The position numbers and the translations under genes are program-made. A DNA stretch of 64,000 bases from NCBI RefSeq assembly GCF_011043775.1, contig NZ_JAAKXY010000006.1, positions 124,001 through 188,000 on the forward strand. Reading direction: 5' to 3'. Under the pieces are notes generated by a model. The model saw nothing but the letters and a program-made list of their open reading frames with translations. It searched no databases and had not been told where the DNA came from. Source of the stretch: Natronolimnobius sp. AArcel1 (GTDB lineage Archaea; Halobacteriota; Halobacteria; Halobacteriales; Natrialbaceae). Within the stretch, counting starts at the first letter, position 1; every line of letters starts with the position of its first letter. Positions 1-64,000 of this stretch are shown piece by piece.

Positions 1-624
1 GACGCTGATGTGCCACGGTGTCCGTTTGCCTTCGACGGAGGTCTTGCCTTCGCGAATCGCCTCGAGAATTGCGTCGGCGCTTCGGTCGTCGGCGTCGACG
101 CGGGTGACGGCCTGGCCGACCATCTCGCTGATATGGGCGTCGCTGCCGGCGGTTCGGGGCAGGTCGTGCTCGCGGGCGAAGCGGTCGGCTTGCCGGTTGG
201 CGCGGCCAGTGAGCAGACGCGAGTTATAGACCTCGATTGCGTCCCCTTTCGCAAGTTGCGTACGTGAAATTCGACCCATGACGCCGTGGCGCGATTCCTG
301 GAACGGGTGAGGGATCACGGCGATTCCACCTTGCTCGTGGATCGCCTCGAGCGTCGTTTCGTAGGACAGTCCTGGTGGGATGGCGCGTTCGACGCCAAGT
401 CCGAGAATATGGCCTGCCTTACTCGAAATTTCGATTGCCGGGATACCCACGAGTCCATACTCGGGGGCGCGTTCTGCGGCCTCGAGGCTGGCATCTATCT
501 CATCGTGATCGGTCACCGCAATCGCATCGAGGCCGATCGCTTCGGCTTGCTCTAAGATGAGCGACACCGGGTCGCGGCCGTCGTACGATAGCGACGAGTG
601 GGCGTGAAGTTCGACCGACAGCAC
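1..624 (-). CDS. PHP-domain metal-dependent phosphoesterase (C-terminus outside window)
   Basis: The reverse frame is open from the left edge to a GTG at 624; an in-frame GTG at 657 is an alternative and the frame is closed upstream by a stop at 694-696. The protein begins VLSVELHAHSSLSYDG and carries the PHP metal-binding series: HAH at residues 7-9, TDHD at 38-41, a Glu in AIEISS near 65, GH at 71-72, HPF at 106-108 and SDAH at 161-164. The family hydrolyses phosphoesters with a multi-metal centre; the substrate of this stand-alone form is not known from the sequence. It is divergent from the MFS gene at 736. The 208 residues visible lack only the C-terminus. Confidence 0.88.
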   Translation of the reverse strand, partial: MLSVELHAHSSLSYDGRDPVSLILEQAEAIGLDAIAVTDHDEIDASLEAAERAPEYGLVGIPAIEISSKAGHILGLGVERAIPPGLSYETTLEAIHEQGGIAVIPHPFQESRHGVMGRISRTQLAKGDAIEVYNSRLLTGRANRQADRFAREHDLPRTAGSDAHISEMVGQAVTRVDADDRSADAILEAIREGKTSVEGKRTPWHISV

Positions 625-735
625 GCGTGGTAATTCGGGCAGCGTGATGAAAAGCACCCCGGTCCCGGTTGCCACCGTGGCTGATGGAGACCGTCAAGCC
701 AGAACGCTTGAGAGGCTTCACTCGAGAACAGGGCT

Positions 736-1968
736 ATGAACTCGGTGACGAGCAGGCTCCCCGGCAGCGACCGTCCGACCAGTCGGACGAGACTGTTTGG
801 CTCGCTCTGTACGCTGGTCTTTCTCGTCAATCTTGGCCGGCTCATCTATGCGCCGCTGCTCGAGCCGCTGCGAGACGTCTTTGGGGTTGGACCAGCGGCT
901 GTTGGTTTGCTCGCGACGCTGGCCTGGGTTGGGTCGACAGTGCCTCGACTGCCGACTGGCTATCTGCTCACGAAGTATCCGCGTCACACAATCGTTCTCT
1001 GGAGTGGCATCATCATGACGGGGTCGTCGGTTGTTGCCGCCGCATCGGTTTCACTCGAGATGCTCTACGTCGGTGCGTTGCTCATGGGCGTCGCCAGCGG
1101 CGTCTACTTCGTGTCGGCGAACCCGCTCGTAAGTGAACTCTTCCCGGAGCGTGTCGGCCGGATGATCGGCATTCACGGCATCGCCGCACAGGTTGCAGCA
1201 GTGATCGCGCCCGCATTCGTCGGCGTTGTGCTGGCGATTACACTGTGGCCGCTTGCTGGTTGGCGAGTGATCTTTCTGGCAATTGGATTCGTTTCGCTGT
1301 GCTCGACGGTGGTCTTCTACGTGCTCGCAAAGCGCGCGACGTTGCCTGATGCTGGGGCAGCCGACCGGAACCTTCGGGCTGCATGGTGGGCGAACTGGCG
1401 ACTCATTGTGACTGCCGTGGCGTTGGTTGGCTTTATCGGCCTCGTCTGGAACGGCGTGTTCAACCTCTATGCGACGTATCTCGTGGACTCGAAGGGACTC
1501 TCTGATGGCGTCGCACTCACGCTATTGACCGTCATGTTCGCCACCGGACTGCCGGCGTTCTGGATTATGGGGTCGCTCGCGGATCGATTGCCGTTTATTC
1601 CCCTGCTGCTCGCGATCACCGGCGCGTTTGCCGTCTCCCTGTATGCACTGACGGTTGTGCAATCGCTTGCAGGCGTCATCGCAGTCAGTGCGATCATGGG
1701 CTTTGTCATCCACAGCCTCTTTCCCGTCTCGGATACGTACGTCCTCGCGTCACTGTCTGATGCCCATCGCGGCAGTGCGTACGCGATTTTCAGTGCGACG
1801 ATGATGCCACTTCACGCAGTCGGCCCGTTTGCCGTCGGCTGGCTTGTCGAACAGGGTTTTTCGTTCGATGACGTGTTCCGCAGCTTCGTCGTCGGACTCG
1901 TCCTCACCATCGTCGGTTTCGTCGTGCTGTTCTCACTCGGAGCCGTGCCATCCGACTCGAGCGAGTAA
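736..1968 (+). CDS. MFS transporter
   Basis: A 410-residue, very hydrophobic protein with about twelve predicted membrane segments in two six-helix halves, separated by a hydrophilic loop near residues 205-220 (KRATLPDAGAADRNLRAAW). The short charged loop GYLLTKYPRH after the second helix corresponds to the family's GxLaDrxGrr loop. This fits a major facilitator secondary transporter in the cytoplasmic membrane. The substrate cannot be read from the sequence. A second MFS gene of the same general build lies at 19265-20482. It is transcribed toward purL, with an 85-nt gap. Confidence 0.85.
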   Translation: MNSVTSRLPGSDRPTSRTRLFGSLCTLVFLVNLGRLIYAPLLEPLRDVFGVGPAAVGLLATLAWVGSTVPRLPTGYLLTKYPRHTIVLWSGIIMTGSSVVAAASVSLEMLYVGALLMGVASGVYFVSANPLVSELFPERVGRMIGIHGIAAQVAAVIAPAFVGVVLAITLWPLAGWRVIFLAIGFVSLCSTVVFYVLAKRATLPDAGAADRNLRAAWWANWRLIVTAVALVGFIGLVWNGVFNLYATYLVDSKGLSDGVALTLLTVMFATGLPAFWIMGSLADRLPFIPLLLAITGAFAVSLYALTVVQSLAGVIAVSAIMGFVIHSLFPVSDTYVLASLSDAHRGSAYAIFSATMMPLHAVGPFAVGWLVEQGFSFDDVFRSFVVGLVLTIVGFVVLFSLGAVPSDSSE

Positions 1969-1997
1969 CGATACCACAGAGCGCCCTCGAAATTTGA

Positions 1998-2029
1998 TGC
2001 ACGAACGTGCACATAGAAACCCCTTTACC
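1998..2029 (+). promoter_or_regulatory. purL promoter with palindromic operator candidate
   Basis: TGCACG at 1998-2003 and CGTGCA at 2006-2011 form a perfect inverted repeat around a 2-nt AA spacer. It sits just upstream of a TATA-like CTTTACC at 2023-2029, which is about 28 nt before the purL ATG, so the transcript should be leaderless or nearly so. A palindrome upstream of the TATA box suggests binding by a dimeric regulator. No regulator is assigned. Confidence 0.5.
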
Positions 2030-2053
2030 GACCGGCTTTCATCACTGAAGTGA

Positions 2054-4213
2054 ATGAGTCTTGCCGATTCGGACCGCGAACTCGTCGTCGAGGAACTGGG
2101 GCGAGAGCCGACCCCGGCGGAGGCGGCGCTGTTCGAGAACCTCTGGAGCGAACACTGTGCGTACCGCTCCTCGAGACCGTTGCTGTCGGCGTTCGAGAGC
2201 GAGGGCGAGCAGGTCGTCATTGGCCCGGGTGACGACGCCGCAGTCGTCGCATTGCCCGACAGCGATGGGGACGAGGAGACCTACATTACGCTGGGGATCG
2301 AGAGCCACAACCACCCCTCCTACGTGGACCCGTTTGACGGGGCTGCGACGGGCGTTGGCGGCATCGTCCGTGACACGCTTTCGATGGGGGCATACCCGAT
2401 TGCGCTCGCGGATTCGCTGTACTTCGGTGCGTTCGACCGCGAGCACTCGAAGTACCTCTTCGAGGGCGTTGTCGAGGGAATCAGCCACTACGGAAACTGT
2501 ATCGGTGTCCCGACTGTGGCGGGCAGCGTTGACTTCCACGACGACTACGAGGGCAATCCACTCGTCAACGTCGCCTGCGTCGGCCTGACCGACGAGGAGC
2601 GCCTTGTCACCGCCGTTGCACAGGAACCCGGCAACAAACTCGTCCTCGTGGGCAACGCGACGGGCCGAGATGGCCTCGGCGGTGCGAGTTTCGCGAGCGA
2701 AGACCTCGCGGAGGACGCCGAAACCGAAGACCGCCCCGCGGTCCAGGTCGGCGACCCCTACGCAGAAAAACTCCTCATCGAGGCCAACGAGCAACTCATC
2801 GAGGAGCAACTCATCGAGTCCGCACGCGACCTCGGCGCGGCCGGCCTCGGCGGTGCCTCGAGCGAACTCGTCGCCAAAGGCGGTCTCGGCGCACACATTG
2901 AACTCGAGCGCGTCCACCAGCGCGAGCCGAATATGAACGCCCTCGAGATCTTGCTCGCCGAGTCCCAAGAGCGGATGTGCTACGAAGTCGCACCCGAGAA
3001 CGTCGACCGCGTGGCCGAAATCGCTGAGCGATTCGACCTTGGCTGTTCGGTCATTGGCGAGGTGACTGACGGGAATTATACGTGCACGTTTGACAATGAA
3101 GCCGTCGTCGACGTCGACGCACACTTCCTCGGCGAGGGTGCGCCGATGAACGACCTCCCAGCCGATGAGCCGGACCAGCCCGACACTGCACTCCCCGACG
3201 CGGACCTCGAGTCGGCGTTCGAAACCATCGTCTCGAGCCCGAACACGGCCTCGAAGCGCTGGGTCTACCGCCAGTACGACCACGAAGTCGGCGTCCGGAC
3301 GAGCGTCGGCCCCGGCGACGACGCCGCGATCGTTGCGGTCCGGGAAGCCGAGACTGGACTCGCGATTTCCTCTGGTGCCGCACCCAACTGGACCGACACG
3401 GCACCCTACGACGGGGCTCGAGCGATCGCCCTCGAGAACGCGACGAATGTCGCCGCGAAAGGGGCAACGCCGCTTGCGGCAGTTAACTGTCTCAACGGCG
3501 GCAATCCCGAGAAGCCCGACGTCTACGGCGGGTTCACAGGAATCGTCGACGGACTGGCCGATATGTGTGCGACGCTCGAGACGCCCATCGTCGGCGGGAA
3601 CGTCTCGCTGTACAACGACTCTGTCGCCGGGCCGATTCCGCCGACGCCAACGCTCGCACTCGTTGGGACGAAAGCGGGTTACGACGCGCCGCCGATGGCT
3701 GTCGACGCGGAAGCCGCAGACGACTCGTCACTGTTGCTTGTCGGTGACCTCGGTCTCGAGGCAGAGACGTTCGCACTCGGGGGCTCCGAGTATCTCGCCC
3801 AGCAGGGTGGTAGCGACGTGTTCCCCAACCTCCCCGAGGAACCAACGGCGCTTATCGAGACCATTGCGGACATCGCAGACGACGACGCGACGCTGGCGAC
3901 CCACGACGTGAGCCACGGTGGACTCGCCGTTGCACTCGCTGAAATGGTCACCGCAGACGCCGGTCTCGAGGTCACCCTCTCGACTGACGATCCGATCGGT
4001 ACGTTGTTCCACGAACAGCCTGGTCGAGTACTGGTTCAGACGAGCGCACCTGAGATGGTTCGTGAGGCGTTCGACGGCATCGCCCCAGTGGTCGACCTCG
4101 GCTCGGTGACGACGACCGGTCACCTCGAGATCACAACTGGCGAGGAAACACTCGAGACTGACGCAGCGACGATTGCCGGCCTGCGAGAAACAATCGAACG
4201 CGAACTCGCATAG
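2054..4213 (+). CDS. purL: Phosphoribosylformylglycinamidine synthase subunit PurL
   Basis: This 719-residue protein is the large synthetase subunit that converts FGAR, ATP and glutamine-derived ammonia to FGAM in purine synthesis; in archaea it works with separate PurS and PurQ. It has the tandem AIRS-like fold: an early [10 protein letters not shown] segment, the [19 protein letters not shown] nucleotide/Mg loop, and a second half with [19 protein letters not shown] and [14 protein letters not shown]. The length is that of the small archaeal/Gram-positive PurL. The start fits the TATA spacing. PurS and PurQ are not in the window; purM lies about 7 kb away on the other strand. Confidence 0.97.
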
Positions 4214-4345
4214 TCGAGACAAACGAGGTCGTACAGCCTTTTATTCGGCTCGTTGTCAAATAGTGTATCTCACTGCTGATGCCGATATTTTGAAATACCC
4301 CCGGGACAACTGCTCTGCATAACGACAGTGGAGGCCACCTAGTCG

Positions 4346-4930
4346 ATGGATACCGAGTTGCCGTCCGTGTTAATTGTCGAGGACGAACCCGACCTCGCGA
4401 ATCTGTATACCGCATGGCTTGCGGGCGAGTACGACGTTCGCACGGCATACGATGGACCTGAGGCACTCGATGCAATCGACGAGGCGATTGACGTCGTCCT
4501 GTTGGACCGCCGGATGCCGGAACTGTCAGGCGATACCGTCCTCGAGACGATCCGAGACCGCGATCTCGACTGCCGGATTGCGATGGTGACCGCAGTCGAA
4601 CCCGATTTTGATATTATTGGCATGGGATTCGACGATTATCTCGTCAAACCCGTCTCAAAAGCGGAACTGCATCATGTTATTGAACAACTGCTGTTGCGTT
4701 CGACCTACGACGAGCAGTTGCGAACGCTCTTTGCGCTCGCCTCGAAGAAGGCCCTCCTCGACGGTGAAAAGAACGAGGCCGAACTCGCAGCCAGCCGCGA
4801 GTACGACGAACTCGAGGATCGTCTTGCCGTATTGCGCACGCGCGTCGATGAGACAGTTGCTGCGGTTCTCGAGGGTGGCGATGCGCGACAGCTCTCACAG
4901 GATATCGCCCGTGGTGCGTCCGAGGAGTAG
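4346..4930 (+). CDS. HalX-domain response regulator
   Basis: The protein has 194 residues. Residues 1-115 form a receiver domain with acidic residues E12/D13, phospho-acceptor D54 in VVLLDRRMPELSG, T82 and K101 in DYLVKPVSK. Residues 115-185 form a charged helical HalX output domain (SKKALLDGEKNEAELAASREYDEL). HalX receivers are common in haloarchaea and their output mechanism is not settled. The gene ends 2 nt from the end of the convergent sensor-kinase gene at 4933. The receiver looks fully functional whereas that kinase does not, so the kinase that phosphorylates it may lie elsewhere. Confidence 0.9.
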   Translation: MDTELPSVLIVEDEPDLANLYTAWLAGEYDVRTAYDGPEALDAIDEAIDVVLLDRRMPELSGDTVLETIRDRDLDCRIAMVTAVEPDFDIIGMGFDDYLVKPVSKAELHHVIEQLLLRSTYDEQLRTLFALASKKALLDGEKNEAELAASREYDELEDRLAVLRTRVDETVAAVLEGGDARQLSQDIARGASEE

Positions 4931-4932
4931 TC

Positions 4933-6828
4933 CTATGGATTCTCGGCATCGACCAACTCGAGTGTCATCACGTCTCTGACGTCGATCTGTGTGCCACCAT
5001 CCGGGCCGCAGTCGACCGATAACCGCCAGTCATGGGCGTCGGCGATGGCTTTGACGAGTGCGAGTCCTAATCCGTTTCGCGCCGTTTCGTTCCCCGGGGA
5101 TGCGGGATCGAACACGCGGTCGTGCGTTGCAGCATAACTCTCGGCCGCATCGTCTCGCAGGAAAAAGCCACGCGAGCGGGTATCCTCGTTCTCGAGGCCG
5201 ACCACGTCGATCCAGACGGTTACGTCTCGTCCCTTGTCAGTGTCGCTTCGCGCTGCGACGTCGTTGAACGCCGCCTCGAGGAACGAGATGAACCGGTCGG
5301 AATCAGCTCTGAGCGTCGCTTCTTGCTCGACGATGACGTTCTCTGCGATCAGCTGTGAACTATCAGCAGCCTCGAGAACGGCCTGCTCGAGGCGAATCCG
5401 GCTTCGGGTTCGAACTGACGAGGCGTTTCGGGCGAACTCCCGGACGTCGTCGATGAGCCGTTCAGCCCGGTCCAGTGTCGTGCCGACGGACTCCTCTGCG
5501 AGTGGGAACTGCCACGAGTCGTCAGTCGGATCATCATCGAGTGCGTCCGCGACCTCCTCGAGTTGCTGTTGAAGGTCGTTCGAGAGCACGTCCGCAACGC
5601 TCTCGAGTCGCTCTGTCTGGCGCTCGAGTTCGACGGTTCGATCGCGAAGGATCTGCTCGCGGTCTGCACGGTCGAGTGCGGCACGGGTGTTTTCGACCAG
5701 CGTCGAAACGAGGTCGACATCGGTCTCGTCGAAGCGATTGGCTTCGAACGAGCCAGTCATGAGGATACCGTGGGTTCCAATTGGTGCGATGATCTCCGAC
5801 CGAATGGGGGTTTCGGGGTTATAGAGGTCATCTTCGGCCTCGAGATCGTCGAATTGTTCGACGCCGCCGGCTTCGAAGACGTCCCAGACGAGTCCCTCCC
5901 CGGGATTGAATCGCGGGAGGCCACCGAACTCGTCGTGTGCGTCAGCGGTTCCCGCGACTGGCTCGAGATAGCCATGTTCTTCCTCGAGTAGCCATGCGCC
6001 GCTGATTGGGAGGCCAAGCAGGTCGCTACCGGCGTGGACGGCGATCGCACAGATCTCCTCGGGATCGTCGGAGTCAAGCAGCCAGCGAGTAATCTCGTGT
6101 AGCGACGTCGCGACGCGCTCGTACTCGTGCTGGTCGGTAATGTCGCGAATCACGCAGGCGACGGTCGCTGTCTTGTCTTCAATCGGGACAAACCGAAATT
6201 CGCTCATCCGTTCGACGCCGGCCGCGTTCGTGATCGCCGCCTCGAGCGTACGCGTCTCGGTCGCGCCGGTGTCGATGTCGGTGATCGCACGCCCCATTTC
6301 GAGTGCCTGTTCATCCGCAACGTCGGCTAGTTCAGTGAGAATTTCGACGTGTTCACCGACGAGTTCAGCACGGGACGTTCCAAGCAGGTGCTCGAGTGCG
6401 CTGTTGACGGAGACGATTCGGCGGTCCTGGCTCAGTGTGAGGACGCCGTCGCTGATCGCTTCAACGACGGCCGCATGCTGGGCGAGGGCGGTCTCCTGTT
6501 GCTTTCGCTCGGTGACGTCGCGCATGTACACCGACAGGCCGGTCTCGGAGGGGTACGCCCGCGCTTCGAACCAGGTCTCGAGGCGGGTATGATAGACTTC
6601 GAACGAGACAGGAATCTGTTTGTCCATCGCCTGATGAAAGCCGTCGGGAAACTGCGTCTCGACGGTTTCGGGGAACTCATCCCACATGACTCGGCCGATG
6701 AGTTCCGAGCGCGAACGCTTGAGCAGCGACTGTGCGCGCCGGTTGAGATACGTAAACCGAAAGTCCGTATCGAGTGCGAAAAACGCGTCTGAAACGCGAT
6801 CGAGCGCTGGGATCGATCGGCGTTTCAC
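4933..6828 (-). CDS. PAS-PAS-GAF sensor histidine kinase with degenerate catalytic core
   Basis: The protein has 631 residues and no obvious membrane segment. PAS 1 spans about 8-110, PAS 2 about 115-235, GAF about 240-395, then a coiled stretch and a histidine-kinase core about 400-620. In canonical haloarchaeal kinases the dimerisation helix reads SHDLRNPL; here residues 416-423 read SNDLQQQL, so the phospho-acceptor His is Asn417. The ATP-lid G1 box, normally DDGPG, reads RDDAAES at 558-564, while the N box (AFNDVAAR, 520-527) and G2 box (NGLGLAL, 585-591) remain. It looks like a kinase that has lost phosphotransfer and may act as a sensor or scaffold. The reading frame is intact, so decay by nonsense is not evident. 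Confidence 0.85.
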   Translation of the reverse strand: MKRRSIPALDRVSDAFFALDTDFRFTYLNRRAQSLLKRSRSELIGRVMWDEFPETVETQFPDGFHQAMDKQIPVSFEVYHTRLETWFEARAYPSETGLSVYMRDVTERKQQETALAQHAAVVEAISDGVLTLSQDRRIVSVNSALEHLLGTSRAELVGEHVEILTELADVADEQALEMGRAITDIDTGATETRTLEAAITNAAGVERMSEFRFVPIEDKTATVACVIRDITDQHEYERVATSLHEITRWLLDSDDPEEICAIAVHAGSDLLGLPISGAWLLEEEHGYLEPVAGTADAHDEFGGLPRFNPGEGLVWDVFEAGGVEQFDDLEAEDDLYNPETPIRSEIIAPIGTHGILMTGSFEANRFDETDVDLVSTLVENTRAALDRADREQILRDRTVELERQTERLESVADVLSNDLQQQLEEVADALDDDPTDDSWQFPLAEESVGTTLDRAERLIDDVREFARNASSVRTRSRIRLEQAVLEAADSSQLIAENVIVEQEATLRADSDRFISFLEAAFNDVAARSDTDKGRDVTVWIDVVGLENEDTRSRGFFLRDDAAESYAATHDRVFDPASPGNETARNGLGLALVKAIADAHDWRLSVDCGPDGGTQIDVRDVMTLELVDAENP

Positions 6829-7010
6829 GCCGTCTCACCTGTTGCTCCCGCCGCGTCGGAAGAGCCCAGCGTATGCGTCACCGGCATTGACTGCGGACCA
6901 CGATCGAGAGACATAGAACAGTGTTATCTATACTTTGGGTAGCGCGTATTTCAGTGTCGCGGCCGACGCCCACTGGACGGCAATTACCGTCTCGAGCGGG
7001 CTCTCGTCCA

Positions 7011-8237
7011 TCAGAACTGATCACTCAGGTAGGTTGCTGTCTCTGGGAACAGGGCCGTCACTGTCTCGAGCGTACTTGTATCCGCCTCGAGTCGCCCAGT
7101 TCGCTCGAGAGCGGTTGCGGAGCGAGCGCCAACAGCGAGTTGCGAGAGCGCGCCGATATCGAGTTGTGCGTCAGCCGCGTCGGCTGTGAGCGAGTCGTCT
7201 CGGTCACAGACGCCACCACCGTCGTCGCTCGAGAGCGTAAACGTAGCGTCGTTCCACTCAGCGACATCGTCTGTGACCGCGAGCGTGATCGTCGCCTCGA
7301 GATCGGGGTACAAAAGCGCCGACAGCGCGGCTTCGACGTCGACGAGTCGGACCATTGGCCCTGTCTCGACTGTCGTCTCGATTTTGTCGGGTTCGGCTGC
7401 AATCTCGAGCAGCGGGACCTGTTCGGGGAGGCGGAGTCGAATTCGGTCGACCTGTGAATCGTGAGTATGACAGAACGACAAGAGTGCGAGTAGGTCGTCG
7501 TACGTCTCGAATGCGAGTTCGGAGACGTCCATCGTCCGCTCACTGTGGTCGGCGGTTGCTTCGATCGTGTACGTGAGATAGCCTCGAACGACTCCATCGC
7601 GCTCGTAGGCGTAGATATACGGGTCGGTATCGAAGCTCTCGAGGATGCAATAACGCCACCAGTCAGCCGAGCGTTCGAGCGAGAGTGCGTACTCCTCAGC
7701 GAAGGCGTGATAGGCCGACTCGAGACGGTCATAGTCGTTGGGCTCGAGACGCATGAACGACCCGTCACGGTCGGCTTCGTCTGAGGCGAACGCGAGCGTT
7801 TCGGGATCGCACTCGTGAGTCACAATCGTATTGCTCGTATCCCAGCCGAACTGTCGGTAGAACGCGTATTGAAACGGCCACAGCACCGCGAATTGACAGC
7901 CGCGTTCGCGATACTCTTCGAGTGAGTGCTCGAGCAGACGCCCGACGGAGCCCTGACGGCGATACTCCGGCGGGGCCGCAACGGCTGCCAGTCCGGCAGT
8001 TGGATGGAACTCGCCGCGTACGCGGGCGTTGAGCCAGTAGTGTCGACAGACCGCACGTGGTTGGCTGGCGTCCGCGTTGGCATCCGGGTAGATACCTCGT
8101 GGCGAGCCAAGCAGTGCCCGCGGTGTGTCGTGTTCGTCGGAATCGTACGACGTTGGTCCCAGTTCGGGAGCAAACGCGTAAGTCCGGTACTCGTGGAACA
8201 CCTCCCGCTCATCGGGAATCTGGCGATAGTCAGCCAT
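7011..8237 (-). CDS. Eis-like GNAT N-acetyltransferase
   Basis: The protein has 408 residues. The N-terminal GNAT fold carries the acetyl-CoA loop PPEYRRQGSVGRLLEHSLEE and the following FAVLWPFQYAFYRQFGW strand/helix at about residues 85-135. A second GNAT-like domain follows (about 150-285), then an SCP2-like domain to the C-terminus. This three-part order and length are typical of the Eis/YitI family, which acetylate amines such as protein lysines or small amines. The native substrate is not predictable. It is 45 nt upstream (in transcription) of no other gene on its strand except the aminotransferase at 8283-9440, whose product is unrelated. Confidence 0.82.
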   Translation of the reverse strand: MADYRQIPDEREVFHEYRTYAFAPELGPTSYDSDEHDTPRALLGSPRGIYPDANADASQPRAVCRHYWLNARVRGEFHPTAGLAAVAAPPEYRRQGSVGRLLEHSLEEYRERGCQFAVLWPFQYAFYRQFGWDTSNTIVTHECDPETLAFASDEADRDGSFMRLEPNDYDRLESAYHAFAEEYALSLERSADWWRYCILESFDTDPYIYAYERDGVVRGYLTYTIEATADHSERTMDVSELAFETYDDLLALLSFCHTHDSQVDRIRLRLPEQVPLLEIAAEPDKIETTVETGPMVRLVDVEAALSALLYPDLEATITLAVTDDVAEWNDATFTLSSDDGGGVCDRDDSLTADAADAQLDIGALSQLAVGARSATALERTGRLEADTSTLETVTALFPETATYLSDQF

Positions 8238-8282
8238 ACAATCGACCGCCGCAGCGAGCGAGAAAACGTTGCTGATCCCGTC

Positions 8283-9440
8283 TCAGTGGTCCGCGAGGAA
8301 CGCCTCGATCCGAGCCAGCGCCTCCCGGATATCCTCGAGCCCGGTCGCATAGGAGACGCGGAGATGGTTGTCACCGCCTGCACCGAAGACGTCACCGGGG
8401 ACGACGGCGACACCCTGTTCGTGCAGCAGTTCCTCGGCGAACTCTTCTGCGGTCCAGCCTTCGGGAACCTCCGGGAAGCAGTAGAACGCGCCTTTCGCAT
8501 CGAAGACGTCCATGCCAATCTCGCGGAATCGCGAGAGAATAAACTGGCGGCGTCGATCGTACTGAGAAACCATCTCCTGGACGTCATTCTCGCAGGACTC
8601 GAGCGCCTCGAGAGCGGCGTACTGGGCCGTCGTCGGAGCCGAGAGCATCGTGTACTGATGGATCTTGTTCATCGCGCCAATGACCTCGGCGGGGCCAAGC
8701 GCGTAGCCAAGTCGCAGCCCCGTCATCGCGTGCGCCTTCGAGAAGCCATTGAAGACGACAGTGCGCTCGCGCATGCCCGGTAGCGTCGCAATCGAGGTGT
8801 GCGTGTGCCCGTCGTAGGTGAGTTCCGCGTAAATCTCGTCGGCAAGGACAGTCAGATCGTGTTCACGGACGAACTCGGCGATTGGCTCGAGGTCTGACTC
8901 ACGCATAATGGCACCCGTTGGGTTGTTCGGATAACAGAATACGAGCAGATCGGCCTCGTTTGCGCCGGCTTGCTCGAGGGCGTCGACCGTCAGCCGAAAG
9001 TCATTTTCTTCCGTCGTCGGCACGGGCAGGACCTCACCGCCGGCGAAGGTTACGCCCGGTCCGTAGGAGATGTACGATGGCTGGGCAACCGCAACGGTAT
9101 CGCCCGGATTGACGAGTGCACGGAAAGCCAGATCGACGGCTTCGCTCGCGCCAGCGGTGGCAATGATCTCCTCATCGGGGCCGTAGCCGAGATCAAAACG
9201 ATCGGCGACGTAGTCACTGATTGCCTCGCGGAGTTCGCGTTTCCCCCGGTTTGCCGTGTAGGAGGTTTTGCCCTGCTCGAGAGAGGTGATCGCGGCGTCG
9301 CGGGCCGCCCACGGCGTTGCGAAGTCGGGTTCGCCGACACCAAGTGAGATGACGTCGTCGCGCTCTTCGGCGATTTCGAAGAATCGGCGGATGCCTGATG
9401 GCGGGACCGACTGGACGCGATCTGCAAGTTCGAACGTCAT
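8283..9440 (-). CDS. PLP-dependent aminotransferase, class I (AspC-like)
   Basis: The 385-residue protein shows the fold-type I aminotransferase signatures: GVGEPDFATP near residue 34, YTANRGKRELREAI near 61, NNPTG at 172-176, DEIYAELTYD at 201-210, Schiff-base Lys235 in GFSKAHAMTGLRLGYA, and the phosphate/carboxylate Arg243. It should transfer amino groups between an amino acid such as aspartate or alanine and 2-oxoglutarate in the cytoplasm. An Lrp/AsnC regulator gene lies 6 nt upstream on the same strand, so the two are probably cotranscribed and the regulator may control it. Confidence 0.92.
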   Translation of the reverse strand: MTFELADRVQSVPPSGIRRFFEIAEERDDVISLGVGEPDFATPWAARDAAITSLEQGKTSYTANRGKRELREAISDYVADRFDLGYGPDEEIIATAGASEAVDLAFRALVNPGDTVAVAQPSYISYGPGVTFAGGEVLPVPTTEENDFRLTVDALEQAGANEADLLVFCYPNNPTGAIMRESDLEPIAEFVREHDLTVLADEIYAELTYDGHTHTSIATLPGMRERTVVFNGFSKAHAMTGLRLGYALGPAEVIGAMNKIHQYTMLSAPTTAQYAALEALESCENDVQEMVSQYDRRRQFILSRFREIGMDVFDAKGAFYCFPEVPEGWTAEEFAEELLHEQGVAVVPGDVFGAGGDNHLRVSYATGLEDIREALARIEAFLADH

Positions 9441-9446
9441 TGTGGG

Positions 9447-9932
9447 TCAGGGCGACACCGAGAGCCGGTCGTCCTCGTCACCGTTTCCGAACTCGATCCC
9501 GTTTTCTTTGTACGAGGTCATCACGTAGTGCGTGACCGTTTGGGTGATCTCGGGGACGGGCGCGACCTTCTCGCTGATAAACTGAGAGACTTCGCGGATC
9601 GAGTCACCTTCGACCTCCATATCGAAGTCGTAGTCGCCGCTGACGAGGCGTAACGCGGTGACCTGTGGGAATCGGGCGAGGCGCTCTGCGATGTCGCCGT
9701 AGCCGGTTTCGCGGTCGAGTCGAACGTTCAATTCGACTTCGGCACGGACACGCTCGTCTTCCAGCTCGTCCCAGTCGACAACCGCTTGATACCCACAGAT
9801 GACGCCTGCTGCCTCGAGTTCTTCGATGGCTGTGTCGACCTCGGACTCCTCGAGGCCGGTCATTCGCGCGATATCCGCCGTGGAGTACCGTGCGTTCTCA
9901 CGAAGCAACTCGAGCACCTCGCGTTCGCTCAT
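9447..9932 (-). CDS. Lrp/AsnC family transcriptional regulator
   Basis: A 161-residue protein from the ATG at 9932 (MSEREVLELLRENARYST). An upstream in-frame start at 10007 would add a poorly conserved 25-residue extension, so it was not used. The N-terminal winged helix-turn-helix (STADIARMTGLEESEVDTAIEELEAAGVI) is followed by a ligand-sensing RAM domain (VTALRLVSGDYDFDMEVEG). Such proteins bind DNA as dimers or octamers and respond to amino acids. It precedes the aminotransferase gene by 6 nt, which suggests local control of amino-acid metabolism. Confidence 0.9.
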   Translation of the reverse strand: MSEREVLELLRENARYSTADIARMTGLEESEVDTAIEELEAAGVICGYQAVVDWDELEDERVRAEVELNVRLDRETGYGDIAERLARFPQVTALRLVSGDYDFDMEVEGDSIREVSQFISEKVAPVPEITQTVTHYVMTSYKENGIEFGNGDEDDRLSVSP

Positions 9933-10099
9933 ACCAACGCGAAGCGCAAGCGCGAGTAAAAACGTTGTTGTTGATCGATAGCACGTGTACTGACTCGGCG
10001 TTTTCACTACTCTATCTCATCTTGATGTGCTGACTTCCGAACATATTCCCCGGAGAGATTATGCAACATAGAAACTCACTAGCTAGAATAGGAAAAATA

Positions 10100-10148
10100 G
10101 GTTTTCTAAACCAAAACAATTGTTTTTGCCCGGACAAGCTTTAAGTGG
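10100..10148 (+). promoter_or_regulatory. dpsA promoter with two adjacent inverted repeats
   Basis: Upstream of dpsA two inverted repeats abut: GGTTT-TCT-AAACC at 10100-10112 and the perfect 14-bp palindrome AAAACAATTGTTTT at 10113-10126. They are followed by a TATA-like CTTTAAG at 10139-10145, about 30 nt before the ATG. The geometry (operator just upstream of TATA, very short leader) suggests binding of a dimeric regulator. Iron- or oxidative-stress control would fit the gene. The regulator is not identified. Confidence 0.55.
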
Positions 10149-10173
10149 GATGCGCACGTACGATTGACGTACG

Positions 10174-10725
10174 ATGAGCACTCAGAAAACCGTCCGTCAA
10201 CCAGCCGATGTCGTCGAGGAGAACGAACTTCGCCTTGACCAGGACAAAGCCGAGCAGATCGTCGACGCGCTGAACTCGGAACTTGCGAACGCGTACGTCC
10301 TATACCACCAGCTCAAAAAGCACCACTGGGTCGTCGAGGGCGCAGAGTTCCTCCCCCTCCACGAATTCCTCGAGGAGGCCTATGAACACGTCGAGGAAGG
10401 TGCAGACGCCATCGCTGAGCGCGCCCAAGCACTCGGCGGCGTACCCGTCTCTGGTCCGGCGAACTTACAAGACCGCGCGACCGTCGAGTTCGAGGGCGAA
10501 GACGTCTACGACGTCCGAACGATGTTCCAACACGACCTCGAGATGTACGGCGACATCATCGAATCGATGCGCGGCAGCATCGAACTCGCGGATAACCTCG
10601 GCGACTACGCAACCGCCGAAATCCTTCGTGAGATCCTCGTCACGCTCGAGGAAGACGGTCACCACTTCGAGCACTACCTCGAGGACGACTCTCTCGTGCT
10701 CGAAGAAGCGACGAAAGAGCGGTAA
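10174..10725 (+). CDS. dpsA: DNA-protection/ferritin-like protein DpsA
   Basis: The protein has 183 residues of the Dps/bacterioferritin-like four-helix type. Ferroxidase-type residues lie in the helix-start segment YHQLKKHHWVVEGAEFLPLHEFLEEAYEHVEEGADAIAERA, where His and Asp/Glu line the intersubunit iron site. Dps proteins form dodecamers that oxidise Fe(II) with hydrogen peroxide and store iron, protecting DNA. Halobacterium DpsA is a known haloarchaeal member of this family. The promoter has two adjoining inverted repeats, and a DtxR-type operator pair lies about 400 nt downstream before a different gene. Confidence 0.95.
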   Translation: MSTQKTVRQPADVVEENELRLDQDKAEQIVDALNSELANAYVLYHQLKKHHWVVEGAEFLPLHEFLEEAYEHVEEGADAIAERAQALGGVPVSGPANLQDRATVEFEGEDVYDVRTMFQHDLEMYGDIIESMRGSIELADNLGDYATAEILREILVTLEEDGHHFEHYLEDDSLVLEEATKER

Positions 10726-10917
10726 TCGACTGCGGACGACGTTGGCGGCGGGACCACCACACGATTTTTGAAGCGATACTCGTCGCGTCCTGACTGACGC
10801 GTACAGCGACCTGTGCTCGAGGAAAAGATAGCTGCGACTGTATGCGTGAGTAGCGAGATAGTCGCGACTGTGATCACCCAATCCAGTCTGGAGGGCGGCG
10901 TTCAGTCTGGCTTCGGC

Positions 10918-11082
10918 TCAGGGCTCGAGGTCGACAGTGAGATCGGTCGCGATCCAGCCATCGGTGTTGTCGCATTCCGTAAAGACGGTTTTTCCGGGGC
11001 GGGTCTCGTGGCAGGTCACCACCGCTTCCGGCTCGTCGGTGTCGTCGGTCTCGGAATCTTGCCTGCGAACGGGTACGTCCAT
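10918..11082 (-). CDS. Small acidic protein (54 aa) behind iron-box-like operators
   Basis: This reading frame runs from ATG at 11082 to TGA at 10918-10920. It opens MDVPVRRQDSETDD and ends with ATDLTVDLEP. The middle carries C24-H25 in VVTCHETRPGKT, C37 in FTECDNTD and W43. The acidic N-terminal half and well-formed core fit a real haloarchaeal protein. A promoter places the start: a TATA-like element read on this strand as CCTTTTTAGAA lies about 29 nt upstream, bracketed by two DtxR-type palindromes. I do not recognise a function; metal control is inferred from the operators only. The longer plus-strand frame over this stretch (10813-11196) has no promoter and is treated as a shadow. Confidence 0.72.
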   Translation of the reverse strand: MDVPVRRQDSETDDTDEPEAVVTCHETRPGKTVFTECDNTDGWIATDLTVDLEP

Positions 11083-11091
11083 TACTGTGAG

Positions 11092-11131
11092 TTAGGCGAG
11101 CCTAATTCTAAAAAGGTTTTGGTCGGCCTAA
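11092..11131 (-). promoter_or_regulatory. Two DtxR/IdeR/SirR-type boxes flanking a TATA element
   Basis: TTAGGCGAGCCTAA at 11092-11105 is a perfect 6-2-6 inverted repeat that matches the core of known DtxR/IdeR-family operators (TTAGG-half sites). A second, imperfect copy at 11118-11131 reads TTAGGCCGACCAAA on the minus strand, with two mismatches in the second arm. The centres are 26 bp apart and the TATA-like element (11106-11116) lies between them. Occupancy would block transcription-factor binding and start of the 54-aa gene. Confidence 0.7.
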
Positions 11132-11234
11132 GTTCTCGAGAATTGGTGAGTGGGAGCGACCTGTTTGGTGTGGCGGTACGTTCTCGTTGCACGTAACCTC
11201 CATAGAACGCCGCTCCCGGTCGCCAGCTACTGCC

Positions 11235-12227
11235 TCACTCGAGGCTCAATCCGCGGATGTCGACCGTGTTGCCTTCCTTGACGTGACCGATAATCTGCCC
11301 GTCCGTCTCGGCGACGAGTGCATCAGCCTGCTCGTCGGGCAGCGCAACGACGAATCCAGTGCCCATGTTGAACGTCCGGTGCATCTCCTCGTCGGTCACG
11401 TTCCCTTCCTCCTGGATGAACTCGAAGATTGGCTGGGCTGGCAGCGGATTTTCGATGACGTAGTTGTGCTCGCCCATCCGCAGCAGGTTCGTCCACCCGC
11501 CGCCAGTGACGTGAGCCGCCGCGCGAACGTCGTGGTCGTGCATCGACTCGAGGAGGTCCGTGTAGATACGGGTCGGCCGGAGCAGTTCCTCGCCGATGGT
11601 GTGTTCGGGATCGAGCGGGAACTCGTCGGTGTAGTCGTGATTCCGAGTCGCGGCTTCGCGAGCGAGCGTGAGGCCGTTCGAGTGGATACCGTTTGACGGG
11701 AAACCCACGAGCGCGTCGCCGACTGCGGCCTCGCCTTCGAAGATCTCGTCTTTATCGGCCAGTCCGACGCAGGTACCCGCGAGGTCGAAGCCTTTTACGA
11801 CATCGGGCATGACGGCGGTTTCGCCCCCGAGCATCGTCAGATCGGACTGCTCGAGGCCGACTGCGAGTCCCTCACCGACCTGATTCGTGATCTCTTCGTC
11901 AGGCTCGTCGATAGCAAGGTAGTCGACGAACGCGACGGGTTCGACGCCCGCCGCGACGAGGTCGTTGACGTTCATCGCGATGCAGTCGATACCAATCGTC
12001 GAGAAGTCCTCGAGGGCTTCTGCGACGAGCAGTTTCGTCCCGACGCCATCCGTTGCGAGCGCGAGATAGCGGTCGCCGATGTCGATCAGACCCGCGTATT
12101 CGGTTCGAAGGTCGCTCCCGAAGGCCTCGAGGAGGGCTGCGGTTGCGTCTTCACTGGCTTCGATATCGACGCCGGTGTCGGCGTAGGTGAGCCGTTCCTC
12201 GTCTGCATCGTCCGCTGAATCGGTCAT
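11235..12227 (-). CDS. purM: Phosphoribosylformylglycinamidine cyclo-ligase (AIR synthetase)
   Basis: A 330-residue protein from the ATG at 12227 (MTDSADDADEERLTYADTGVD); an ATG at 12254 would add nine residues and lacks support. It carries the AIRS signatures: DTGVDIEA, the GVGTKLLVAEAL nucleotide loop, IGIDCIAMNVNDLVAAGVEPVAFVDY, MLGGETAVMPDV and HVTGGGWTNLLRM. PurM closes the imidazole ring, turning FGAM and ATP into AIR directly after PurL. A TATA-like CCTTTTGC on its strand lies about 26-30 nt upstream. No copy of the purL palindrome was seen in front of it. Confidence 0.96.
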   Translation of the reverse strand: MTDSADDADEERLTYADTGVDIEASEDATAALLEAFGSDLRTEYAGLIDIGDRYLALATDGVGTKLLVAEALEDFSTIGIDCIAMNVNDLVAAGVEPVAFVDYLAIDEPDEEITNQVGEGLAVGLEQSDLTMLGGETAVMPDVVKGFDLAGTCVGLADKDEIFEGEAAVGDALVGFPSNGIHSNGLTLAREAATRNHDYTDEFPLDPEHTIGEELLRPTRIYTDLLESMHDHDVRAAAHVTGGGWTNLLRMGEHNYVIENPLPAQPIFEFIQEEGNVTDEEMHRTFNMGTGFVVALPDEQADALVAETDGQIIGHVKEGNTVDIRGLSLE

Positions 12228-12288
12228 GTGCGAACGACCGCGTGGGGCGAGCAAAAGGTCACCGGTCCCGCACGAGGCGAGCGGCCGC

Positions 12289-12924
12289 TCACCAGAAGCC
12301 GAACGTCAGGATGAACCCGACGAGCACGACCGCACTCACAACGAAGACAGCCGAGAAAACGGCTTTGTTCCACGTCAGGACCGTTTTCCCGTCGAGTGGC
12401 CCGAACGGGATCATGTTGAACGCGGCGAGAAAGAGGTTGATCAGGACGCCCATGTGACCGATAACCCCGAGGTAGCCGCCAAACAGCATTAGTGGCAAGA
12501 ACAGGACTGCGAGCAGGTGATTCGTCAACGGGCCGGCCAAGGCGATCATCGCGTTCTCGCGTTTCGTGATGCGCCCACGGTGATAGACGGCTCCGGGTGC
12601 GGCGAACAGGAAGCCGATCAGGGCGCTCATGATCGCCAGAAACAGCATCTGATAGTCCGCACGAAATTCCGCGAGTTGGCCGTACTCGATGGCGACGACC
12701 TTGTGTGCGAGTTCGTGCAGGAGGAAGGCGACGCCGACGGTGACGAAGCTGAGTCCGACCATCGTGACGAAGTCGCCGATGGTGACGCCAGCAACGCGGT
12801 GAATCGGTGCGAGCAACAGCGCAAACGCGACGCTTAGGACAATCCAGGCGACTGCGAGGTCGAACAGCTCCTTGCTGCTGAAAGTGAGTTCCGGCTCCGA
12901 CTGACGGGTTGTTCGGACACTCAT
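12289..12924 (-). CDS. Site-2-protease (M50) family membrane metalloprotease
   Basis: The protein has 211 residues and about five or six membrane segments. The zinc-binding motif HELAH lies at residues 70-74 inside a membrane helix, and the second active-site segment NMIPFGPLDG lies near residues 177-186; the Asp in PLDG supplies the third ligand. GPLTNH between them is also typical. The family cleaves peptide bonds within the membrane. Its ATG overlaps the stop of the upstream TraB-type gene by 4 nt (ATGA-type junction at 12921-12924), so the two are translationally coupled. The substrate is unknown. Confidence 0.9.
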   Translation of the reverse strand: MSVRTTRQSEPELTFSSKELFDLAVAWIVLSVAFALLLAPIHRVAGVTIGDFVTMVGLSFVTVGVAFLLHELAHKVVAIEYGQLAEFRADYQMLFLAIMSALIGFLFAAPGAVYHRGRITKRENAMIALAGPLTNHLLAVLFLPLMLFGGYLGVIGHMGVLINLFLAAFNMIPFGPLDGKTVLTWNKAVFSAVFVVSAVVLVGFILTFGFW

Positions 12925-14693
12925 GCGAAGAAGCTGCGGAGTAACTCGAGGCTGTTCCGAGCGCCTTGCATCAGTTCGCCCATGAGCGCGTCAACACCGC
13001 CGATGTCGGGGGCCAGATACGGCAAGACGACGAGCGGGAAGAGCACGGTTGCGATCAGGCTCCCGATGTTCGTCAACGCGACGACCATGATGAGTCGGAA
13101 CAGCGGCACGTTGAACATCTCTTCCATGGCCTCGCCGACCGGCCGTTCGGTGTCGCCGACGATTTCGTTCAGCGTCTGGATATCCCGGACGTTGACCGGC
13201 CGGTGTTTGAGTTCGACGTAGCCCGCGAACCAGCCCGGGGCGATCAGCGGGTTGATGCTCGTCAGCCACGCCACGAGGCCACCGACGCCGGCACTGCTCC
13301 AGCGTGCGCCTGCGAGTCGGGCGAGCGTAAAGGCAAAGATGCCGTTAAACAGGAACCACGCGATGAACAACTGCAGAAGGAACGTGTTCTGGACGCCTGC
13401 CATAATCAGCAGGAAGAAAAAGCCGAAAAATGCAAGCATGACGAGATAGCCGAAGATTTTCAGCGGCGAGAACCGCCGACTCGAGGCCGTGCCAGTCAGC
13501 GAGTCCATCGGCGGGAGTTCGTCGGGGTTCAGGAGGTAGTTCTCGATACCGGCTTTGTGGCCCGCACCGACGACGGCGAGCACGTCGTAGCCCTGCTTTC
13601 GAAGTGCGTGCAGGTTGTGGGCGATGTAGGCGTCGCGTTCGTCGATCAGGGCGTTTGCGCCACGCGGACTGAACTGGCGGAACTCCTCCATCATCGCGGC
13701 GACGACGTCGCCGTCGGTCATCTGTTCGATATCGATCTCTTCGACTTCCTCGACATCACCGCCGAGTGCGGAGAGGACGAGTCCGAGGACGGCTCCGAGG
13801 GCAACACCGATCCCGAGCCCTGCCAAGAGGCCAACGCCACCGCGGATCGAGTAGATGCCAGCGCTCTCGAGTCCTCCTTGAGAGAACGGGCCGACGAACG
13901 TGCCGGTGGCGACCAGCGCGAGGCTCCCCGCGATTCCGACAAGCACGCCGATGACGAGACTGAGTGAAAAGCCATCGAGGAGGCCGCCGGTGTATTTGTG
14001 GGCGGATTCGATCGGGGGGATAAACAGGAGGCCGATGAAGAGACCGCCGGCGGTTCCGAGTCCGACCGCGCCGACGTACTGCAGCGTCGAGGTGGCGGTG
14101 ATACCAAGCAACAGCGTCTCGCCGAGGCCGAGATACGGCGAGATGAACGCGGCGAAGACAAATCCGAGGAGTGCGCCGCCGACGGCACCGAAGGCAAGCC
14201 CAATCGTTTTCGGGTTCGTAATCCCGAGTGCGAGCCCGCCGACCATCTTCAGCTTCTCGGTGAATGATAACCGCCGCCAGAATCGCTGGATCGTAATCTG
14301 AATGTCGCGATCGACCAGTGCAACGCCGCTACCGTTTCGTTCCGCGGCGTCGATGCCGGCTTTCATGTCCGCGCCGGGTTCGATATCGAACTGATCGCCG
14401 AGTCGCGACTGGACATATGAGAGCATCCAGTACGCGAGGAACTGAAAGACGGTGTTGCCCGAGAGGAGGTCTTTGGCCTCGAGGTCATCGGGTGTACCGC
14501 CTTGCATCTGTTGATATCGTCCTTCGTCGAGTTCGACGGCGACGATATCGGGTTGTTCTCTGTCGACAGCTTCGTGGACGTCATCGACGCTGGCCTGGGA
14601 CACGTGGGCCGTCCCGAGAACCTCGACGGACCCCTGATCGGTGGTGTCGTCGCCGGGGGGTTCCGGGACGTTGGCGTCGCCTGCATCGCTCAT
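12921..14693 (-). CDS. TraB/PrgY family membrane protein
   Basis: A 590-residue protein taking the ATG at 14693 (MSDAGDAN); the ATG at 14699 adds two residues. The TraB domain begins with VEVLGTAHVS (about 23-32) and AVELDEGRYQQM (about 53-64) and resumes with LAVVGAGHKAGIENYL after a long insertion. The conserved GxxH and ELD motifs resemble those proposed for a Tiki/TraB metalloprotease-like fold. The insertion carries several glycine-rich membrane helices and the C-terminus has four or more membrane segments. PrgY in enterococci reduces pheromone activity; the archaeal role is unknown. The gene overlaps the M50 protease gene, suggesting a shared membrane-proteolysis job. Confidence 0.88.
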   Translation of the reverse strand: MSDAGDANVPEPPGDDTTDQGSVEVLGTAHVSQASVDDVHEAVDREQPDIVAVELDEGRYQQMQGGTPDDLEAKDLLSGNTVFQFLAYWMLSYVQSRLGDQFDIEPGADMKAGIDAAERNGSGVALVDRDIQITIQRFWRRLSFTEKLKMVGGLALGITNPKTIGLAFGAVGGALLGFVFAAFISPYLGLGETLLLGITATSTLQYVGAVGLGTAGGLFIGLLFIPPIESAHKYTGGLLDGFSLSLVIGVLVGIAGSLALVATGTFVGPFSQGGLESAGIYSIRGGVGLLAGLGIGVALGAVLGLVLSALGGDVEEVEEIDIEQMTDGDVVAAMMEEFRQFSPRGANALIDERDAYIAHNLHALRKQGYDVLAVVGAGHKAGIENYLLNPDELPPMDSLTGTASSRRFSPLKIFGYLVMLAFFGFFFLLIMAGVQNTFLLQLFIAWFLFNGIFAFTLARLAGARWSSAGVGGLVAWLTSINPLIAPGWFAGYVELKHRPVNVRDIQTLNEIVGDTERPVGEAMEEMFNVPLFRLIMVVALTNIGSLIATVLFPLVVLPYLAPDIGGVDALMGELMQGARNSLELLRSFFA

Positions 14694-14826
14694 TAGCACT
14701 ATGCAACTCGGTCGGGGCTTTTACCAGTGTCGAACTTGTGAGTCGTTCTCCTCCGTTGATACAGGTCGAAATAGCTCGCCGAATCGTGACGATAGACCTG
14801 AATAGCTTCCCTGACAACCGACGAGC

Positions 14827-15270
14827 ATGACCGCACTGATCGAAACCGTTATTGAGAATCGTGAGATGGTCCAGCCAAACCACGCCAATATGCTCGACGT
14901 TGCCCACGGGGGCAACGTCATGAAGTGGATGGACGAAGTCGGCGCGATGAGTGCCATGCGCTTTGCCGGCGAGACCTGTGTCACTGCCCACGTCAACCGC
15001 ATGGATTTCGAGCGCCCGATTCCGGTCGGCGACACCGCCTACATTACCGCATACGTCTACGACGCCGGCACCTCGAGCATCAAGGTCCGGTTGGTCACCG
15101 AGCGCGAAGACCTGCGGACGCGCGAACGTGAGAAGACGACTGAATCCTACTTTGTCTACGTCGCGATTGACGAACACAACGAGCCGACGCCGGTACCCGA
15201 CCTCATGGTCTCGAGCGAGCAGGAAAAACAGCTCCGACAGGAAGCACTCGCAGGCGAAAACGGCGACTGA
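14827..15270 (+). CDS. Acyl-CoA thioesterase (hotdog fold)
   Basis: A 147-residue single hotdog domain. NHANMLDVAHGGNVMKWMDE (about 18-37) contains the catalytic Asn/Asp and the HGG turn at the start of the hot-dog helix, and the beta-sheet follows with VTAHVNRMDFERPIPVGD. This pattern is that of the YciA/BACH acyl-CoA thioesterase family, which hydrolyses acyl-CoA to free acid and CoA. The chain length cannot be predicted. It is divergent from the TraB gene and converges on the S66 peptidase gene, with 3 nt between their stops. Confidence 0.9.
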   Translation: MTALIETVIENREMVQPNHANMLDVAHGGNVMKWMDEVGAMSAMRFAGETCVTAHVNRMDFERPIPVGDTAYITAYVYDAGTSSIKVRLVTEREDLRTREREKTTESYFVYVAIDEHNEPTPVPDLMVSSEQEKQLRQEALAGENGD

Positions 15271-15273
15271 GAC

Positions 15274-16326
15274 TCACTCAAAGCGAATCGTCTCGGCTGC
15301 GGGGTCGACCTCGACGACGCTGCCGATTGGGATCGGCGTCGTCGGCCACGTGTGGCCGAAATCGACGTTGAACACGAGCGGCGCGTCGGGGTTGTACCTC
15401 TCGAATACGCCTTCGATTGCCTCGCGCTGCTGTTCTCGATACGTCTCACGACGCTCCGGTGGGCGATCCTCGAGATGTGATCGTGCCGGTGGACGGCCGA
15501 CGAGCACGCCGGCAAAGCGCTCGAGCAGTCCGCGCTCGCCGAGGGCTCTGAGGACGCCAGCGACCCACCCGGAATCGGGCAGTTCTTCGGAGGTCTCGAG
15601 TGCCAGGATCGTTCCCTCCAGGTCGTCCTCGTCGGGGAGATACCGGTCTGCGAGGAACTGCTGGTCGAGAATCTCGAGGCAGCCACCCCAGACGCGCCCC
15701 GAGACTGGGTTGTCGCCCCCGGCCCACTGCCAGCCTGAATTGGGTTCGGTGTCGCGGGCCTGCTCGAGCGAGTCGGGGTCTGCCCAGTCGCCGGGTTCGT
15801 CGGTAAAGTGGTCGGCGGGGCGGATCTCGCCGACCGAATCCTCGAAGAAGGCGCGCTCGGTGTACTCGATTGTGTGCTCGAACATCTCGCCGTCCATCGC
15901 GAGTTCGGTGAACACGCAGGGGCCGTAGTAGGAAACGATCCCCAGATTCCACAGATACAGCGCGAGATTCGTGTTGTCGCTGTAGCCGTAGAACCGGGTT
16001 GGATTTTCCCGCAGCACGTCCGCCTCGAGATGCTCGAGGACCCGAATCTGGTCGTTGCCGCCGATGAGAGCAATCACTCCCTTTGTATCTGGGTCCGCGA
16101 AGGCATCCATAATGTCTCGAGCGCGCGCCTCGGGCTTGTCGGCTAACGCTTCGTTTCCCATCTCGACGGTCGGGTACTCAACCGGCTCGAGGTCGAACAC
16201 TTTGCGCAGGCGCTCGAGGCCGCGTTCGTAGACGTACGGGAACTCCTCAATTGGGTTCGATGACGGGGCGATGACGGCGATGTTGTCGCCGCGCTCGAGC
16301 GGCGGTGGCGTCGTGACGACTGTCAT
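15274..16326 (-). CDS. S66 family LD-carboxypeptidase-like protein (MccF type)
   Basis: The protein has 350 residues. It shows the S66 order: N-terminal IAVIAPSSNP, VIALIGGNDQIRVLEHL near 84-100, and RFYGYSDNTN at 111-120 whose Ser116 aligns with the MccF nucleophile, then a C-terminal domain with the downstream Glu and the NVDFGHTWP His segment. MccF-type members hydrolyse microcin C-like nucleotide-peptides and acyl-sulfamoyl adenylates; classical members cut murein tetrapeptides, which archaea lack. Detoxification of a peptide-nucleotide or a general amide hydrolysis is therefore more likely than cell-wall recycling. Confidence 0.85.
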   Translation of the reverse strand: MTVVTTPPPLERGDNIAVIAPSSNPIEEFPYVYERGLERLRKVFDLEPVEYPTVEMGNEALADKPEARARDIMDAFADPDTKGVIALIGGNDQIRVLEHLEADVLRENPTRFYGYSDNTNLALYLWNLGIVSYYGPCVFTELAMDGEMFEHTIEYTERAFFEDSVGEIRPADHFTDEPGDWADPDSLEQARDTEPNSGWQWAGGDNPVSGRVWGGCLEILDQQFLADRYLPDEDDLEGTILALETSEELPDSGWVAGVLRALGERGLLERFAGVLVGRPPARSHLEDRPPERRETYREQQREAIEGVFERYNPDAPLVFNVDFGHTWPTTPIPIGSVVEVDPAAETIRFE

Positions 16327-16380
16327 AGCAGATGTGCTGTGAGAACTGACAAATAGTGCCGGAATGGGATGGTACTGACG

Positions 16381-16599
16381 CTACTCGGTTTTCGCGTCGT
16401 CGACGCGGCCTCGTGCTTCGTGGATGTATTCGTCTGCTGTTTCGCGTGTGTCGGCGGCGACAGCGCCGACCAACCCGCCGATTGCGCCGCCAGTGCTTGC
16501 CCCGCTTCGACCGAATAGACTGCCGATTGCAGCACCGATTGCGGCCCCAAACGCGGCGTAGCGTGCCCGCCGAACAATGGTCGTGAGTTTCGATGACAT
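16381..16599 (-). CDS. Small glycine-zipper protein
   Basis: A 72-residue protein with a positively charged N-terminus (MSSKLTTIVRRARYAAFG), a central Gly/Ala-rich stretch (AAIGAAIGSLFGRSGASTGGAIGGLVGAV) with GxxxG-type spacing, and an acidic tail. Glycine-zipper segments pack in membranes or into oligomers. No function can be assigned. It is a separate gene on the minus strand between the S66 peptidase and the HAD phosphatase. Confidence 0.65.
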   Translation of the reverse strand: MSSKLTTIVRRARYAAFGAAIGAAIGSLFGRSGASTGGAIGGLVGAVAADTRETADEYIHEARGRVDDAKTE

Positions 16600-16664
16600 A
16601 TGTAATCACGTATGACTATGTTGTTCAGCGGGATAAGTATGTCTCCGAATCGTAATCATAGTGC

Positions 16665-17450
16665 TCAGAGAATTGTCTCGATGTTGCCGAGAGACTCGAG
16701 GACGTGGTCCGGTTCTGGGCCAGTCGTTCCAGCCTCAAGGTCCGCTCGTTCCGTCACGCCCGTGAGGACAACGGCGGTGTCCATACCGGCCTGTTTGCCG
16801 AGTGCGATGTCGGTATCAAGCCGGTCGCCAACGACGAGCGTCTGGCCGGGATCCGCATCGAGGCGAGCCATCGCTGCCTCGGCTGCGATTGCAGACGGTT
16901 TGCCTAAAATTGCGTCAGGTTCACGACCCGAAGCGGCTTCCATCGCTGCGAGAATCGCACCTGAACCGGGAATCGTCCCGCCATCGACCGGAATCGTCGT
17001 ATCGGGATCGGTGCCGTAAAATGCGGTATCGCCTTCGAGAGCGGACAGCGCCTCAGCGAGGTCGTCATATGAGAAGTCGCGATCGAACGAGCCCAGAACC
17101 ACATTAGCGTCAGCGGGGTCGGTCGTGACTACAATCGATCGATCCTCGAGAATCGCCTCGAGTCGCGGGCTTCCAACGAGGAAGACGCGCTCGCCGGGAT
17201 GGGTGTCGGAGAGATACTGTGCTGTTACTGTCGCCGAGGTCAGGACAGTCTCTGGCTCGACCTCGAGTCCGTGCGGGGCGAGTTTCTCGCCGTAGTGGGC
17301 ACGTCCCCGCGTGGGATTATTCGAAAAAAGCAATCGCGAACAGCCCGCTTCCTCGAGGGCATGAATTCCGTCGGTCGCACCGGGGAGAAGTTCATCGCCG
17401 CGAACGATCGTGCCATCGATATCGAGGACCACGGCCTCGTACTCGGTCAT
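16665..17450 (-). CDS. HAD-IIA family phosphatase (NagD/phosphoglycolate-like)
   Basis: A 261-residue protein. The start is ATG at 17450; the codon before it is GTG. Motif I is VVLDIDGTIVRGDE with nucleophile D10 and acid D12, followed by LLFSNNPTRGR (motif II, SNN-type), a cap domain of C2 type, and GKPSAIAAEAAM with VVGDRLDTDIALGKQAG as motifs III and IV. HAD-IIA enzymes dephosphorylate small phosphorylated sugars, glycolate or nucleotides. The substrate is not evident. It stands alone, with 47 nt or more to its neighbours. Confidence 0.9.
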   Translation of the reverse strand: MTEYEAVVLDIDGTIVRGDELLPGATDGIHALEEAGCSRLLFSNNPTRGRAHYGEKLAPHGLEVEPETVLTSATVTAQYLSDTHPGERVFLVGSPRLEAILEDRSIVVTTDPADANVVLGSFDRDFSYDDLAEALSALEGDTAFYGTDPDTTIPVDGGTIPGSGAILAAMEAASGREPDAILGKPSAIAAEAAMARLDADPGQTLVVGDRLDTDIALGKQAGMDTAVVLTGVTERADLEAGTTGPEPDHVLESLGNIETIL

Positions 17451-17501
17451 CACCTGTTCTATGGGTGGCGCGTGATTGAGTGTTTGGTTCCGCCAGCAGC
17501 G

Positions 17502-17870
17502 TCAATCCGAGCGCTCGTACTCGAGTTCTAACTCGTCGGTGTCGACGCCGGCGCGGTCGGCGCGTTCGTTCGACTCGACCAGTCGGTCGAGGCGGTGTTC
17601 GAACTCGGATTCGGAGAGTTCACCCGCGGCGTAGCGTTGCTGGAGTTGGGTGACCGGATCGACGGCCTGTTCGGGCTCGTCTGTGTCGTCCGCGGGCCGG
17701 GTGAGATACCAGAGCAAAATAAAGCTGAGGACGAACAGCGCGGTGATCGCGACGGCGACCCACGGTCCCGCCAACAGCAGCGCCGCGATGATCACCACGT
17801 CCGCGAGGACGAATTTGAGGGCGAACAGTTCCGTGAGGTTGTAGTCTCGCCCACCGCTATCGCTGGCCAT
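17502..17870 (-). CDS. SHOCT-domain membrane protein
   Basis: A 122-residue protein with two membrane segments (about residues 18-35 and 38-56) joined by a short turn, then an acidic linker and a C-terminal SHOCT motif: DPVTQLQQRYAAGELSESEF EHRLDRL read in two parts, at about 71-98. SHOCT domains are short oligomerisation or nucleic-acid-associated modules frequent in haloarchaeal membrane proteins. The role is unknown. Confidence 0.8.
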   Translation of the reverse strand: MASDSGGRDYNLTELFALKFVLADVVIIAALLLAGPWVAVAITALFVLSFILLWYLTRPADDTDEPEQAVDPVTQLQQRYAAGELSESEFEHRLDRLVESNERADRAGVDTDELELEYERSD

Positions 17871-17998
17871 ACGAGTGTCTATATCGTCGACAGGAATAAC
17901 GATGTGGTTCGATCACTGTCACTGGTATCCGTTTGCGCTACTCCGCTGTGTTGACGTCGGTGAGAATTCTTATCCGGAGACCACTCCTACGAACGGGT

Positions 17999-18478
17999 AT
18001 GACACTCGCGGCTGACCCACCCGAACCACCGGCCCCACCGGAACTCGAGTTCGTCGATCCAAACGAGTACGAGGACGCGACGATCAGCGCCGACGACGGC
18101 GTCGACGTCGACTACCGGCGCGAGGAACTGCAGAACTTTCTCGAGAGCGGTGCCTGGGAGGAGGCATTCGACATGTGGCTCGCAGAGACCGACCTCGAGC
18201 GCCGGGAGTACGACATTGCTCGCGATCTCGACCTCTTTGCGGAGTACGACTTCTTCTGGGACGATTTCGCCGACCGCGTGGGGTATCACGCACCGGGGAT
18301 TCCCGAGGACTGGCAGACTCGAGAGTATCATCCGGAACTCGATACGTGGGGGACGGTCTCTGCGATCAACGCCGAACTGACGGAGTTCGGCCAGATCGTT
18401 TCGGAAGTGCTCAAAGACGACTACATCGACTGGGAAGCCGAGTACGAACCGCCGGAGGATCTTCCGGATTTCGACTAA
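17999..18478 (+). CDS. Conserved acidic haloarchaeal protein, function unknown
   Basis: A 159-residue protein from ATG 17999 (MTLAADPPEPPAPPE). A TTG at 17933 would add a 22-residue basic extension and was not used. A TATA-like TTCTTATCC lies about 30 nt upstream of the chosen ATG. The protein is rich in Asp, Glu and Trp (WEEAFDMWLAETDLERREYD, DFFWDDFADRVGYHAPGIP). No catalytic or binding motif is apparent. It looks like a small globular cytoplasmic protein. Confidence 0.75.
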   Translation: MTLAADPPEPPAPPELEFVDPNEYEDATISADDGVDVDYRREELQNFLESGAWEEAFDMWLAETDLERREYDIARDLDLFAEYDFFWDDFADRVGYHAPGIPEDWQTREYHPELDTWGTVSAINAELTEFGQIVSEVLKDDYIDWEAEYEPPEDLPDFD

Positions 18479-18525
18479 CGACAAAAACGTGGAACCACAG
18501 TGAGAGTCGCCGCAGGGGTCGGGAC

Positions 18526-18666
18526 TTACTCCCTCCCAACGGCGATGTTTTGTGTCTGCCCGTTACACTCGGGACAGGATCTGAGCGAGTCGGTCGATTC
18601 TCGGTAGCCACAGCGTCGGCATTCGTACCGCGAACGGGTCGGTGTGTATGGGTCCGTGTAGACCAT
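18526..18666 (-). CDS. Small rubrerythrin-like zinc-ribbon protein
   Basis: A 46-residue protein from ATG 18666 (MVYTDPYTPTRSRYECRRCG). An upstream ATG at 18741 would prepend a basic, non-conserved 25 residues. Two CxxC pairs, CRRC near 16-19 and CPEC near 31-34, form a rubredoxin/zinc-ribbon knuckle, as in the tiny haloarchaeal proteins annotated as rubrerythrin-like domain proteins. It should bind Zn or Fe. The partner is unknown. Confidence 0.75.
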   Translation of the reverse strand: MVYTDPYTPTRSRYECRRCGYRESTDSLRSCPECNGQTQNIAVGRE

Positions 18667-18822
18667 AGAACTGTGGGAACATACCACACAAAAGAATGTT
18701 CTGTAGGGACGCTTGTGCATCAATCTATACAATACTCTCACCCCTATTGTGGTTTAATATTGGATATTCGTCCAAAATATGGTGTGTCAGCGGCCGTCAG
18801 TGGTAGCGATCCTCGCTGTGAC

Positions 18823-19005
18823 TTAGCCACTCCACTCTCCGGCGAGGTCACCAGCGATGTTTTCGCGCCAGTGATCGAACTCCTGTTTGCACGCACCACT
18901 CTCGTTTACATGATCGACAAACCCGACACCTGGAGACGACAAGTGGTCGCCACAGAAGGGACACGTTACGGGATCCGTCCATTCTCGAGTACCATTCACT
19001 GCCAT
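18823..19005 (-). CDS. Small zinc-finger-like protein (CxxC...HxxxxxxxC)
   Basis: A 60-residue protein from ATG 19005 (MAVNGTREWTDPVTCPFCGD); an ATG at 19020 would add five residues. CPFC near 15-18 with FVDHVNESGAC further on provides a C-x2-C / H-x6-C metal site, and the tail is GDLAGEWSG. A TATA-like CATTTATG on this strand lies about 30 nt upstream. Proteins of this length and pattern are widespread in haloarchaea and are uncharacterised. It is close to another one-knuckle protein at 18526-18666. Confidence 0.72.
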   Translation of the reverse strand: MAVNGTREWTDPVTCPFCGDHLSSPGVGFVDHVNESGACKQEFDHWRENIAGDLAGEWSG

Positions 19006-19264
19006 ATCTATGCTGTCCACAACGAACTACATAAATGTATTCCAAAAGTAGGATTTAGCTTGCGAATTACTACTAATCGGGCATTATGCTCCATGGAAAT
19101 CTTATTTTAGTCCGCGCATGGGCCAGGAATTGGATTTCATTAACACGGACAGAATGCGGCTGTCGAGGAGTCTATTCTCGAGTCGATATCTCGTTCGTGA
19201 GGTGTGCTCTCACAGTCGGTTCGCATCGGTGGTTTCTCGTCAGTTCACACGCGTGGATGCATCA

Positions 19265-20482
19265 ATGAGGGGAACGCTTCGCCGCCTCACGGGAGCCGAC
19301 GTGCTCGTGTTGACGGCTGCAATCTGGTTTCTCGCGAAATTTCTTCGCTATGCGTTCCCGCCGCTGTTCGGCTCGTTCCAGGCGAGTTACGGCGTCTCGA
19401 ACGCCGACCTCGGGCTGGCGTTTACCGGCTTCATGCTCGTCTATGCCGCGATGCAGTTTCCCTCGGGCGTGCTCGCTGATCGGCTTGGCTCGGTCTCCGT
19501 CGTCACGGCAGGCGTGTTGCTTGCAGCCTGTGCGTCGTTGGTACTCGTCGTCGACTCCCCGTTTGTGGTTCTCGTCGGAGCGATGCTCGTCATGGGCGCA
19601 GGAACCGGCGCACACAAAACCGTCGCCGTTCGGCTCCTCTCTCGAGCCTATCCCCATCGGACGGGGCGGGCACTGGGCGTTCTCGATACGTTCGGCACCT
19701 TCGGCGGCGTGATCGCGCCGACTGCCGTCGTCGCGGTTGCAGGCGTCCACTTCGCGTTCGGCGCGAGTTGGCGGCTCATCTTTCTGGTAACCGGTGTCCT
19801 CGGACTTGTCCTCGCAGTCGCATTCTGGGTTCGCATTCCGACCCGAGTGCCGGAGGAAACGGCGAGTGATGCGTCGCCCGCGCTTCGCGAGGCGTTCGCA
19901 GTCGGCCAGTACGCGACGCTGTTTCGCGAGTGGCGGTTTTCGGTGTTTGCCCTGCTAACGGTGTTGTTTGCGTTCACTTACAACGGTCTCGTCGCATTCG
20001 CACCGCTGTACCTGACCGACGCAGCCAATCTCACGGATGCGACGGCGGGACTGCTCTACAGCGCGTTCTTCCTGGCGAGTCTGGTTCAGCTTGGGACCGG
20101 CGAACTCAGTGATCGACTCGGTCAATTGCCGATCATCGTCGCTTTACTCTCGCTTGCAACGGTCGCGCTCGGTACACTCATCGCGCTGACTGAAACCGCG
20201 AATCCAGTCGCCCTCGGGGTCGCACTCGTCGCGGTCGGCATCGGCTCACACGGTTTTCGCCCCGTCAGAGGAGCCTATCTGATGAGTGCAATTCCGGACG
20301 ACGTTGCTGGCGGCGGACTGGGCGTCGTTCGAACGCTTCTCATGGGTGCAGGGGCGATCTCACCGGCACTCGTCGGCGTGCTCTCCGAAACCGCGAGTTT
20401 CCAACTAGCGTTTTCGGTGCTTGCCGTTTCGGTCGCCATGGCCACCGTACTCGGCCTCCTGCTCTGGGTCACGGACCGATAG
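19265..20482 (+). CDS. MFS transporter
   Basis: A 405-residue protein with about twelve membrane helices. The start was set at ATG 19265 (MRGTLRRLTGADVLVLTAAIW), where the first helix begins; an ATG at 19118 would add 49 residues with no conserved character. The MFS loop motif GVLADRLGSVSVVTAG follows helix 2. A charged central loop occurs near residues 200-215, and a second-half equivalent reads GELSDRLGQLP. The substrate is unknown. It stands alone and reads toward the convergent coiled-coil gene. Confidence 0.85.
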   Translation: MRGTLRRLTGADVLVLTAAIWFLAKFLRYAFPPLFGSFQASYGVSNADLGLAFTGFMLVYAAMQFPSGVLADRLGSVSVVTAGVLLAACASLVLVVDSPFVVLVGAMLVMGAGTGAHKTVAVRLLSRAYPHRTGRALGVLDTFGTFGGVIAPTAVVAVAGVHFAFGASWRLIFLVTGVLGLVLAVAFWVRIPTRVPEETASDASPALREAFAVGQYATLFREWRFSVFALLTVLFAFTYNGLVAFAPLYLTDAANLTDATAGLLYSAFFLASLVQLGTGELSDRLGQLPIIVALLSLATVALGTLIALTETANPVALGVALVAVGIGSHGFRPVRGAYLMSAIPDDVAGGGLGVVRTLLMGAGAISPALVGVLSETASFQLAFSVLAVSVAMATVLGLLLWVTDR

Positions 20483-20700
20483 CAGACGACGCAGCGGCTT
20501 TTTGACGTCCGTTGTGGACACCCGTTATATACCAGCCACTGCAAGATTCTCGAGACCGAGGCAGAGTCGTCGTAATGCGCTCGAGTCGCTGAGTGCCTGC
20601 CCGGTCCGACTGTCGATTCGGCCGAGCGACTGTCAGTCTATCCCGAAGCGACCGCGAGCCGTCTTGCAGTCTCCCTAAAAAATCGACACGGGAAAGCGCC

Positions 20701-23499
20701 TTATTCTTCGCGAGCGGTTGCTATCGCTCCGACGAGCAACAGTGCGCCGCCGACGAGTGCGCCGGCACCGACCATTCCTGAACCGCCAAAGACGGCGACG
20801 AGACCGGCAACCAGGCCCGCACTTCCGCCACCGGCAGCGATTGGGGGAACGAGTGACGCGCGCTGGATCGTTTCGCGCTTGTCATCCTCGTCCGCCTCGT
20901 CCATCTCGGAGAGACGCGACTGAACATCCCGTAGCTCGCTTTGCAGTGTCTCAAACTCCTCTTGCGTGACTACCTCGGCCGCTTCCGGCGTCTGTGACTG
21001 GCTCTCCTCGAGCGACGACAATCGGTCCTCGAGCGCGCTCCCCATCTCTGGCGACGGCTGCTGGTCAGCGTGTGAGTCGAGGCGCGCCTCGAGGGCTTCA
21101 ATCGTGGACTCGAGGTCGCTGGTGTCGGCCTGGGCTGCGAGGTCGTCGACTTCCTCCGAAAGCGCTGCTACTCGTTCGACTGTCTCCTCGAGCGCGTCCA
21201 ACTGGCTCGTGCGGTCTTCGAACTGCTCGGTCTGCGCCTCGAAGTCAGCCTCGAGTGCCGCGAGTCGATCCGTGAGCGATTCGACCGCTGCTGTGGAGAC
21301 ACTGGTCGCTTCGTCCGGCAGGTCCTCGACTGTCGCCGCAAGCGACTCTACCGTTTCCGCGAGGACGACGTGCTCGTCGTGTCTATCCTCGAGATGTGCC
21401 TCGAGCGCCGAAATCTCGTCTGCGAGCGCGTCATACTCGGTCTCGAGTGCTTCGAGGTCAGCCTCGTTCGCGACATCTGCCGTTCGCTCATCGAGATCTT
21501 CGATGCTCGACTCGAGCGTCTCGACATCGTCTGTCACGCTCTCGACGGCCGCCGTGGTTTCCTGAAGTTCGGTTTCGAGGTCCGACGTTCGACTGGCGAT
21601 TGGTTCAAGGTCTGCAACAGTCGTCTCGAGTGCTTCGAGGTCGTCAGTAAGCGTTGTTTCGACGCTCTCGAGGTTGTCAGTCAGTGTCGTTTCGACGCTC
21701 TCGAGGTCCGCTGTGAGTGACGCGTCCGTATCCTCGAGCATCGCTTCCAGCGTGCCTTCCACGGTTTCGATATCTGCTGTGAGCGACTGCTCGAGATCCT
21801 TACGGTCCGCCTCGAGCGACTGCTCCATCTCTTCAATTCGTGTTTCGTGCGCGGCACGCGCTTCGTCCAGTTCGCCAGCCACGGCGTCAATCCGTGCTGT
21901 GAGTTCCTCGAGTCGACCCGACACACCCTCGAGACGGGAATTTTGCCCCTCGAACTGGTCCGACTGGTCGTCGAGGCGGCGCTCGAGCGACTCGATAGTG
22001 TTCTCGAGCGTCGTTACCCCTGCTTGCGTTGCCGTCGTCTCTAGCTGCTCAGCAACCCCTTCGAGATCGTCCTCGAGCGCGGCCACCGTTTCGGCGAGCG
22101 AGTCGTCATCGACTGCCGCTGCGAGGGGTTCGACTCGATCCTCGAGTGCCTCGAGGTCCGCCTCATTCGCAGCAGTCGCTGCGGTTTCCTCGAGTCGGTC
22201 ATCGACGGCCGCTACACGCGTTTCGTGTTCCTCCCGACGTGTCTCGAGTTGGCGTTCGATTTCTGCAATATCCTCCTCGAGTGTGTTGACCTGGTCTTCG
22301 AGTGCCTCGAGTTCCATCTCACTCGCAGCTGTCGAGGCGGTTTCCTCGAGTTCGGCTTCGACGGCAGCGGTTTGGTCGGAGAGCTGGTCGAGCGTTGCAG
22401 TCAGTGAGCTATCGACGCGCTCGAGGTCGGTTCTGAGCGCCTCGAGTTCGGCATCCCGGTCGCCGAGTCGGTCGAACAGGTCGTCTATTGCCTTCTGTGC
22501 CGGATCGGCGTCGGTTACAGCCTCGTCGTCGAACGCGAGTGTTGTGTCAGTACCCTCAGCAGGGTCGCTCGAGTCGACACCGCCTGCGTCGGCGGTCGCC
22601 GTCGCCTCGAGTTCGTCCCACTCGATTGTCCCGTCGACATCATCCGCGGCCGCTGTGGCTGCGCCACGGACGGCACTTTCGGCGGGTGTCTCTGCGAATC
22701 GGACACCTCGAATGGAAAACGGGAGCGGGGCCGCGTCGAAGCGACCGCCGATGAGGTACTCGAGGCCGGCGACTGCGCCCGGACCGGCGACTGCGACCGG
22801 CACGGCAACGCTCTCTTGAACCGTCCCGTCGTCGGCTCGCTCGAGGAGTTCCTCGAGAATGCTGGCGATCACCGCATCGTAGGCCTGGGCCAGTGCTTGC
22901 TCGGTTTCACCCGCGGTGTCTGGGTCGAGTACGAACGTCTCAATGGTGTCTGCAACTGCTTCGCGGGTGGCGTCACACTCGGTTGCCGCCTGCTCGAGTA
23001 CCCACTCGCTGCCGATGGGGACGGCAAATGAGAGTGCCGGGACACCGTAGTACGCGAGCGAAACCGTCGTTGTCTGCTGCCCGAGACAGACACCGAGACC
23101 GGTGAATTTGTCGTCCGAAAGCTGGTCGTAGATCACCGCGAACCCGCGATCAATCGCCGTCGATGAGACGTCGTACTCTGCAGTAGCTGCATCGACTGCC
23201 TCACGATAGCGTTCTGCCGCGACGTCGTTCGTTCCAACTGGTGCCGGAATCGCGTAACAGAGCGCCTCGAGGTCCGACTCGAGTGAAAGAGTGGCGTCGA
23301 CAACAGCCGCAAGCGTGTCCACGTCGATCTCGCCCGCCTCCCCGGTCTGTTCCACACTCGTCCGTTCACCCACCTCGCCAGCGCCGGCGCTGCCAGCGTC
23401 GCAACCACCACTGAGCGGTGACGCGTCGATTTCCATCCCCCTGTCGGTATCGCGTGCCGCCCGAACCGCGTCCGGGCCGAGGTCGAGACCGTATGCCAT
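20701..23499 (-). CDS. ASKHA-type (actin/Hsp70-like) domain fused to long coiled coil and membrane hairpin
   Basis: A 932-residue protein from ATG 23499; a GTG six bases earlier is an alternative. Residues 1-290 show the three nucleotide-binding elements of the ASKHA fold in order: phosphate-1 GLDLGP at 4-9, a connect segment DRGFAVIYDQL at 117-127, phosphate-2-like GVCLGQQTTTVSLAYYG at 136-152, and adenosine motif VAVAGPGAVAGLEYLIGG at 235-252. Phosphate-2 lacks the usual Asp and second Gly. Residues 335-870 are almost unbroken heptad coiled coil made of repeated DLE, LEE and TTLTD units. The C-terminus has two short glycine-rich membrane segments (AGLVAGLVAVFGG and GALVGGALLLVGAIA). It could be a membrane-anchored cytoskeletal or chaperone-like factor. 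It is not recognisably MreB, FtsA, salactin or DnaK. Confidence 0.8.
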   Translation of the reverse strand: MAYGLDLGPDAVRAARDTDRGMEIDASPLSGGCDAGSAGAGEVGERTSVEQTGEAGEIDVDTLAAVVDATLSLESDLEALCYAIPAPVGTNDVAAERYREAVDAATAEYDVSSTAIDRGFAVIYDQLSDDKFTGLGVCLGQQTTTVSLAYYGVPALSFAVPIGSEWVLEQAATECDATREAVADTIETFVLDPDTAGETEQALAQAYDAVIASILEELLERADDGTVQESVAVPVAVAGPGAVAGLEYLIGGRFDAAPLPFSIRGVRFAETPAESAVRGAATAAADDVDGTIEWDELEATATADAGGVDSSDPAEGTDTTLAFDDEAVTDADPAQKAIDDLFDRLGDRDAELEALRTDLERVDSSLTATLDQLSDQTAAVEAELEETASTAASEMELEALEDQVNTLEEDIAEIERQLETRREEHETRVAAVDDRLEETAATAANEADLEALEDRVEPLAAAVDDDSLAETVAALEDDLEGVAEQLETTATQAGVTTLENTIESLERRLDDQSDQFEGQNSRLEGVSGRLEELTARIDAVAGELDEARAAHETRIEEMEQSLEADRKDLEQSLTADIETVEGTLEAMLEDTDASLTADLESVETTLTDNLESVETTLTDDLEALETTVADLEPIASRTSDLETELQETTAAVESVTDDVETLESSIEDLDERTADVANEADLEALETEYDALADEISALEAHLEDRHDEHVVLAETVESLAATVEDLPDEATSVSTAAVESLTDRLAALEADFEAQTEQFEDRTSQLDALEETVERVAALSEEVDDLAAQADTSDLESTIEALEARLDSHADQQPSPEMGSALEDRLSSLEESQSQTPEAAEVVTQEEFETLQSELRDVQSRLSEMDEADEDDKRETIQRASLVPPIAAGGGSAGLVAGLVAVFGGSGMVGAGALVGGALLLVGAIATAREE

Positions 23500-23524
23500 G
23501 GTCACACAAACTAAGACCGACCTC

Positions 23525-23549
23525 TTGGTATTTTGTACCTAAATACCAA
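23525..23549 (-). promoter_or_regulatory. Inverted repeat in the coiled-coil ASKHA gene promoter
   Basis: TTGGTATTT at 23525-23533 and AAATACCAA at 23541-23549 are perfect 9-bp arms separated by 7 nt (TGTACCT). The repeat lies 26-50 nt before the ATG on the minus strand and includes the only TATA-like element (TATTTAGG). It is AT-rich and unlike the surrounding DNA. It could be an operator for a dimeric repressor that overlaps the TATA box. Confidence 0.5.
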
Positions 23550-23732
23550 ACGTGAAAATCAGTCGAGCACACCCACTCGAGTCTCCAGCGCTACTGACCA
23601 GGTTCCGTGACGGTCACAAATACGTTCATGTAGCCGTGCTGTCGGCAATGTATTCCGTTTGTTCTCGAGACGGGGGACCATACTTCGCTCAACACGAATA
23701 GCGTTATATGCGTTCAGTGCACACAGCCGGTA

Positions 23733-23918
23733 ATGAGCGCACAGGTACGATCTCCAACGGCCCGCATCTGCGAACGCTGCGACCGTGAAGAACGATGGGA
23801 CGACGAACTCGGCGCGTGGCAACTCGCGCGCAAAGACGGCGAAAAACAGGTTGGAAACCCGCATTGCCTCCACGAGTGGGACATCAACGGCACGTTCAAT
23901 CCCGTCGCCGACCAGTAA
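23733..23918 (+). CDS. HEWD family small protein
   Basis: A 61-residue protein with a zinc-knuckle-like start (ARICERCDREERWDDEL, CxxC at 13-16) and the segment CLHEWDINGTFNP at about residues 45-57 that gives the family its HEWD name. These proteins occur throughout haloarchaea and are uncharacterised. It is plus-strand, divergent from the coiled-coil gene and 88 nt before cutA. Confidence 0.75.
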   Translation: MSAQVRSPTARICERCDREERWDDELGAWQLARKDGEKQVGNPHCLHEWDINGTFNPVADQ

Positions 23919-24006
23919 TCTGCAGTACACTTCTGCTCGAACCATCGCGAGCGCCGTCTCCAGCACAGCGTCGGGCTTTTTGTACACTCGAGCGTATGAC
24001 TTTCCG

Positions 24007-24312
24007 ATGCCAACCGTCTATATTACGGCCCCACCGGCGGCCGCTGAATCGCTTGCGACAACACTCGTCGAGGCAGAACTGGCCGCCTGCGTCAATCGCG
24101 TTCCGACGACGTCGACCTACCGCTGGGAGAGCGAGATTCACCACGATGACGAAGTCATCTTGCTCGCGAAGACGACCGAGGAGGCCTACGACGCACTGGT
24201 CGAGCGCGTCATGGACTTGCACCCACACGACGTCCCCTGCATCGAACGATTCGACGAGGAACACGTCCTCAAGTCGTATGCAACGTGGCGAGACGAGGTC
24301 GTTAGTCCGTAA
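24007..24312 (+). CDS. cutA: Divalent-cation tolerance protein CutA
   Basis: A 101-residue protein. The start at ATG 24007 (MPTVYITAPPAAAESLATTL) matches the usual beta-strand start; an upstream ATG at 23785 belongs to another frame of the HEWD gene. It contains the CutA1 signatures LAACVNRVPTTSTYRWESEI and DLHPHDVPCI. CutA1 forms a stable trimer implicated in copper tolerance, though its biochemical role is debated. It lies 91 nt upstream of rpl11, which has its own promoter. Confidence 0.93.
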   Translation: MPTVYITAPPAAAESLATTLVEAELAACVNRVPTTSTYRWESEIHHDDEVILLAKTTEEAYDALVERVMDLHPHDVPCIERFDEEHVLKSYATWRDEVVSP

Positions 24313-24373
24313 CCGTTCTCGAGGCGATGCGTTCGTCAGTCTGTCACAGGCCTGACTGCGCGAAAAAGCAACC

Positions 24374-24380
24374 CTTAAAA
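24374..24380 (+). promoter_or_regulatory. rpl11 TATA element
   Basis: CTTAAAA at 24374-24380 lies 24-30 nt before the rpl11 ATG, the spacing of a leaderless haloarchaeal transcript. No Shine-Dalgarno sequence is visible. Confidence 0.55.
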
Positions 24381-24403
24381 CTCGCGCACGGGTTGTGACT
24401 GAT

Positions 24404-24883
24404 ATGGCTGGAACCATCGAAGTGCTCGTTCCGGGTGGGCAGGCCAACCCTGGCCCGCCACTCGGTCCCGAGCTCGGTCCGACGCCCGTCGACGTTCAGG
24501 CGGTTGTACAGGAGATTAACGACCAGACCGAAGCGTTCGACGGCACTGAAGTGCCTGTTACCGTCGACTACGAGGACGACGGGTCGTTCTCGATTGACGT
24601 CGGTGTCCCACCGACGGCAGAACTCGTCAAAGACGAGGCTGACTTCGACACTGGCAGTGGCGAACCGCAGAAGGATTTCGTCGCTGACCTCTCTGTCGAT
24701 CAGGTCAAACAGATTGCCGAGCAGAAACACCCAGACCTGCTCGCCTACGACACGAAAAACGCCGCCAAGGAAGTCGTCGGCACCTGCGCTTCGATGGGCG
24801 TTACCATCGAAGGCGACGATGCCCGCGAGTTCAAGGCGAAAGTCGACGCTGGCGAGTACGACGACGTGTTGGTCGAGGCATAA
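24404..24883 (+). CDS. rpl11: Ribosomal protein L11 (uL11)
   Basis: A 159-residue archaeal uL11. The N-terminal domain has IEVLVPGGQANPGPPLGPELG and the C-terminal rRNA-binding domain ends TCASMGVTIEGDDAREFKAKVDAGEYDDV. uL11 binds the GTPase-associated region of 23S rRNA and contacts the L10/P0 stalk. The start was set from the TATA element at 24374-24380, about 26 nt upstream, giving a leaderless transcript. The L1-L10-L12 genes lie 6 kb away, so this locus is split. Four hairpins follow it. Confidence 0.97.
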   Translation: MAGTIEVLVPGGQANPGPPLGPELGPTPVDVQAVVQEINDQTEAFDGTEVPVTVDYEDDGSFSIDVGVPPTAELVKDEADFDTGSGEPQKDFVADLSVDQVKQIAEQKHPDLLAYDTKNAAKEVVGTCASMGVTIEGDDAREFKAKVDAGEYDDVLVEA

Positions 24884-24898
24884 GCCGAGGACAACGCT

Positions 24899-25044
24899 CG
24901 AAAACCGAACGAAGTGAGGTTTTCGGTATTCTCGCGAACGAAGCGGAAGCGTGTTCGCGAGCACCCAGAATGCAAGCATCGCGAGTATTCCGTTGTTCTG
25001 GCTGACGCGTAAGCAAAGCCAGCGCTCGAAACGCTTGCGTTTCG
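24899..25044 (+). repeat. Series of four hairpins downstream of rpl11
   Basis: Four perfect stems lie in the 259-nt gene-free stretch 24884-25142. CGAAAACC/GGTTTTCG (24899-24906 and 24918-24925) has loop GAACGAAGTGA. CTCGCGAAC/GTTCGCGAG lies at 24931-24939 and 24953-24961, CTGGCT/AGCCAG at 24998-25003 and 25017-25022, and CGAAACGC/GCGTTTCG at 25027-25034 and 25037-25044. The same 11-nt loop recurs at 59295-59305 within a CTCGC/GCGAG stem. They may mark transcription ends or form part of a dispersed haloarchaeal hairpin family. Confidence 0.6.
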
Positions 25045-25142
25045 TTGTTCTCGCAGCCGACGCCTAAAACGCGATAACACGACAACTGACGGGCTCGTTT
25101 TCAGCCCATTTTCCCGGTTCTCGCGAGTCACAACTGCGCTAT

Positions 25143-26069
25143 TTACTGCAGCGGGCGCGCCAGTATATCCAGATTCGCCGCCGTATACACGAGTTCACCA
25201 CGCTCGAGTTCGGCTAGTCGTCGCTCGAGCCAGCGTTCTAGCTCACGTGCGGTCGCTATCTCTGGTTCATCGACGAGCACCTCGCTCACAGCCCCATCAA
25301 TCGTCTCGAGGATGTGTTCGACGACGACCGCCTCACGGTGTGGATAGCCCTCGCCAGCCTCGCGTGGGCGGACAACCCAGGCGGAACCACCCGACTCGAG
25401 AAGGTCCCAGTTGCGAGCAGGAAGTGCAGACAGCAGGTGGCGGCCGGCATCGCTCCGACCGCCTGACCTGTACTCGTCCATGTGCCGGTGATATGCTTGC
25501 TCGAGGCGGCTATCGAGGGGATCGCGTGGGGCGAATCCGGTCGCACCGTCGTAGGTGATCGGTGCGTACAACAGCCCGCCATCTGCGAGCATGGATTCGA
25601 TTGCCGGCAGCGCGATGTCGGCATCAACGAGGTCGAGAAACGCGGCGGCGATAATGAGATCTGCTGTCAGCTCGAGTGAGAGCGCATCACCACACTCGAG
25701 GGTGACCTCGAGGCGTGAACACTGGCTGTTTGGCGATTCGAGGTGGTCCTCGTTGGGATGCGCAACGAACGTCGCAGTCCCGGATTTATCCGACCGCAAG
25801 ACGTCGTACCCACGCGCCTCGAGTTCGGCGGGGAGACGATCCTGTGCGCGCTCGATGGTTGTCGCGTTGTGGTCGACAGCGTGGTAGCTGACGCGGTCGG
25901 GAAGTAGCCCCCACTCGGCAAGTCGTGGGAGCATCGTTCCCATTCCGGCACCAAGTTCGACGATCCGAACCGGTTCGTCTCGAGTCAGTTCGGCCTGTAA
26001 TCGCTCGAGGACGCGCCGGTTGAGCGCTCGGTCGTCAACGGTCCGTTTGGCCTCGAGATAGGCCTGCAT
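25143..26069 (-). CDS. Class I SAM-dependent methyltransferase
   Basis: A 308-residue protein. The start was set at ATG 26069, whose A is the last base of the upstream glycosyltransferase TGA (TGATG junction), which implies coupled translation; an upstream in-frame start at 26135 would lie inside that gene. The SAM-binding motif I is RIVELGAGMGTMLPRLAEWG and motif II-like YHAVDHNATTIERA follows. ELTADLIIAAAFLDLVDAD is the segment near the substrate pocket. It probably methylates the product or intermediate of the PTPS/GT pathway encoded just upstream. Confidence 0.85.
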   Translation of the reverse strand: MQAYLEAKRTVDDRALNRRVLERLQAELTRDEPVRIVELGAGMGTMLPRLAEWGLLPDRVSYHAVDHNATTIERAQDRLPAELEARGYDVLRSDKSGTATFVAHPNEDHLESPNSQCSRLEVTLECGDALSLELTADLIIAAAFLDLVDADIALPAIESMLADGGLLYAPITYDGATGFAPRDPLDSRLEQAYHRHMDEYRSGGRSDAGRHLLSALPARNWDLLESGGSAWVVRPREAGEGYPHREAVVVEHILETIDGAVSEVLVDEPEIATARELERWLERRLAELERGELVYTAANLDILARPLQ

Positions 26070-27187
26070 CAGTGCCCACCTCGCGTGTTTGTTGGTGTGG
26101 CCGACGCTAGTTGTGACTCCTCGGTGCTGTGCCACGCGTTGAGTACTGCTCGGAACGTCGCCAATTGCTCGTCCCAGGTCGGCTGTGAAACCGCAGTCGC
26201 ACGCGCTTGCTGGCCGAGTGCAGCGAGTTGGTCTCGGTCGCGCTCGAGTACCTCGATCGTTTTTGCGAGTCGCTCGACGTTGTCCGGGTCGATGAGGGAG
26301 CCGTTTTCGCCGTCGGTGACGAGTTCGCTTGCCCCGCCGACGGCGCTCGCGATCGGAATAACGCCGTATTCCATTGCCTCGAGGTACACCATGCCGAACC
26401 CTTCGTAACGCGATGGGACAGCAAGAACGTGTGCGCGCTCGAGAATAGACTCGAGGCGCTCATCAGTGACGTGGCCGGCGAACGTAACGCGGGTTGTCAG
26501 CCCAGCACGCTCGACGCGGTTGCGCTGTTCGGCGACATACTCGGGTGCTGCGTCCGTACTGCCGACGACGGTTAGTTCCCACTCAGTATCTTGGGACAGC
26601 GTCTCGAGTGCTGAGACGACCGTCTCAAGGTTCTTCCGCGGGATGACGTTGCCGACGAAGACGAGGTGCAGCGGAGTTGCTCGAGCGCGCCCGTTGACGG
26701 TCGCAGCCGAGACAGCAGCGGTTTCATGGCGGCCTGCCGGGGGGACGACGGCGGTTGGAAGTGCCGTGCAATCGGTCGTTCGATCTCGAGTGAACTCACT
26801 TGTACAGATGGCGGCGTCAACGGACTCGAGATAGCGGCGTTCGCGAATGTGACGTTGTGGGTCAGTGACGCTAGGGCCAGCCGACTCGAGGAGGTGGACG
26901 AGCGAGACAATTCGGTCAGGGGCATCGAGATCGGGATTGTACTTGAGCAGTGTTGGATAGCAGAGTTCGTCCTCTATCAACACGTCATAGGGCTGGTTCA
27001 GTTGCGACCGAATCGACTCATCAAGATCCACTGATTCGTCGCCTCCGTTGTGTTTCGCTCTGGGCGGAAGCGAGAGGACGTCGACCGTATCGCCCTGGCG
27101 CTCGAGGTACTCAACGAGTTTCCGATCGTAGCGGTAGCCACCCGATGTTTGCTCGAGGTCGCCAGCGATGACGAGGCCAACGTGCAT
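26069..27187 (-). CDS. Glycosyltransferase family 4 (GT-B)
   Basis: A 372-residue GT-B enzyme. The acceptor-side half starts MHVGLVIAGDLEQTSGGYRYD, the linker carries HLVFVGNVIPRKNLETVV, and the donor site contains FAGHVTDERLESILERAHVLAVPSRYEGFGMVYLEAMEYG with the GT4 EX7E motif. It transfers a sugar from a nucleotide-sugar donor to an unknown acceptor. Its start overlaps the stop of the PTPS-like gene by 1 nt (TAATG) and its stop overlaps the methyltransferase start, so the three are one translational unit. Confidence 0.9.
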   Translation of the reverse strand: MHVGLVIAGDLEQTSGGYRYDRKLVEYLERQGDTVDVLSLPPRAKHNGGDESVDLDESIRSQLNQPYDVLIEDELCYPTLLKYNPDLDAPDRIVSLVHLLESAGPSVTDPQRHIRERRYLESVDAAICTSEFTRDRTTDCTALPTAVVPPAGRHETAAVSAATVNGRARATPLHLVFVGNVIPRKNLETVVSALETLSQDTEWELTVVGSTDAAPEYVAEQRNRVERAGLTTRVTFAGHVTDERLESILERAHVLAVPSRYEGFGMVYLEAMEYGVIPIASAVGGASELVTDGENGSLIDPDNVERLAKTIEVLERDRDQLAALGQQARATAVSQPTWDEQLATFRAVLNAWHSTEESQLASATPTNTRGGH

Positions 27188-27570
27188 TAGAGTGTGCGCT
27201 GATGGGCAACCGTTGCCACGTCGTCTTCTTCGATTTCGATGCGAAGGTCCGTTATACCGTCTGTCTCGAGAGCGGAGTGAGCAAGCAGGCGGTCGCCGAA
27301 CACCGTTGCAAAGCGCTCAGCACTCGGATTTCCGTCCTCGAACCCGGGGAGGTCATTGAGTGTTTGATCCCGGTAGAACGCAGCAACGTCGGTCATGGCT
27401 TCCTCTATTGCGTCGATATCGACCAGATAGGCGTACTCGTTCAGTGCTGGTCCAGACACTGTCGCGGTAACGGTAAAGTGGTGGGAGTGCAGTTCGCCTT
27501 CTGGACCCGGCTCAGGCACCGTTAGATAGTGATGTGCAATGAGCGACCGCGACACGGAAACCTCGTACAT
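27187..27570 (-). CDS. 6-pyruvoyl-tetrahydropterin synthase/QueD family protein, atypical active site
   Basis: A 127-residue protein from ATG 27570 (MYEVSVSRSLIAHHYL); the upstream ATG at 27591 is not needed. The zinc ligands are visible as AHHYL near residue 12 and LHSHHF near 29-34, where the family normally has HGH. The residue four before the first His, normally the catalytic Cys, is Glu (EGELHSHHF). YLVDIDAIEEAM, TLNDLP and GNPSAERFA match the remaining PTPS motifs. The Cys-to-Glu change suggests a reaction other than PTP or CPH4 synthesis. TAATG overlap couples it to the glycosyltransferase. Confidence 0.85.
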   Translation of the reverse strand: MYEVSVSRSLIAHHYLTVPEPGPEGELHSHHFTVTATVSGPALNEYAYLVDIDAIEEAMTDVAAFYRDQTLNDLPGFEDGNPSAERFATVFGDRLLAHSALETDGITDLRIEIEEDDVATVAHQRTL

Positions 27571-27625
27571 AACTGACACAGTCTCGGCCAATGAAAGTAA
27601 AGTCTCCCCCTTACAATAACACCGC

Positions 27626-28645
27626 TCAGTCTGTCCCGTAGGTCAACAGCACCTGTATTGCCTCATCCGGGCGCTCCTCGAGCAGTTCGTATGCCTGGTC
27701 GGCCTCCTCGAGTGAAAACTCGTGTGTCAACAGCGGGTCGATCTCGAGTTGTCGGAGCCAGTCCCAGACGACTTCGTGGCGACGCTCTCGCGACCAGCGC
27801 CCGCGGAGGCTGGGATCGATCGTGCTCACTTGGCTGCTCGAAATCTCGAGGCGATCACGGTGAAAGTGGCCGCCGAGATCGAGTGTCGTCGGCTTGGTGC
27901 CGTACCACGAGCCAACGATGACGCGGCCGTCGAATCCTGTTGCTGCGATTGCGCCGTCGAGTGCATCCGGGTTACCCGAGAGTTCGTACGTCAGATCAGC
28001 CCGCTTACCGGCGACGGCTTCGACGCCGTCGCGAATCCCGGTCACTGTTGGATCCAGCGACTCGTCCGCACCGAGAGACTCCGAGCGCTGGCGGCGGCGC
28101 TCGTGGGCATCGAACGTGACCAGTGTCTCGAGTGGCATCTCCGCGAGTAAGGCTGTCGTCAGCAACCCAACGACGCCCTGTCCAAGGACGGTGACACGCT
28201 CGCCAAGCAGCGGCGCACCATCAAGCAGAAACGTCACTGCGGTCTCGAGATTCGCAACGAGCGCTGCCTCGCGAGTCGAGATGTTGTCGGGCACGACGAG
28301 CAACTCGTCTGGGGCGACACAGAAATGACTCTGGTGCGGGACGTACGCGAAAACGCGGCGCTCGAGCCACGATTCTGCGACGTTCTCGCCGACTGCAGTC
28401 ACCTCACCAACGGTGGCGTAGCCATACGACAGGGGAAAGGAAAAGTCGCCATCGATGGTCTCGAGTTCCGAATCAGCCGGGAGATTACTCGGTGCATCGC
28501 CGCGATAGAGCAGTCCCTCGGTTCCGGCGCTGATCGCGGAGACGAGCGTCTGGACGCGAACCTCATCCGGGCTGGGCTCAGGGAGTGTGTGGCGTCGAAC
28601 AGCAACCGTCTGTGGTGCGGTAAAGTAGAGGGTTCGCGCACTCAC
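27626..28645 (-). CDS. MDR-superfamily dehydrogenase lacking canonical zinc ligands
   Basis: A 339-residue protein. GTG at 28645 was chosen because a strong Shine-Dalgarno-like GGAGGCGA lies 6 nt before it; an ATG at 28678 is an alternative. The GroES-like domain shows SAISAGTEGLLYRG where a zinc enzyme would have the Cys ligand, and SYGYATVGEVTAVG where the His-Glu pair would be. The Rossmann motif is VLGQGVVGLLTTALL. It resembles MDR proteins of the BchC/'zinc-binding dehydrogenase' group without a visible metal site. It probably oxidises or reduces an intermediate in the neighbouring pathway. Confidence 0.82.
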   Translation of the reverse strand: MSARTLYFTAPQTVAVRRHTLPEPSPDEVRVQTLVSAISAGTEGLLYRGDAPSNLPADSELETIDGDFSFPLSYGYATVGEVTAVGENVAESWLERRVFAYVPHQSHFCVAPDELLVVPDNISTREAALVANLETAVTFLLDGAPLLGERVTVLGQGVVGLLTTALLAEMPLETLVTFDAHERRRQRSESLGADESLDPTVTGIRDGVEAVAGKRADLTYELSGNPDALDGAIAATGFDGRVIVGSWYGTKPTTLDLGGHFHRDRLEISSSQVSTIDPSLRGRWSRERRHEVVWDWLRQLEIDPLLTHEFSLEEADQAYELLEERPDEAIQVLLTYGTD

Positions 28646-28787
28646 CGGCACTCGCCTCCCTGGAACGCGCCCATCCATGTCGCGACATCGTGATTGTTCA
28701 CACTATCATCTCGTTCGGTGAGGCGTCACTTTACCGTTTGTTCTGTTCCCATCGCTTGCACGCTCACTCGAACCCGTTATCTTCGTC

Positions 28788-29555
28788 TTACCGATGCCAG
28801 CCTGCAACGGCGACCCAGTCTCGAGCGAAGTTGAGCACGAACGGGACCATCACGACGAGTGCAATGAGTCGCGAGAGTCCGGGAGCAACTGGGGGCAACA
28901 GGGCAAGCCAGATGGTGACCATCGCGAGTGCGCCCAGTGGTCGCCGGAGTCGACTCTCTGGGAGGTCATAGACTGGTCGACCGTGTCGCCGTCGCCACCA
29001 ACTGCCAAAGACGAACAGGTATCGAGCGATACCGACTGCGAGAAACGCCAGCGGAACCGCCTCGGTCGCAATGGCGACAAGCGTCCCGACGAGGACGACC
29101 AGCGCATCCGTTTCGACATCGAACTGAGCGCCGAGCATCGTCGTGGTCCCGGTCCGTCGGGCAAGCAAGCCATCCACGGCATCGAGTGCAGCACCCACCG
29201 CGAACAACAGCGCTGGCAGCCATGCCAGCAGTCCATCCGGACTCGGAACAACGATGAATCCAGCAAGGACGACGATCGCTGCCCCTCGTGTGACAGTCAC
29301 CCACGTCGCGAGTGTAACTGGCTCTAACCCTGCAGTACGAGTCGTCTTCGACACGATCCGAAAGAAGATGCCGCTCACGAGGCCGATGGTACAGCCGACG
29401 ACAGCGAGAAAGTGTGCGGACACGATGTCGCCCGCCGTGGCGCGCTCGAGTGCAATCACCAGTCCCCAAGCACCGAGCCAGAGCCCAAGCGTTGCCCGGC
29501 CCCATAGTGACCGCACCTGCTGTCCGCTCGAGTCCTCAAGCAGTGAGTCACTCAT
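28788..29555 (-). CDS. CDP-alcohol phosphatidyltransferase family protein
   Basis: A 255-residue membrane protein from ATG 29555 (MSDSLLEDSSGQQVRS); an ATG at 29606 would overlap the upstream gene further. It has the full CDP-alcohol transferase signature: DAVDGLLARRTG followed by GAQFDVETD, i.e. D-x2-D-G-x2-A-R-x8-G-x3-D-x3-D, between about six membrane segments. The family moves a phosphoalcohol from a CDP donor to a lipid or from CDP-lipid to an alcohol. The ATG overlaps the end of the upstream membrane-protein gene by 8 nt, so they are coupled. Confidence 0.9.
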   Translation of the reverse strand: MSDSLLEDSSGQQVRSLWGRATLGLWLGAWGLVIALERATAGDIVSAHFLAVVGCTIGLVSGIFFRIVSKTTRTAGLEPVTLATWVTVTRGAAIVVLAGFIVVPSPDGLLAWLPALLFAVGAALDAVDGLLARRTGTTTMLGAQFDVETDALVVLVGTLVAIATEAVPLAFLAVGIARYLFVFGSWWRRRHGRPVYDLPESRLRRPLGALAMVTIWLALLPPVAPGLSRLIALVVMVPFVLNFARDWVAVAGWHR

Positions 29556-29949
29556 GGTTGGGTTCGCGTGGTTGTCGGTCGCGTCGAAGCAGCACAATAA
29601 GGGCACCGAGCAAGCACACTTGGGCTATTTTGTCAATCGCCTCGAGCGCCGACAGATCGGCGACTGTCGTTGGTTCGTTGAGGACGTACCAGAGAACAAT
29701 TTGTGCGCCGGTGAACGGAATGCCAGCGAGATACACGAGTTGGCGAGCGATGTTCAAGAGAATAAGTGCGATGCCGAGTGCAAAGCCGGCGGTCGTAGCG
29801 AGAAACGCAATGCCCATCCAGTGTGGCAGAAACTCGAGTCCCAGAATCAGGTGGACAAGCGCGGTGACGACTGCAAACCCGATTGCAAGCCAGTGACGCG
29901 TCGACAACGATGCCCATGCCACTCGCGAGTCCGCAGTTGCGACGCGCAT
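29548..29949 (-). CDS. Four-TM membrane protein, unknown function
   Basis: A 133-residue protein with four hydrophobic segments (about 19-38, 43-62, 66-90 and 108-124) and short charged loops (HWLAIG, RQLVYLAGIPFTG). The C-terminal REPNHE overlaps the next gene's ATG by 8 nt. Its coupling to the CDP-alcohol transferase suggests a membrane partner or accessory. I recognise no family function. Confidence 0.7.
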   Translation of the reverse strand: MRVATADSRVAWASLSTRHWLAIGFAVVTALVHLILGLEFLPHWMGIAFLATTAGFALGIALILLNIARQLVYLAGIPFTGAQIVLWYVLNEPTTVADLSALEAIDKIAQVCLLGALIVLLRRDRQPREPNHE

Positions 29950-30018
29950 CTACGAGCTATGTTGGTCTCGAGTGACAAACCGTTTGTGACGCCTTTTTTC
30001 GCACAGCGATGGCACGTC

Positions 30019-30612
30019 TCAGATTTTGTTCGCGGGTGGCACAGTCCGTTCTTCTGGCTGTGTCGACCCGCTCGCAGCGAACAGGACGCGTGCCCCGGCA
30101 CCCACGCCGAGTATGACCCCAAGGGTCGCGAGCGCGAGCGTCACTCCAAGCGAGAGACCGGCAATTCCTGCGAGAATGCTTCCAGCAAGAACACCAGCAC
30201 CGAGGCCGTCTCGGCCGACTCGAGCCGTGATCGTCTGACCGACTGCAACGAGGCCCAGTGCGGTCAGAACGGGCAACACGGTCACGCCGAGGATAACGAA
30301 TGGGATGCCAAAGAACGTCCCAAGACTCGTTCCAAGGAGGAGGTAGCCAGTCTGGGCGAGTCCAGCTATGACAAGTGCGCCTGGCAAGCCAATACATGTC
30401 GAGATTACCGGACTTCGGCGAACGGTCCGCACCGACCGCGGCCCAGATTCCTGAAACAGTCCGAGGACGACCAGTGCAACGACGAGTGTTCCCACAAACT
30501 GTGCGCCCACGCGCACAGGCGGCGAGACATCGTTGTATGCCTCGAATCCAGTGCCGGCTAGCAGCAATGGCGTCGATTCTCCCCCAGCGATCAGCACATC
30601 CACAGCCCACAT
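30019..30612 (-). CDS. Multi-TM membrane protein, unknown function
   Basis: A 197-residue protein from ATG 30612 (MWAVDVLIAGGEST); an ATG at 30627 adds five residues. It has roughly five glycine-rich hydrophobic segments with few charged residues and a polar C-terminal tail (GSTQPEERTVPPANKI). It is the first gene of the seven-gene minus-strand block that ends with the methyltransferase, 69 nt before the next. No function recognised. Confidence 0.65.
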   Translation of the reverse strand: MWAVDVLIAGGESTPLLLAGTGFEAYNDVSPPVRVGAQFVGTLVVALVVLGLFQESGPRSVRTVRRSPVISTCIGLPGALVIAGLAQTGYLLLGTSLGTFFGIPFVILGVTVLPVLTALGLVAVGQTITARVGRDGLGAGVLAGSILAGIAGLSLGVTLALATLGVILGVGAGARVLFAASGSTQPEERTVPPANKI

Positions 30613-30737
30613 AGACACATCATACAACTCATCGTATAATATTAGTTTCGATCAGTCTGAAATGTTCTATTCTGCTTGTGTCTCTGCTCGATGCCCTGCG
30701 AATGCGTCTCGAGCGCTGGGACCGCCAGTTCGACGGG

Positions 30738-30827
30738 TTTAAGTTTGCCATGGCATTTCGTTCAAGGGAGACAGGCGTAGCCTGTTTCACTGACCCGTAG
30801 GAGCAACCCTGCGTACTACGGAGGTGA
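30738..30827 (+). promoter_or_regulatory. rpl1 operon promoter and structured leader
   Basis: A TATA-like TTTAAG lies at 30738-30743, which predicts a leader of about 60-65 nt, long for a haloarchaeal mRNA. The leader holds a perfect hairpin ACAGGC-GTA-GCCTGT (30771-30785) and a strong Shine-Dalgarno sequence GGAGGTGA (30820-30827) before the ATG. Archaeal L1 proteins are known to repress their own mRNA by binding a site that mimics 23S rRNA; this leader is the obvious place for it. Confidence 0.6.
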
Positions 30828-30830
30828 ACG

Positions 30831-31463
30831 ATGGCAGATACGGATATTCAAACCGCAGTGGCTCGCGCACTCGAGGAGTCACCCGACCGGAACTTTACCG
30901 AGACGGTGGACCTCGCGATTAATCTGCGCGACCTTGACCTGAACGAACCGTCGAATCGTGTTGACGAGTCTATCGTCCTGCCGTCCGGAACCGGCCAGGA
31001 AACGATTATTGTCGTCATCGCCGATGGAGAGACTGCAGTCCGCGCCGAAGACGTTGCGGACGACGTACTCTCTGTCAGCGATGTGGCCGATCTGGACGAC
31101 GACGAAGCCAAAGATATGGCGGACGAGACGGACTTCTTTATCGCCGAAGAGGCGATGATGCAAGATATCGCCCGGCACCTGGGTACCATTCTCGGCCCCC
31201 GAGGGAAGATGCCGGACCCGCTCGCTCCCGACGACGACGTCGTCGAGACTGTCAACCGACTCAAAAATACCGTGCAGCTTCGCTCCGGTGACCGACGAAC
31301 GTTCCACACGCTCGTCGGCTCCGAAGACATGGACGCCGAAGATGTCGCTGACAACATCGACGTCATCTTGCGACGTCTGCACGCTGACCTCGAGAAGGGC
31401 CCACAGAACATTGATGGCGTCTACGTAAAGACGACGATGGGCCCATCCGTGGAGGTGGCCTAA
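30831..31463 (+). CDS. rpl1: Ribosomal protein L1 (uL1)
   Basis: A 210-residue archaeal uL1. The conserved second-half block [21 protein letters not shown] and TMGPSVEVA at the C-terminus identify it. uL1 sits at the L1 stalk and helps eject the E-site tRNA, and in archaea it also represses its own operon by binding leader mRNA. The GGAGGTGA Shine-Dalgarno is 3 nt from the ATG. It is the first gene of rpl1-rpl10-rpl12; only 1 nt separates it from rpl10. Confidence 0.97.
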
Positions 31464-31464
31464 G

Positions 31465-32508
31465 ATGAGCGCACAGGCTGAACGCAAAACCGAGAACCTT
31501 CCCCAGTGGAAGCAAGCAGAAGTCGACGAACTCGAAGAACTCATCGAGAGCTACGAGAGCGTCGGCATCGTCGGTATCGCTGGCATTCCAAGCAAGCAGC
31601 TGCAGGACATGCGCCGTGACCTTCACGGCACCGCTGAACTGCGCGTCAGCCGCAACACGCTGCAGGTTCGTGCACTCGAGAGCGCTGGCCTCGGAGACCT
31701 CGTCGAACAGGTCGAAGGCCAGGTCGGCCTCATCGGCACGAACGCCAACCCATTCGCGCTGTACAAAGAACTCGAGGCGTCGAAGACGCCGGCCCCGATC
31801 AACGAGGGCGAGGTCGCGCCGAACGATATCGTCATCCCAGAGGGTGACACGGGTGTCGATCCCGGACCGTTCGTTGGCGAACTTCAGAGTATTGGCGCGA
31901 ACGCACGCATCGAGGACGGCTCGATTCAGGTTATGGAAGACTCGACGGTCCTTGAGGCCGGCGAGGAGGTTTCCGCAGACCTGTCGAACGTCCTCAACGA
32001 ACTTGGAATCGAGCCCAAAGAAGTCGGGCTTGACCTGCGTGCTGTTGTCGCAGAGGGTGTCCTCTTCGACCCCGAAGACCTCGATATCGATATCGAGGCC
32101 TACGAAAGCGACGTGCAGACGGCCGCTGCTCGCGCACAGAACCTTGCAGTCAATGCGAGCTTCCCAACCGCGACGACGGTCCCGACGCTCATCGCGAAGG
32201 CCACGGGCGAGGCCAAGAGCCTCGGCCTGCAGGCCGCTATCGAGGACGAAGCACTCATGCCAGACCTCGTCAGCAAGGCCGACGCACAGCTGCGTGCGCT
32301 TGCGGCCCAGATCGACGACGAGGACGCCCTGCCTGAGGAACTGCAGGGCGTCGAGGCACCGGCCCAGCCGGCAGCCGACGACGGCGAGAGCGACGATGAC
32401 GAATCGGCAGACGACCAGGACGACGCTGCGGCCGACGACGGCGACGCCGACGACGACGATGAAGACGACGGCGACGGCGCAGAAGGCCTCGGCGCAATGT
32501 TCGGATAA
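31465..32508 (+). CDS. rpl10: Ribosomal protein L10/P0 (uL10)
   Basis: A 347-residue archaeal P0. The N-terminal rRNA-binding domain starts [20 protein letters not shown] and includes [21 protein letters not shown], the middle has the P0 insertion [17 protein letters not shown], and the long C-terminal alpha spine binds several L12 dimers and ends in an acidic Asp/Glu tract before EGLGAMFG. It anchors the translation-factor stalk. The tail ending GLGAMFG matches the EGLGELFG end of L12, both of which contact elongation factors. Confidence 0.96.
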
Positions 32509-32532
32509 CCAACTTAACTGGAGATTACAACA

Positions 32533-32880
32533 ATGGAATACGTTTACGCTGCACTCATCCTGAACGAAGCGGACGAAGAGATCAACGAAGACAACCTCAC
32601 CGACGTGCTCGACGCTGCTGGCGTCGACGTCGAAGAGTCGCGCGTCAAAGCGCTCGTCGCTGCCCTCGAGGACGTTGACATCGAGGAAGCAGTGTCCGAA
32701 GCCGCTGCCGCACCCGCTGCAGCAGCTGGCGGCGCAGCCGCAGGCGGAGCCGCCGCTGGCGCTGCTGACGACGATGGCGACGACGAAGAGACCAGCGACG
32801 TCCCTGACACGACGGACGACGACGAAGACGACGAAGACGACGAAGCCGGTGGCGAGGGCCTCGGCGAACTCTTCGGCTAA
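32533..32880 (+). CDS. rpl12: Ribosomal protein L12/P1 (archaeal type)
   Basis: A 115-residue archaeal P1-type stalk protein, not the bacterial L7/L12 fold. The N-terminal dimerisation helices read [20 protein letters not shown] and [15 protein letters not shown], then an Ala/Gly hinge ([12 protein letters not shown]), an acidic Asp/Glu run and the factor-binding end GEGLGELFG. It attaches to P0 as dimers. It closes the operon, 24 nt after rpl10. Confidence 0.96.
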
Positions 32881-32995
32881 CTCGGTTCCAGTCGCAACGC
32901 GACGATTCAGCTCATCACGTTTTCTTTCGACCGCCACTCCCGTAGCGACGCGATCAGCGCACTCTCTCGCTAACCGTGTCTCACTCGAGCGCAGG

Positions 32996-33001
32996 TTTAA
33001 G
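32996..33001 (+). promoter_or_regulatory. TATA element of TctA-family gene
   Basis: TTTAAG at 32996-33001 is 26-31 nt before ATG 33027, which supports that start and a leaderless transcript. Confidence 0.5.
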
Positions 33002-33026
33002 TACGAACAGGGGACCAAACCGTCCG

Positions 33027-34268
33027 ATGGCCGGGCCCTCTCTCGAGTTCGTTTTCGATCCGGCGTTGTCGCTGCAGGTGCTGGCGTGGGTTTTCGCGGG
33101 GGCGACACTGGGCACGCTCAGCGGGCTCATTCCGGGGCTACACGCGAACAATTTTGCACTGTTGTTAGCTGGATTCGCGCCCATTGTCCCTGGTCCGCCG
33201 CTGTTTGTCGGCTGTGCGATGCTTGCGGCGGGGGTCGTCCATACGTTCATGAACGCTGTTCCTGCAATGGCACTCGGTGTTCCCGATGCCGAGATGGCAG
33301 TGACTTCGTTGCCCGGCCACCGCATGGTCTTGGAGGGACGAGGCTACGAGGCGATTCGGCTGTCGGCGCTTGGGAGTCTGCTCGCCGTACTCGTGGCGGT
33401 TCCGCTCGCGATTCCGGTAACCGAAGCCGTGCTGGCAGTGTATCCAACGATTCGAGATAATCTCCCACTCGTGTTGGCGATGGTCGTCGTTGCACTGGTT
33501 GCCTCGGAACGGACGTGGCGGACCAAAGGCGCTGCTGTACTCTCGTTCTCGTTGGCTGCTGTCCTCGGTGCACTGACGCTCGATCTCTCGCCAGATGCGC
33601 CGCTGACGGCTGGCGGGACGCTCGCGCCGCTGTTTGCGGGGCTCTTTGGAGCACCCGTACTGATCGACGCGATTTTCGGCTCCGGAATCCCGCGACAGGA
33701 CGAGGAGACGATCGAAATCTCGAGTCGACTTGTTGGGGCAACGGCGGTTGCCGGCGCGCTTGCTGGTGCCGTCGTTGGGTACATTCCCGGCATTTCGGCC
33801 GCCATTGCTGCTGTCGCCGTCCTCGTATTCATTCCTGGCGGCGCTGGTGATCGTGGCTACATCGTCGCGACCAGCGGTGTCGACACGTCGAACATGATTT
33901 TTGCGCTGTTTGCACTTGTCGCGATTGGCCAGCCCCGAACGGGCGTGATGGTCGCCTTTGAGAGCGCGAACGCCCCACTCGAGCTACCGATTCTGATCGG
34001 GGCCGTCCTCGTCGCCGGCATACTCGGGTTCGTCCTTGTGATCGTCGTTGGTGATCTCTATCTCGAGGTAGTGGGACGGCTGACGTACTGGAAGATTTCG
34101 GCCGTCGTGTTGACGCTCCTGCTCGTTCTTTCGTATCTGTTTACTGGCCTGCTCGGGATCGGAATCTTCGTCGTCGCAGCGGCGATTGGCATGGTCCCGG
34201 TTCGATTGCGTGCCCGTCGCGTCCACCTTATGGGCGTCCTGATTGGTCCGTTGATGTTTGGGCTTTGA
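33027..34268 (+). CDS. TctA-family (DUF112-type) permease
   Basis: A 413-residue protein from ATG 33027, placed by the TATA element; an ATG at 32976 would add 17 residues upstream of that box. It has about ten to eleven membrane segments and the two TctA-type repeats GLIPGLHANNFALLL (about 33-47) and GYIPGISAAIAAVA (about 250-263), where the bacterial transporter has GxxPGxxP-like loops. In bacteria TctA works with TctB and the binding protein TctC; no such gene is nearby, as is usual for archaeal members. The substrate is unknown. Confidence 0.82.
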   Translation: MAGPSLEFVFDPALSLQVLAWVFAGATLGTLSGLIPGLHANNFALLLAGFAPIVPGPPLFVGCAMLAAGVVHTFMNAVPAMALGVPDAEMAVTSLPGHRMVLEGRGYEAIRLSALGSLLAVLVAVPLAIPVTEAVLAVYPTIRDNLPLVLAMVVVALVASERTWRTKGAAVLSFSLAAVLGALTLDLSPDAPLTAGGTLAPLFAGLFGAPVLIDAIFGSGIPRQDEETIEISSRLVGATAVAGALAGAVVGYIPGISAAIAAVAVLVFIPGGAGDRGYIVATSGVDTSNMIFALFALVAIGQPRTGVMVAFESANAPLELPILIGAVLVAGILGFVLVIVVGDLYLEVVGRLTYWKISAVVLTLLLVLSYLFTGLLGIGIFVVAAAIGMVPVRLRARRVHLMGVLIGPLMFGL

Positions 34269-34284
34269 GTGCGTTCGACCGATT

Positions 34285-35106
34285 TTACTGGCCGGCCGCT
34301 CGAGCGGCTTCGACAACCGCCTCGACGCGCTCTCGAGAAACGACGTTCGTCGTCTCACCGCCGGCTTTGAGTGCCGTTCCAACGATAACACCGTCTGCAC
34401 CTGCCTCGAGACGGTCGCCGACGGTGTCCGGCGTGATACCACTCCCAACAAGCACGGGAACTCGGTCACCGACAGCGTCTGCGACGCAGTCGAGGTCTGT
34501 GCGTGCTGTTTCCTCGCCAGTTCCAGCACCCGAGACGATGATGCCATCGGCCCGTCCGCGTTCGACGGTCTCGAGCGCGGCCTGCTCGAGGGTCGTCTCC
34601 CCGATTGGCGTCGCGTGTTTGACGTGGATATCTGCGAGAACCGCGACATCAGCCTCGAGTCGATTACGCAGGCGAAGCGTTTCGTGGGCTTTCCCCTCAA
34701 GGACTCCCTGATCAGTTGCGGCGGTCCCAACGTGGACGTTGACGCGGATGAAGTCGGCGTCGACAGCAGCGGCAATCGACAGTGCGGATTCGGCGTCGTT
34801 GCGCAACACATTGATTCCAAGCGGGCAGTCAACGGCATCGGAGACGGACGCAGCGAGCGCGGTCAGCTCTGCGACGACGTGTCTGGGAACCGCCTCAGGG
34901 TAAAAGGGCGCGTCGCCGAAATTCTCGAGCATCAGTGCATCAACGCCGCCGGCCTCGAGTCGGCGGGCATCAGCGAGCGCACGCTCACGAATGACATCTC
35001 GGTCGCCATCGAAGTCGGGCGCGCCGGGGAGCGCCGGCAGGTGAACCATGCCGATAACAGGGGCAGGAGCGTCGATGCGCACCCGAAATGGCGTAATCGA
35101 AGTCAT
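34285..35106 (-). CDS. BtpA/SgcQ family TIM-barrel protein
   Basis: A 273-residue protein from ATG 35106 (MTSITPFRVRIDAPAPVIGM); an ATG at 35118 adds four residues. Family segments are visible: VIGMVHLPALPGAPDFDGD, GVDALMLENFGDAPFYPEAV, GINVLRNDAESALSIAAAVDADFIRVNVHVG and IVSGAGTGEETARTDLD. BtpA was first linked to photosystem I stability in cyanobacteria, but the family is wider and the fold resembles phosphate-binding TIM barrels. In a haloarchaeon the role is unknown and likely metabolic. It converges with the TctA-type gene, 16 nt apart. Confidence 0.88.
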   Translation of the reverse strand: MTSITPFRVRIDAPAPVIGMVHLPALPGAPDFDGDRDVIRERALADARRLEAGGVDALMLENFGDAPFYPEAVPRHVVAELTALAASVSDAVDCPLGINVLRNDAESALSIAAAVDADFIRVNVHVGTAATDQGVLEGKAHETLRLRNRLEADVAVLADIHVKHATPIGETTLEQAALETVERGRADGIIVSGAGTGEETARTDLDCVADAVGDRVPVLVGSGITPDTVGDRLEAGADGVIVGTALKAGGETTNVVSRERVEAVVEAARAAGQ

Positions 35107-35260
35107 ACGTGGAGTCACCGCTCGAGGGGCCTAAGCCGTGGCGGAGTGATCGTCCGGACGACCGGGTGGGTGCAGGTGAGGTGTGTCACACCGGGGCAAT
35201 CCGGCAAAGGCGTTGCCGTCCGCGGTCGTTTTGCCGTCCCCGTGGGTAGTTTGCGTGAGT

Positions 35261-36367
35261 ATGTCATCGCTGTTTTCGACACTGTCGATGCGTGACCTCG
35301 AGATTCCGAATCGACTCGCTGTCTCGCCGATGTGTCAGTACACCTGTGAGCCGGACGGGCTTCCAACGGAGTGGCATCGCGTGCATCTCGGAAGTCGGGC
35401 CGTCGGCGGTGCCGGTATCGTCATGACTGAGGCAACGGCCGTCGAACCGCGCGGTCGGATCACACCCCACGATCTGGGTATCTGGAGTGACGAGCATGCT
35501 GCTGCACTCGAGCCGATTACCGAATTTATCTGCGAGCAAGGGGGAGTCCCCGCGATTCAACTGGCCCACGCGGGTCATAAAGGGAGCAAGCACCGCCCAT
35601 GGGACGGAAACGTTCCGATTGCTCCGGACGAGACCGACCCCGACGGTGCCGAGGGCTACGAAGTCCTCTCACCCTCGCCCGAGGCGTATCCGCCGTTCGA
35701 CGGCGATCGACCCGAGATGCAAGCGGCCGACGCGGACGACATCCAGGGCGTAATCGATGCGTACCGAGACGCGGCTGAACGCTCGCTCGAGGCGGGCTTC
35801 GAAATCGCAGAGGTGCATGCGGCACACGGCTACTTGCTGCATGAGTTCCTCTCGCCGGTGACGAACGAGCGGACGGATGATTACGGTGGGAGCTTCGAGA
35901 ACCGAACCCGTCTCGTCCGCGAGGTCACAGCGGCAGTTCGTGAGATCTGGCCCGATGAGAAGCCAGTGTTCGTCCGTATTTCGGGGACAGACTGGCTCGA
36001 TGACCGCGAGTCATGGGACCTCGAGCAGTCGGTGCGGTTGGCTGGGTCGTTGTCGGATCTTGGCGTCGACCTGATCGACGTCAGTTCCGGTGGTATCCAT
36101 CCGGACCAGCAGCCACCGGGTGGTCCGAACTTCCAGGTCCCGCTGGCTGAAGCGATCCGAGAGGGTACTGATGTGGCTGTTGGGGCGGTTGGCGGCATTA
36201 CCGAGCCTGAACAGGCCGATGCGCTCGTGCGAAACGGGCGATCCGACCTCGTGCTCGTTGGCCGTGAGTTCCTCCGAGATCCGTATTTCGGCCTCCGCGC
36301 GGCCGGTGATCTCACTGACGAGGCACCGTCGTCGTGGCCGATTCAGTATCGGCGTGCTGTTCGGTAA
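35261..36367 (+). CDS. NADH:flavin oxidoreductase (Old Yellow Enzyme, YqjM type)
   Basis: A 368-residue protein from ATG 35261; an ATG at 35183 would add 26 residues. The FMN TIM barrel shows NRLAVSPMCQYTCEPDGLPTEWH at the N-terminus, with a Cys26-type YqjM flavin-tuning residue in SPMCQY. IQLAHAGHKGS carries the paired His that bind substrate phenol or enone oxygen (HAGHK), then HAAHGYLLHEFLSPVTNERTDDYGGSFENR and the FMN phosphate loop GAVGGI. It reduces activated alkenes with NAD(P)H. The physiological substrate is unknown. Confidence 0.93.
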   Translation: MSSLFSTLSMRDLEIPNRLAVSPMCQYTCEPDGLPTEWHRVHLGSRAVGGAGIVMTEATAVEPRGRITPHDLGIWSDEHAAALEPITEFICEQGGVPAIQLAHAGHKGSKHRPWDGNVPIAPDETDPDGAEGYEVLSPSPEAYPPFDGDRPEMQAADADDIQGVIDAYRDAAERSLEAGFEIAEVHAAHGYLLHEFLSPVTNERTDDYGGSFENRTRLVREVTAAVREIWPDEKPVFVRISGTDWLDDRESWDLEQSVRLAGSLSDLGVDLIDVSSGGIHPDQQPPGGPNFQVPLAEAIREGTDVAVGAVGGITEPEQADALVRNGRSDLVLVGREFLRDPYFGLRAAGDLTDEAPSSWPIQYRRAVR

Positions 36368-36474
36368 CAATTTCACGACATTAACTTATATAACCGAACT
36401 TGTTCGTTCTTCGTCCCATTGTTCGGGAATGGACAGTCAGTACAACTGGTCGCTCGCGTAACTGTCGAGTGACC

Positions 36475-36960
36475 ATGACCGAACATGATACCACTCGTCG
36501 GACGTTCATGAAAGCTGCCGGTGCTGCAGGCGCAGTCACGATCGTTGCAGGCTGTCTTGGCGACGATGACGACGGTAACGGAAACGGCAATGGCAACGGG
36601 AACGGCGACGATGACGGTGATGAGGCCGAAGCAATCGAGCCTGGCACCGAAATCGAACTCGACGGCCAGACGCCTGGGTGGGTCGGCATCGCCCCCGACT
36701 CCATTGACGGCGACGAGAACCCAACGCTCGTCCTTGAAGAGGGCGAAACCTACGAAATCGGCTGGACCGAAGGCGACGGTGCCGACCACAACATCGAGAT
36801 TCGAGACGACGGCGGCGACGTTGTCGACGACCTCCAGACTGACGAAGTCAGTGACCCAGACGACGACCAATGGCTCGAGTTCGAAGCCAGCTCCGACATG
36901 GCCGAGTACGTCTGTGACCCACACGAGACGACGATGGTCGGTGAAATCGTCGTCGAGTAA
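36475..36960 (+). CDS. Halocyanin-like Tat-exported cupredoxin lipoprotein
   Basis: A 161-residue protein from ATG 36475. A twin-arginine signal (TTRRTFMKAAG) ends in a lipobox (IVAGC, C27), so the mature protein should be lipid-anchored on the outside of the membrane. A Gly-Asn repeat and acidic linker follow, then a cupredoxin domain (about 55-161) with type-1 copper ligands H105 (GADHNIEI), C147, H150 and M154 (EYVCDPHETTM). Halocyanins carry electrons to terminal oxidases or nitrate reductases. A TATA-like ACTTATATAACC lies about 85 nt upstream at 36383-36394, so this gene has a leader of roughly 60 nt. Confidence 0.92.
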   Translation: MTEHDTTRRTFMKAAGAAGAVTIVAGCLGDDDDGNGNGNGNGNGDDDGDEAEAIEPGTEIELDGQTPGWVGIAPDSIDGDENPTLVLEEGETYEIGWTEGDGADHNIEIRDDGGDVVDDLQTDEVSDPDDDQWLEFEASSDMAEYVCDPHETTMVGEIVVE

Positions 36961-37189
36961 GCGCCCCTTCTCAGCCATCGCGCGAACGTGACGCACGCTC
37001 GCGTTTGTGCGCTCGAGGTGTCCGTGATGGCCTTGAGCCTGTGCTCATACTGTAGTGACCGGGTTCCGATTCCTTCTCTGCTGATACGTCGGTGGTGGCT
37101 TCGATGACGATCGTTTCGCGTCTGGGTAGTGGACTCTGTCCATCGGTAGCGTCTTCACCGCATCGAAACAGGTCACCGACAAGTAACTG

Positions 37190-37759
37190 TTACTCGTCAA
37201 CCCACTTGATCGAACAGCCCTGTGACGGCTGCCACTCGAGGTCGACGTCTTCGCCTGCCAGGATTGCGTCGATTGCCTCGCGGACGTGATATCGGGTAGG
37301 CTCATCGTCGGGACTGAGTGCGTCGTCCAGGCGTCCCTGATAGACCAACTGGAACGCCTCGGCGTCATCGTCGCGTTCGAAGAGGAACGGATCGGGCGTA
37401 CAGACCGCGCCGTAGGCCTCAGCGACGGTCTGCGTGTCATCTTGGAGGTACGCATCGTACTGAATCGTGCCGTCCTCGACGAACTCCGCCATCGACTCGA
37501 GTGAGTCTTCGGGATACTCTTCGGCATCGTTCGGATTGATCCCAACGACGGCGACGTCGTCGTGGTCGGTTGCAATCTCGTTGAGCAGATCGAACTTCGC
37601 CTGCGCGTAGGGGCAGTGATTGCACGTGAACACGACAAGCAGCGCCTCGTTGTCGGCGAACGACTCGAGCGTGTACGTTTCCCCGTCGACCCCCTCGAGT
37701 TCGAACGCGGGGGCGGTGTCTCCGGCCTCGAGTTGCGTGTCGGATTCGAGTAGTGCCAT
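37190..37759 (-). CDS. Thioredoxin-fold redoxin (AhpC/TSA-like)
   Basis: A 189-residue protein of the peroxiredoxin/TlpA-like fold. The redox motif is CNHCPY with C46 and C49 (VVFTCNHCPYAQAKFDLL), and VVGINPNDAEEYPEDS and FLFERDD follow as in the 'thioredoxin family' proteins of haloarchaea. There is no signal peptide, so it is cytoplasmic. It probably reduces a disulfide or peroxide. It is not adjacent to a partner reductase. Confidence 0.88.
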   Translation of the reverse strand: MALLESDTQLEAGDTAPAFELEGVDGETYTLESFADNEALLVVFTCNHCPYAQAKFDLLNEIATDHDDVAVVGINPNDAEEYPEDSLESMAEFVEDGTIQYDAYLQDDTQTVAEAYGAVCTPDPFLFERDDDAEAFQLVYQGRLDDALSPDDEPTRYHVREAIDAILAGEDVDLEWQPSQGCSIKWVDE

Positions 37760-37877
37760 GGCCGTTCGTTTGCTCTAGTGGTCCTTAAGAATCCCGCTCA
37801 CGGTGGTGTATGCGATTTCGGGAGCAATTCATCATCGACGGCGTACCTATTTGTACCAGCCACATCATCGGTGAACT

Positions 37878-38459
37878 ATGCAAACCCTCGAGATTACAGA
37901 CGAACAGTATGCGTTCATCCAGCGGCTTCGTCAGGAGATTTCAGAGGACGTCGTCGGCAAGTACGGCTTCGTTCGCGAACAGGACGCCATCCAGTTTCTG
38001 ATCGACAATATTGGAAGCGAGCAAGACATCGATATCGACATCGATGAGGCGTTCTCGTCCGCAGCGACCAGCGACGTTGCTGACTCTGTCGAGGCCGCAA
38101 TTGCGGGCGATCCCGAACCGGAGACGACCGGCGAGTCCGTCTCCTACGACGAAGGCGACGACGCAGACACTGCTGTGGACTCGAGCACAGAATCGGACGA
38201 GATAGACGAGACACAGGACGCAACCGACACCAATGACGACGACGCAAGCGACAGTGAGGACACGGACGACCACGACGGCAGCGCCGACGACGACGACATG
38301 CTCGACGAAATGATGAGCCTGCTCGAGACGCACGATGACAAGTGGGAAGAGTCCTCGTCGGCAGATTATCGCTACACCGTGACTCTCCCCGACGGGTCGA
38401 CGGAAGATGTGCAGACGAAAGACGACGTGCGGGCGCTCCTGTTCAAGAACTATCGGTAG
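37878..38459 (+). CDS. Haloarchaeal protein with conserved ends and a long acidic linker, unknown function
   Basis: A 193-residue protein. The N-terminal segment (MQTLEITDEQYAFIQRLRQEI to about residue 46) resembles a short helical, ribbon-helix-helix-like unit, and the C-terminal segment (about 150-193, YRYTVTLPDGSTEDVQTKDDVRALLFKNYR) looks like a small beta-rich domain. A low-complexity stretch of Asp, Glu, Ser and Thr of about 90 residues joins them. No known function. It is divergent from the thioredoxin-fold gene and converges with the histidine kinase gene. Confidence 0.72.
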   Translation: MQTLEITDEQYAFIQRLRQEISEDVVGKYGFVREQDAIQFLIDNIGSEQDIDIDIDEAFSSAATSDVADSVEAAIAGDPEPETTGESVSYDEGDDADTAVDSSTESDEIDETQDATDTNDDDASDSEDTDDHDGSADDDDMLDEMMSLLETHDDKWEESSSADYRYTVTLPDGSTEDVQTKDDVRALLFKNYR

Positions 38460-38472
38460 CGATTGAGAGGCG

Positions 38473-39801
38473 TCACTCGGGCGTGGTCGGTGCCGTCCAC
38501 CCGGTGATTCCATGTAGCCGAAAGCGCGCACCACCGTCTCGACTCTCTGTCACGTCAATTTCCCAGCCGTGGGCATCGACGATGGCCTCGACGATTGCCA
38601 GGCCGAAGCCTGTTCCATCAGGAGACGTGGTGTAGCCGTGGTCGAACACTGACTCCCGTTCGGCCGGCACAATGCCAGGCCCGTCGTCTTCAACCCAGAG
38701 CATCCCATTATCCCAGCCAACGCGGATTGTTACCGCTGGCTGCATCGAGTCGTTCGAATGTGTCTCCGTGGAGCGGGTCGCATGTTCGGCAGGCTCGTCT
38801 GGGTTGCCGGTCGCCTTGAGTTGCTCCGTCGAGCCGTGTTCAATCGCGTTTCGAAAGAGGTTCTCGAATAGCTGTCGGAGCCGTCCGTCATCGGCTCGAA
38901 CCCGTCGCTCGTCGTCGACTTCGATCTCGAGTGTTGCGGCTGTTGTCCCGAGAGTGTCCCAGGCTGCTTCGACGACCGTCTGCAGTCGAACTGTGACCGG
39001 ATCGTCGACAGCTTGACCCTGACTGGCGAGCGTAAGCAAGTCGTCGATTAGCGTCTCCATGCGCTCGTGTGCCGCGACCAACTTCTCGAGTCGTTCCTCG
39101 ACTGTGGATTCTGACGTGAGTTGCAGCGCCAGTCTGGCGTTGCCGTCGGCGACGCTGAGTGGATTGCGCAGGTCATGTGAGACGACGCTGACGAAGCGCT
39201 CGAGTTGTTCGTTCTGGCGCTTGAGTGTTCGTTCGCGGCGCTTTCGCTCGGTAATGTCCGTGTAGATGCCAAAGCCTTCGATAGTGCCGTCGAATCCCGA
39301 GACGATGACGGGGCGAAAGAGAAACGTTCGACGGTCGCCATCAGCGGTGACGCGTTCGATTTCCGTGCCACTGCCAGCGTCTGACCGGAACCACTCGTCG
39401 ACGGTCTCGCCACTTTGCTCCTCAGGGACGATCAACGCCGGGAGCGAGCGCCCAACGGCGTCCTCGCCGTAGCCAAAGGTCGTCTCGAACGCCGGGTTGA
39501 CGGCGTTGACAACCGGCACCGACGCGTCGAAGCTGACCATCACAACCGGATCAGTAATCTGCTCGAGCAAGGCGTCGAAGCGTCGTTTTGCCTGCTCCCG
39601 AACACGGACTTCGTTTGCGACGACGGTGAGATAGCCACTATTCGCCCGACTGATTGTCTCGCAGATATCGGCGACTTCGTGACTCGAGTACGTTGCCTGG
39701 CGTTCAATCTCGAGGTCCTCGAGTGCGTCCGTGATCAGGTCGGTGGCTTTCTCGACGCCGACGGACTGGCCGAACGTCGAAACGAGTTCGTCGTGACGCA
39801 T
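38473..39801 (-). CDS. PAS-domain sensor histidine kinase
   Basis: The protein has 442 residues. A helical N-terminal domain (1-70) is followed by PAS (about 75-195), HisKA with phospho-acceptor H209 in SVVSHDLRNPL, and the HATPase domain with N box (ENLFRNAIEHG), G1 box (EDDGPGI) and G2 box (GTGFGLAIVEAIVDAHGW). All catalytic motifs are intact, in contrast to the degenerate kinase at 4933-6828. There is no clear membrane segment. Its ATG overlaps the stop of the FIST gene (TAATG), so sensor and kinase are coupled. No response regulator is adjacent. Confidence 0.92.
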   Translation of the reverse strand: MRHDELVSTFGQSVGVEKATDLITDALEDLEIERQATYSSHEVADICETISRANSGYLTVVANEVRVREQAKRRFDALLEQITDPVVMVSFDASVPVVNAVNPAFETTFGYGEDAVGRSLPALIVPEEQSGETVDEWFRSDAGSGTEIERVTADGDRRTFLFRPVIVSGFDGTIEGFGIYTDITERKRRERTLKRQNEQLERFVSVVSHDLRNPLSVADGNARLALQLTSESTVEERLEKLVAAHERMETLIDDLLTLASQGQAVDDPVTVRLQTVVEAAWDTLGTTAATLEIEVDDERRVRADDGRLRQLFENLFRNAIEHGSTEQLKATGNPDEPAEHATRSTETHSNDSMQPAVTIRVGWDNGMLWVEDDGPGIVPAERESVFDHGYTTSPDGTGFGLAIVEAIVDAHGWEIDVTESRDGGARFRLHGITGWTAPTTPE

Positions 39802-40994
39802 TACGCTGGAAGGAGTAAGGCGACGGTTGTCGTGTTGTGATAACCACTGAGTTGGCCCGGCCCCATACAGATTTCACCGTACGTTTCGAAGCCGACGAAC
39901 GGAATCTCGAGTTCGTCTGCCATCGCCTCGACGGCCGTGTCGAACGCGTCGCCGAGGACAATGCCACGACAGGCACAGTCGTAAATGAATCCGCCGGCAA
40001 TTTCGACGTCGCCAGCGTCATCGCGTGCACGCCGGGCAGTCTCGGCGGCCGATTCGATCTGTGCGTCGGGTCGGCCGTGCATCACGCGGAAGACGGTCCC
40101 CTCCGGAATGTCGACGGCAAAGTGCATCGCGCCGCCGTCGTCTTCGATCCAGGGCCAGCGCATCTTGTACTGGGTACCTTGATCGATGCCGAACTCGAAC
40201 TCACAGAGAATTTCCTGTAGCAGTTGCTCACTCGGCTCGAGGTCGTCGATTTCAACGCCAAACTCAGATCTGACGGCCTCACGGACCGCATCTTTCCAGA
40301 CCTCGAAAGCGGGTTCGCCGTCGAACTCGTAGACCGTTGGCCCATCCGACCGCGTCACTTCGACCGGGTCAGAAAGCGGTTCGTGGCCGTGTGCAACCGC
40401 CATGGCGGGGCGCTCGTCAGCACCGATCAATCCGAGGACAACGCCGTCTTCGACCACCTCGCCGTCGTGAAAGACGTACGTCGCCTCGAGTTGATGATTG
40501 TCCGCTGCTGAGCCGCCAACGATGAACACTTCGGGGCCGAGCTTTTGCTGCGTGACGAGCGCTAACTGCTCGCCGACACCGCTTAAGCCATCGCTGAGGG
40601 CAATCGCTGCGGCGTAGGGATGGTCCTCGAGTGCGTTTGGAATGTCGGTGACGGCTTCTCGAACGGCTCTCGAGACGTTCTCCTGGAGACCCGTTCCGAG
40701 CCCAGTATAAAACGAGAGCGTATCGCTTGCAACGAGGCCAACGGCGACTCCGTGGCCGACTTGAGACTGTGTAAACGAACCGTTTGCCGAACAGCCAATG
40801 AGCTTCGCATCGGGACCGATAACGGATCTGATTCCCTCGAGCACGGCGTCAAAGTCGTATTCGACGGGACAGAAGACCTGACAGAAGTCAACCTGCGTTC
40901 CCGACAGTTGTTCGCACGCTGTCGTGGCAGCGCTGACCCCAGCCTCTCGGCCGTGGGTTACCGTGGCGAGCGCCGTCCCAACAGAAGTTCGCAT
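39801..40994 (-). CDS. FIST-domain sensory protein
   Basis: A 397-residue protein with FIST_N (about 25-225) and FIST_C (about 235-375) domains; recognisable segments include LIGCSANGSFTQSQVGHGVAV, VFIVGGSAADNHQ, VSVGLIGADE-like repeats and FYDCACRGIVLG near the end. FIST proteins are thought to bind small ligands, perhaps amino acids. The 1-nt overlap (TAATG) with the histidine-kinase gene implies that the FIST protein passes a signal to that kinase. It has its own promoter region in 40995-41331. Confidence 0.9.
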   Translation of the reverse strand: MRTSVGTALATVTHGREAGVSAATTACEQLSGTQVDFCQVFCPVEYDFDAVLEGIRSVIGPDAKLIGCSANGSFTQSQVGHGVAVGLVASDTLSFYTGLGTGLQENVSRAVREAVTDIPNALEDHPYAAAIALSDGLSGVGEQLALVTQQKLGPEVFIVGGSAADNHQLEATYVFHDGEVVEDGVVLGLIGADERPAMAVAHGHEPLSDPVEVTRSDGPTVYEFDGEPAFEVWKDAVREAVRSEFGVEIDDLEPSEQLLQEILCEFEFGIDQGTQYKMRWPWIEDDGGAMHFAVDIPEGTVFRVMHGRPDAQIESAAETARRARDDAGDVEIAGGFIYDCACRGIVLGDAFDTAVEAMADELEIPFVGFETYGEICMGPGQLSGYHNTTTVALLLPA

Positions 40995-41331
40995 AGTCCC
41001 CCTGACGATTGTTACCTAATTGAATGTTTGGTCTGTCTATCTGGCTATCTGTCGCTATGGCGTCTATACTACGGCGTTTCAAAAATCATGTCTGTCTGTG
41101 TCTCACACTCTGTGACGCCCCAACACCAGTCCATCCCAGCGACAGCACTGTTTCGGCGATCCGTTCTGAGCCTGTGATCCAGTACCGTCGCAATCACATC
41201 GAATCCGACTCCTTTAGGGGCTGGTAGTGCAAATTTCGTGTACTGATGCCCATCGCTGGACTGAACGGCCCTCGCAGTTCGCTCAGGCGTGACCCGCTCT
41301 GCCAGTTTCGACGACCGAACGGAGGGTCCCG
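40995..41331. other. Divergent intergenic region between FIST and hemG genes
   Basis: These 337 bases separate divergent genes. On the hemG side a TATA-like CTCCTTTAGG lies near 41208-41218, and a GGAGG Shine-Dalgarno sits about 8 nt before the hemG ATG, so hemG has a long leader of about 100 nt. On the FIST side TTAGGTAAC (minus strand) lies about 30 nt from its ATG. Pyrimidine-rich repeats (GTCTGTCTATCTGGCTATCTG, read in two parts) occur in the middle. No convincing gene or hairpin. Confidence 0.45.
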
Positions 41332-42600
41332 ATGACTGTCGGTGTCATCGGTGCCGGAATCTCCGGACTGACTCTCGTTCACGCACTTCGCGAACAGGGC
41401 GAGGACGTACTCGCCTACGAAGCGCGCGACGAACCTGGCGGGATCATGCGAAGCCGCCAGATCGACGGCCGTACCGTCGAACTCGGCCCGCAGCGACTCC
41501 GACTAACGCCCAGTATCGAGACGCTGATCGACGACCTCGAGTTGTATCCACAGCTTCGACTCGGTGCGGACGACCAACCGTTGTATATTTACGCGGACGG
41601 CGACCGTCGCGTCGTGCCGCTGTCCGCACGCGAGCTTCTTACAACGGACCTGCTAAGCGTCGGTGGCAAGCTTCGGCTGCTCAAAGAGCCACTAACTGCG
41701 GATACACGCCCAGGTGAAACCGTCGATGAATTTCTCGTCCGAAAGTTCGGCCAGCAGGCTGCCCGGCGATTCTTCGGGCCGCTGTACAGCGGCCTGTACG
41801 GAACGGACACGCAGGATATGCTCATGGAGTACTCACTCGGTCGCGCCATCGAAAACGCCGGCATCGACGGCAGCATCGTCCTCGCAGTATTGCGAAAGTT
41901 GTTGTCGGGCCGCGAAACACCGCCGATCTGTACGTTCGATGACGGCCTTGGCGTCCTCTCGAACGCCCTTTACGAGCGCCACGCCGACGCAATATCGCTC
42001 GAGACGCCAGTCACGGCGATCCAATCCGCAGACGGCGGCTACGAACTCGTCACCGACGACGGCACGGAAACCGTTGACGACGTTGTCGTCACAACACCGG
42101 CCGATACCAGCGCTGACCTGCTCGAGTCGGTCGATACTTCGCTCGCGTCGACACTGCGTCGGTTCAACTACAACCCGATTGCCGTCGTCTTCCTCGAGTC
42201 GTCGTTCGACGAAGACGGTATCGGGACGCTCGTGCCGTCGACGGAGCCGAGTCAGATCAGCGGCCTCACGTGGAACGCGAGCTTTCTCGACCGCGATGGG
42301 GTGTTTACCTGCTATATCGATCCCGGTCGGTGTCCGAACATGACCGAGCGCAGCGATAGCGATCTCGAGTCAATCGCGGCCGACGAGTTCGAACGAATTA
42401 CTGGCGCGTCCGCAGAACCGTTCGGGATCCACCGATGGAATCCCGGTATGCCGGCATACGACCGCTCGTGGACGGCGATGGACGATATCGAACTCCCGGA
42501 TGGAATTCATCTCTGCTCGAACTACGTTGGCCGTCCAGGTATCCCCGGACGCATCCGAAATGCCAACCGACTCGCAGGCGAACTGGCCGAAGCCGAATAA
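41332..42600 (+). CDS. hemG: Protoporphyrinogen oxidase (HemG/HemY type)
   Basis: A 422-residue FAD enzyme of the oxygen-dependent PPO family. The FAD motif is VGVIGAGISGLTLVHALREQG, followed by EARDEPGGIMRS, the RRFFGPLYSGLYGTD segment and C-terminal HLCSNYVGRPGIPGRI that closes the FAD site. It converts protoporphyrinogen to protoporphyrin IX, the penultimate step of the classical heme pathway. The next gene is hemH. The gene name in haloarchaeal annotation is hemG although the sequence is HemY-like. Confidence 0.93.
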   Translation: MTVGVIGAGISGLTLVHALREQGEDVLAYEARDEPGGIMRSRQIDGRTVELGPQRLRLTPSIETLIDDLELYPQLRLGADDQPLYIYADGDRRVVPLSARELLTTDLLSVGGKLRLLKEPLTADTRPGETVDEFLVRKFGQQAARRFFGPLYSGLYGTDTQDMLMEYSLGRAIENAGIDGSIVLAVLRKLLSGRETPPICTFDDGLGVLSNALYERHADAISLETPVTAIQSADGGYELVTDDGTETVDDVVVTTPADTSADLLESVDTSLASTLRRFNYNPIAVVFLESSFDEDGIGTLVPSTEPSQISGLTWNASFLDRDGVFTCYIDPGRCPNMTERSDSDLESIAADEFERITGASAEPFGIHRWNPGMPAYDRSWTAMDDIELPDGIHLCSNYVGRPGIPGRIRNANRLAGELAEAE

Positions 42601-42672
42601 GTTCGTCTCGGCGGCGCTGGGTGGGTTTCCGCCTCCGAAGTACCTATACGGACTGGGTCCTGACGCCCCCAT

Positions 42673-43764
42673 ATGGAGACTGAGACACAAACTGGGACAG
42701 CAACGGGCATCGTCCTGTTGAATTTTGGCGAGCCAGCCACGCCGGATCGTGAGGTCGTCCTCGAGTACCTCACGCGAATTTTCTACGACAACGCCTCGCT
42801 CGAGGATGCCGACTCCGAGGAGGCCGCATGGGAGCGTTCTCGAGAACTGGCCAAGCGACGCCTGCCCAGCCTGATGGAGGAGTACGAGGCCATCGGTGGC
42901 TCGCCACTGCAGGCGCAGGCCGACGCACAGGCCGAAGCGCTCGAGGGTGAACTAACCGACCGTGGCCACGAGGTAACTGTCTACCGCGCGATGCAGTTCA
43001 TGGAGCCACTGATTCCCGACCTCGCGAGCGAACTCGCCGAGGACGGCATCGACTCGGTTCTTGCCGTCCCGATCTATCCACTCTGTGGCCCTTCGACGAC
43101 GGTGTCGTCAATTGACTCACTCGAGGACGCACTCGAGAAAATCGACGGCTACGACCCAACGGTCGCGTCACTGACTGGCTGGCATCGAGCACCGGCGTAC
43201 AACCGACTCAGAGCCGACGGGATTCGGTCGTTTATTGAGGAAGAGGGCATCGACTTGCACGACCCCGACACCGCCTTCGTCTTCTCGGCACACGGGACGC
43301 CGACAAAATATCTCGAGGACGGCAGCCGGTACGACCAGTACGTCGAGGAACACGCCCAGGCACTGGCCCAAATCCTCAACCTCGAGGAGTACGAAATTGG
43401 GTATCAGAACCACTCGAACCGGAATATCGACTGGACCGAACCCGAAACCGAAGACGTCGTTGAGGAACTCGGCCAACGTGGCGAGGCAGACCGCGTCGTC
43501 GTCGAGCCGATGAGTTTCATGCACGAACAGTCTGAGACACTCGTCGAACTCGATATCGACCTGCGTGAGGACGCAGAAGACGTCGGTCTCGAGCTTCACC
43601 GGGTGCCGGTTCCACACGATGACTCGAGGTTCCCTCAGTTGCTTTCGGATCTGGTCGAGCCGTTCGTCTCCGGATTCGAGCCGTCGTACTACAACCTCCG
43701 GCAGTGTCAGTGTCGCGACGAGCCGGGGTCGTACTGTCTGAACGCTGGCCTCCCGCCGCAGTAG
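42673..43764 (+). CDS. hemH: Ferrochelatase
   Basis: The protein has 363 residues. It starts with GIVLLNFGEPATPDREVVLEYL, carries the metal-inserting His in VFSAHGTPTKY and the acidic pair in MSFMHEQSETLVELDIDL, and ends with a Cys-rich tail QCQCRDEPGSYC (three cysteines) reminiscent of the [2Fe-2S] site of some ferrochelatases. It inserts Fe(II) into protoporphyrin. It lies 72 nt after hemG and is probably cotranscribed. hemE is nearby on the opposite strand. Confidence 0.95.
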   Translation: METETQTGTATGIVLLNFGEPATPDREVVLEYLTRIFYDNASLEDADSEEAAWERSRELAKRRLPSLMEEYEAIGGSPLQAQADAQAEALEGELTDRGHEVTVYRAMQFMEPLIPDLASELAEDGIDSVLAVPIYPLCGPSTTVSSIDSLEDALEKIDGYDPTVASLTGWHRAPAYNRLRADGIRSFIEEEGIDLHDPDTAFVFSAHGTPTKYLEDGSRYDQYVEEHAQALAQILNLEEYEIGYQNHSNRNIDWTEPETEDVVEELGQRGEADRVVVEPMSFMHEQSETLVELDIDLREDAEDVGLELHRVPVPHDDSRFPQLLSDLVEPFVSGFEPSYYNLRQCQCRDEPGSYCLNAGLPPQ

Positions 43765-43875
43765 CGCGGGGTAGCAGCGGTTGGGTAGACGACCAGGCAG
43801 GATTATGATTCTCGCGGTAGAATAGCAGTGAATTTCCGGTATTGATTGTATACTCAGCCCAGATCTGTTCTCCGA

Positions 43876-44772
43876 TTACGAGGCGACCTGTACATCGAAC
43901 TTCCCGGACCACTTGTATGTCCGACCACCCCACTCGAACGACGGTGCAACGAGTGCAAGGATGAGAAAAACGGGAACCAAAAGCAGGGATGGGTACGAAA
44001 GAACGACCGATGCTCGGGTAATGCCTAGCCTCCAATATGCAAGACCTCCAAGCAACGTTGCTACGATCACGCCGACAATCGGGAACATGAGCGCACCTGC
44101 AGAGAAGGCGAGTGAAATCCCAAGAAGGATGGTGGTTTGGAGTGGCTCAAAGCGCCAGGATGTTTTGCCAAGTCGAACGAGTCGGTGATACACGGCTTCG
44201 GGAGATCCATTGACGTCAATCTGTCGACAGTGATCCGTCTCGGCCCAGATGTCGTCTACGTACTCACTCAAGAGCGTGTCATCGCCGACCGTTTGACGAA
44301 GATCGCGAAGAAATGCCGTTTCATCCAGCTTCGTTCGATCAAACGCGACGCCACCGCCCCACACGTACCGACCGGATGCAGGCCCGGACGTGCCCGCAAT
44401 AATCAGGGCTGGTTCAAACAACTGCCAGAGACCAGACCCAGTGTACACTGGGACTTCTGTTGCAGCATCGTGGTTTTTCGCGTGCGTTGTGAGCGTTTCG
44501 ATCCATCCCGCTTCACGATGAACATCATCATCCGTCCAGACTATTATGTCGTCAGTTGCGTGTTCCATTCCCGTTGCAAGCGCGTGCGCCTTTCCCGAAC
44601 AGCCGGCTGGCTCACCAGCGATGAGGACAGTTGCCCGATCTGGAGCCGCATCAACAACTGGAGCCGTAGACGAATCACACACAATAAGCAACGCATCTGA
44701 ATCTCGGAGATTGTCAACCACGGATTCAGCAGCGTTCGTCCATGTATTAGTTGGTAAAATAACACTCGCCAT
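43876..44772 (-). CDS. Glycosyltransferase family 2, membrane-bound; foreign composition
   Basis: A 298-residue GT2 of the ceramide-glucosyltransferase type. LIAGEPAGCSGKAHALATGM and WTDDDVHREAGWIETL supply the nucleotide-sugar and DxD-type metal site, GVAFDRTKLDE follows, and three C-terminal membrane helices end near KWSGKFDVQVAS. It should add a sugar to a lipid acceptor at the inner leaflet. The gene contains no CTCGAG in about 900 bp, whereas neighbours carry the hexamer every 60-150 bp, so it may have been acquired laterally. It sits between hemH and hemE. Confidence 0.88.
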   Translation of the reverse strand: MASVILPTNTWTNAAESVVDNLRDSDALLIVCDSSTAPVVDAAPDRATVLIAGEPAGCSGKAHALATGMEHATDDIIVWTDDDVHREAGWIETLTTHAKNHDAATEVPVYTGSGLWQLFEPALIIAGTSGPASGRYVWGGGVAFDRTKLDETAFLRDLRQTVGDDTLLSEYVDDIWAETDHCRQIDVNGSPEAVYHRLVRLGKTSWRFEPLQTTILLGISLAFSAGALMFPIVGVIVATLLGGLAYWRLGITRASVVLSYPSLLLVPVFLILALVAPSFEWGGRTYKWSGKFDVQVAS

Positions 44773-44857
44773 GTCAACTAATTCAGGTTAGCTCAAATAG
44801 TTGTTCTGTTTCTCTACAGCAACTACACTCCCAATCGTCGAACGAAGTGCGATTAGT

Positions 44858-45883
44858 TCACTGACTACTCGAGCCGTCTGCGTCGTACTGCGTTGCCGTC
44901 TCGAAGAACGCCTCGACGTTTTCGACCGGCGTTTTTCGGTCGACGCCGTGGCCCAGATTGAGAATGTGTCCGTCCCTTCTTGCAGCGTCGATAACGTCGC
45001 GCGTGCGCTCGCGAACGTCCGCCGGATCGCCGTACAACAGCGCTGGATCGAGATTCCCCTGAATCGCAACGTCCTCGAGTGCGTCGAGATCCTGCGTGAT
45101 ATCGACCGTCCAGTCGAGGCCGACCACGTCGGCCCCGCTTTCGGCGAGCAACTCGAGGTTGCCGCTCATGTTGCGCGCGAAGATGATCGTGGGGACGTCG
45201 ACGGCCTCGAGAATCTCCTGATGGAGGGGGAGTAAGAATTTGCGGTAGTCTGCAGGCGAGAGGAGGCCGGCGTAGGTGTCGAACAGTTGGATTGCATCCG
45301 CGCCCGACTCGACCTGATAGGTGACGTACTCGACGATGATGTCGGTAAACGCCTGCAGGAGTCGCTCGAACGCGTCGGGGTGTTCCGCGCGGAGTCGGCG
45401 AATCGCCATGAACGATCGCGACGGCGTTCCCTCACAAACGTACGCGCCGAGCGTGAATGGGCCGCCGGCGAAGCCAAGGACGGCCGCCTGCGAGCCGAGT
45501 TCGTCCGTGAGACGCTCGAGGAGGTCGCCGACGTACCAGAGTTCCTCGCGCACGTCGCCACGTTCGCGGGCTGTGTCTGCCGGTTCCTCGACGGGGTTTT
45601 CGACGACCGGGCCGACGCCGGACTCGAGGTGGTAGGAAAAGCCCAGTGGCTCGAGGACGGTCAGAATATCGGAGTACATGACGACGCCGTCGGGCTGGAA
45701 CCGCTCCCAGGGCTGTAAGGAGATTTCAGCGGCTATGTCCGGCGTGGAAATGGCCTCGAGAAACGAGTAGTCGTCCCGGAGCTCGCGATACTCGGGGAGA
45801 TAGCGTCCGGCCTGGCGCATCATCCACACCGGGGGGCGTTCCGTCTGCTCGCCGTGGGCCGCCCTGATGAACAGCTCTTTCAT
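44858..45883 (-). CDS. hemE: Uroporphyrinogen decarboxylase
   Basis: A 341-residue protein with the UroD start PPVWMMRQAGRYLPEYRELR and central GFAGGPFTLGAYVCEG, LFDTYAGLLSPADYRKF and NLGHGVDRKTPVENV near the C-terminus. It decarboxylates uroporphyrinogen III to coproporphyrinogen III, committing tetrapyrrole to the protoporphyrin branch. The coproporphyrinogen oxidase that should link it to HemG was not seen in the window. It is divergent from the BrkB-family gene. Confidence 0.95.
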   Translation of the reverse strand: MKELFIRAAHGEQTERPPVWMMRQAGRYLPEYRELRDDYSFLEAISTPDIAAEISLQPWERFQPDGVVMYSDILTVLEPLGFSYHLESGVGPVVENPVEEPADTARERGDVREELWYVGDLLERLTDELGSQAAVLGFAGGPFTLGAYVCEGTPSRSFMAIRRLRAEHPDAFERLLQAFTDIIVEYVTYQVESGADAIQLFDTYAGLLSPADYRKFLLPLHQEILEAVDVPTIIFARNMSGNLELLAESGADVVGLDWTVDITQDLDALEDVAIQGNLDPALLYGDPADVRERTRDVIDAARRDGHILNLGHGVDRKTPVENVEAFFETATQYDADGSSSQ

Positions 45884-46013
45884 AGGTTGCTGTTGGACGG
45901 CGGCCGCCTAATAGTTGTGAAAGCGGTCGAATGCACCCGGTTTCGGCGCTCGTATGGCGCTCTCGCGTGATTTGCAAGCGAACCACTATCATTGTGGCGC
46001 TCGTGTGTAGGGT

Positions 46014-47168
46014 ATGGGCACTACCGCCGGAGACGCCGTCTCGTTTGGAAAATCAATCGTTGCGGGTATTCAAGCGAAGAAAGTGCCGTTTATGGCTGCA
46101 AGTCTCGCGTATCAGGCGTTTATTTCGCTGTTACCATTGCTCGTCTTGCTCTTTTTTGTCGTGACGATTCTCGGCGACGAGCAGTTTGCATCCCAGACCA
46201 CCGCAGCGACGGAAGGGTTCTTGCCCGAAAGCGGGCAGTTGCTAATCGAAGAGGCAATCACAGACTCGCCCGCGACCGCGGGGTCGACGCTCATCGGTCT
46301 CGTTATCCTACTGTGGGGGTCGCTGAAAATATTCCGTGGCCTCGACACGGCGTTTTCGGAAATCTACGAGTCTGGAGACAAAGGCTCGTTCGTCTCACAG
46401 CTCCAGGACGCACTGCTCGTGCTCGGAACGATTGGCGGTGCCCTGATCGCCGCTGTCGTTGCGAGTCTCGTGCTCGCGTTCTTCCCGGACATTCCGTTTA
46501 TTGGTATTGTGCAGCCGCTCTTTCTCGTCGTAATTCTCTCAGTTGCTTTCTTCCCGATGTACTACTTCTTTCCCGACGTTAGCGTTGCCAAACGCGAAGT
46601 CATCCCCGGCGTTCTCGTCGCCGCCATCGGCTGGACGATACTGCAGTCGCTCTTTAGCGTCTACGTCTCGTTTGCCGGCGATTCCGAGGCCGCCGGCCCA
46701 CTTGGTGCGATTTTGCTCTTGCTCACGTGGCTGTACTTCGGGTCAATGATCCTGCTCGTCGGCGGTGTCATCAACGCCGTCGGCGCAGGTCGCATCGAGG
46801 TGACAACCGACGAAGAAGACGACCTCCCCGGCATTCCCGACTCGGACCGGCCAGCCTTCGTCGATCGCGAGCGCCGGACACACGAACGCCTCGAGCGCTC
46901 ACTCGAGTCTGTAACGCGCGAGCGTGACCTGCTCAAAAACGACTTGCGCACACAGCGCCAACGGCGCTATCAGCTTGAGGATCGACTTACCGAACTCGAG
47001 GCTGAACGCGAGTCCCTCGAGCACGACCGTGATCGACTCGAGGCGAAGAACGTTCGACTCCGGCAGCGACTCGATGTCGCCGAGGACACCTCGGGCTGGC
47101 GGTGGTTTGCTCGGCAGGCACTCGCCCATGTTCGGACGATTCGTATCGGGACGAGTAGTCAGGACTGA
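46014..47168 (+). CDS. YihY/BrkB family membrane protein with C-terminal coiled coil
   Basis: A 384-residue protein. Residues 1-270 have about six membrane segments and the BrkB pattern (FMAASLAYQAFISLLPLLVLL, then LLLTWLYFGSMILLVGGVINAVGA). From about residue 285 to 370 a charged coiled coil follows (RERRTHERLERSLESVTRER, LTELEAERESLEHDRDRLEAK). Bacterial BrkB/YihY are predicted transporters; the family's role is unclear. The coiled coil appended after the membrane part is a less usual addition. Confidence 0.85.
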   Translation: MGTTAGDAVSFGKSIVAGIQAKKVPFMAASLAYQAFISLLPLLVLLFFVVTILGDEQFASQTTAATEGFLPESGQLLIEEAITDSPATAGSTLIGLVILLWGSLKIFRGLDTAFSEIYESGDKGSFVSQLQDALLVLGTIGGALIAAVVASLVLAFFPDIPFIGIVQPLFLVVILSVAFFPMYYFFPDVSVAKREVIPGVLVAAIGWTILQSLFSVYVSFAGDSEAAGPLGAILLLLTWLYFGSMILLVGGVINAVGAGRIEVTTDEEDDLPGIPDSDRPAFVDRERRTHERLERSLESVTRERDLLKNDLRTQRQRRYQLEDRLTELEAERESLEHDRDRLEAKNVRLRQRLDVAEDTSGWRWFARQALAHVRTIRIGTSSQD

Positions 47169-47350
47169 GACGGGTTCCTGTCCGTCAGTTCCGGTGCAAC
47201 CGCGACCCGGGCAGCGGTTGCAACGGTGGACTCGCTGCACTCCTCCACCAAGACTCGTCTCACACGGTTCGACTCACCGCCGGTACATCGGTACAGCAAT
47301 CTGTACGAGAAACCCGGGCACCTTAGTAGCGATAGCGCGCAGTCTCGGCT

Positions 47351-47773
47351 GTGTCGTATCCAGTTCGGGACGCACGCGAGCGGATCCAGACGGCCCATCA
47401 GCCGATCATTGCCGCGATCAACGACTGTGCAACGCAGGTTGCTGCGCCCTGGGATACCGCGCGAACGACCAATCCCGACGCTGTCGTCGATCCGCTTCGG
47501 CGTGCGCTTGCAGAGCGCGGCGTGCTCGCAGAACTTGTGTCATTGCTGGTCGATGTCGTCGAGGCAATCGGATACGAGTGTCATGGATCGCCGGTGCCCG
47601 CACCGCCGTACGTGATCGTGACCAGTCGCGGCCCGATGGTCCGTGTCACGATCGATCCGGGACGCCTGGTTATCCGGTTTGACGCGTTCGAAGTGCTTCG
47701 CGATCCTGACCCCGAGCGCCGGGCAACGTACCACCGTTGTGACGGCGTCACCGTTTCCGTCTCACTCGAGTAG
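47351..47773 (+). CDS. Conserved haloarchaeal protein, unknown function
   Basis: A 140-residue protein with GTG start (VSYPVRDARERIQTAHQPI). It is helical at first (PLRRALAERGVLAELVSLLVDVVEAIG), then a beta-rich half with YVIVTSRGPMVRVTIDPGRLVIRFDAFEVL and DPERRATYHRCDGVTVSVSLE. No catalytic motif is evident. It may bind a small ligand or nucleic acid. It lies 182 nt after the BrkB gene and 165 nt before the His-rich lipoprotein gene. Confidence 0.65.
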   Translation: MSYPVRDARERIQTAHQPIIAAINDCATQVAAPWDTARTTNPDAVVDPLRRALAERGVLAELVSLLVDVVEAIGYECHGSPVPAPPYVIVTSRGPMVRVTIDPGRLVIRFDAFEVLRDPDPERRATYHRCDGVTVSVSLE

Positions 47774-47938
47774 ACAGAGCCTGTTTTCGGTCCTCGAGTG
47801 GCGCTTGGTTCGTGGGCGTTATGGTGTCACAACAGCCATTGGCGCGGTTTTAGCATCTCAAACCGGACCCTTACCTCCAATTAATAATATCGTCAGGTTC
47901 ATTACTAACTACCCGTAACTGGCAGGTGGTGACTACTA

Positions 47939-48919
47939 GTGACTGATTCACGACGCTCGTCTCGTCGGTCATTGCTCGCGACATCCGGCTCTCTTGCAGC
48001 GCTTGCTGTTGCCGGTTGTCTCGGCGATGATGACGAGGCAGACGACAGCGGGAACGGCAATGGGGACGGAAGCGACGACCACGACGACGATCACGATCAT
48101 GACGATGATCACGACCACGATGATGACCATGATCACGATCACGACGATCATGACCATGACCTTCCCGTTGCTGAGTTCGAGGTTCTCGACCGCGACCACG
48201 ACGAGGAGGTAGTCGTCTACGTCCACGGCGACCACTGGCACGACGACCCCCTCGAGGTCCCTACTGACGATAATCTCTCACTCGGCGCGTTCGTCGAAGA
48301 CGAGGATGGCGACGAGATCGAACTCGGCGATGACCTCGAACTTGAGGTCGATATCGTCAGCGGCGACGACGTAATTGACGTCGACTTCCACGGCGATCAC
48401 GTCCACATCCATGGCGAGGAAGAGGGCTTCGCGGATATTACGTTCCAGCTCGTCGAAGACGGTGAGGTTGGCTACGAAACGCCGGAACTCGAGGTCGACG
48501 TTGGTGACCACGACCACGATGACCACGACCACGAGCACGGCGAGGTCGACGAACTGAAAATCCTTGATCGGTCCGAGGACCCACACGAAGAGGTTGCAGA
48601 GTATCACGACGGCCACTGGCACGGCGAACTCCCGCACATCCACACTGACGATAACGTCTCACTGGGCGGCGAGTTCTACGACGACCACGGCGACGAGATT
48701 CCGATTGGCAGCTCCGAGGAGTACGAACTCGGCGTTCGTGTCGCTGATGATGCCGACGACGATATCGTCGAAATCGACGAAGACGACGACTTCCACGGCG
48801 ACCACGTCCACATCCACGGCGTCGAAGAGGGTGAGACTGAGGTCGTCTTCATGCAGTGGCACGACGACCACGCCGATTGGGAAAGCGAGCCAATCGCAAT
48901 CGAGGTTGACGACCACTAA
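47939..48919 (+). CDS. His/Asp-rich Tat lipoprotein with two copies of an HWH/HGD domain (putative zinc chaperone)
   Basis: A 326-residue protein with GTG start and Shine-Dalgarno-like GGTGGTGA about 8 nt before it. A twin-arginine signal (RRSSRRSLLATSG) leads to a lipobox Cys27. Residues 46-73 are nearly all His and Asp, a metal-binding tract. Two copies of a roughly 105-residue domain follow: copy A 90-188 (HGDHWHDD at 96-103, FHGDHVHIHG at 150-159) and copy B 217-324 (HDGHWHGE at 223-230, FHGDHVHIHG at 285-294), with another His/Asp run at 189-200 between them. The same domain occurs inside the adjacent ZnuA. It probably collects zinc for the binding protein. I know no named family for this domain. 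Confidence 0.85.
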   Translation: MTDSRRSSRRSLLATSGSLAALAVAGCLGDDDEADDSGNGNGDGSDDHDDDHDHDDDHDHDDDHDHDHDDHDHDLPVAEFEVLDRDHDEEVVVYVHGDHWHDDPLEVPTDDNLSLGAFVEDEDGDEIELGDDLELEVDIVSGDDVIDVDFHGDHVHIHGEEEGFADITFQLVEDGEVGYETPELEVDVGDHDHDDHDHEHGEVDELKILDRSEDPHEEVAEYHDGHWHGELPHIHTDDNVSLGGEFYDDHGDEIPIGSSEEYELGVRVADDADDDIVEIDEDDDFHGDHVHIHGVEEGETEVVFMQWHDDHADWESEPIAIEVDDH

Positions 48920-49166
48920 GATGATTTGCTGTCCCGATTTGCCGGTGTGGCCGCAGGACGGTTCGCGGTTGCATCGTCACTAACGGACAGCAGATCGTAT
49001 TAGGCCCCTGCTGACGAGCGGATTCGTCGTGGCATCCGGCGAATCCGCTCTCCACTGCCTGCGATCGCGGGCGTTCTGCTCGCGACTCGCTCCTTCCTGC
49101 GGTGTTACTAGCGATCCCCGCTATAGCTGGCACCGATTATTAACTAACTTGCTACGGATAACAACC

Positions 49167-49174
49167 CTTTTACC
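49167..49174 (+). promoter_or_regulatory. znuA TATA element
   Basis: CTTTTACC at 49167-49174 lies about 22-29 nt before the ATG, and an AT-rich ATTATTAACTAAC segment at about 49133-49147 lies just upstream. A similar ATTACTAACTA occurs at 47901-47911 upstream of the His-rich gene, so a shared regulator is possible. Confidence 0.4.
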
Positions 49175-49195
49175 CAAGAGGCCGTACCCTCGTAC

Positions 49196-50614
49196 ATGAA
49201 CCGAACACGCCGTTCAGTACTGCGCTCGAGTGCGAGCGTCGGTGCGGGTGCCGTTGCACTTGGTGGGCTTGCGGGGTGTTTGAGCGAGCCCGACACTGAA
49301 AGCAATCCTGACGGCGGCTACGCAGCATTTTTTGCGCTGTGGGATTGGGCTGAACAGGTTTCTGGTGACCAGATGGACTTTGAGAATCCTGTAGACACAG
49401 GCGAGATGGGGCACGGCTGGGATCCACAGAGTGACCTCATCGCGGATATCGCCGGAACAGAGGTGTTTGTCTATCTCGACACGCCCGAGTTCGCCTGGGC
49501 ACAGGACTTAGCTGGTGACCTCGAGAACGATTACGATCATATCACGCTCATCGACGCGATGGAGGGTCTCGGCTCGGAGTTGCTCCCTGCGGCTGGCGAT
49601 GACCACGACCACGATCACAACGGCGACGGTGACCACGAAGAAGCGGACGAGTACGACGACGATCCAACAGCGGTTTCGATCACGACGTTCGACCTTTTCG
49701 ATCGCCAGACGGGTTCCCAGGGTGCCTACTGGCACAATGACCACTGGCATCAGGGACTGCCTGACGTCCCAGTCGACAGCTACGCTGCCGTCGATGCCGT
49801 TGTCGAAGACGACGATGGGCGCGTCCTTCCACTCGGCGAGGACGAACCGTTTTCACTCGACGCTCGCATCGTCGACGGTGCAAGCGAAGATGTCGCCGAG
49901 ATCGAATCACACGGCGACTATATCGAGTTCCACGGCCTCGAGACGGGACGAACCCGCGTCATCTTCGAACTCGTTGCCGACGACGAGGTTGTCTGGGACA
50001 GCAGCGACGATACGCTCACACTCGAGGTTGTCGAGGAACTCGAGGATGATGCGGTACCGGAGTTTTACGATCCACACGTCTGGACGGATCCAGTACTCGC
50101 TCAGGAAATGATCGAGACAATTGCGGATGGACTTGCCGACCTCGACCCGGATAATGCAGAGGCGTATCACGACAACGCCGCAGACTACAACAACCGCCTC
50201 GAGGAGGTTCACGAGCAGTTCCAGACACTTTCTGAGGAAGCCGATCGCGATATTGCCGTCCTCGCGGGTCACGACTCCTTCCAGTATATTGAGGACCGAT
50301 ACGGCTTTGAGATTCACACGCCAGCACCGATCTCTCCCGATGCAGAGTTGACGCCAGGTGATCTTGGGGACACGATCGAACTCATCGACGAGTACGACAT
50401 CGAGACGATTCTGTACGACCCCTTCGATGCAAACGAGGGTGAAATGCCCCGCGAAGCCGAGCACTTACTCGAGAACAGTCAGGCAACGGAGGCCGTCCCA
50501 ATCAGTCCTGCCGAGGGGACGATGTCGGAGTGGAACGAAAACGACTGGGGATGGCTCGAGCAGATGGAAGAGCTAAACATACCTGCACTGCAGGATGCAC
50601 TCGGAGCGGAGTAG
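49196..50614 (+). CDS. znuA: Zinc ABC transporter substrate-binding protein (ZnuA-like) with inserted HWH domain
   Basis: A 472-residue cluster A-I binding protein. A Tat-like N-terminus (RTRRSVLRSSA) ends at lipobox C28. The zinc ligands are in place: H73 (MGHGWDP), H294 (DPHVWTDP), H359 (AGHDSFQYIEDRYG) and D408 (LYDPFDA). The protein is far longer than the usual 300 residues because residues 135-280 hold a His/Asp stretch (DDHDHDHNGDGDH) plus a domain (174-279, NDHWHQG and SHGDYIEFHG) equal to those in the preceding lipoprotein. In normal ZnuA this place is the flexible His-rich loop. It delivers zinc to the membrane permease encoded downstream. Confidence 0.92.
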   Translation: MNRTRRSVLRSSASVGAGAVALGGLAGCLSEPDTESNPDGGYAAFFALWDWAEQVSGDQMDFENPVDTGEMGHGWDPQSDLIADIAGTEVFVYLDTPEFAWAQDLAGDLENDYDHITLIDAMEGLGSELLPAAGDDHDHDHNGDGDHEEADEYDDDPTAVSITTFDLFDRQTGSQGAYWHNDHWHQGLPDVPVDSYAAVDAVVEDDDGRVLPLGEDEPFSLDARIVDGASEDVAEIESHGDYIEFHGLETGRTRVIFELVADDEVVWDSSDDTLTLEVVEELEDDAVPEFYDPHVWTDPVLAQEMIETIADGLADLDPDNAEAYHDNAADYNNRLEEVHEQFQTLSEEADRDIAVLAGHDSFQYIEDRYGFEIHTPAPISPDAELTPGDLGDTIELIDEYDIETILYDPFDANEGEMPREAEHLLENSQATEAVPISPAEGTMSEWNENDWGWLEQMEELNIPALQDALGAE

Positions 50615-50662
50615 AATGCAAGCTATACGTACCCCCACAGCGGAACTACTGGTGAGTCGAGC

Positions 50663-51403
50663 GTGAGTTCAGCCGTCGATATTCGGAACGTTTCGTTTGC
50701 CTACGGTGACCAGACTGCACTCGAGGATGTCACCCTGACTGTCGAGTCCGGAGATTTCCTCGGGTTGATCGGCCCAAACGGGTCGGGAAAGACCACTCTT
50801 CTTCATATTATGCTCGGGCTGCTCAGCCCGGATAGTGGGGCCGTTGAGTTGTTCGGGCAGGATGTCGATTCGTTCGAACAGGGTGAACGCATTGGCTACG
50901 TGTCGCAGAAAGCGACAGATCGTGGCGGAACGATGCCGGTAACTGTCCGCGAGTGTGTTCGCATGGGTCGATTCGCCCACGTCGGTCATGGCCGACTCAG
51001 TGACGAAGACCGAGACATTGCGGATGACGCCCTCGAGACGGTCGACATTATGGACCTTGCAGACCAGCAGATGAACCAGCTTTCGGGTGGCCAACGCCAG
51101 CGAGCCTACATCGCACGGGCGCTTGCCTCCGAAGCCGACCTGCTTGCACTGGACGAGCCGACAGTTGGCGTCGACGCGGAATCGCGCGATGCATTTTACC
51201 AGTTACTCGAGTCGTTGAATGAGTCCGGAATCACGATCATCCTGATCGAACACGATATTGGCGTCGTCACGGATCGGGCGGATCGAATCGCCTGCATCAA
51301 TACGCAACTGTATCACCACGGCGACACGGAGTCGTTCGTCGAAAGCGATGCGCTGAGTGAAGCCTACGGGGCGACAGGCACAGTCGTCCACCATCACCAC
51401 TGA
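50663..51403 (+). CDS. znuC: Zinc ABC transporter ATP-binding protein (ZnuC)
   Basis: A 246-residue ABC ATPase with GTG start. The Walker A is GPNGSGKTT, signature LSGGQRQRAYIARALA and Walker B LLALDEP with the following H-loop LIEHDIG. The C-terminus ends HHHH, adding possible metal binding. It powers zinc import with the permease. It follows znuA by 48 nt and its TGA overlaps the permease ATG (TGATG). Confidence 0.95.
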   Translation: MSSAVDIRNVSFAYGDQTALEDVTLTVESGDFLGLIGPNGSGKTTLLHIMLGLLSPDSGAVELFGQDVDSFEQGERIGYVSQKATDRGGTMPVTVRECVRMGRFAHVGHGRLSDEDRDIADDALETVDIMDLADQQMNQLSGGQRQRAYIARALASEADLLALDEPTVGVDAESRDAFYQLLESLNESGITIILIEHDIGVVTDRADRIACINTQLYHHGDTESFVESDALSEAYGATGTVVHHHH

Positions 51404-52488
51404 TGAGCGGAGACGAACCCACCTCGATGGCACACGACGCCTCGGATACACAGGCGATGGAAGCCAATCCAACCAGCCTTCGCTACCGCCTCGAGTCCGT
51501 TGCTCTCGGACTCGTTGGGTTACTCGCGGTGGCGATGCTCGTCTTTATTGCACTCGATTGGCTGCGCCATCTCAACGCGGACGCAGCGGTGCTGTTCGAT
51601 CAGTTCCTGGTCGCTGGCATGTGGTTTGACTACTACGCTGGGACGAACGTCTTCCAGCATGCCTTTATGTGGCGGATGATCGCAACAGGCGTCCTCGTGG
51701 GAATCGTTGCGCCGCTTATCGGAACCTATCTCGTTCATCGGCAGATGGCGCTGATCGGCGAGACACTCGCACATACTGCCTTTGCCGGCGTTGCCATCGG
51801 ATTTCTCGTCATCGCGGTGACTGGCTGGGAGGGGTCGCTCTTGCTCGTTGCACTCATCGTCAGCATACTCGGTGCACTTGGCGTCCAGTGGCTAACTGAA
51901 CATACCAACACGTTCGGCGACGTGCCCATTGCGATTATGCTCACCGGGAGTTTCGCCGTCGGGACGCTACTGATTAGCTGGGGCCGCGGAACGATGTCTG
52001 TCGCCATTGATATCGAAGGGTGGCTCTTTGGCAGTCTCTCGGTGATTCCCTCTGGCGGCGCACGCATGATGGCCGTCCTCACTGTCTCCGTCGTCGCCGT
52101 GATTGCACTCACCTACAAGCAACTACTGTTTATCACGTTTGACGAGCAGGCCGCTCGAGTCGCCCAACTCAACGTCACGGCGTACAACACCCTGTTGGTC
52201 GTGATGACTGCCGTCGTCGTCGTTGGCGCAATGCAGATTCTCGGCGTCATCCTCGTTGCTGGCATGCTTGTCATCCCCGTCGCTGCCGCCTCACAGATCG
52301 CTCACAGCTTCCGTGAGACGCTCTTTCTCTCCGTTTTGTTCGGCCAGTTTGCCGTACTTGGCGGGTTCGCGTTCGCGCTAAGTCAAAGCCTCCCTCCAGG
52401 TGGGTCGATTATCGTCGTCGCGATTGGCTGTTATCTCGCGACTATTGCCCTCTCCGATCGGTCCGGTGTTGCTCTGTCGATGCACTAA
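51403..52488 (+). CDS. znuB: Zinc ABC transporter permease (ZnuB)
   Basis: A 361-residue ABC-3 permease with about eight to nine membrane segments. The N-terminal cytosolic extension (MSGDEPTSMAHDASDTQAME) is followed by FMWRMIATGVLVGIVAPLIGTYLVHRQMALIGETLAHTAFAGVAIGF, the family core. GAMQILGVILVAGMLVIPVAAASQIA is the second conserved region. It forms the zinc channel with ZnuC. Translation is coupled to znuC by the TGATG overlap. Confidence 0.95.
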   Translation: MSGDEPTSMAHDASDTQAMEANPTSLRYRLESVALGLVGLLAVAMLVFIALDWLRHLNADAAVLFDQFLVAGMWFDYYAGTNVFQHAFMWRMIATGVLVGIVAPLIGTYLVHRQMALIGETLAHTAFAGVAIGFLVIAVTGWEGSLLLVALIVSILGALGVQWLTEHTNTFGDVPIAIMLTGSFAVGTLLISWGRGTMSVAIDIEGWLFGSLSVIPSGGARMMAVLTVSVVAVIALTYKQLLFITFDEQAARVAQLNVTAYNTLLVVMTAVVVVGAMQILGVILVAGMLVIPVAAASQIAHSFRETLFLSVLFGQFAVLGGFAFALSQSLPPGGSIIVVAIGCYLATIALSDRSGVALSMH

Positions 52489-52542
52489 TTCGGTGTGCCT
52501 CACTGTCACAGGGCCTTTGTGTTCCTGGTCCATACTACATCT

Positions 52543-53193
52543 ATGGCCATTGAAGCGTCGTTTACTGCCGAAGAAGGGGAGTTTCCACTCGCCGAAGTGT
52601 TTTCGAAGTTCCCCGCTGCCCGGATCGAACTCGATCGGGTCGTCCCGACCAACGACGCGTTGATTCCGTACTTCTGGCTGCACGACGTCGATGCGGCATC
52701 GATCGATCTCGAGGGCCTCGAGCATCCCGGTATCAATGACCTCCAGATTATCGACGACCTCGAGACGGAGGTGTTTGTCCGAATCGACTGGGATTTCGAG
52801 TACGAGAGCGTTCTGACTGCGATTCTCGAGACCAACGTGACGTTGCTATCTGCAGTGGGAAAACAGGATAAGTGGACGTTTGAGATTCGCGGGATGGAAC
52901 AGGAGGCTGTCTCGAATTTTCAGTCCTACTGCCTAGATTTTGACATTCCGATTGAACTCGTCCAGTTACACGCGCTGTCACCGATGCACTCAGAGAACGA
53001 ATACGATTTGACAGATACACAACGGGAAACGCTCGTGCTTGCGTATACGCTCGGCTATTACGACTCGCCACGAACGGCGACCCAGGATGACCTCGCTGAT
53101 GAACTCGAGATTACGCGACAAGCGGTCGCCTCACGTCTCCAACGAGGCACTCGACGTCTGATCGCGAGCACGCTCGTTGGTGCCACGGAATGA
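52543..53193 (+). CDS. Bacterio-opsin-activator-like HTH regulator
   Basis: A 216-residue protein from ATG 52543 (MAIEASFTAEEGEFPLAEVF); an in-frame ATG at 52495 would give an odd 16-residue extension. The C-terminal HTH_10-type helix-turn-helix is YDLTDTQRETLVLAYTLGYY DSPRTATQDDLADELEITRQAVASRLQRG, read in two parts. The N-terminal part is a ligand-sensing domain of the Bat type. It is 54 nt after znuB and may control the zinc operon, though such genes are numerous in haloarchaea and adjacency is the only link. Confidence 0.85.
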   Translation: MAIEASFTAEEGEFPLAEVFSKFPAARIELDRVVPTNDALIPYFWLHDVDAASIDLEGLEHPGINDLQIIDDLETEVFVRIDWDFEYESVLTAILETNVTLLSAVGKQDKWTFEIRGMEQEAVSNFQSYCLDFDIPIELVQLHALSPMHSENEYDLTDTQRETLVLAYTLGYYDSPRTATQDDLADELEITRQAVASRLQRGTRRLIASTLVGATE

Positions 53194-53448
53194 CTTATAA
53201 AGGCGTTACCTATGTAAAAGTCAGCCATAGGCGTTCGTCGTGCATTAGCTATATCATGCGCGGGAGAACTCACTCGAAAGACGCTACGCTGCAGGACGCT
53301 CGAACCAGCCGTCCGTTCACTCGTTGGCCACGCTATCAGCGAGTTGCAGCCACTCCATCGAGTGAGACAACGGTGTACGTGAACCGCTTCCTCAAGACTG
53401 TTGCCAGGACAGTTATGAGCGTAACCGACAATCTAAGTACGAACACGA

Positions 53449-53697
53449 ATGGGTGAGCCAAACGATCTCCCCAGTTCTGGCGCGGATACCGTCGTCGAGC
53501 GGGGGGATACGTACGAGCACGAACAGTATGGCACGGTTGAGGTATCGGCGATCTGGAAAGGCGTCAACGGCGTCGATACGACGCGTGAGGCGGACGAGAC
53601 GGATACATACATCATCCGCTACACGGCAGATCCGGACGGCGATCCGGTCGATGAACTAACCGATACACTCGAAGAATTTCTCGACGCGATCGAGTGA
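53449..53697 (+). CDS. Small acidic haloarchaeal protein, unknown function
   Basis: An 82-residue protein (MGEPNDLPSSGADTVVERGD). The stretch DTYEHEQYGTVEVSAIWKGVNGVDTTREADET suggests a small beta domain, ending with an acidic helix (VDELTDTLEEFLDAIE). Its 254-nt upstream region contains no other gene. No function recognised. Confidence 0.65.
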   Translation: MGEPNDLPSSGADTVVERGDTYEHEQYGTVEVSAIWKGVNGVDTTREADETDTYIIRYTADPDGDPVDELTDTLEEFLDAIE

Positions 53698-53759
53698 GTC
53701 GCTCGTTTTCACCTAGCGCCGTTGTCGACTCTCCCTACCGAATGGGAACGAGAACGGGG

Positions 53760-53765
53760 TTTAAC
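53760..53765 (+). promoter_or_regulatory. TATA element of the acd gene
   Basis: TTTAAC at 53760-53765 is 26-31 nt before ATG 53791, which decides that start over the upstream ATG at 53722 and predicts a leaderless transcript. Confidence 0.5.
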
Positions 53766-53790
53766 TCGCTTCGAAGTGAGGATCCAACTG

Positions 53791-55896
53791 ATGGGACGGC
53801 TAGCTACACTGTTCGATCCCGAGACTGTCGGCGTGGTCGGTGCAACCGACCGCGAGGGGGCAGTCGGCCGGGCGATTCTCGAGAACCTTCAATCGGCGTA
53901 CGAAGGTGAGATCGTCCCGGTCAACCCCTCACGCGAGGAGGTTCTCGGGCTCGAATGCTACGAAGATGTGCAGAGTGCGCCGCCGATAGAGCTGGGTGTC
54001 GTCGTCGTTCCCCCACCAATCGTTCTCGAGGCGGTCCGAGAACTCGGCGAGGCGGGGACGGAAAACGTCGTCGTCATCACAGCCGGCTTCGCAGAGACCG
54101 GCGGCGAGGGAGCAACACGCGAGCGAGAACTCCGAGAAATTGCCACCGAATACGACCTGAACGTCGTCGGCCCGAACAGTCTCGGTGTCATGTCGACACC
54201 GATCGGCATGAACGCCACGTTCGGACCCGAGAACGCCCGCGAAGGCTCGATATCGTTTATGAGCCAGTCGGGCGCGTTCATTACCGCAGTCCTTGACTGG
54301 GCGAACGAACAGGGAATCGGCTTCAAAGACGTCGTCTCACTTGGGAACAAATCCGTTCTCGACGAAACGGACTTCATCGAGGAGTGGGGCGAAGATCCTG
54401 ATACAGACGTTATCATCGGCTATCTCGAGGATATCGACAACGGGGAACAGTTCGTCCAGACGGCGCGTGAAGTAACTGACGAGACGCCAATCGTCCTCGT
54501 AAAATCCGGCCGAACTGACGCGGGTGCACAGGCAGCATCCTCGCACACGGGAGCCATCGCGGGCAGCGAACGCGCCTACGAGGCCGGTCTCGAGCAGGCA
54601 GGCGTAATCCGCGCCGAGTCCGTTCAGGAACTGTTCGACTACGCGCGGGCGCTGTCTGGACTCCCCCACCCCGACGGCGATGGCGTCGCAGTCGTGACGA
54701 ACGCGGGTGGCCCGGGCGTCCTCACAACCGACGCAGTCGGCGACTCGAGCCTCGAGATGGCTACGTTCAGCACCGAAACGATCGACAAACTCGGCAATGC
54801 GATGCCCGATGAGGCGAACATCTACAATCCGATCGATGCGATCGGTGACGCCGATACCGAGCGCTTCGGCGAGGCACTCGAGATTGCACTCGAGGACCCG
54901 AACGTCGGCAGCGCCGTCGTCGTCGCCGCGCCGACAGCCGTCCTCGCCTACGACAACCTTGCTGAGACGGTCATCGAGAAACGCGAAGCCTACGATAAGC
55001 CGGTCGTGACCTGCCTGATGGGCGGCGAGCGCGCCCGTGCAGCCGACGAGGTGCTTCGCGAGTTTGGCATCCCGAACTACTTCGACCCGTCACGGGCGAT
55101 TGCGGGTCTCGACGGCCTGACACGCTATCGTGACGTTCGCGAGCAGGTCCGAGACGAACCCGACGCGTTCGATGTCGACCGCGAGCGCGCCCGCGAGATC
55201 ATCGCACGGGCAACCGACCGCGACGATAACCGGCTCGGCGTCGAATCGATGGATCTGCTCGAGGCCTACGGGATCCCCACACCAACGGGCGAAATCGTCG
55301 ACGATCCAGCGCGGGCACGCGAGGTCGCCGAGTCCATCGAGGGCGACGTTGTGATGAAGATCGTCAGCCCGGATATCTCACATAAGTCCGATATCGGCGG
55401 CGTAAAAGTCGGCGTCAGCGACGACGATGTCTACGACGCCTACGAAGATGTCGTCTCGCGGGCGCGTAACTACCAGCCCGGTGCGACCATCATCGGCGTC
55501 CAGGTTCAGGAGATGCTCGACCTCGAGGCCTCGACTGAGACCATCGTCGGGATGAACCGCGACCCGCAGTTTGGCCCACTGCTGTTGTTCGGCCTCGGCG
55601 GCATCTTCGTCGAAATTCTCGAGGATACGTCCGTCAGGGTCGCCCCAATCGGCGAGGACGAAGCCCGCGCGATGGTCGACGAGATTCAGGCTGCACCGCT
55701 GTTGCGCGGCGCGCGTGGCCGCGAACCGGCCGACGTCGACGCGGTTGTCGAGACCATCCAGCGACTCTCACAACTCGTGACGGACTTCCCGTCGATCCTC
55801 GAGTTGGACGTGAACCCGCTCGTGGCTGGCCCCGAAGGCGTACAGGCGATTGATCTGCGACTGACCGTCGATACGGAGGCGTTCACCGATGACTGA
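53791..55896 (+). CDS. acd: ADP-forming acetate-CoA ligase (acetyl-CoA synthetase)
   Basis: A 701-residue fused alpha-beta enzyme. The alpha half has FDPETVGVVGATDREGAVGRAI, GPNSLGVMSTPIGMNATFG, MSQSGAFITAVLDWANEQ and the phospho-His loop ASSHTGAIAGSE; the beta half has an ATP-grasp region starting near LGVESMDLLEAYGIPTPTGE and VMKIVSPDISHKSDIGGVKVG. It makes ATP and acetate from acetyl-CoA, ADP and phosphate, typical of archaeal overflow metabolism. Its end overlaps the next gene by 8 nt. Confidence 0.95.
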   Translation: MGRLATLFDPETVGVVGATDREGAVGRAILENLQSAYEGEIVPVNPSREEVLGLECYEDVQSAPPIELGVVVVPPPIVLEAVRELGEAGTENVVVITAGFAETGGEGATRERELREIATEYDLNVVGPNSLGVMSTPIGMNATFGPENAREGSISFMSQSGAFITAVLDWANEQGIGFKDVVSLGNKSVLDETDFIEEWGEDPDTDVIIGYLEDIDNGEQFVQTAREVTDETPIVLVKSGRTDAGAQAASSHTGAIAGSERAYEAGLEQAGVIRAESVQELFDYARALSGLPHPDGDGVAVVTNAGGPGVLTTDAVGDSSLEMATFSTETIDKLGNAMPDEANIYNPIDAIGDADTERFGEALEIALEDPNVGSAVVVAAPTAVLAYDNLAETVIEKREAYDKPVVTCLMGGERARAADEVLREFGIPNYFDPSRAIAGLDGLTRYRDVREQVRDEPDAFDVDRERAREIIARATDRDDNRLGVESMDLLEAYGIPTPTGEIVDDPARAREVAESIEGDVVMKIVSPDISHKSDIGGVKVGVSDDDVYDAYEDVVSRARNYQPGATIIGVQVQEMLDLEASTETIVGMNRDPQFGPLLLFGLGGIFVEILEDTSVRVAPIGEDEARAMVDEIQAAPLLRGARGREPADVDAVVETIQRLSQLVTDFPSILELDVNPLVAGPEGVQAIDLRLTVDTEAFTDD

Positions 55897-57031
55897 TACA
55901 GACACAGACACCGACACCGAACCAGACCAACAGACCGAACCAACACGCAAGCGCGACTCGAGCACCGGCGACACTGACACCATCCTCGTCAGTTCGCTCG
56001 CCGAAAGCGTCGGCAAGACCGCGATCACGCTCGCGCTGGCCGAACTCGCCCGCGAAGACGGCGACAGCGTCGGCTACATGAAACCGAAGGGGACGCGCCT
56101 GCAGAGCAACGTCGGCAAAACCGTCGACGAGGATCCAATGCTCGCGCGCGACCTGCTCGATCTCGAGGCCGAGATGCACGACTTAGAGCCCGTGGTCTAC
56201 TCGCCGACGTTCATCGAGCAAGCGATCCGCGGGCGCGAAGACCCAGCCGAGTTGCGCGAGCGCATTACGGAGGCGTTCGACGACCTCGCTGCGGACCACG
56301 ACCGCATGTTCGTCGAAGGCGGCGGCGAGTACGCCGTTGGCGGCATCGTCGACCTCACTGATGTTGACGTCGCGGACCTGCTCGAGGCTCGCGTGATCCT
56401 CGTGGCTCCCTACGAACAGCCCGGCGACATCGACGACGTCCTCGCCGCAGCCGACGCCTTCGGTGAGCACTTCGCTGGCGTCGTCTTCAACAACGTCCCC
56501 GACGCGGCCTACGACCAGCTCGAGACCGACGTGGTTCCGTTCCTCGAGGGTCGTGGCGTGTCAGTCTACGGCGTCCTTCCGAGTGAACGGACGCTTGCGG
56601 GCGTCACCGTCGCCGAACTCGCGGACGAACTCGGCGCATCGGTGCTCGTCGACGAGGGCGAAGACGGCTACGTCGAGCGCTTTGCTGTCGGTGCGATGGG
56701 CGCAGACAGCGCGCTCCGATACTTCCGTCGGACGAAAGACGCGGCCGTCATCACCGGCGGCGACCGCGCCGAGATTCACACGGCCGCGCTCGAGGCCCCC
56801 GGCATTCGCTGTCTGATCCTGACCGGCGGCCACCGGCCATCCGGCGCAATACTGGGTCAGGCCGCCGAGAAGGGCGTTCCAGTGTTGTCGGTTCAGACGG
56901 ATACCGTGACGACTGTCGAACGCGCCGAAGGCGTCGTCCGAAGCGGCCGCACTCGAGACGCCGAGACGGTCGAGCAGATGCAAGCACTCCTGTCGGACCA
57001 CGCCGCACTCGAGGACGTTCTCGAGAGGTAG
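55889..57031 (+). CDS. Phosphotransacetylase-like protein with BioD-type P-loop and DRTGG domain
   Basis: A 380-residue protein. After a Thr/Asp-rich N-terminus, residues 30-215 form a P-loop NTPase of the BioD type: ILVSSLAESVGKTAITLALAEL, VGYMKPKG, FVEGGGEYAVGGIVDL. The C-terminal DRTGG domain (about 225-375) follows, with ITGGDRAEIHTAAL and LTGGHRPSGAI. This is the N-terminal part of the long bacterial Pta, without the catalytic phosphotransacetylase domain. In acd-containing archaea it may regulate acetyl-CoA metabolism. It overlaps acd by 8 nt, so they are coupled. Confidence 0.88.
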   Translation: MTDTDTDTDTEPDQQTEPTRKRDSSTGDTDTILVSSLAESVGKTAITLALAELAREDGDSVGYMKPKGTRLQSNVGKTVDEDPMLARDLLDLEAEMHDLEPVVYSPTFIEQAIRGREDPAELRERITEAFDDLAADHDRMFVEGGGEYAVGGIVDLTDVDVADLLEARVILVAPYEQPGDIDDVLAAADAFGEHFAGVVFNNVPDAAYDQLETDVVPFLEGRGVSVYGVLPSERTLAGVTVAELADELGASVLVDEGEDGYVERFAVGAMGADSALRYFRRTKDAAVITGGDRAEIHTAALEAPGIRCLILTGGHRPSGAILGQAAEKGVPVLSVQTDTVTTVERAEGVVRSGRTRDAETVEQMQALLSDHAALEDVLER

Positions 57032-57172
57032 CGACTCCCAACGTTATGGGACAAAACGGCGTCTATGGCACTATTGATGCTTCTTTCGGCTTTTTGATGA
57101 CCTCCTATTGATGTGTGACTGTGCGGCTCGTATGACTACACCGTCTGACCAACAATTAAGAGTCCGCCGCGC

Positions 57173-57487
57173 ATGAGCCAAGACATGGTAGACATGGACG
57201 ACACCCCGCAGGAAATCACCTCGATCGTCGGCCGCGAGGTCTACTCGAACAGCGGCGTTTTCGTCGGTGAAATCGAGGATCTCCAGTTGAATATCGACGG
57301 TCAGGTCGTTACAGGCCTCGCGCTCGGTAATCTCAATCCCGAACTGTTCTCACAGGAATCGAAAAGCGGCCAGGGCGTTATCGTTCCCTATCGCTGGGTT
57401 CGCGCCGTTGGCGATGTCGTACTGGTCAACGAAGTCGTCGAGCGCGTTCGCGACCCCGACGACGAAGAAGACGAGATTCTCGCTTAA
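57173..57487 (+). CDS. PRC-barrel domain protein
   Basis: A 104-residue protein with ITSIVGREVYSNSGVFVGEIEDLQL, GQVVTGLALGN and GQGVIVPYRWVRAVGDVVLV, the beta-barrel of PRC proteins. In archaea such proteins are frequent; some act in cell division or ribosome-related complexes (e.g. CdpB1 binds SepF in Haloferax). It could be CdpB-like, but three or more paralogs occur per genome, so the role is unsure. It converges with the RCK-DHH gene. Confidence 0.82.
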   Translation: MSQDMVDMDDTPQEITSIVGREVYSNSGVFVGEIEDLQLNIDGQVVTGLALGNLNPELFSQESKSGQGVIVPYRWVRAVGDVVLVNEVVERVRDPDDEEDEILA

Positions 57488-57520
57488 GGACTCCCCATTC
57501 TCGAGTATATACTGCGCCGC

Positions 57521-58969
57521 TTAGGACCCGTTCGACCCTTCGGTACCATCGACACCCATCGTATCGAACAGGGTTCGTTTGACCGCTTCTTCGGTCAACT
57601 CCAGCAGCGTATTTCGGTTGTCCTCGGAAATCTCGATGCCGGTGAAGATCCCGAGCGGAATCTCTGCGCTGGCCTGTGTCGAGTGGCCGGCGGTTTCGCC
57701 CATTTCGCCGTAAGCATCATCGAGCACTTTGCCGATGTTGATGCGGATATCCTTCGAGCGACCCGCGAGGAAGATGGTCTCGTCGGCAATGCCAAAGACC
57801 GCAGTCGTGGTGACACCCTCGAGATCGAGGAGGTGACTCGCGGCCTGCGTCAGTGCCTCCCGGTCGCGGACAAAGCCAGCGTTCGAGACAAGGTGACTCC
57901 CCTGTACGTCGCGGTTGGTGATGGCTTCGGCGAGTACGTCGAGCGTTTCCGGCGACATCGACGGCGATTCGACCTGCTCTAGGGTGTCGTGATTCGCAAA
58001 GGGGTAGAGATACGCTGCGGCAGTGAGGTCTGCAGGGGTCGTATCGCGTTTGAAATCCAACGTCTCGGCGCGGATGCCGTACAGAAGCGCAGTGGCAACT
58101 TCCTCCGAGACGTTCATATCGAACTCCTGGATGTATTTCGTAACGATCGTCGATGTTGAGGACATGTTCGGCCGGATATCGACGAATTCAGGCTCGTAAT
58201 CAGCCTCGAGTTCGTGATGGTCGATCACTGCATCAACCGAGAGGTCCATCTCCTCGCTGGTCGCGTGATCGACCAGTGCAACGGTGTCGTAGACCGACCG
58301 ATCCTCGAGGTCATCCCACTGCAAGAGCTCAATCCCCAGAAGGTTGACGAACGCACGATTTTCCTGATGGCCCATATCGCCCAGATAGACGATATCCGAT
58401 TCGATGCCGAGATGGTTCGCAATTGCCTGCATAGCGGCCGCAGAGGCGATCGAGTCTGGGTCTGGACTGTCCTGTGTGATGATTGCCAGTCGCGAGGACG
58501 TCTCTTCTAACAGATTCGCAAGTTTGCCTGCGTTATACTCGAGTTCGCCGGACTCGAGTGCGCGCAGGGCCGATTCGGCGATTACCGAGGAGGGGTTGAT
58601 AACGATATCAGCGCCTAACTCCTCGAGTTCGTCGCCCGAGACTGGGTCGCTCGCGCGCGCGACGATAAACTGGCCATCGTTTTGATCGCGGATGTGTTTG
58701 ACTGCCTGTTTGTTTGATTCGACGTCGGATGCGAGGATGAGGACAACGCCGCGCTCACTGACGAGGTCAGCGGCCTCGGGTTCGCGGATGTCGGCGGTGC
58801 GAGCGTCTAGGTCCTGATCACGCAAGGATTCGACGCGACTTTCATCGCGGTCGATAATGAGGACGTCTTTGCCCTGCTGGGCCAACTCTTCGGCAACAGC
58901 ATAGCCCACGCTGCCACAGCCCAAAATCGCGTAATCAGAGATCGACGAAATCGTAACCCCCGTACTCAT
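57521..58969 (-). CDS. RCK_N-DHH-DHHA1 phosphoesterase (possible cyclic-di-AMP or nanoRNA hydrolase)
   Basis: A 482-residue protein from ATG 58969 (MSTGVTISSISDYAILGCGS); an ATG at 58993 is an alternative. Residues 10-130 form a TrkA/RCK-type Rossmann domain with GCGSVG at 17-22 and IIDRD near 39-42. The DHH domain follows: SPDPDSIASA (168-177), VDHA at 233-236 and DHH at 250-252, and DHHA1 contains the GGxx-like AGHSTQASAEI near 435. DHH-DHHA1 proteins cleave cyclic dinucleotides, nanoRNA or polyphosphate-type bonds. The RCK part may sense NAD(H), K+ status or c-di-AMP. Confidence 0.88.
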   Translation of the reverse strand: MSTGVTISSISDYAILGCGSVGYAVAEELAQQGKDVLIIDRDESRVESLRDQDLDARTADIREPEAADLVSERGVVLILASDVESNKQAVKHIRDQNDGQFIVARASDPVSGDELEELGADIVINPSSVIAESALRALESGELEYNAGKLANLLEETSSRLAIITQDSPDPDSIASAAAMQAIANHLGIESDIVYLGDMGHQENRAFVNLLGIELLQWDDLEDRSVYDTVALVDHATSEEMDLSVDAVIDHHELEADYEPEFVDIRPNMSSTSTIVTKYIQEFDMNVSEEVATALLYGIRAETLDFKRDTTPADLTAAAYLYPFANHDTLEQVESPSMSPETLDVLAEAITNRDVQGSHLVSNAGFVRDREALTQAASHLLDLEGVTTTAVFGIADETIFLAGRSKDIRINIGKVLDDAYGEMGETAGHSTQASAEIPLGIFTGIEISEDNRNTLLELTEEAVKRTLFDTMGVDGTEGSNGS

Positions 58970-59143
58970 TGCACGTGTGGTCGGACCGGCCACACTTAAC
59001 CCTCCCGAAGATTGTTACGTTGCGATAGTGTCACCGGATCCGGGAGTCGCTGCCTCGAGACGCCAGTCTGTGCGTGTTCTGCTCTGCCACGACAGTCTTC
59101 AAGGGAAACGTATTTCAACAACCGCAGGAAAGTCGGAGGTAGA

Positions 59144-59217
59144 GGGCCGGTAGCTCAGTCCGGCAGAGCGTCTGACTCTTAATCAGACGGTCGCGTGTTC
59201 AAATCGCGCCCGGCCCG
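59144..59217 (+). tRNA. tRNA-Lys (anticodon CTT)
   Basis: A 74-nt cloverleaf. The acceptor GGGCCGG (59144-59150) pairs with CCGGCCC (59210-59216), discriminator G59217. The anticodon stem is TCTGA/TCAGA around CTCTTAA, with CTT as anticodon, and the T arm is GCGTG-TTCAAAT-CGCGC. No CCA is encoded and no intron is seen. The sequence after it contains direct and inverted copies of its 3' part. Confidence 0.95.
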
Positions 59218-59478
59218 TTCTGCACCGCGAACAATTCGTGAGCGGTGCATCACGGAACCGGCGGGATTTGAATGCAGGGAGAGCGCAGTCTCGCGAACGA
59301 AGTGAGCGAGGAAACGATCGACCGTGTGTTCAAATCGCGCCCGGCCCGCTTTTGCGACGAACAGTTTCGTGAGGAGCAAAGCGGCCAGAGCGATTTGAAC
59401 TAGACGAGTCACAGCCCGTGAGCGAACACAGCGAGCGAACTGGAATGTCTCGACGTAGTTCACAATCGCGCCCGGCGC
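59195..59478 (+). repeat. Direct and inverted copies of the tRNA-Lys 3' end
   Basis: The 23-nt segment 59195-59217 (GTGTTCAAAT...CCGGCCCG) recurs exactly at 59326-59348 and imperfectly at 59457-59478. The sequence that follows the first two copies is also alike: GAACAATTCGTGAG and GAACAGTTTCGTGAG inside hairpins. Inverted T-arm fragments (GATTTGAA) appear between. This may be tandem duplication of the tRNA end with its terminator or the trace of past integrations at the tRNA. Confidence 0.6.
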
Positions 59479-59741
59479 ACGTTGTCGATCCATAATTTTG
59501 GTTGACTCGAATTTAGACCACCAACCCAAGAGTAGTAAAGAACATGATCGGTGACTCGAGTGTATCAGCAACGCCTGTCACATTCGACAGTCAATTTGGT
59601 TGGACAACTGTCGAGAGAGTCGTTGAATGAGTGTTTAATCACCAACTATCGATCGATAATGAGTTGGTTTTGGGTGGGTTTGTACAGAATTATATGTGGT
59701 CGGCAATTACACTTTAGGTGACTGGATCCAGATGATGTGCT
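59218..59741. other. 524-nt gene-free region with tRNA 3'-end copies and hairpins
   Basis: After the tRNA comes a hairpin TGCACCGC/GCGGTGCA (59221-59228 and 59242-59249). A 23-nt exact copy of the tRNA T-arm/acceptor 3' end lies at 59326-59348 and a decayed one at about 59457-59478. Inverted fragments lie at 59264-59272 and 59390-59400. A CTCGC...GCGAG hairpin (59290-59310) contains the same loop GAACGAAGTGA as one after rpl11. From about 59480 the sequence is AT-richer and holds the promoter region of the transducer gene. No protein gene is supported. Confidence 0.7.
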
Positions 59742-61388
59742 ATGCTATCACTTCTGGCGTCAGTCGTCGGGAACTCAGAAGTTGCAGAGACCGACGAGAA
59801 CGCAAGTGGGCCAGGACGAACAGAACCGACGGAGGTGAGCGAAGACGAACTGGGTGCGATCGCTGATCACAGTATCGTTTCCCAACTCGTCGACGGATTT
59901 GCTCAGCCAGTGACGGTCGTCGATGCCGATGGGCGAATTGTCATGCTCAACACGGCAGCAGCCGACCTCTACGGGACGACGGCGTCTCCCGTTGCTGATC
60001 GCCACCCGGATACGTTACACGATATCGAAAGCGAGGCCAGCGATATCGTCACCGAGGCGCTCGAGCAGGGGAACACAATTCACGAGCGCGAGGAACACAG
60101 TCTGATTAACGGCGAAGAGGTGTTTCTCGAGCGCACAGTGACACTACTCGAATCTGACGCTGGCGAGGTGTGTGGGGCTATCCTTGTCGAAACGGACGTT
60201 AGTGAGCGTCGCCGCCAGCGAAACAAGAACGCGTTTCTCGAGGCATACAACGAGCAGGCGATGGCAGACTTTCAGACGGCGATTGAACGGCTTGCACGCG
60301 GTGATCTGACGGTCGAATTGACGGTGCCGGAACCGGACGAGGAGTTCGACGAAGCGTGGGCAACCTACGAGGAGTACGTGTCGTTACAGAGAAACCTTGA
60401 GCAAGCAGTATCGAATATTCGGGAGACCGTCGCGACGATTGAGTCTGTGGCGACGGAACTGGCCGATTCGGGGTCGTCGCTCGGAGCGACAACTGAGGAG
60501 GTGACGAATGCAATCGATGGGATCGATGCCTCGTCCTCAGAGCTTGCGAATGGGGCGGATGAGATGACGACGGAGGCACAGCGAGCCAGTGAAAGCGTCA
60601 GTGACCTCTCGGCGTCGATCGAGGAGATCACGGCATCGATCGGGCAGATCAACACGAAGACAGAGCAAGTGACCGAACTCGCGAACGACGGTGTCGGCGA
60701 AGCGGATGCGGCCGTCACGCAGATTCGTGACGCGAACGAGTCGACGGCGGGGGTTGCACAGCGGATCGACGACCTCGAGGAGAGCATGCAGGAAGTCGGC
60801 GAGATCGTCGAGTTGATCAACGACATCGCCGATCAGACGAATCTGCTGGCACTGAATGCGAGTATTGAAGCGGCGACGGCTGGCGAAGACGGCGACGGAT
60901 TCGCTGTCGTTGCAAACGAGGTCAAGAGCCTGGCCGAAGACTCGCAGGACTCGGCATCCGAAATTGGAACGATCATCGACGACATCCAGGCACAGACGGC
61001 GGATCTGGTTCGCAGCATTCGTGAGGCAAGCGCGGAAGTCGAAGACGGGGCAGACAGTGTTGCAGATATCGTTGACCGCCTCGAGCGGATCAACGAACGC
61101 GCGGCTCGGACCAGTGAGGACGTTGCACAGATCACTGACGCCGTCGAGTCCCAGGCCCAAAACGCCGAGGAGGTCAGCGTTGTCATTGACGAGACGGCGG
61201 GCCTGAGCGAGGAGATGACGGCAACGACCGAGGCAGTCTCGAGTTCCCTCGAGGAACAGACCGAGGCAATGACACTCGTCGCGGATCGTGCCCAGCGCTT
61301 TGGCGATATGAGTGAAGATATCCACGGCCGCCTCGAGCAGTTCAAACTCGACGCAGACGACGATGCTGCGCTGGACGTGGATTCCTGA
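59742..61388 (+). CDS. Soluble methyl-accepting chemotaxis transducer (PAS-MCP)
   Basis: The protein has 548 residues and no membrane segment. A PAS domain (about 45-160, [20 protein letters not shown]) is followed by a HAMP-like linker (about 170-220) and a long signalling hairpin with tip [37 protein letters not shown]. Such soluble halobacterial transducers (Htr type) sense cytoplasmic signals and control CheA. The ATG at 59742 follows the tRNA repeat region. Its methylation-helix residues are Glu/Gln rich. Confidence 0.93.
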   Translation: [548 protein letters not shown]

Positions 61389-61513
61389 ACTGGCCCGAGA
61401 GATGCCGAACTCCCCGAATTGGGACGTGTTCTGTGGCCCCAGTCGGGCTTTTTCTTCCCACTGGCTGGGAACACACGACGACTGAAAAAGGTCGTGCGGG
61501 CGTAGGTGGAGCT

Positions 61514-62815
61514 ATGACAGCCGACCATTTGCTCACTGACGACGAGATCAGACACACGGTTGTTGACCGTGTTCGAGAGGTCCAGGTCGTCGACGGCGAC
61601 CCAAGCAGCGAGGAACTGCTCGAGTCGGTCGACGTTACTGACGGCGTCGTCACGTTCACGGTCGTCTTCGATCGGTTAGATCGGCTGATGGCCGAACGCG
61701 TCAGCGAGCAACTGCGCGGTGCGGGCCTCTCGACGGATGGTGTTGCACACGTCCGAATTGAGGCGACGGATGCTGATGCGCCGGCTTCGGGATTGCCGGT
61801 CACAGGAGTCAATTCGCTGATCGCCGTCGCGAGTTCGAAAGGTGGTGTCGGGAAGACAACGATCACGGCCGCACTCGCTCGCGCACTTTCCGAGGCCGGA
61901 CTTGATGTCGGTGTGTTCGATGCGAACGTCCACGCACCCGATGCGCCCGATTTACTCGAGGCCGAGGGCCCAGTTCACCAGACGCCCTCTGGGCGGCCGG
62001 AGCCGATCGATGCCGATGGAATCGAAATAATGAGTATCGAACTCATCGCGGACGACGGGCCGGTCGCCTGGCGCGGCGCGATGGTTCACGATGTCGTCAC
62101 AGATCTGCTCGGAAATGCGGCTTGGAGCGACCGAGACATCTTGCTCGTTGATCTGCCGCCGGGGATCGGTGAGGCGGTGACCACCATCGTCCAGCAGGCA
62201 CCGCTTGATGGCGCGCTGTTAGTGTCGACGCCGACCGATGCCGGAGCGCGAGCGACCGAACGGACTGGGGCGTTACTGACGGCAAACGACGTGCCGACGA
62301 TCGGTGTCGTGGCGAATATGGTCGGCGACGAGGGGCCGTTCGCCGCCGACGGCACAGGGCTGCAAGACCGGATCAACGAGGAGGCACACGCCGCTGTCGA
62401 CCCGATTCCGTTCGATCCGTCACTCCAAACCCCCGCGGCGTGTTCGTTTGCTGATCCCGAAACAGATGGGGAAGTCGCAATCGACGCACTCCGGGCCACG
62501 CTCGAGTCGTTTTGTGCTGAGATTCAGACACCAGCGTATCCGGCGGACGCGGTCGACCTGCGTGGATTGCCGCCGTCGACGAGCCAACAACAGGCGATTA
62601 CGGAACTCGGCGTCGACGGTACCGAATCAGTTTCCGTCTCAGCGCTCACGCGCGGTGAGCCTGATGACCTCATCACTGCCGTCCGCACGAGTCTCGAGCG
62701 CGATGGGCGCGAACTGACGGCGACGACTGCTGACCTCGGGCAGGATGGCTGGCTCGTCGAACTCGAGGCAACAGCACGCACACAGTCTGCGTCGGAGTCC
62801 GAGTCGGCGACGTGA
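61514..62815 (+). CDS. Mrp/ApbC-type P-loop ATPase (Fe-S carrier family)
   Basis: A 433-residue protein from ATG 61514 (MTADHLLTDDEIRHTVVDRV); an ATG at 61433 would add 27 residues. An N-terminal DUF59/MIP18-like domain (1-85) is followed by a deviant Walker A (SSKGGVGKTT, near residue 110), DANVHAPDAPDLL (switch I) and LLVDLPPGIGEA (switch II). The C-terminal part is an additional domain (about 345-433) not in standard Mrp. The CxxC of Fe-S carriers is not obvious. The family delivers Fe-S clusters. It lies directly upstream of narG, whose product needs clusters, but they are separate transcription units. Confidence 0.88.
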   Translation: MTADHLLTDDEIRHTVVDRVREVQVVDGDPSSEELLESVDVTDGVVTFTVVFDRLDRLMAERVSEQLRGAGLSTDGVAHVRIEATDADAPASGLPVTGVNSLIAVASSKGGVGKTTITAALARALSEAGLDVGVFDANVHAPDAPDLLEAEGPVHQTPSGRPEPIDADGIEIMSIELIADDGPVAWRGAMVHDVVTDLLGNAAWSDRDILLVDLPPGIGEAVTTIVQQAPLDGALLVSTPTDAGARATERTGALLTANDVPTIGVVANMVGDEGPFAADGTGLQDRINEEAHAAVDPIPFDPSLQTPAACSFADPETDGEVAIDALRATLESFCAEIQTPAYPADAVDLRGLPPSTSQQQAITELGVDGTESVSVSALTRGEPDDLITAVRTSLERDGRELTATTADLGQDGWLVELEATARTQSASESESAT

Positions 62816-63111
62816 AGACGCAGTCAGTACCCAGTTGCGGTTGGTCCGATACGTGCGTATTCGCGTTTTGGCTGCCCAGTCAGCATTGCGCTAATTGCGA
62901 TCCTCAGGGGCGCATATAAAGAACCACTATTGGAAGGGATTTGGCCGCAGAGTCCCCAATACGTGGGAAACCGCCTTCTCAGTTTAAGGGTAGAGAGCGC
63001 AGGTCCGGGTGTGCATGGTACAGGGACGATCCACTTCACGACGACACGCTCCCCGCTGGAGGGCGGCTGTATCGCCCGCCGACTATCTTCACACCGGTGC
63101 GAGGTGGTTCC
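62816..63111 (+). promoter_or_regulatory. narG upstream region with two TATA-like elements
   Basis: This 296-nt stretch has CATATAAAG near 62912-62920 and CAGTTTAAGG near 62980-62989. The second would give a leader of roughly 100 nt. A Shine-Dalgarno-like GAGGTGG (63101-63107) precedes the narG ATG at 63112. A 35-codon reading frame from ATG 63015 to the TGA at 63120-63122 overlaps the narG start and could be a leader peptide. Confidence 0.4.
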
Positions 63112-64000
63112 ATGAGTACTGATGATACTGACCCGGACGCAGAGTCCGGACTTGATCTGACGCGACGCGAACTCACCGCCGCGGCAGCTGGTATTGCCGG
63201 CGCCTCGGGGCTTGGACTCCTCGGGTATCGACGGCTCGGTCAGGAGGAGACGGCCGACGCCGACGAAGACGATGACGACACCCTGAATCCCTTCGAAGAG
63301 TACCCGAACGAAGACTGGGAAGAACACTATCGCGACGTGTGGGAGCCTGATGACTCGTACATCCTCACGTGTACGCCAAACGACACTCACAACTGCTATC
63401 TCGAGGCCTCGGTGAAAAACGGCGAAGTTACTCGCCTCGGCCCGTCGATGAATTACGGCGAAGCCGAAGGCCTCGAGGGCGAGCAGGCGACCCAGCGTTG
63501 GGATCCGCGAGTCTGTAACAAGGGCCTCGCGATGATCGAGCGATTTTACAGCGATCAGCGGGTGCAGGCCCCGATGGTCCGCGAGGGTTTCCGCGAATGG
63601 GTCGAGGATGACTTCCCGCGGGAGGACGACGGCTCGATGCCTGAGGAGTACGCCAACCGTGGCGAGGATAGCTGGGTCGAGATGGAGTTCGACGAGGCGT
63701 ACGAACTCGCCGCCCAAGCAATCCTCGAGATCGCCGACCATTACAACGGTGACGATGGCGTACAGGACCTCTTAGAACAGGATTACGACGAGCGCGTCGT
63801 CGAGGAAACTGGCGGCGTCGGCACGCAGACCCTGAAGTTCCGCGGCGGGATGCCCCTGCTTGGCATGATCCGGCTGATGGGCATGTATCGTGTCGCGAAC
63901 CAGATGTCGCTGGTCGATCAGCACATCCGTGATGTCGGCCCCGACGAAGCCGTCGGCGGCGTCGGCCTGGATAACTACTCCTGGCACACTGACTTGCCGC
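63112..64000 (+). CDS. narG: Respiratory nitrate reductase alpha subunit NarG (5' part; continues past window)
   Basis: The first 296 codons are in the window and no stop occurs. A twin-arginine signal (DLTRRELTAAAAG, RR at 18-19) shows export to the cell surface, as in haloarchaeal pNar enzymes. The mature part starts the molybdopterin family fold: TCTPNDTHNCYLEASVKNG and DPRVCNKG provide His93 and Cys87, Cys95 and Cys135 as candidate ligands of the N-terminal Fe-S cluster, and WHTDLP ends the visible part. NarG reduces nitrate to nitrite in anaerobic respiration. NarH and the rest of the operon are expected beyond the edge. The -strand frame over 62824-63741 is a shadow. Confidence 0.92.
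   Translation, partial: MSTDDTDPDAESGLDLTRRELTAAAAGIAGASGLGLLGYRRLGQEETADADEDDDDTLNPFEEYPNEDWEEHYRDVWEPDDSYILTCTPNDTHNCYLEASVKNGEVTRLGPSMNYGEAEGLEGEQATQRWDPRVCNKGLAMIERFYSDQRVQAPMVREGFREWVEDDFPREDDGSMPEEYANRGEDSWVEMEFDEAYELAAQAILEIADHYNGDDGVQDLLEQDYDERVVEETGGVGTQTLKFRGGMPLLGMIRLMGMYRVANQMSLVDQHIRDVGPDEAVGGVGLDNYSWHTDLP

Follow-up and report, generated by a model that had tools for sequence, protein, structure and literature searches.

In this study, we examined a znu locus of Natronolimnobius sp. AArcel1 within a stretch of 64,000 nucleotides (the window) and relate a domain that recurs there to zinc acquisition. The genes for a Tat lipoprotein, ZnuA, ZnuC and ZnuB lie in this order, all on the + strand, and a domain of about 112 residues, hereafter the HWH domain, is found twice in the lipoprotein and once in ZnuA by profile boundaries. 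The features of the locus are as follows.

47880..47909, + strand: dyad operator-like motif ATTAATAAT-N12-ATTACTAAC, ending 29 nt 5' of the lipoprotein start codon
47939..48919, + strand: Tat lipoprotein, 326 aa, with two HWH domains
47939..48019, + strand: Tat signal and lipobox (MTDSRRSSRRSLLATSGSLAALAVAGC) of the lipoprotein, from sequence
48074..48160, + strand: His/Asp tract of the lipoprotein, 29 residues (residues 46-74), from sequence
48167..48502, + strand: lipoprotein HWH domain copy 1 (residues 77-188), by profile
48224..48241, + strand: triad HGDHWH of lipoprotein copy 1
48545..48907, + strand: lipoprotein HWH domain copy 2 (residues 203-323), by profile; AlphaFold2 pLDDT 94.9
48605..48622, + strand: triad HDGHWH of lipoprotein copy 2
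49136..49165, + strand: dyad operator-like motif ATTATTAAC-N12-GATAACAAC, ending 30 nt 5' of the znuA start codon
49196..50614, + strand: ZnuA, zinc solute-binding lipoprotein with insert, 472 aa
49316..49585, + strand: ZnuA N-terminal lobe (residues 41-130)
49679..50017, + strand: HWH domain inside ZnuA (residues 162-274), by profile
49733..49750, + strand: triad HNDHWH of the ZnuA copy
50060..50611, + strand: ZnuA C-terminal lobe (residues 289-472)
50663..51403, + strand: ZnuC, ATP-binding subunit
51403..52488, + strand: ZnuB, permease (ABC-3, PF00950)

An HTH_10 regulator encoded 3' of znuB (52495-53193) was considered as a zinc regulator and rejected; it adjoins ZnuB only in this genus. 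ZrgA was likewise set aside as an identity for the lipoprotein, its matches being weak, confined to the His/Asp tract and below the cut-off.

The original prediction placed three copies of one domain in the lipoprotein and ZnuA. In line with this, the three copies align with one another at scores about 20 SD higher than shuffled copies do, and their similarity is therefore not a matter of composition or chance. The copies are real, but the boundaries first given (residues 90-188 and 217-324 of the lipoprotein, 174-279 of ZnuA) are slightly narrower than those of the profile. Three is also the correct count for the window only, as the whole genome holds seven: the four others comprise one each in a second (contig C3) and a third ZnuA (C6:228 kb), and a pair in an 868-aa protein adjoining the second. 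The Tat motif, lipobox, two copies and His/Asp tract ascribed to the lipoprotein were all recovered, the tract having 29 residues where 28 had been counted.

As had been suspected, the domain is without a name in Pfam or NCBIfam, and sequence searches against Pfam, NCBIfam, PHROGs and the PDB gave no credible match. No relative was found in plasmids (searched in protein mode with the lipoprotein domains), phages or viral contigs, so that mobile spread is unsupported. The AlphaFold2 model, built on 57 aligned copies, is nearly all beta (pLDDT 94.9, pTM 0.88), and its best matches among solved structures are mostly Ig-like (SbsC, Z 9.4, 2.5 Å over 88 residues; LigA, Z 8.9; lambda gpV, Z 8.4), those with Z of 8.4-9.4 spanning 87-89 residues. 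This confident model predicts an Ig-like beta-sandwich, which many unrelated domains match and which, being so common, says nothing about function. The predicted fold resembles that of Big_2 and other bacterial Ig-like domains, whereas the His triad is specific to the HWH family; the Pfam Ig and Big_2 families gave no sequence match, Big_2 not even at E up to 10.

Trp23 (profile numbering) does not vary in 128 copies, and among polar residues His19, His22 and His/Asp24 are conserved best. All 58 ZnuA copies keep H19, H22 and W23, with position 24 occupied by H in 52 and by D in 6. The core triad is thus HxxHW(H/D): the DHWH or DGHWH core that was first described stands, but the defining motif adds a His three residues before HW. 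The pattern HxxHx[HD] is present in 55/58 ZnuA copies by plain matching, in 58/58 by alignment and in 39/43 lipoprotein copies. The second motif first proposed for every copy, (F/S)HGD(H/Y)..(H/F)HG, is variable in ZnuA copies, with its first His in only 21 of 58. In the form HGDHVH it supplies a second HxxHxH in 26/43 copies from znu-adjacent lipoproteins and in 5/58 ZnuA copies. Several accessory copies, namely second copies of large proteins and small paralogues, have lost the triad, and some must therefore do another job.

ZnuA itself is a cluster A-I metal-binding protein by Pfam profile (PF01297, E 2.3e-41, 142.5 bits, cut-off 29). Outside the insert, its model has the family's two-lobe fold and matches the whole zinc-binding protein Lmb (3hjt; Z 29.3, rmsd 1.9, 258 residues), and GHGW, DPHVW, GHDSF and YDPF are all present. 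The predicted metal residues H35, H256, H321 and D370, which we take to be the inter-lobe His3/Asp ligands from known structures of the family, are invariant in 24 ZnuAs. The insert lies between the N lobe and DPHVW, at the position of the His loop of Bacillus subtilis YcdH, which bears out the placement originally proposed. The His/Asp tract said to precede it is indeed present in the window's ZnuA, but is not conserved among close relatives.

An HWH domain lies between the lobes of 60 haloarchaeal ZnuAs. At this place, insert-bearing proteins have a stretch of some 150 residues that is in most cases poor in His, whereas insert-free zinc-type ZnuAs have a His-rich loop of 28-76 residues; the fourth ZnuA-family protein of the genome (C1:335192) is without insert and has a loop of 8 residues. 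On a tree of the lobes only, insert presence needs three changes, compared with 27 when labels are shuffled, and all HWH ZnuAs fall in one 72-sequence clade (99/92), together with ten His-loop ZnuAs and two carrying another inserted domain. In this clade, the HWH domain takes the position of the His-rich capture loop. A His-loop ZnuA, L189, is nested in the tree next to the group that contains the window's protein (100/90); it has probably lost the HWH domain, and a His loop of 76 residues now takes that place. This nesting and exchange are the strongest argument for a common function of domain and loop. Our literature search found no description of such an alternation.

The other inserted domain is also unnamed. 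It has about 115 residues, the motif HAHAC.HG and no Pfam match, and in two genomes (L205:1561-3030 in G136; L206 in G246) it, and not HWH, occupies the His-loop place of a ZnuA with long His tracts, with the dyad of the HWH locus also 5' of the gene. This HAHAC domain recurs in large surface proteins (L009:6275-13015; L056, L070, L075, L096, L111), which mostly adjoin znuA, often next to HWH copies.

The HWH domain was found in 51 of 292 Halobacteria, all 51 of which have a ZnuA-family protein, as do 241 of the 292 overall. Within these 51, it is located inside a ZnuA in 43 genomes and in an accessory protein adjoining znuA in 31; none had an accessory beside an insert-free ZnuA, the neighbouring ZnuA being always insert-bearing. 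ZnuB lies within 2.5 kb of 50/58 insert-bearing ZnuAs. Scanning named genomes with the ZnuA copies of the domain yielded 24 loci, each with an insert-bearing ZnuA, mainly in Natrialbaceae (Natrialba, Natronorubrum, Natronococcus, Natrarchaeobius and others). Lipoprotein and insert were both present in three insert-bearing control genomes, and the domain was absent from 13 of 13 relatives, most of which were shown to have a His-loop or HAHAC ZnuA of the clade. The predicted co-occurrence with znuABC is therefore found in other genomes too. Most znu-adjacent lipoprotein genes share the strand of znuA and lie no more than about 330 nt 5' of it; their products have Tat signals, lipoboxes, one to three HWH copies and, in 28/33, His/Asp tracts at either end. 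In its strict form, the idea that these copies present metal to ZnuA through homotypic contact does not extend to all genomes: 12 of the 43 with an insert-bearing ZnuA have no adjoining accessory, and there the insert can apparently work alone.

A regulatory link between lipoprotein and znuA is suggested by a 30-bp dyad with the consensus RTTAWTAAY-N12-RWTAMYAAC. Allowing up to three mismatches, it occurs in the window, on both strands, only before these two start codons, with 0.16 matches expected in shuffled sequence. Allowing up to one, the 4.56-Mb genome has three sites, the third lying 32 nt 5' of a CobW/COG0523 GTPase gene. Across 81 genomes of the family we found 53 sites, against one for the reversed pattern. 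Reading the gene downstream of 33 sites in this genome and its relatives gave znuA in 21 cases (with or without insert), the lipoprotein in four and CobW in seven. The dyad was first spotted in the znuA and lipoprotein promoters, so its occurrence there is not independent evidence, unlike its occurrence before CobW genes and insert-free znuA. COG0523 GTPases are typical zinc-starvation genes. The dyad is thus, as far as its sequence context indicates, a probable zinc-starvation operator common to lipoprotein and znuA. The znu operon of Haloferax begins 4 nt 5' of znuA1 (PMC8155600); by analogy, the dyad would overlap the core promoter, like a repressor site. The CobW/COG0523 GTPase (L184:1501-2993; contig C2:264655), the only other gene of the genome with the dyad, has a His-rich tail and is a probable member of an archaeal zinc-starvation regulon. 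At the sole site read that is not 5' of a zinc gene (L196:1501-1530), the nearest acidic ORF resembles an Orc1/Cdc6 protein.

Accessory zinc proteins that serve ZnuA are already known, among them Pht with AdcAII, AztD with AztC, ZinT and AdcA. Closest in layout is the actinobacterial anchored-repeat Znu system (TIGR03769/TIGR03772; Corynebacterium diphtheriae ZnuAECB-FG). There, a zinc-regulated ABC transporter adjoins zinc-binding surface proteins in which a zinc-linked motif occurs once or twice; two relatives elsewhere under Zur control have two and three copies, and a related His motif is also found in C. diphtheriae ZnuA (PMC12445094). The HWH locus similarly has one copy in the binding protein and at least one in the adjoining surface protein. 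In the actinobacterial case, by contrast, some 150 residues separate HxD from HxH, and the proteins, from another domain of life, have a cell-wall or membrane anchor where the HWH lipoprotein has a lipid anchor. In the NCBIfam scan, TIGR03769, a 41-residue model that is weak at such distance, gave no match at E up to 10 to the lipoprotein or to individual HWH copies, and none over its cut-off in the genome. By gene order, the Nonomuraea ZnuA locus is an ordinary znu operon.

The Pht proteins of Streptococcus share with HWH proteins an HxxHxH triad, repeated units and a gene adjoining that of a ZnuA-type binding protein. The zinc ligands of PhtD, H83, H86 and H88, have the same spacing as the HWH triad, and PhtD has been shown to hand zinc to AdcAII (PMC3842936). 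Unlike HWH domains, Pht units are small three-stranded sheets (PF04270), none of them inserted in AdcAII as far as known; PF04270 matched neither lipoprotein nor ZnuA at E up to 10, and the full PROSITE pattern occurs in none of the domain proteins. AztD-AztC, ZinT-ZnuA and AdcA, a ZnuA-ZinT fusion, are further cases in which an extracytoplasmic accessory, separate or fused, serves the binding protein. The accessory folds of AztD, ZinT and AdcA are unrelated to the HWH fold. Further, the AdcA fusion is C-terminal, whereas the HWH domain sits at the His-loop position, and the ZinT domain gave no match to the lipoprotein or ZnuA at E up to 10. The haloarchaeal HWH case would work like known accessories, but with a domain that the tests made did not assign to any of their families.

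Synteny with znuABC, the His-loop place, joint absence of lipoprotein and insert, and the dyad in common with CobW/COG0523 genes make a role of the HWH domain in zinc acquisition, as originally proposed, very likely. Conservation and spacing suggest that the triad HxxHW(H/D) probably binds zinc. At the cell surface, the His/Asp tract and HWH domains of the lipoprotein would collect zinc, which would pass by ligand exchange to the HWH domain on ZnuA and then to the inter-lobe His3/Asp site, before ZnuBC imports it. We are only slightly inclined to accept the transfer from lipoprotein to ZnuA, and contact between like domains is a possible route that is not needed where the accessory is absent. 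Taken as a whole, the explanation in which the triad binds zinc, the domain replaces the capture loop and the lipoprotein collects zinc and hands it over seems to us reasonably likely.

Other readings of the same locus were weighed. The Ig-like domain might serve for docking or as a spacer, binding the S layer, the permease or another copy of itself while the His/Asp tracts alone capture metal; the closest folds include Ig domains of S-layer proteins and adhesins, and an invariant Trp and some His-less copies would fit a structural role. However, such a role does not sit well with a triad whose His, His and H/D positions persist throughout the 58 ZnuA copies, nor with the alternation of domain and His-rich loop at one place within one clade, and we regard it as unlikely. 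Long His/Asp tracts in 28/33 znu-adjacent lipoproteins would also suit a store that holds zinc at the surface and limits or smooths its uptake with no direct hand-over to ZnuA. This has been considered for ZnuF and ZnuG of C. diphtheriae, which are dispensable for low-zinc growth and reduce growth when expressed in a transporter-less strain (PMC12445094). The joint absence of lipoprotein and insert and their common operator-like site fit import better than a sink, which makes a pure store rather unlikely.

A further reading makes the domain a general transition-metal ligand at a locus importing another metal such as Mn, Co, Ni or Fe, since relatives of the domain adjoin Iron_transport genes and are part of a CbiM/NikL locus. 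Against this stand the zinc-type ZnuA with its His3/Asp ligands, its His-loop relatives, and the dyad shared with COG0523 genes; we consider it quite improbable. The preferred reading, zinc capture by the domain in place of the loop and hand-over from the lipoprotein, bears on how extracellular accessories load zinc-binding proteins and on the job of the ZnuA His-rich loop. Haloarchaea offer a setting in which both loop function and the hand-over of zinc can be tested, since one clade carries either a folded domain or the loop at a single site and a partner protein has further copies of the domain. The analysis also yields a family of domains that deserves a name, a probable zinc operator of archaea with its regulon, and an annotation for many "hypothetical" lipoproteins adjoining metal importers.

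The zinc role originally proposed is well supported for znu loci, but the domain is not confined to zinc. In two methanogen genomes (MCR present), a two-copy HWH protein (L158:6597-10478; L160) is encoded between cobalamin genes, of which CbiD was scanned in one of the two, and CbiM/NikL, a cobalt/nickel ECF importer. In four Halobacteria (L109, L112, L113, L116), a solo HWH lipoprotein lies 3' of a DUF7350/Iron_transport (PF10634) protein, with a 4-bp overlap in three and a DUF7405 gene before the lipoprotein in the two scanned for it; these loci are probable iron-uptake operons with uncharacterised parts. Although the loci are few, they indicate that the domain goes with transition-metal import generally. 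Tentatively, and with some doubt, HWH may be a general metal hand-over module of Euryarchaeota that serves three unrelated importers (ZnuABC for zinc, CbiM/NikL ECF for cobalt/nickel and Iron_transport/DUF7350 for iron), and that in zinc uptake has been plugged into ZnuA so that surface copies would pass metal by like-with-like contacts. Also in methanogens (L161:6444-7619; L162:6033-7208), an HWH domain lies at the C-terminal end of a secreted protein that has no Pfam match, contains a 230-residue region with an HIGCC motif, and is encoded near oxidoreductase genes resembling formate dehydrogenase.
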